This document shows, in pieces, positions 1-16,175 of a DNA stretch of 16,175 nt; within the stretch, counting starts at the first letter, position 1, and every line of letters begins with the position of its first letter. The notes under the pieces are model-generated. The model had not been told where the DNA came from. It worked only from the letters and a program-made list of their open reading frames with translations, and did not search any database. The DNA lies in assembly GCA_026692885.1 (NCBI GenBank), contig JAPLNJ010001061.1, forward strand, positions 1 through 16,175, in the 5' to 3' direction. The position numbers and the translations under genes were made by a program. This stretch comes from Planctomycetota bacterium (GTDB lineage: Bacteria; Planctomycetota; Planctomycetia; Pirellulales; Pirellulaceae).

Positions 1-182
1 AGCCACTGGGCGAACTTGCGCACGGCGCGGAGGTAGGATTCATGCGTCGGCTCGGCCAGGCCGGCCAGCTGCATGTCCTGGAGCATCTGCTGAGCGAGGG
101 GGGTGAGGGGAATCCCTTTTCGCCGAGCGGGGGTGGACGAGGGGCGCACGGGTCGGCTAGAATTGGGGGCACGACGGGTCAT
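1..182 (-). CDS. Tyrosine recombinase/integrase, N-terminal part (cut by window edge)
   Basis: The 60 visible codons start at an ATG whose first base is 182, preceded by a good ribosome site (AGGAG about 9 nt upstream). After a Pro/Arg/Ser-rich leader comes LTPLAQQMLQDMQLAG, then EPTHESYLRAVRKFAQW. This is the N-terminal SAM-like DNA-binding (core-binding) domain of tyrosine recombinases; the catalytic R-H-R-Y part lies outside the window. The wording (MLxDMQLxGL...T.ESYLRAV) resembles the integrases that accompany IS91-family transposases more than classical IntI N-termini, which lack the QMLxDMQ phrase. Its position is nevertheless that of an integron integrase: divergent from, and directly beside, an array of attC-like sites. 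Recombinase identity is fairly sure; the subtype is open. Confidence 0.8.
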   Translation of the reverse strand, partial: MTRRAPNSSRPVRPSSTPARRKGIPLTPLAQQMLQDMQLAGLAEPTHESYLRAVRKFAQW

Positions 183-353
183 GGGCAGGTACTCCTGAGA
201 AAGCCTCCGCGGACGCTGCGTGCCGAAGTGGCGCGCGGGAATCCGTCGCGGTCAGGAGAACTGTGCGTTGCGGGATGTGTGAGAGCAAAGAAATGTCTGT
301 CGTTGGCCGTGCTGATTCGTCAGGCAGCACGGGTCCGCCGCGACAGCGGCTTA
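183..353. other. Intergenic stretch between recombinase and array; expected attI position
   Basis: There is no gene here. It carries the ribosome site of the divergent recombinase and, in an integron, would hold attI and the cassette promoter Pc. I found no convincing GTTRRRY core (GTTGGCC near 302 and GTTGCGG near 268 both deviate) and no clear promoter pair. The 5' boundary of the first cassette cannot be placed. Its R'' box would predict a start of TTCAAG after G, and that string is absent. Confidence 0.3.
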
Positions 354-443
354 CTTGAACTAGCGGATGGACCACAGCGGCCGACATGGTCCGGGATTGA
401 ATCAAGGCGGATGCCGGCCGCGTGGTCATCCGTGTCGTTACGA
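354..443 (+). other. attC-like recombination site a
   Basis: R'' is CTTGAAC (354-360) and R' is GTTACGA (437-443). The arms 364-387 and 411-432 pair as a 22-bp stem with two single unpaired bases on the 5' arm (G at 369/370, A at 376), one A-C mismatch (384/414) and a 23-nt loop. Spacers between boxes and stem are 3 nt and 4 nt. The geometry matches site c almost base for base. R'' and R' share only the AAC/GTT core, so the upstream cassette was probably not born with the current R' neighbour. The predicted crossover is between 437 and 438. Confidence 0.75.
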
Positions 444-736
444 TTCCTGTCCCCGTGTGCTGAATGGACCGGTCGGTGGTGGGGCATCGTCGGCCGGCGT
501 GCATGGCCATAAGGGCCGTTTGCGGCGCACAAGTCAACCGGCAGGGAAGGGCACGCCACTGACGGTGCTCAAGTCTGTCACGATGGAAGGCCAGATGGTC
601 GGCGGCTGGATCAAACGCTTGCCGTCTGGCCCCGGTTGATGGCCGCTCGCCGGGCAGCGCGGTATACTGACCGCGACAAACAAAGCCAAGCTCGCCCACG
701 GCTCCACGCTCGGCGGCGTGGCGCGGAACGGGTATG
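444..736 (+). repeat. Cassette leader repeat, copy 1 (5' part of cassette 2)
   Basis: A non-coding leader, nearly identical in long blocks to 1460-1706, starts immediately after the predicted crossover of site a and ends at the shared GAACGGGTAT. Copy 1 has about 40 extra nucleotides (around 545-583) that copy 2 lacks. Several GC-rich inverted repeats are present (for example around 495-520). Both strands have open frames through it, but neither shows a ribosome site or protein-like conservation between the two copies. It probably provides the promoter/5' UTR of the toxin-antitoxin genes starting at 818. The rest of the gap, 737-817, is unique sequence ending in the GGAGG ribosome site. Confidence 0.7.
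663..668 (+). promoter_or_regulatory. Possible -10 element (TATACT) in cassette leader
   Basis: TATACT is conserved in both leader copies (here and at 1634-1639), 150 nt upstream of the antitoxin start. A TTGATG at 636-641 is the nearest -35-like hexamer, but the 21-nt spacer is longer than usual. Toxin-antitoxin cassettes in integrons normally carry their own promoter, which is the reason to look here. The call is weak. Confidence 0.3.
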
Positions 737-817
737 GATTCCACGGCGCTGCATCTTCGCGTACACTGTATGCTGTTGGGAGCCAAGCCCGACCCATGAT
801 CCCCTTCGGAGGATGCC

Positions 818-1039
818 ATGATTCAAACTGTGGAAGCTGTCGTTGATGAACACGGAAAGGTCCAGTTGTTGGAGGCGATCGAATTGACCGTCCCACGACG
901 CGCTCTGGTCACCATCCTCGATGAACGACCGACCCCCTTTGCTGACGAAACCGCGTTGTTGAGCGAAGCCGCATTGGCCGAAGATTGGGACCGACCCGAG
1001 GAGGACGTGGCGTGGTCACACCTGCAGTCGGCGAAGTAG
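818..1039 (+). CDS. MazE-like antitoxin of a type II toxin-antitoxin pair
   Basis: The product is 73 aa, starting at an ATG with GGAGG five nt upstream. The N-terminal half (TVEAVVDEHGKVQLLEAIEL then RRALVTILDE) has the beta-strand pattern of the small AbrB/DUF2281-like antitoxins found beside PemK/MazF toxins. The C-terminal half is acidic (LLSEAALAEDWDRPEEDVAW), as expected for the tail that wraps the toxin. The last 28 nt overlap the toxin start, so the two are translationally coupled with antitoxin first. The role inferred from the family is to bind DNA with the N-terminus and neutralise the downstream RNase, and the complex usually represses its own promoter. In an integron array such pairs are thought to stabilise neighbouring cassettes. 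The gene lies alone with its toxin between attC sites a and b. Confidence 0.8.
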   Translation: MIQTVEAVVDEHGKVQLLEAIELTVPRRALVTILDERPTPFADETALLSEAALAEDWDRPEEDVAWSHLQSAK

Positions 1040-1353
1040 TCCTTGTTCGGTTCCCGTTTTCCGACCTGTCGCAGTCGAAACTCAGACCGGCCGTCTGTTT
1101 GGCGGACGCTGGGCGTGGCGACTGGGTCTTGTGCCAGATTACGAGCAACGCCTATGGGGATTCTCGGGCCATCCCTCTCGATGATCCCGATTTCGTCTCG
1201 GGAGGGTTGAAGGTGGTAAGTTACTCGCGACCCGCGAAGCTGTTCACGGCCCATGAACGGTTGATCGCCAAATCCGTGGGCAAGTTACGCGATGACACGC
1301 TTCGCCGAGTGGTTGATGCCGTGGTGATACTGTTGCAAATAGGTATTCCCTGA
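1012..1353 (+). CDS. MazF/PemK-family toxin (endoribonuclease)
   Basis: The product is 113 aa. I chose the GTG at 1012 because GAGGAGG (998-1004) sits 7 nt upstream and the family's first strand (VGEVVLVRFPFSD) follows at once; a TTG at 985 is in frame but has no ribosome site. Family marks are the N-terminal G-E-V-V-L-V-x-F-P-F-S-D, the KLRPAVCLAD strand with the Arg-Pro that MazF/PemK toxins use near the active site, the central ITSN, and the C-terminal SYSRPAKLFTAHERLI...GKL segment. Known MazF proteins are dimers that cleave mRNA or tRNA at short motifs; the cut site of this one cannot be read from sequence. The stop TGA (1351-1353) lies within the R'' box of attC site b, so gene and recombination site are packed together as in typical cassettes. 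Length is normal for the family, so it is probably intact. Confidence 0.85.
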   Translation: MVTPAVGEVVLVRFPFSDLSQSKLRPAVCLADAGRGDWVLCQITSNAYGDSRAIPLDDPDFVSGGLKVVSYSRPAKLFTAHERLIAKSVGKLRDDTLRRVVDAVVILLQIGIP

Positions 1354-1459
1354 ACGTGTCCCCGGCGGCGCCGAATCAAAGTGGGCACCGGAGCCGCGAT
1401 CCGGGCATGGAAAAATGGAAACGTCATCCGGCGCGGCCCGGTGACGCCGGTCGTTACGA
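1349..1459 (+). other. attC-like recombination site b (long, less regular)
   Basis: R'' is CCTGAAC (1349-1355), overlapping the toxin stop codon, and R' is GTTACGA (1453-1459). The outer stem pairs 1362-1373 with 1439-1450 (one mismatch, one G-T). An inner hairpin pairs 1393-1398 with 1432-1437 and 1401-1404 with 1428-1431, with AT bulged. The two single-base bulges of the other sites are not clearly present. Its ~111 nt fall within the known attC size range. The position, and the return of the leader repeat directly after its R', are the best support. Crossover is predicted between 1453 and 1454. Confidence 0.55.
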
Positions 1460-1706
1460 TTTCTGTCCCGGTGTGCTGAATGGACCGGTCGCTGGTGGGG
1501 CATCGTCGGCCGGCGTGCATGGCCAGAAGGGCTGCTCGCGGCGCACAAGTCAGTCGGCATGGAAGGCCAGATGGCCCGCGGCTGGGTCAAACGCTTGCCG
1601 GCTGCCCTGATGGGCGCTCGCCGGGCAGCGCGGTATACTGACGGCGACAAACAAACCCAAGCTCGCCCGCGGCTCCACGCTCGGCGGCGTGGCGCGGAAC
1701 GGGTAT
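1460..1706 (+). repeat. Cassette leader repeat, copy 2 (gene-less cassette 3)
   Basis: Second copy of the leader at 444-736, again beginning just after an attC crossover and again ending at GAACGGGTAT. Instead of genes, only 18 nt follow before attC site c, so the whole cassette (1454-1808, 355 nt) is leader plus attC. No open frame with a ribosome site is present on either strand. It could be a cassette that lost its genes by internal deletion, a promoter-only cassette, or a source of a small RNA. Together with the flanking attC sites it accounts for the gene-free gap 1354-1858. Confidence 0.7.
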
Positions 1707-1724
1707 CGAGGGCGTAAAAGAACA

Positions 1725-1814
1725 TCGTAACCATCGGATGAACCACAGGCGGCGGCATGGTCCGGGATGGAAATAGGCTGGATGACGCCGCCGTGGTCAT
1801 CCGGGTCGTTAGGC
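1725..1814 (+). other. attC-like recombination site c
   Basis: R'' is TCGTAAC (1725-1731) and R' is GTTAGGC (1808-1814), the latter a full match to the GTTRRRY core. Arms 1735-1758 and 1782-1803 form a 22-bp stem with two unpaired A residues on the 5' arm (1741/1742 and 1747) and one G-A mismatch (1755/1785). Spacers are CAT and GGTC. R'' is the exact reverse complement of GTTACGA, the sequence formed by joining G to the first bases of this same cassette (1454-1459), as expected for a circularised cassette. Confidence 0.8.
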
Positions 1815-1858
1815 CAAGCAAACGTCCGCTGTGATTCCCGTTACCATGGACACCGCAA

Positions 1859-3007
1859 ATGGATGCTACAGCCCCAAGCACCCCGCAATTCGCCGTCTTC
1901 TACGGCTACCAGTTTACCACTCGCCAGTTTGATCCCGAGCTGCTGAAAGAGACCCTTGCGGACGCATGCAAGCAAGCTGAGGCAATCGTTGCTCGCCAGC
2001 ACGGGATTACGGTTGCTATTGTCGCAAAGCGGTTCGAACCGGTCGTGGGTGGCCTTCTGTTGGGAGAGTTGAAGGAGGCCATTGAATCGTCGGTACTCTG
2101 CGTGTTTGAAGTGTCTGATCGCAATCCGAACGTATTCCTAGAGGCTGGATATGCCATGGCCGAAAGGAAGCGTGTCGTGTTGATGGTGAATTCGGAGGCA
2201 CAGAACGAGATCCCGTCGGATGTGAAAGGTATAACGTACCTTCCGTACGAGAAAACCAATCTTCGCAAGTCACTCGACATTTTGGCCAACATCGTAGCTG
2301 ACGAGGTGTGGCGTCACATTGCACAGCGGCCTCTCGAACAGTGGTTCTGGGAACCAATCGTATCGTCACCTGTCGACGTCTTTCTGGGGCGGACCTCGGA
2401 AGATAATTTCTCATGGGGTGATGTGTTCGCCTTGGACACCATTCGCACACATCTCCAAAAGCAGGAAATGCTCCGTCTGAACCTCGAAAGTGAGATCAGA
2501 GGCAATATCCTGGAACGTAATGTCATTTCGATCGGCGGACCACGACGAAACGGAATAACCAAGTCCCTTCTCGATGTTATCAGCGGCAGAACGCGCTATT
2601 GTTTTTTGGATGCGAACGATCCGCAGCACGGCGAGCTAGTCCAGGAAAAGAATCTTCGCGATCCTTACGTCATCTACAACAAGGAGAGTCGCCAGTGCTT
2701 TGCGGCTGAGGTCAATTTCGTAGATCAGCCACGCACCTTCACGACCGGAAAAGACTTTGGGCTTGTCTATCGGCTAACTAATCCACATATGGCAAACGTA
2801 AGGTGGTTGCTTTTTGCCGGAATTAGCCGAGCGGGCACGCTCGCATGCCTTGAGGCAATGGTGAATGCTCGAACGCTTTCGCAGGTCCGAGAAAGGCTCG
2901 AACAGCAAGGAGGCAACGTAGAGGCCGATGTCGAGATTCTGTTTGAAACGCTGATCGTGAACGGGCGAGGTATTGGAAGCTCGCCTAATGACGTCCACGC
3001 TTTGTAG
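1859..3007 (+). CDS. TIR-like nucleotide-binding protein with unassigned C-terminal domain (integron cassette 4)
   Basis: The product is 382 aa. Residues ~11-150 read as a TIR/nucleoside-deoxyribosyltransferase-like Rossmann domain: strand FAVFYGYQF, helix, VAIVAKRF, then VLCVFEVSDRNPNVFLEAGYA (81-98) and RVVLMVN (105-111). E95 in NPNVFLE-GYA is where this superfamily keeps its catalytic glutamate. The C-terminal ~170 residues have VISIGGPRRN (222-231) and DFGLVYRLTNP (299-309) followed by LLFAGISRAGT (317-327). I think I have seen this GG-P-x-N / D-x-G-L-x-x-R-x-x-N-P / AGI...GT pattern as a sensor-like module in multidomain bacterial proteins but cannot name it. No membrane segment is apparent. 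No clear ribosome site precedes the ATG at 1859, 51 nt into the cassette. GC is visibly lower than in the flanking chromosome. An NAD- or nucleotide-processing defence or signalling role is inference only. Confidence 0.6.
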   Translation: MDATAPSTPQFAVFYGYQFTTRQFDPELLKETLADACKQAEAIVARQHGITVAIVAKRFEPVVGGLLLGELKEAIESSVLCVFEVSDRNPNVFLEAGYAMAERKRVVLMVNSEAQNEIPSDVKGITYLPYEKTNLRKSLDILANIVADEVWRHIAQRPLEQWFWEPIVSSPVDVFLGRTSEDNFSWGDVFALDTIRTHLQKQEMLRLNLESEIRGNILERNVISIGGPRRNGITKSLLDVISGRTRYCFLDANDPQHGELVQEKNLRDPYVIYNKESRQCFAAEVNFVDQPRTFTTGKDFGLVYRLTNPHMANVRWLLFAGISRAGTLACLEAMVNARTLSQVRERLEQQGGNVEADVEILFETLIVNGRGIGSSPNDVHAL

Positions 3008-3014
3008 GTACAGG

Positions 3015-3100
3015 GCATAACCGGATGCAATCGAGCGGCGGTTGCGTCTAGCGGTGTGGATGGTCCACCCGTCGCCGCCGATTGATCCCTATCGTTCGGC
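3015..3100 (+). other. attC-like recombination site d
   Basis: R'' is GCATAAC (3015-3021), 7 nt after the TAG of the TIR-like gene, and R' is GTTCGGC (3094-3100). Arms 3023-3040 and 3073-3088 form a 16-bp stem with two unpaired bases on the 5' arm (G3027, A3034), the same spacing as site e. A terminal hairpin GTGGA/TCCAC (3056-3060/3064-3068) fills the loop. The 5' spacer is only 1 nt against 5 nt on the 3' side, which is unusual. The C at position 4 of R' deviates from GTTRRRY. Confidence 0.7.
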
Positions 3101-3145
3101 TCCAGTGGCCCCTAGTCGGCACTTCGGCTTAAGGAGACCTTTACG

Positions 3146-3514
3146 ATGGATCCCGACGTGATTTCCCTTGGTCTTGGCGGATTAACTCCGCTGGTCGATC
3201 CCTTGACTGAGCGCACGAATCTAGCCGACGCGCGGAATAAGATCTCGAGCCTTCGGGATGCGGTGGCGGACCTCGAGCGCCACGTGGACAAACAGGCTAC
3301 CCTCCTGCAGGCGATGTATTCCTTGCTTTCGGAGCGTCTTGGGCTGACGGAGGCCGAATTGCTGGCGCGGTTCCAACAGATCGACGCGGGGCGCGGCGAA
3401 AGCAACGCGGCAATCATGTGTGCGGAATGTGGCAGGCCGGTTGATCTACGACACAATCGCTGTCTGTATTGCGGTGCGGCGCGTCAGGTCAAATCGGCGT
3501 TCGAGTTGCTGTAA
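3146..3514 (+). CDS. Small coiled-coil protein with C-terminal zinc ribbon (integron cassette 5)
   Basis: The product is 122 aa. The ATG at 3146 has AAGGAG about 9 nt upstream, so translation looks strong and independent. Residues ~24-80 are predicted helical with a heptad feel (ARNKISSLRDAVADLERHV, then LLQAMYSLLSERLGLTEAEL), suggesting a coiled coil or helical hairpin and oligomerisation. The C-terminus has a treble-clef/zinc-ribbon style CxxC...CxxC (C92, C95, C106, C109: MCAECGRPVD then RCLYCGAAR). I do not recognise a named family. Similar short proteins that end in one zinc ribbon are common orphan cassette genes. No signal peptide or membrane segment. It is the only gene between attC sites d and e, and the TAA is 12 nt before R'' of site e. 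Reality of the gene is well supported; function is unknown. Confidence 0.75.
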   Translation: MDPDVISLGLGGLTPLVDPLTERTNLADARNKISSLRDAVADLERHVDKQATLLQAMYSLLSERLGLTEAELLARFQQIDAGRGESNAAIMCAECGRPVDLRHNRCLYCGAARQVKSAFELL

Positions 3515-3526
3515 GATGCGGGCGAA

Positions 3527-3619
3527 GCCGAACTATGAAGGATGCAGGCGCGCGGGGGTAAGGTGGGTTGCCGGTGGTGGCGTCTTCCCGTCCCCGCCGC
3601 CTGATCCTGGTCGTTCGGC
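3527..3619 (+). other. attC-like recombination site e (last site of the array)
   Basis: R'' is GCCGAAC (3527-3533) and R' is GTTCGGC (3613-3619), exact reverse complements. Arms 3540-3558 and 3591-3607 pair for 17 bp (last a G-T) with two unpaired bases on the 5' arm (G3544, C3551). Spacers are 6 and 5 nt. The stem plan GGAT, bulged G, six pairs, bulged base, GCGG is shared with site d and nearly with a and c. No further attC follows. Confidence 0.8.
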
Positions 3620-3822
3620 CCCGGCCCTGCGAGGCATCGCAACGGTCGCGGAGCGACGAGGAGGTGGCGCGCCGCTGGTGGAATCTGTTTCCAGGACGCA
3701 AGACCGAAGGCGACACGCCGGCCGAACCGGAGCCTCACGAATTGGCAACGCTCTTGGCGGATGGCGAGGCGTTACTCGAACGGCGGCAGCGGCTGTCGAG
3801 CATCTCCTGGCTGATGCGATGA
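3601..3822 (+). pseudogene. Fragment of REP-associated tyrosine (Y1) transposase
   Basis: The in-frame segment reads SDEEVARRWWNLFPGRK, then AEPEPHELATLLADGEALLE, then RRQRLSSISWLMR before a stop at 3820-3822. This is the middle of the large Y1_Tnp/REP-associated transposases I recall from planctomycetes (SDEEVARRWW...ISWFMRCLAEPIARRAN). The HUH (His-x-His) strand upstream and the catalytic Tyr helix and C-terminal part downstream are missing, and no ribosome site or sensible start exists, so it is a dead remnant. The preceding LILVVRPRP could be the strand after the HUH motif; if so, homology runs into the 3' arm of attC site e. It marks the right end of the array and may be the scar of an insertion that truncated it. 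Confidence 0.7.
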
Positions 3823-3917
3823 TGACAGGACCCTGATCATCGCGGAAATCCGGTGACGCAAGTTCCAAGGGCAGGCAGGAAGAGAAGTATTGGACACCCA
3901 CCCCGGTGGGGGAACAA

Positions 3918-3957
3918 GCAGAATGAGCAGAATGATGGGGGCAGAATCAGGCAGAAT
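3918..3957. repeat. Four GCAGAAT heptamers and adjacent hairpin in the 3823-4109 spacer
   Basis: GCAGAAT occurs at 3918, 3927, 3941 and 3951, spaced 9, 14 and 10 nt. Just left is a perfect small hairpin, CCCACC-CC-GGTGGG (3897-3910). Nothing else is recognisable in the 287-nt spacer between the transposase fragment and the end of the kinase gene. Clusters of this kind (GGCAGAAT repeats) occur, to my recollection, as dispersed non-coding repeats in several bacterial phyla; the function is unknown. Confidence 0.55.
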
Positions 3958-4109
3958 TCGGCCTTGTGATTCTCCTGCCAACGTGGTTCGCCGGGCTCCG
4001 GAGGTTTGCGAGGCGGGAACTCGGAGCATCCCCACTCTTCGCGAGGGTAAACCGTCGGCTACCCGTCGCTCGCGGTCGTCGGATGAACGTGTTCCCCATG
4101 CATTCGGGT

Positions 4110-5333
4110 CTATTTCTTGTCCGCGAGGAGGTCCCCGCTCGGCAGTTTCGTGGTGGACGATTTGCTGATGGTCAGTTTGCTCATGGAACTGATCTTGGAG
4201 TCTCCGCGGATAAAACTCTCGGCGGCCAACCGTTCCTCGGCTGCTGCGGCGCGCACCGCCAGGATGGCATCGAAATCGAAATCGATGGGCTTGCGCTCCG
4301 CCAGCGGTTCCAGGTAGTGGCTCAGTTCGGCTGCCGTCTGGAACCGATTCTCGGGGTGTTTGGCCATCATCTTCTGCACGATTCTCGCGAGCCGCTCCGG
4401 AACCGCCGGGTTCAGTGCGTGGACCAGCGGAGCCTTCTCCTGGCGATGCCCCGCCAGTTTCTCGGCGACGGACTTGCCTAGAAACGGGGGCCGGCCGGTG
4501 AGCAGAAAATAGAAGGAACAGCCCAGACTGTAGATGTCGGCGCGGCGATCGACGTGCAGGCTGTCCCGCGACTGTTCCGGCGAAATGTAGTCGGCGGTGC
4601 CCAGGCAGTCCTGGCCCTGAATCATGGCCATCGAGTACTCCGCCTCGCTGCGCTCGACCATCGCCAAGCCGAAGTCCAGCAACTTGAGCGTACCGTCGGG
4701 CCGGATCAGCAAATTCTCGGGCTTGACGTCCCGGTGGACGAGTCCTTGTTCGTGAGCGTAGTGCAGACCGGCGGCGGTTTGGACGATCATGTCGCAGGCC
4801 TGCCGCCAAGCGAGCGTGCGTTTGCGGATTTCCAACAACTCGTGCAGACTGATCCCTTTGACCAACTCCAAGACCATGTAGTGCAGAACCCCGTAGATGT
4901 CTTCGCTGGTGTTCAGGGACTTGGTCCGCACAAGGTTCGGATGGTTCAATTTCAGGCCGGCTTCGGCTTCCAGGCGAAATCGTGAAAGCATGCCGCTGTC
5001 ATGCCGATGTCGGTCAGAGAGCACCTTCAGAGCGACTTTCCAGCCGGTTTTCAGGTCCTCCGCCGCGTACAGGTACCCCATGCCGCCAAAGCCGAGGATT
5101 TCGATAATTTTGTAGTCGTCAAGGAACAGGCCACGCCGAGAGCCGGCCAACAGACGATTGGCTTGGTAGCGCGTCAGCAGGCCGCAGGCGACCAGCGCGT
5201 CCGCTACGTCGTCGGGCGCGAGCATGTCCTCCAGCCCATACTTCTGGACGGCGGTTTTCAGTTCGCCGTTGGGAAACAACCGGCTCTTTTTCAGCAGCGC
5301 CAGAAATTCTGCTGCGGTAGTCAAAGCCGCCAT
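4110..5333 (-). CDS. Soluble Ser/Thr protein kinase (planctomycete type)
   Basis: The product is 407 aa from the ATG at 5333, chosen over an in-frame GTG at 5339 because GAGGT lies 4 nt upstream of the ATG and overlaps the GTG. An N-terminal ~70-residue helical region (FLALLKKSRLFPNGEL...LLTRYQANRLLAG) is typical of planctomycete kinases. The Hanks kinase domain follows with all key motifs: glycine loop GFGGMGYLY (~82-90), VALK with K103, HRDVKPEN (200-207), DFG (220-222), GTADYISPEQ (245-254) and DIYSLG (266-271). Activity is therefore likely. The Ser/Thr-rich C-terminal tail (FIRGDSKISSMSKLTISKSS) could be an autophosphorylation site. No transmembrane helix, PASTA, WD40 or TPR module is present, so the input is not encoded in the protein. 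It lies downstream of the ABC ATPase with a 128-nt spacer and may be transcribed with it or separately. Substrates are unknown. Confidence 0.93.
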   Translation of the reverse strand: MAALTTAAEFLALLKKSRLFPNGELKTAVQKYGLEDMLAPDDVADALVACGLLTRYQANRLLAGSRRGLFLDDYKIIEILGFGGMGYLYAAEDLKTGWKVALKVLSDRHRHDSGMLSRFRLEAEAGLKLNHPNLVRTKSLNTSEDIYGVLHYMVLELVKGISLHELLEIRKRTLAWRQACDMIVQTAAGLHYAHEQGLVHRDVKPENLLIRPDGTLKLLDFGLAMVERSEAEYSMAMIQGQDCLGTADYISPEQSRDSLHVDRRADIYSLGCSFYFLLTGRPPFLGKSVAEKLAGHRQEKAPLVHALNPAVPERLARIVQKMMAKHPENRFQTAAELSHYLEPLAERKPIDFDFDAILAVRAAAAEERLAAESFIRGDSKISSMSKLTISKSSTTKLPSGDLLADKK

Positions 5334-5461
5334 GAGCACCTCATCGGAAAAACACCGGCCCCACTAAGCTTGGCGAAGTCCTACTTGGTTTGCACGTTGC
5401 GAAGGTTCGGTAATATAGCATTTCCTACGGTCCTGCACGAACGGGCCTTCCCGAAGCGGGG

Positions 5462-6151
5462 TTATGGAAGGTAACCGCGCGCCGCGGCGGATGGTTCGGC
5501 TTGGACTCGCCCCTGGTCCAGGCTCACCCGGTAGTCCGCGTGTGCCGCTGCCTGCGCGTCATGGGTCACCAACAGAATCGTGCCGCCGGCGGCATGATAT
5601 TGGGACAGGCTTTCCAGCAGTGCCGCGGCGGTCTGCGGATCGAGATTGCCGGTCGGCTCGTCGGCCAGCAGCAGTTGGGGCCGGTTCAGCAGCGCGCGCG
5701 CCATGGCGACCCGCTGCCGCTGGCCTACGCTCAATTCCCCAGGCCGATGCCAGCGCCGCTCGCTCAGACCAAACGTCTCCAACCAGCGTTCGGCTTCGCC
5801 GCGGGCGGACCGTCGCGTTGCCGGCGGTGCCGCCAGCAACACGTTGTCCAGGACGGTTAGGTACGGCAGCAAGTGGAACATCTGGAAGACGAAACCCAGC
5901 TTCTCCGCTCGGAACCTGGCCCGCTCCGCCGATGACAGACGCGAGAGTTCCTGGTTATCCACGATCACGCGGCCCGAGGTTGGCAGGGCTAAGCCACCCA
6001 CCAAGGACAGCAGCGTGGATTTTCCGCAACCGCTGGCACCACAGATCGCCACGAACTGACCCCGGCGCACCTCCAGCGACACGTCGTCCAGCGCGCGCAC
6101 TGCGCCGCGAGCGGTGGGAAAAACCTTACTGACGTGTTCCAACTGGATCAT
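5462..6151 (-). CDS. ABC transporter ATP-binding protein (LolD/MacB type)
   Basis: The product is 229 aa, the usual size. Walker A is GASGCGKST (38-46), the Q-loop is at Q90, the signature is LSVGQRQ (140-146), Walker B is LLLADEP (160-166) and the switch His is H198 in LVTHD. The spacing and the phrases FVFQMFHLLPYLTVLDNV and PTGNLDPQT place it with the LolD/MacB/FtsE-like ATPases that work with MacB-type permeases on envelope lipoproteins or other cell-envelope substrates. The signature has VG where most members have GG, a tolerated variant. It starts 15 nt after the stop of the exported protein at 6167-7558, so the two are probably one operon. No permease gene is in this window, so its partner must be encoded elsewhere or the complex is unusual. 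Confidence 0.93.
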   Translation of the reverse strand: MIQLEHVSKVFPTARGAVRALDDVSLEVRRGQFVAICGASGCGKSTLLSLVGGLALPTSGRVIVDNQELSRLSSAERARFRAEKLGFVFQMFHLLPYLTVLDNVLLAAPPATRRSARGEAERWLETFGLSERRWHRPGELSVGQRQRVAMARALLNRPQLLLADEPTGNLDPQTAAALLESLSQYHAAGGTILLVTHDAQAAAHADYRVSLDQGRVQAEPSAAARGYLP

Positions 6152-6166
6152 CCACGCAGACCTGAC

Positions 6167-7558
6167 TTACCGAGGGCGCAAGATGAAGAATGTGAGACCA
6201 AAGAGCAAAACCAAGGCAGCCGCCACGCCGGCCCCGACAAAGAGCACACTCGAGAACACATCGTCAGCCGTTGTTACTAGCGTCGCGGGCGACGGCAACT
6301 CGTCTTCCTCGGTAGCCTCCGGCTCGGACGGTGTCGAGCTTTCGCCAACCGGCAGCGATTGCGATTCCGGGTTCAGCTTCGATTTCTGTTGTTCGTGCGA
6401 AGGCGCCGCGTCACTCTTGGCCGCGTCAATCGATGGTGCGGCAGCGTCCGGAGTGGACGGCTGTGAACCAGGTTTGGCCTCCTCGCCCGGGTGGGCGTCA
6501 TCGCTGCTGGCCGCCGGCTCTTTCGCCGCTCCCGCAGGAATCATCAATTGCGGAAACAGACCGGCGGCCCCCAGTTGCGATTCATTGCCTTCCTCCATGC
6601 CAAACCCCTCCGCCAGCTTCTCGGCCGTCGCCAGCCAGTCGTGTGCGATCAGCAGGTCCACGCCGGGGTTCTGGTCTTTCACCGTGCAGGAGCAGGCTCC
6701 CGTCACAAATTCGACGCAGGCGATCAAATTATCCCGCGTGACCCCCTTGCCCACGCACGGTGGCAGGGCGCGTCCGCGACCAAAGACTGGGAAGACCATA
6801 TGCTCGCTGGCGAACCGTTCCGCCTTCAAGTCTTCCTCCGAGGACAACAACGCCTCCACCAGCCATCGCTCGCGTGGATCGTCGCGGGCGACTTGGACCC
6901 ACCCGACAGCCAGCTTAGGTCCCGCGTTTGCCTGGCCCGGCGCACCTTCCGCGGCGGTGGGCGGTGTGTAGAAAGGGATCTTACCGTCTGCGATTTCCTG
7001 AATCACGTCAGCAATCAACTTCTCGGCCTCAGCCGTGGCCTTGGCGTCAGGGCCAGTCACCAGCACGAGTACCCCGGCCTTACCTTCTGCTAGTTGTTTG
7101 GTGATCTCGTCCCGTGCCGGAGACCTTAGCATCTTCTGCAGGGCGGCTTCGTCCAGATGCCCCGCAAACACGTTGATCCCCGTAGGCGTGTAGACCAAGT
7201 AGGAGGGCGGCTGCGGATTCTTTTGGCTGGTCCAAGCTTCGCGGACTTGGCGCGGGACCGTCTTGAGTTCCGCGTCTTTGCTCAAATCAACCGGCAACAG
7301 CGTGATATTGGCGGGCTGGCCCGCAGCAGCCTGGGCCGCTTGGATCAAGCCGTTGAGTCGGGCGTTGACCGCATCGATCGGCCCGCTGTGGAAGAAGAAC
7401 ACTTCGTACGGTGCCGGCTCCCAGCGATACATGGCGTAACGGTAGACCGGCGTATCGCAGGCCATCGCCGACACCCACAACAGGGCCTCGCCGAGCAAGG
7501 CCAGGACCGGGATCTGCCAACCGATCGTCCGACAACTTCTTCTCGGAACCCAGCACAT
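6167..7558 (-). CDS. Exported, C-terminally membrane-anchored protein of unknown function
   Basis: The product is 463 aa from the ATG at 7558, preceded by GGAGGGAG about 10 nt upstream. A longer in-frame start at 7720 would add 54 residues with no signal-like features and is rejected. A hydrophobic segment (WQIPVLALLGEALLWVSAMAC) ends at C34, giving either a signal peptidase I site or a weak lipobox (A-M-A-C). CDTPVYRYAMYRWEPAPYEVFFFH follows, and I recall a similar phrase in uncharacterised planctomycete proteins. The middle is mixed alpha/beta, with a Cys cluster in PPCVGKGVTRDNLIACVEFVTGACSC that could form disulfides outside the cytoplasm. A Ser/Pro/Glu-rich low-complexity linker precedes one transmembrane helix (~438-459) and a short basic end. 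It sits directly upstream of the ABC ATPase, suggesting a shared envelope function. No catalytic domain was recognised. Confidence 0.75.
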   Translation of the reverse strand: MCWVPRRSCRTIGWQIPVLALLGEALLWVSAMACDTPVYRYAMYRWEPAPYEVFFFHSGPIDAVNARLNGLIQAAQAAAGQPANITLLPVDLSKDAELKTVPRQVREAWTSQKNPQPPSYLVYTPTGINVFAGHLDEAALQKMLRSPARDEITKQLAEGKAGVLVLVTGPDAKATAEAEKLIADVIQEIADGKIPFYTPPTAAEGAPGQANAGPKLAVGWVQVARDDPRERWLVEALLSSEEDLKAERFASEHMVFPVFGRGRALPPCVGKGVTRDNLIACVEFVTGACSCTVKDQNPGVDLLIAHDWLATAEKLAEGFGMEEGNESQLGAAGLFPQLMIPAGAAKEPAASSDDAHPGEEAKPGSQPSTPDAAAPSIDAAKSDAAPSHEQQKSKLNPESQSLPVGESSTPSEPEATEEDELPSPATLVTTADDVFSSVLFVGAGVAAALVLLFGLTFFILRPR

Positions 7559-7622
7559 AAGTTGTGATCTCCCTCCAGCTACGCGGTTACGGCTAGAATA
7601 GCTCAACTGCAACTCCGTCGCA

Positions 7623-8264
7623 CTAAGAGCATGATTCCGGAAGCTCGGCAGCCCCAGCTTGAACCGACTGCCACAGCCGCCGAAATTCGTCTCGCACAAA
7701 AAGCTGCAACTGCATGGCATAATCCGCCGGTAGTCGCAACAAACGAATCAATTCCTGGATGTCGGCCAAATCTCGCAGGCGACCCGAGTTGGTCAGGCCG
7801 GACGCCAGTTTTAAGTTGATCAGCGCGGGCAGACTCAGCCAGCGTATACCGTTCTTTTCTTCGCTGGCTGCAAGCGGGTGTGGGAATTGGACCGGTTTCG
7901 GCTTTCCGTCGCCGGGGTAACCACCCGCCACAAGGAATTCGATCCGGACGCCCAACTCGGCATCTCGAAGATTCTTGCTGCCCGAGAACACGGGCACGTA
8001 TCCCAGTCCCTCAAGCTCCCGATGAATCTGCTCCAAGCCCTCGCGGGTCACCAAGATATCGATGTCCTCCGTGAAACGCCGAAAACCGTGCGAGAAGAGT
8101 GCCATGCCACCCGCGATGGCATAGGGGATGCCCAACGCGTTCAGACGCTGCGTGATCTTGCGGAGAGCCTGGTAAACGGCGCTCTGTTCTTCGAAGTGCC
8201 TGCTCCCTTCGCGTAGGGCCCAAGTCAACTCATCGTTCAGGAGTTGTTCGTAGGCGAGGGTCAT
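7623..8264 (-). CDS. Nucleotidyltransferase, AbiEii/Mnt-like superfamily
   Basis: The product is 213 aa from the ATG at 8264; an in-frame ATG at 8330 would add 22 residues, and neither has a strong ribosome site. The core is AIAGGMALFSHGFRRFTEDIDILV (49-72): G52-G53, then the metal-binding pair D67 and D69, with VRIEFL (106-111) offering the third acidic strand. The later LINLKLAS...RLRDLADIQELI matches the C-terminal helices of AbiEii/AbiGii-type toxins and related minimal nucleotidyltransferases. In AbiE systems the toxin pairs with an AbiEi antitoxin next to it, and no such gene is adjacent here. It may therefore be an orphan or a housekeeping relative rather than an abortive-infection toxin. 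It is divergent from the PtsP-like gene, with a 297-nt control region between them, and 64 nt upstream of the exported-protein gene. Confidence 0.8.
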   Translation of the reverse strand: MTLAYEQLLNDELTWALREGSRHFEEQSAVYQALRKITQRLNALGIPYAIAGGMALFSHGFRRFTEDIDILVTREGLEQIHRELEGLGYVPVFSGSKNLRDAELGVRIEFLVAGGYPGDGKPKPVQFPHPLAASEEKNGIRWLSLPALINLKLASGLTNSGRLRDLADIQELIRLLRLPADYAMQLQLFVRDEFRRLWQSVQAGAAELPESCS

Positions 8265-8413
8265 GATCGCAATTCCGGGCAATCTCAAGGCGGCTGAGAG
8301 CCGCTTCCGTTGGTCCGAGCCATGAATCATCCAGGCTTAATCTTCCGTCAACGTACCCTGCTGGCCCCAGCGAGTCAACGCAGGCACAGTTCGGCCGGGT
8401 CCGTTCGCCGTAC

Positions 8414-8441
8414 TTGGGAAGAACGCCGTTCCCGGTATAAT
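8414..8441 (+). promoter_or_regulatory. Likely sigma-70-type promoter for the GAF-EI operon
   Basis: TTGGGA (8414-8419) and a perfect TATAAT (8436-8441) are separated by 16 nt. Transcription would start near 8448 and leave a 5' leader of about 114 nt before the ATG at 8562. This also argues against the longer reading frame that starts upstream at 8310. The rest of the 8265-8561 spacer holds the start region of the divergent nucleotidyltransferase gene. Confidence 0.6.
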
Positions 8442-8498
8442 GCAGCCAGCTCGTCGCCCAGCAGCTCGACCGTGCGGCCCGCAGGCCGTGGGACAGGA

Positions 8499-8512
8499 CG
8501 GATTCGAATCCG
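8499..8512. promoter_or_regulatory. Perfect 14-bp palindrome in the GAF-EI leader
   Basis: CGGATTCGAATCCG is fully self-complementary and lies about 50 nt downstream of the predicted transcription start. It could be an operator for a dimeric regulator or part of an RNA hairpin, and adjacent GGCC-rich sequence (8475-8490) can also fold. Function is inferred from position only. Confidence 0.3.
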
Positions 8513-8561
8513 CACGACGCGCGGATATACCTTCAACCGAGAAAACTTCGAACGGACCACT

Positions 8562-10742
8562 ATGGAACAAATCCCTGAAAGTTCGTTGTTCGTCACGCTG
8601 GAAGATATCAGCAAACTGGTCATGCACAGCCGCAATCCGCAACAGACGTTATCGAATACCGTACATCTGCTCGCGAATCGGTTCGGCACCGAAGTCTGTT
8701 CGGTGTATCTGCTGGAGCCACGCAGCCTGCAGTTGGTACTCGCAGAGACGGTGGGGTTGAAATCGGAGGGCGTGGGGCAGATCCGCATGCGACTGGACGA
8801 AGGCCTGACGGGGTTGGTGGCGCAGCGAGGTGAGCCAGTCGTGGTCAAGGAAGCCAAGTTGCATCCCCGCTTCAAGTATTTTCCAGACGCTGGCGAAGAA
8901 CAGTTTCACTCGTATCTGGGCGTACCCCTGCTGGATGGCGGCAAGGCGATCGGCGTACTTGTGCTGCAGACTATCCAGTCGCGCGAGTACTCCAAGAATG
9001 AGGTCCGCATGCTGATCACAGCCGCCTCGCAATTGTCGCCGCTGGTCGGGGAAGCTTGGCTGCTGAAGCAAGTCGAAGCTCCCGCCAGCACCGCGTCCGG
9101 GGCGAACGGAGGACAGGAACAGCGGTCGCTCGGTGGCACATCGCTCAGTCCGGGCGTGGGCTTCGGCGGCGCCTTCTGGGCCCAAAAATTCGACTGGGAT
9201 CTGCTGGCTCACAAAGCTGGCGATCGGGCGGATGAGCAGCGGCGTTTGACCGCCGCCATGGAACGGGCCCGCCAGGATACCGAGCGGGTCAGCCAACGCA
9301 TCGCAGATCTGGTCGGCGAAGACCAAGGGGCCATCCTGCAGGCCCAGTTGATGCTCCTGCGAGACACCAAGATCGAGGACGATCTGGCCGGTTTTCTGGG
9401 CGAGGGCGCCAGCGCTGAAGCGGCCGCACTCCGCACGGTCGACAAGTACTCGCGCGCGTTCGCCAAGTTGGGCAGCCCCTATTTCCGCGAGCGAATGTAC
9501 GACATCAAAGATGTCTTTCGGCGGATCCTGTGGCATTTGCAGCCCACGGCGACGGAACCCGGCACTGCGGACCAGCGGTTGGTCCTGGTGGGGGAGGAAG
9601 CCTCGGTGGCGGAACTGTTCTCCGTGGACGCGGACCAGGTGGCAGCGGTGATCGTCGAGCACGGGGGACGGACCAGCCACGCCGCGATTCTGGCACGCAG
9701 CCTGGGCATCCCCATGTTGGCCCAGGTGCCGAATCTGGCCGCCTCCGTGCGGGCCGGTGCCAAGCTGTTGGTGGACGGTGATCGAGGGCAGGTCTTCGTG
9801 CAACCGACGGAAGCGTTATTAGCCGAATACCGGTCGAAACTGACCGCGCGGGTCGCCCTCCGCGAGCAGGTCGGAACGTGCCCGTCGGCTCCAGTGTCCA
9901 CCTCGCCCGTGGGGCCGGTGGTCGAGGCCAACATCAACCTGGTCTCCGAGGTGCGGCAGGCCATGGCCCACGGCGCGGCCGGCGTGGGCCTGTATCGCAC
10001 CGAGTTCCTGATCCTGTCCCGCCGGGCTATGGTTAGCGAGGAGCAACAGTACCGCAACTACCGTCAATTGTTGACTTTGCTGGACGGTCGCCCCGCCAAC
10101 ATTCGCACGTTTGACCTGCGCGAGGAGAAAGCCCCGCCGCCTTCCGCGGACCAGCCGGATCCGGGCTGTCTGGACTGGCGGTTAGTGCTGCGCTCACCTG
10201 CAGTGCAGCGTGTGTTTCGGCAGCAGGTCCGAGCGATCTTGCGCGCGGGGGTCGTGGGGCCAGTACGCATCCTGGTGCCGCTGATTGTAAGTTCCGAACA
10301 ACTCGCGTGGGTCAAGTCGACGGTGGCCGAGGTCCACGAAGAACTGCAACGCGAAGGCTTGCCGTGCGTCTCACAGATTCCCTTGGGAATCATGATCGAA
10401 GTGCCGGTGGCCGTCACGATGGTGGAGGAGTGGGCCGGACAGGTCGACTTCGTCTGCTTGGGCACGAACGATCTGCTCGCCTCGGCCATGGGGGTCAGCC
10501 GGGACGATCCCGTGTCGGAGATTGTGTGCGATCCGCTGCATCCCGGCCTGCTGCGGATGGTTCGGCACGTGATTACCGCCTGCCGCGCTGCCGGCAAGCC
10601 GGTGACCGTCTGCGGGGAAATGGCGGTCAGCACGCAGGGGGCGAAGCTCTTGGCTGACATGGGAGCCGACGCCGTGAGCGTGGCGGTCGAGCGGATTCCC
10701 CAAGTCCGCGCGGCCCTCGCCGACTGGGCCGCTCAGCAGTAA
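8562..10742 (+). CDS. ptsP: GAF-domain phosphoenolpyruvate-protein phosphotransferase (EI/PtsP-like)
   Basis: The product is 726 aa from the ATG at 8562. This start is preferred because the GAF domain begins there and a promoter lies between it and the upstream in-frame start at 8310. Domains in order: GAF (~10-165), EI N-terminal HPr-binding helices (~192-330), a swivelling phosphohistidine domain with GGRTSHAAI (H373, the phospho-acceptor), and the PEP-binding barrel (~455-715). Barrel residues of enzyme I are present: R479 (LYRTEF), R515 (IRTFD), E613 (MIEVP), N636/D637 (GTNDL) and C684 (CGEMA), so it should be catalytic. The segment after IRTFD is LREEK instead of the usual IGGDK. PtsP passes phosphate from PEP to an NPr-type carrier in the nitrogen PTS, with the GAF domain sensing a small ligand. 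No HPr/NPr or EIIA gene is visible. A histidine kinase gene follows 11 nt later in the same operon. Confidence 0.92.
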   Translation: MEQIPESSLFVTLEDISKLVMHSRNPQQTLSNTVHLLANRFGTEVCSVYLLEPRSLQLVLAETVGLKSEGVGQIRMRLDEGLTGLVAQRGEPVVVKEAKLHPRFKYFPDAGEEQFHSYLGVPLLDGGKAIGVLVLQTIQSREYSKNEVRMLITAASQLSPLVGEAWLLKQVEAPASTASGANGGQEQRSLGGTSLSPGVGFGGAFWAQKFDWDLLAHKAGDRADEQRRLTAAMERARQDTERVSQRIADLVGEDQGAILQAQLMLLRDTKIEDDLAGFLGEGASAEAAALRTVDKYSRAFAKLGSPYFRERMYDIKDVFRRILWHLQPTATEPGTADQRLVLVGEEASVAELFSVDADQVAAVIVEHGGRTSHAAILARSLGIPMLAQVPNLAASVRAGAKLLVDGDRGQVFVQPTEALLAEYRSKLTARVALREQVGTCPSAPVSTSPVGPVVEANINLVSEVRQAMAHGAAGVGLYRTEFLILSRRAMVSEEQQYRNYRQLLTLLDGRPANIRTFDLREEKAPPPSADQPDPGCLDWRLVLRSPAVQRVFRQQVRAILRAGVVGPVRILVPLIVSSEQLAWVKSTVAEVHEELQREGLPCVSQIPLGIMIEVPVAVTMVEEWAGQVDFVCLGTNDLLASAMGVSRDDPVSEIVCDPLHPGLLRMVRHVITACRAAGKPVTVCGEMAVSTQGAKLLADMGADAVSVAVERIPQVRAALADWAAQQ

Positions 10743-10753
10743 GGTAACAGGCT

Positions 10754-11485
10754 ATGCCCGACTCGCACTCGAAGATCGAAGAGATTGTTCAGCGTCTGCG
10801 GACCCAGTACAACGAACTGGCAGAATTCGCTGGGTCGCTGGCGCACGAAATCAAGAATCCGCTCTCGGTCATCAGCATGAATATGGATCTGTTGGCGGAG
10901 GACTTTGCGGAAGCGGAGTCGCCCCGGGAGCGGCGGGCGCTGAACAAGATCGAAGTCGTCCAGAAGCAGTGCATCCGTCTGGAGCATCTGCTGCGGGACT
11001 TTCTGAAGTTCGCCCGGTTGCGGGATCTGGAGCTGTCATCCGGCTGTTTGAATGACATTGTTGAGCGGGTTCTTACGCTGTTCGAACCCCAAGCCCGCGA
11101 GAGCGGCGTCGAGTTTATTCGCTATCTCGATCAGGATCTGCCTAGTATCAAGCTGGACGAGCAGACCCTCCATGCCGCGCTGTTCAATCTGGTCAAGAAC
11201 AGCCTGGAAGCGATGCCCGACGGGGGGCAACTCATGGTCCGCACGCGGATTACGCGCACCGGCGTGGCGTTAGACCTGATCGACACGGGCTGTGGTATGG
11301 ACGGCTACACCGCGCTGCACATGTTTGACGCCTTCTACTCGACCAAGAACGACGGCTCCGGACTGGGCTTGCCGACCGCCCGTAAAATCATCGAAGCCCA
11401 CGGCGGGACCATCAGCGTCCAGAGCGAAGTCGGTCGCGGCACGCAATTCACGATCGAGTTCCCGCAACCGGCCCGAATTCCGTAG
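10754..11485 (+). CDS. Soluble sensor histidine kinase (HisKA-HATPase)
   Basis: The product is 243 aa. The ATG at 10754 follows the upstream stop by 11 nt, with AGGTAA as a modest ribosome site spanning the junction. Short N-terminal coiled coil, then the H box FAGSLAHEIKNPLS with H31, a dimerisation helix ending LRDFLKFAR (79-88), the N box NLVKNSLEAM (145-154), DLIDTGCGM (174-182), the F box MFDAFYSTK (190-198) and the G2 box GSGLGL (201-206). All boxes are intact. There is no transmembrane segment, PAS or GAF domain, so it is a minimal cytoplasmic NtrB-like kinase. It presumably takes its signal by protein contact, plausibly from the GAF-EI protein encoded just upstream. The response regulator is not in the window. 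Coupling of the two phosphotransfer proteins is inference from gene order. Confidence 0.92.
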   Translation: MPDSHSKIEEIVQRLRTQYNELAEFAGSLAHEIKNPLSVISMNMDLLAEDFAEAESPRERRALNKIEVVQKQCIRLEHLLRDFLKFARLRDLELSSGCLNDIVERVLTLFEPQARESGVEFIRYLDQDLPSIKLDEQTLHAALFNLVKNSLEAMPDGGQLMVRTRITRTGVALDLIDTGCGMDGYTALHMFDAFYSTKNDGSGLGLPTARKIIEAHGGTISVQSEVGRGTQFTIEFPQPARIP

Positions 11486-11608
11486 CCAGTCAAAATCGTT
11501 TGCCCGGTTGCAGTTTTGACCTACAGTTCTGGTAGCACGGGTCTGCTCTCGTGGACCTCGGGGGCTTTACCTCAGCCCGTCAGCGAACTTACGACCCTAG
11601 CCGAAACC

Positions 11609-11944
11609 ATGAACTGCCAAGAACTTGCTCGCCGTATCGAAGATCTGCAGCCCGGCACAGACACCCGCAATGTCGCCCGGTACTGTCTGTTACTGGCCAA
11701 CTGGACGCAAGACGTCGATCAGCTGGAGGATAGCAACGTGCTGACCAGAGCCTGGCGAGAAGTCAACCTGCGATGGCAGGCGACGGCTGATCAGCACGCG
11801 GCCATGACCGAGGAACTGGAAAACATGGCCAAGTCGGATCCTAAGAAGTTCACCTCCGATCAGATCTGGGTACTCATTCGCGCCATTCAAGTGCAGCACC
11901 AGATCCTGCAGCTCTACATCGGCGACGAAGCGTTGACCGTCTGA
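11609..11944 (+). CDS. Small helical protein of unknown function
   Basis: The product is 111 aa from the ATG at 11609. A TTG at 11516 is in frame but adds 31 residues of low-complexity sequence. No good ribosome site is seen before either. The protein is almost all helix and mildly acidic (CQELARRIEDLQPG, then ARYCLLLANWTQDVDQLED, then FTSDQIWVLIRAIQVQHQIL), with no signal peptide, membrane segment, metal site or catalytic motif. It lies 123 nt downstream of the histidine kinase gene on the same strand and ends 4 nt before the convergent thymidylate synthase stop. It may belong to the same transcript. I do not recognise the family. Confidence 0.6.
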   Translation: MNCQELARRIEDLQPGTDTRNVARYCLLLANWTQDVDQLEDSNVLTRAWREVNLRWQATADQHAAMTEELENMAKSDPKKFTSDQIWVLIRAIQVQHQILQLYIGDEALTV

Positions 11945-11948
11945 TCTC

Positions 11949-12788
11949 CTACCGACCCATACTCTCGGCCTTGGCCAGGATTGCCGGGCGGGCTTCCTCC
12001 ATCAAGTCCCGCACGTCGGCATAACACATCGTCCGGCCGGCGAAATCGCGCGTCTTCAACGCGCCCAAGAATCGCGACTGGAACTCCGTTAAGTTCGTGC
12101 CGTAGATGTGGTAGCTGTCCGCCATGTGACAGTAGCGGCCCAACTTGACCTCGCGGCCCGTCAGTGCCGAAACTCTCGCCGCAACCCGGGCCTGCAACTG
12201 GACCAGCGCAAACATGTTCATGAAGGCGGCCTTGTAGGCGTCGTTGCTGCGGAAGCGGACGTTCATACTCAACACGTGCGTGCCGGCTTCCTCGGTGATT
12301 CGGCACCACAGACTTTGCAGGCAAGGCGGATCGTAGCAGCTCCGGTCTTCCCAAGCCTTCCAGGTGACTGCCTGAGCACGGCGAGTGTAACTGGTCTTGG
12401 CCAGCTGTTGACACAGGTCTTCGATCTGGTCGATCGGTGCCAGGGTCGGCACCGCGTAGGCGCATAGTCGCTGGTGGTAGGTGTACTCCCAGCGTTTGTC
12501 CTGGGGGTCGCTCGAATCTCGAACGCAATGGTCCTTGATGCCGTCCAAGACCTCCAGCACGTATTCCTGCAGATCCTCCAGCCCGCCGGGAAAATCCCGG
12601 TGGATCATCGGCTCGGCCAGCGGGTCCGCCACCGTGACGATCATCGTCGCGTCTTTGCTGGGCGGGTCGCCGGGTTTGTCATACTGCGTGCTGATGTCGC
12701 AGCCCTGCTGGAAGAGCCGGACCAACGAATTCTCCCAAGCTTGGGCGATACCCTCGCCTTCAGCGGTAAGCACGGGGATACCGTCCAT
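11949..12788 (-). CDS. thyA: Thymidylate synthase, short archaeal-like type
   Basis: The product is 279 aa from the ATG at 12788, with AAAGGA 6 nt upstream; a longer in-frame start at 12929 lacks support. Hallmarks of the folate-dependent ThyA fold are TRRAQAVTW (135-143, the phosphate-binding Arg pair), YDPPCLQSLWCRI with the catalytic Cys C156, VRFRSND (177-183), and SYHIYGTN (225-232) with the His and Tyr that hold dUMP. Eleven residues after R180 comes N191, the position that in ThyA selects dUMP and is Asp in dCMP hydroxymethylases, so dUMP is the predicted substrate. The long N-terminal part and lack of the usual bacterial N-terminus resemble methanogen-type ThyA. Predicted role: dUMP to dTMP using methylenetetrahydrofolate. 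It is read downstream of the DUF6786-like gene after a 255-nt gap. Confidence 0.85.
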   Translation of the reverse strand: MDGIPVLTAEGEGIAQAWENSLVRLFQQGCDISTQYDKPGDPPSKDATMIVTVADPLAEPMIHRDFPGGLEDLQEYVLEVLDGIKDHCVRDSSDPQDKRWEYTYHQRLCAYAVPTLAPIDQIEDLCQQLAKTSYTRRAQAVTWKAWEDRSCYDPPCLQSLWCRITEEAGTHVLSMNVRFRSNDAYKAAFMNMFALVQLQARVAARVSALTGREVKLGRYCHMADSYHIYGTNLTEFQSRFLGALKTRDFAGRTMCYADVRDLMEEARPAILAKAESMGR

Positions 12789-12956
12789 CGCGCGTCCTTT
12801 GCTGCGAAAATGTGACTCGGGTCGTCGTACGCTTCCTCGGTTCGCCATTGTTGGCGCGATCGGCTCACCGCACAAGTCCCGACCGCTGGCCGGAACCTTG
12901 GAGTCGACCGGTCCTGTCCAGTACACCAATTCTAAGAAAATGGCCTTGCTTTCGAT

Positions 12957-12982
12957 GGTGGGCCGCGAGTACTTGGCCCACC
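12957..12982. repeat. GGTGGGCC/GGCCCACC hairpin, dispersed repeat
   Basis: GGTGGGCC (12957-12964) and GGCCCACC (12975-12982) form a perfect 8-bp stem with a 10-nt loop, followed by CTACG. It lies in the 255-nt spacer after the DUF6786-like gene. No T-run follows on either strand, so it is not a standard terminator. Related inverted repeats are at 14932-14975 and 16065-16122. The rest of the spacer shows no gene. Confidence 0.6.
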
Positions 12983-13043
12983 CTACGATTTATTCACCGC
13001 CTCTCCGCGTCGTCTGCCCAAGGAACGGCTGAGAATTGAGCTT

Positions 13044-14276
13044 TCACTTCCCGCCCGTCAATGCCGTCCGGATCTCCTGAACGCTCACGCCCAGCGTCTT
13101 GGACGAAATGGTGCTGAGCTGCTGTTCCGGCCCTTGGACGTGCAGCGTGCGGTGGACGTGAGTCAGCGACTGGCCGGGTGCCAAGGCGGCGGCCGGGGAC
13201 GAACTCTCAAGTTCGTAGAACGGTCCCATCGGCTGCTTGCCGGGGGCTGGCGGGCCATCGTTGTAGCTGTTGACGACGTCGCCCGCATACGGCTGTTTTT
13301 GAAGCTCCCACATGGAGTTCACATAGTCTTTCGCACCCTTGGGCAGCGTGTACTGGACTAGCGTCAACAGCTTCGACTCCGCCGCGTAGCTGCCCAGCAG
13401 CGGTTTCGCCCGCTGAGGGCTGATGCCGATCTTGCTGCGGTACTTGCCGTCGCCGCTGAAGAACAAGTGCTGCTCGCCGACCTGCAATCGGTCGGCGGGA
13501 ACTTTGCCGAAGTAGGCGTCATTCACTTTCGGTCCGAGCTTTTCCTCGGGGCCGCGCTGGAACGGAATGGCCACCGTGGTCTGCTCGGACGGCTGATACA
13601 TGCCTAGAATCCAAATCGACAGCAGGCCGCGGTCTTTGGTCCAGGCTTGGCTACCGGTGTTGGTCAGGCGATTCTCGGATTCGTAAGCCACCAATCCCAG
13701 GCCCGATCCGATTTCCACCCCCAACAATTCCGCCACTTTGGCGCGCGGCAGGAGACGCACGCTCCGGTCCACGGTCAACTGGAATTCGGTCCCGGAGTAA
13801 TTCACCAACTGGATGGCTTTGCGAAAGCGGGCCTCGGTCTGCGACTGCGAGACGATCTCCCATGCGCCCCAGTCGATGGCCTCGGGTGTCTGCCATTGCT
13901 CCAGGGTGAAGGCGTCGCCCTGGCGGAAGAAGATCGAGTACTGGCCGCCTTCGGGTCCCAGCCAGAAGCGATCTTCGCCGCCGAAGACGTTGATGTGCGG
14001 CTTCCGCGTGCCGTCCGCAATCGCCTGGCGATTGATCCAGCCGTAACTGGGGCCAGCCGGCCCCGCGGCCGTACTCGTCATGACGCGGCCCTGGTATGCG
14101 GGTATCACCGCGACCTGTGCCTGACCAGAGTCATCTGCTAAGACGAGCACGGGGACATGCTTCTTCATAAACGCCACATCCTCGCCAAAGGTGCCGGCTC
14201 GGCCTTCACACGCCCAGCCCACCAGTAACGAACTGCACAGTCCGACGGACCTGATCCACCAATTTGACAATCGCAT
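13044..14276 (-). CDS. Exported DUF6786-like protein
   Basis: The product is 410 aa from the ATG at 14276, with AAGGAG 9 nt upstream; the longer in-frame start at 14417 is rejected. A signal peptide is visible (LSNWWIRSVGLCSSLLVGWACEG, cleavage probably near residues 22-28). The mature part begins FGEDVAFMKKHVPVLVLAD and contains AYQGRVMTSTA, GWINRQAI, HINVFGGEDRFWLGPEGG and WQTPEAIDWG. These match what I remember of DUF6786, a family of exported proteins frequent in Planctomycetes and Bacteroidetes and resembling carbohydrate-active beta-sandwich proteins. No activity is established to my knowledge. A periplasmic or surface sugar-related role is inference. Length looks complete and no frameshift is seen. 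Confidence 0.8.
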   Translation of the reverse strand: MRLSNWWIRSVGLCSSLLVGWACEGRAGTFGEDVAFMKKHVPVLVLADDSGQAQVAVIPAYQGRVMTSTAAGPAGPSYGWINRQAIADGTRKPHINVFGGEDRFWLGPEGGQYSIFFRQGDAFTLEQWQTPEAIDWGAWEIVSQSQTEARFRKAIQLVNYSGTEFQLTVDRSVRLLPRAKVAELLGVEIGSGLGLVAYESENRLTNTGSQAWTKDRGLLSIWILGMYQPSEQTTVAIPFQRGPEEKLGPKVNDAYFGKVPADRLQVGEQHLFFSGDGKYRSKIGISPQRAKPLLGSYAAESKLLTLVQYTLPKGAKDYVNSMWELQKQPYAGDVVNSYNDGPPAPGKQPMGPFYELESSSPAAALAPGQSLTHVHRTLHVQGPEQQLSTISSKTLGVSVQEIRTALTGGK

Positions 14277-14439
14277 GACAAGGAGCTCCTTTCGAGTTGT
14301 GAGATTTGCGGGACACTGCGGTGCTGCGGTAGTCGAGTGACCGCCAAGTAGGTCAGCTTTTCCAGGCTGACGTTTTTCTCGTTCCCAGGTTCTGCCCTGA
14401 AAACGTACCTGGCCCAAGTGCGACTCTTCTTGCGATCTT

Positions 14440-14517
14440 CGCGCGGATGGCAGAGCCAGAGCACGGATTTCTTTCTTGTTCGATTTTCATCCGTGCTCTG
14501 GCTCTGCCATCCGTGCG
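14440..14517. repeat. Long near-perfect inverted repeat (29-bp stem, 20-nt loop)
   Basis: Arms 14440-14468 and 14489-14517 are complementary over 29 bp with one G-T pair (14443/14514). The inner 24 bp (14445-14468/14489-14512) are perfect and include CAGAGCCAGAGCACGG. The 20-nt loop is T-rich. It sits in the 307-nt spacer between the coiled-coil gene (stop at 14584) and the DUF6786-like gene (start at 14276). No U-tract follows on the minus strand, so it may be a mobile-repeat hairpin, a REP-like or MITE-like element, rather than a simple terminator. A weaker CCAGGT/ACCTGG pair lies near 14386-14412. Confidence 0.8.
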
Positions 14518-14583
14518 AGAAACATAAACTGGAAGATCCAAGCCGCGTACGACGTTTTCGAGCGGCCAGTAGGCGTAACCCGG

Positions 14584-14868
14584 CTACTCCCGTGTCGTAT
14601 CCGTGGGCGGCGAGCCGGTTTCGGACGGCGAAATCTCCGTCGGCGCCTCCGTCAACGGGCTGGCATTCAATTCCTGCATTTCGGCAACCGCGGCTTGGCG
14701 GGTGGCACGGGCCTGTTCCAGCTTCTGCTTGCCGGCTTCGAGTTTGGCTCCGGCTTTGGTCAACTTGGTTTCGGCTTTGGTCAGCTTGGCTTCCGCTTTG
14801 GCCAACCTGCGCTCGGCTTTGGCCAAGCGTGCAGCCGCGCGATCCGCGGGTGTGTGTGGTTTCTTCAT
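14584..14868 (-). CDS. Lys/Ala-rich coiled-coil protein
   Basis: The product is 94 aa from the ATG at 14868, with GAGAGG 5-6 nt upstream. Residues ~10-60 are degenerate seven-residue repeats around LAKAE/LTKAE (AERRLAKAEAKLTKAETK and so on), giving a long, basic, regular alpha-helical coiled coil. An acidic/Pro/Thr-rich tail (LTEAPTEISPSETGSP) follows. No signal peptide or membrane segment. Such KA-repeat proteins in high-GC bacteria may bind nucleic acid or act as spacers, but this is unproven. The repetitive DNA makes strong antisense and other-frame open frames here, which I treat as shadows; the good ribosome site and heptad periodicity favour this frame. Confidence 0.65.
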   Translation of the reverse strand: MKKPHTPADRAAARLAKAERRLAKAEAKLTKAETKLTKAGAKLEAGKQKLEQARATRQAAVAEMQELNASPLTEAPTEISPSETGSPPTDTTRE

Positions 14869-14931
14869 GGATGCCTCTCTGGATGTGGTGACTACGAGAT
14901 TCCGAACACCGCTGTCGACCTCCTGCAGGGA

Positions 14932-14975
14932 GGGCTGCGCCCACCAGCGAAAGCAGCCTGTGGTGGGTACAGCCC
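14932..14975. repeat. GGGCTG-GCCCACC/GGTGGG-CAGCCC inverted repeat
   Basis: GGGCTG (14932-14937) with GCCCACC (14939-14945) pairs with GGTGGG (14962-14967) and CAGCCC (14970-14975). It lies in the 218-nt spacer between the ferredoxin-like and coiled-coil genes and is related in sequence to 16065-16122. No gene was seen in the spacer. Confidence 0.6.
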
Positions 14976-15086
14976 ACCCGACAGGACAGCCGCTCGTGGA
15001 ATCGACAGAATGCCTGCCGCGAGGGCGGCACTGTCACACCACGTTAGACGAAAAACCCGGCGTCGTCCACCGTTCAGAGGTCCAGT

Positions 15087-16046
<960 letters not shown>

Positions 16047-16064
16047 GGACTTTTCTCTCGATCC

Positions 16065-16122
16065 GTAGGGTGGGCGGTGCCCACCGCAAGCTGTTTTCGC
16101 GGGTGGGCACAGCCCACCCTAC
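16065..16122. repeat. GTAGGGTGGGC...GCCCACCCTAC dispersed inverted repeat
   Basis: GTAGGGTGGGC (16065-16075) and GCCCACCCTAC (16112-16122) are perfect 11-bp inverted ends, with further GCCCACC and GGTGGGC copies inside. When translated it gives the phrase VGWAVPT, which I often see in spurious planctomycete open frames. It lies directly upstream of the ferredoxin-like gene. Copies of the same motif family are at 12957-12982 and 14932-14975. Confidence 0.7.
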
Positions 16123-16142
16123 ACACGATTCCGCGGGGCGAT

Positions 16143-16175
16143 TCACCCTAGCACCAAACGGTTCTTCCAGGTGTC
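16143..16175 (-). CDS. Possible C-terminal end of a gene entering from the right
   Basis: Reading the minus strand from the window edge, one frame gives DTWKNRLVLG and a TGA stop at 16143-16145. The composition is protein-like, and a same-strand gene upstream of the ferredoxin-like gene would fit the gene order, but ten residues cannot establish it. Confidence 0.25.
   Translation of the reverse strand, partial: DTWKNRLVLG

Follow-up and report, generated by a model that had tools for sequence, protein, structure and literature searches.

The window, by which we mean the whole 16,175-nucleotide stretch of DNA analysed here, very probably contains one end of a Planctomycetota-type integron cassette array that has been invaded at the R'' box of its first attC site by an IS91-like element with an accessory tyrosine recombinase. 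The N-terminus of the recombinase, the terminus of the element and the attC site that it abuts are all observed in the window, as are the structure and common orientation of the attC sites, while related arrays display covariation of these sites and their association with IntI. The element itself is deduced from 60 residues and one terminus because its IS91 transposase lies outside the window; judging from relatives, this Y2 transposase would be located past the contig end.

Five attC sites separate the cassettes

The five palindromes, which lie within 3.3 kb, are integron attC sites separating cassettes. A covariance model (R2), for which 22 attC sites of nine other genomes of Planctomycetota and no window sequence were used, retrieves exactly five sites at 47-58 bits, the next best hit having 9.9 bits, and all five are on the plus strand where the preliminary description had placed them. 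R2 and a further model built without the second site (R1) were made within this analysis and are not IntegronFinder's own. The first site, attC 1 (354-443; R2 50.3 bits, E 1.6e-10 over 365-443), has two bulges, a stem starting at 365 and the core GTTACGA at 437-443, and its R''-like box CTTGAAC (354-360) is supplied at the element junction. It is followed on the same strand by attC 2 (1384-1459; 47.2 bits, E 8.3e-10), with a degenerate outer stem and the core GTTACGA at 1453-1459, attC 3 (1736-1814; 50.3 bits, E 1.5e-10), with two bulges and the core GTTAGGC at 1808-1814, attC 4 (3023-3100; 58.0 bits, E 2.6e-12), with two bulges and the core GTTCGGC at 3094-3100, and the array's last site, attC 5 (3540-3619; 56.3 bits, E 6.3e-12), with the two-bulge plan and the core GTTCGGC at 3613-3619. 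A GTT core thus ends every site; the palindromes, imperfect and with extrahelical bases confined to a single arm, are clean in four sites and degenerate in one. No relevant match was found in Rfam, nor did a blastn search of plasmids with positions 330-3640 return any.

An exact-pairing plan of 4-6 bp, one unpaired base, 4-7 bp, a second unpaired base and 5 bp, with both bulges on the 5' arm, occurs at four places on the plus strand of the window (stems from 365, 1736, 3023 and 3540) and at none on the minus strand, as compared to four hits in total in 40 dinucleotide shuffles scanned on both strands, or about 0.1 per window. Folded as plus-strand DNA, these four stems have z values of -4.1, -3.7, -2.7 and -2.8, respectively, equalled by 0 to 2 of 200 shuffles. 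The outer stem of attC 2 is lost and its fold is no better than that of shuffles (z -0.9 on the plus strand and -0.4 on the minus strand); R1 recovers this site at 16.3 bits (E 0.0087, filters off).

Structure is kept over sequence in the 22 related sites: both sides change in 13 of 16 pairs, and 94.2% of cells are paired against 69.1% in shuffles, none of 500 being as good, a result that is biased in favour because the sites were found through a window-seeded model and aligned to its structure. The alignment used (A7) leaves out the five window sites, as well as four hits of poor or short appearance, two in L114 and one each in L115 and L116.

In three Planctomycetota genomes (G046, G279 and G196), the same attC type is accompanied, at distances of 0.8 to 3.2 kb, by integrases scoring above the TIGR02249 cut-off, and in G216 by a partial one. 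In a fifth genome, G328, a gene judged IntI-like by its similarity to that of G046 (40.9% over 330 residues) forms an array with 11 same-strand attC sites, which also holds three copies of a 2.65-kb IS91-like element. That the palindromes might be generic, of the REP or terminator kind, is an idea to which we give almost no credence, and the R2 scan largely refutes it: all are GC-rich stem-loops and attC 2 folds no better than chance, but the bulge code, the GTT core, the same-strand arrays beside IntI, the covariation and the finding of exactly five sites in 16 kb argue against it. The preliminary description of an integron-type cassette array, with five attC-plan palindromes, a two-bulge code confined to the 5' arm in four of them and conservation of structure rather than sequence, is therefore borne out by the covariance model (above background at all five sites), the plan scan, the compensatory changes and the neighbouring integrases. 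By itself, the array is an ordinary integron array.

Cassette contents

The same description spoke of single-gene units, which holds in part. The first unit starts with an apparently non-coding repeat copy (426-745, plus strand) and contains a toxin-antitoxin-like pair: a possible small antitoxin gene (818-1039, plus; NF050107 13.9 bits, well under the cut-off of 70) sits upstream of a PemK/MazF-like toxin ORF (985-1353, plus; PF02452 27.0 bits, cut-off 23.1), whose true start may be further in. No gene was recognised in the unit at about 1460-1735, which repeats 426-745 in diverged form (of 320 alignment columns, 245 are identical and 45 are gaps); its repeat copy (1442-1716, plus) appears to be a non-coding cassette.

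The next cassette gene (1859-3007, plus) codes for a 382-aa protein with a CAP12/PCTIR-type TIR domain (PF10137 26.9 bits, cut-off 24.7). It matches a TIR effector of PADLOC (32.9 bits) and has five other relatives in a word-based search; a search for viral relatives found none. From these similarities the protein is probably an anti-phage effector, and such a cassette agrees with the idea that integrons carry defence genes. The last cassette gene (3146-3514, plus) codes for 122 aa with a zinc-ribbon-like C-terminus (PF12773 21.4 bits, below the cut-off of 27.3).

An origin in a probable planctomycete, also put forward earlier, is plausible but short of proven: the attC sites are of a planctomycetal type, but the best relative of PtsP is only 37% identical in the one phylum searched, a pattern search for PtsP in genome contigs yielded no relative, and the relatives listed for the neighbouring DUF6786 protein include at least 80 loci at 53-64% identity in many phyla.

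The left border of the array

A tyrosine recombinase gene diverging from the cassettes is cut by the left end of the window, leaving its N-terminal 60 aa (3-182, minus strand). The fragment scores 25.8 bits against PF13495, just under the cut-off of 27, and this family also matches IntI proteins; no NCBIfam match was obtained even at E 10. Its resemblance is to the recombinase of an IS91-family element present in G328 in seven copies beside an IS91 transposase (45% over 44 residues, E 1.4e-6). The reverse search from this recombinase returns the window fragment (E 9e-6), while two IntI queries, and likewise a second IS91-type recombinase (G299), give no window match at 1e-4. Pairwise alignment of the 60 residues gives 78 with a relative in G167 and 18-52 with four IntI N-termini. 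A tblastn search of plasmids with the fragment was empty, and the P0001 query found nothing at E 0.001 in 15 attC or PtsP genomes.

The region from the recombinase start to attC 1 (183-360) ends in an IS91-like terminus (337-360, plus) made of a hairpin, GCCGC-GACA-GCGGC (337-350), followed by TTACTT and GAAC (357-360). It abuts attC 1, its AAC doubling as the R'' box of that site. The same kind of terminus is present in G320, in the seven copies in G328 and in a viral contig of IMG/VR (L263). A short terminus pattern matches 10 of 372 Planctomycetota genomes, the hairpin being present in G328 and G320 only, and at least 120 stretches of viral contigs, where the hairpin occurs in one (L263) of the 80 read; a stricter pattern retains 14 viral stretches. 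In relatives, the recombinase is followed by a Zn_Tnp_IS91/Y2_Tnp transposase, which in G328 scores 205.8 bits against NF033538 (cut-off 125) and in G320 and G152:C147 was recognised as an IS91 transposase by similarity. The terminal hairpin and fixed end of the IS91 family are represented by one terminus in the window, beyond which the other end of the element lies, and by both ends, fixed in all seven copies, in G328.

We conclude from sequence similarity that the recombinase appears not to be IntI but to belong to an IS91-like element, as its accessory tyrosine recombinase. An intI gene divergent from its cassettes is the classical integron arrangement, and the preliminary description suggested that the recombinase was the integron's integrase. 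A plain integron, with IntI diverging from its own cassettes and an attI site within 183-360, would agree with the PF13495 similarity and with the divergent geometry of IntI in G046 and G279. We nonetheless consider it very unlikely: the N-terminus is closer to recombinases of IS91-like elements and lacks any NCBIfam match at E<=10, the IS91-like terminus occupies the expected place of attI, and no more than some 180 bp separate the recombinase start from attC 1, which leaves a first cassette gene little space. Neither intI nor an attI platform is visible within the window at this border of the array.

Termini of related elements at attC sites

Relatives of the element are found at attC far more often than chance. 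An attC-plan stem with a plan score of at least 9.9, a threshold chosen after the scores were seen, follows 11 of 28 termini (10 of 27 without that of the window) against 19 of 3998 random sites; at 13.4 or above, these numbers are 9 of 28 and 0 of 3998. The 28 consist of 20 termini, five distinct ones (L358 repeats L357) and three more, with L361, which has no scored terminus, counted as a miss. To be admitted, an end had to have the hairpin-tail-AAC form, the tail being cut at CAA, one base earlier, in the last three. Left out were plasmid loci with other or no recognised ends (L331, L332, L345-L353), genome loci without a matching terminus (L334, L335, L337, L339, L340, L342), G299 and G336, where no terminus was recognised by eye, G245, a second IS91-like element seen by eye in L160, and the G328 copy L182, whose right flank is that of L181. 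Also kept out were the 13 viral stretches other than L263 picked by the stricter terminus pattern alone, at whose termini R2 detects no attC. The plasmid sample covers 19 of 358 records with a recombinase match. The 3998 sites come from loci L001-L080 and are unmatched in base composition; a first null of 1474 sites, drawn from the very loci that carry the termini, attC sites included, has a 99th percentile of 10.6 and a maximum of 17.

The plan score demands a GTT core and misses some attC sites. It gives only 2.2 for the G320 terminus, which R2 finds at an attC of 29.5 bits, and conversely 13.4 for that of G152:C147, missed by R2; both kinds of error therefore occur. R2 also places termini at attC in G152:C226 (39.1 bits) and in L263 (39.4 bits, plus further sites). 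Among plasmid relatives, plan scores reach 9.9 in Salinivibrio, 15.3 in Photobacterium toruni (10.6 for a remnant) and 14.0 in E. coli RCS41_p, between aadA1 and qacEdelta1-sul1. The remaining 17 of the 28 termini are below the attC score, including all five in genomes of other phyla and those of Photobacterium ganghwense and G186; sites that look attC-like by eye in Photobacterium damselae, G167 and E. coli pM216_AC2 are missed. In G328, R2 detects an attC (57.2, 46.0 and 42.5 bits) at the end of three of the seven copies; three others end at a stretch resembling by eye the 5' arm of attC only (two with identical right flanks) and one at neither. Related recombinases on rhizobial plasmids have different ends, not at attC, and some stand beside palindromes. 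Stem-loop targets in general, instead of attC, may lie behind the pattern.

The array could be real and the element captured passively, as an IS inside a cassette shuffled along without any attC targeting. We regard this as unlikely. Several attC-adjacent copies do sit inside arrays, and passive capture is how the available text of a 2025 paper (PMC12772301) treats the attC sites at or after ISCR28, but the junction is at a single position, the AAC of R'', across attC types as unlike as planctomycetal, Vibrionaceae and aadA1 ones, and the seven copies in G328 have different flanks, bar one pair sharing the right flank.

Left junctions have AAC in all 15 readable cases, and AAC is all that the flanks of the G328 and Vibrionaceae loci have in common at the two junctions; it may belong to the element or to the target. 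IS91 inserts beside GAAC/CAAG. Within our preferred explanation of an invaded array, it is thus conceivable, at less than even likelihood, that the Y2 transposase alone targets a short YAAC, the recombinase being a passenger or resolving intermediates. The left junctions fit such a rule and some insertions are away from attC, but a four-base target would meet attC very rarely, as opposed to the 11 of 28 termini seen.

Some IS91-family elements carry an accessory tyrosine recombinase that is not known to have an assigned role. We tentatively propose, as a possibility short of probable, that a group of IS91-family rolling-circle elements homes to attC, with this distant cousin of IntI recognising the folded attC or its inverse core and guiding insertion at AAC, and that the group spans Planctomycetota, Vibrionaceae plasmids and the class 1 integron context. 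In the mechanism proposed for the invaded array, the element would recognise the inverse core RYYYAAC of attC, perhaps within the folded single strand, and insert at AAC, so that R'' is replaced by the end of the element itself, ..GAAC or GTTCAAC. With this end standing in for R'', the downstream attC may remain functional, and the element may travel as cargo of an enlarged cassette. If so precise a link to attC is true, the accessory recombinase gains a role, and rolling-circle transposition is joined to the integron cassette pool, class 1 integrons included.

Comparison with known systems

At least two attC sites less than 4 kb apart with no intI nearby define a CALIN. The array resembles Planctomycetota integrons and CALINs in its attC plan, single orientation, small cassettes including a toxin-antitoxin pair, and attC type shared with arrays beside TIGR02249 integrases, and differs in that its left border is an IS91-like terminus with no IntI or attI visible. 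The element resembles IS91 elements with an accessory tyrosine recombinase in its terminal hairpin, fixed ends and, in relatives, recombinase-then-transposase order; unlike ordinary IS91, which inserts beside GAAC/CAAG anywhere, the present group occurs in excess at the R'' boxes of attC sites. For this comparison with chromosomal integrons and CALINs of Planctomycetota, an attC covariance model is described in the part of PMC8352920 available, and a list of phyla is given in that of PMC8618304.

Elements of other families that target attC, and attC sites beside IS91-like elements, have already been noted in print. According to the available text of PMC11187229, the IS1111-attC group (IS110 family) also inserts at one end of attC, by means of a DEDD transposase with a seekRNA; the relatives of the present element carry instead an IS91 transposase and a tyrosine recombinase, and it is not a member of that group. 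Group IIC-attC introns insert at attC and at other inverted repeats (PMC8876359, in part), and are retroelements, not DNA transposons. Like the present element, ISShvi3 in Shewanella (a single adjacency, PMC9229058) and ISCR28 (PMC12772301) are IS91-like and adjoin attC, and the portions available of these two papers report no R''-box rule or junctions; our search found no published report of such a rule. Should the targeting proposed here be true, it would add a further kind of attC-targeting mobile element to IS1111-attC elements and group IIC-attC introns.

attC sites and the cassette array

The palindromes recognised in the preliminary description are true attC sites, and the array of integron cassettes to which they belong is an ordinary one. 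The window (61% GC over 16,175 bases) is probably the entire contig, since the record for one cassette protein lists a longest contig of that length. An exact scan found four two-bulge sites on the plus strand and none of this plan on the minus strand, against a background of 4 matches in 40 dinucleotide shuffles searched on both strands. A covariance model built from these four sites (R1) also recovered a fifth, weaker site unseen in training (16.3 bits, E 0.0087, filters off), the next match lying at 12.1 bits (E 0.097). The proposed placement of both bulges on the 5' arm holds for the four sites of the exact scan; the fifth is not among them.

R1 was searched against 294 Planctomycetota genomes and gave matches in 12 at E <= 0.01, with further sites nearby on one strand per locus at a spacing of about 470 to 1360 bases. 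We aligned 22 sites from nine genomes (G196, G152, G216, G238, G312, G305, G046, G071 and G279). In this alignment, which was fitted to the model's structure and thus biases the test in favour of covariation, 94.2% of cells are paired versus a shuffled mean of 69.1%, both sides have changed in 13 of 16 pairs, and the covariation score is 0.546 versus 0.137 +/- 0.022 (not equalled in 500 shuffles), a signal abolished by shifting the pairing partner along the alignment. The earlier claim that structure is conserved over sequence is borne out. A second model (R2), made from the 22 sites with no window sequence, whose members were, however, found by R1, matches exactly the five palindromes claimed between 354 and 3619, namely attC 1 to attC 5 on the plus strand (365-443, 1384-1459, 1736-1814, 3023-3100 and 3540-3619), with scores, in that order, of 50.3, 47.2, 50.3, 58.0 and 56.3 bits (E between 2.6e-12 and 8.3e-10) and a next-best match of 9.9 bits (E 0.39). 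Scoring by covariance model had been suggested beforehand; with R2, built here, the five sites stand well above background.

The first cassette unit carries a PemK/MazF-like toxin ORF, with a small ORF upstream of it. A TIR domain of the CAP12/PCTIR type (PF10137, 26.9 bits, cut-off 24.7) marks a 382-aa cassette protein (1859-3007). A word-based search covering 5.8 billion proteins gave five further relatives of this protein at E <= 0.001, and its gene is a rare candidate for a role in defence. A 122-aa cassette protein has a zinc-ribbon-like end, and no gene was recognised between attC 2 and attC 3. Positions 426-745 and 1442-1716 are diverged copies (of 320 alignment columns 245 are identical and 45 contain gaps), both apparently non-coding and each directly following an attC (attC 1 and attC 2), a pattern that would fit duplication of a non-coding cassette and fusion of one copy with the toxin-antitoxin unit. 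Outside the array, 13044-14417 encodes a DUF6786 protein with a 90% relative (P0002) on an 883-kb contig.

Integrases and the window recombinase

The integron integrase family TIGR02249 was searched in 13 genomes (the 12 with R1 matches plus G083). Since some match occurs in all 13 and also in all 14 control genomes, only those over the curated cut-off were counted: 4 of 13 (G214, G279, G046 and G196) versus none of 14. In G046, G279 and G196 the integrase, which has one internal stop in G279, lies 0.8 to 3.2 kb from R1 sites on the same contig and points away from them; a partial integrase in G216 is likewise divergent. Several further arrays, such as those of G305, have no integrase above this cut-off anywhere in the genome. 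Planctomycetota are named in a published list of integron-carrying phyla (PMC8618304), and an attC model for Planctomycetes has been built (PMC8352920); the window array therefore belongs to a known kind.

The array had been described beside a divergent recombinase. The array itself stands. An integrase role for the recombinase is not supported: the fragment in the window, residues 1-60, resembles IS91-type recombinases more than IntI. It scores 25.8 bits against the SAM-like domain PF13495, under the cut-off of 27, and matches no NCBIfam family at E <= 10. Relatives at E <= 0.001 occur in 5 of 392 Planctomycetota genomes, the best being a 356-aa recombinase present in seven copies in G328 (45% over residues 15-58). 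Next to it is a gene for an IS91-family transposase (Zn_Tnp_IS91, Y2_Tnp; NF033538 205.8 bits, cut-off 125). The G328 recombinase itself scores 157.7 bits with TIGR02249, short of the required 265, against 406 for the IntI of G046. As a query it matches the window in return (E 9e-6); two IntI queries and the IS91-type recombinase of G299 miss the window at 1e-4. Pairwise, the fragment scores 78 with its relative in G167, whose contig stops before any transposase, versus 18-52 with four IntI N-termini. Most likely, the window recombinase does not serve as the integron's integrase and is instead the bordering part of an IS91-like element whose insertion site is attC 1.

A probable IS91-like element at attC sites

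The ends of the related element in G328 were defined by comparing its copies, which have a common left end, TAACTAATGAGCG, and a right end finishing in CCGCCGCGCAGCGGCTCACTTGAAC. A right end of the same kind, GCCGC-GACA-GCGGC-TTACTT-GAAC, lies at 337-360 of the window, between the recombinase start and attC 1. GAAC runs directly into an attC in the window and in some of the G328 copies. Three of the seven G328 copies end at an R2 attC (locus L159 at 5541, 57.2 bits, and 9094, 46.0 bits; locus L165 at 4089-4167, 42.5 bits); three meet, by eye, an attC-like 5' arm without a partner, two having one common right flank; the last has neither. Three copies lie inside an array of 11 same-strand attCs with an IntI-like gene, so named by its identity to the IntI of G046 (40.9% over 330 residues). 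By eye, the left end TAACTAATGA in L159 (G328:C1:1099000-1118900) contains stops in several frames and, in one copy or more, a cassette ORF takes its stop codon from it.

Several further members show the same arrangement. In G320 (recombinase 52% identical, transposase 61%) the right end, GCGGCTTACTTGAAC, matches that of the window and an R2 attC (29.5 bits) comes next, although the score for the attC-plan stem (plan score) is only 2.2. On an IMG/VR contig (L263), located solely through the terminus pattern, an attC of 39.4 bits comes straight after the terminus, with two weaker matches further along. On contig C226 of G152 a terminus (2266-2288 of L341) precedes an R2 attC (2293-2412, 39.1 bits); on its contig C147 the plan score is 13.4, with no R2 match there. 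Among plasmids, 358 records had a recombinase match and 19 loci (33-42% identity) were examined. An attC follows the terminus by score in Salinivibrio kushneri, Photobacterium toruni (a full copy and a remnant) and E. coli RCS41_p, where the element has aadA1 on one side and qacEdelta1-sul1 on the other, as part of a class 1 integron setting. By eye, and below score, the flank is attC-like in E. coli pM216_AC2 (intI1 annotated), two P. damselae plasmids and G167; the termini of P. ganghwense, G186 and others have no attC look, and eleven plasmid loci have a different end or none recognised.

Termini were picked by protein or terminus similarity, independently of attC, and hairpin-tail-AAC ends alone were counted. 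The plan score demands a two-bulge stem beginning 1-9 bases past AAC and closing 3-6 bases before GTT. At 9.9 or more, the lowest score accepted as a match and a threshold fixed after the scores were known, we count 10 of 20 termini in the first set, 0 of 5 in genomes of other phyla and 1 of 3 at further plasmid loci, hence 11 of 28 (10 of 27 without the window), versus 19 of 3998 random [GC]AAC sites (loci L001-L080). At 13.4, reached by no random site, 9 of 28 remain. The group is strongly over-represented at attC sites; because 17 of 28 termini fall below the score, attC is either strongly preferred or habitual in one subgroup, and any rule has exceptions.

At three rhizobial plasmid loci (L332, L345 and L346) the ends of related IS91 elements read ..AGTCCAA. 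Near-perfect palindromes adjoin two of these elements and a GTTATGC stretch adjoins two, so these elements may target stem-loops that are not attC.

Junctions and insertion models

AAC stands at the element border in all 15 readable left junctions (seven in G328, six at Vibrionaceae loci, one each in G320 and RCS41_p); single-copy left borders were placed by likeness to AAATAAG, and others, such as that of pM216_AC2, were not placeable. The right terminus ends in AAC too, and the element is therefore flanked by two AAC copies, each of which may belong to the element or to the target. The inverse core of attC has the consensus RYYYAAC, of which AAC is the invariant part. These junctions would fit a Y2 transposase that targets a short YAAC motif; they would fit equally well a tyrosine recombinase that exchanges strands at the site homologous to the crossover of IntI. 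The right end of the Vibrionaceae form, GTTCAAC, is a perfect RYYYAAC and would keep the downstream attC complete.

Comparison with other elements at attC

Within open-licence PubMed Central, where absence is weak evidence, we found no statement of R''-box insertion by IS91 elements with a tyrosine recombinase. On one Photobacterium damselae plasmid the maturase gene of a group II intron (L343, 1-621) adjoins an IS91-like element at a site resembling, by eye, a VCR-type attC. One IS91-like element is reported to adjoin an attC in Shewanella (PMC9229058), and a 2025 paper finds attC sites that lie at ISCR28 elements or follow them (data not shown), with passive shuffling as the process discussed (PMC12772301). 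IS1111-attC elements (PMC11187229) and group IIC-attC introns (PMC8876359) are also described as targeting attC.
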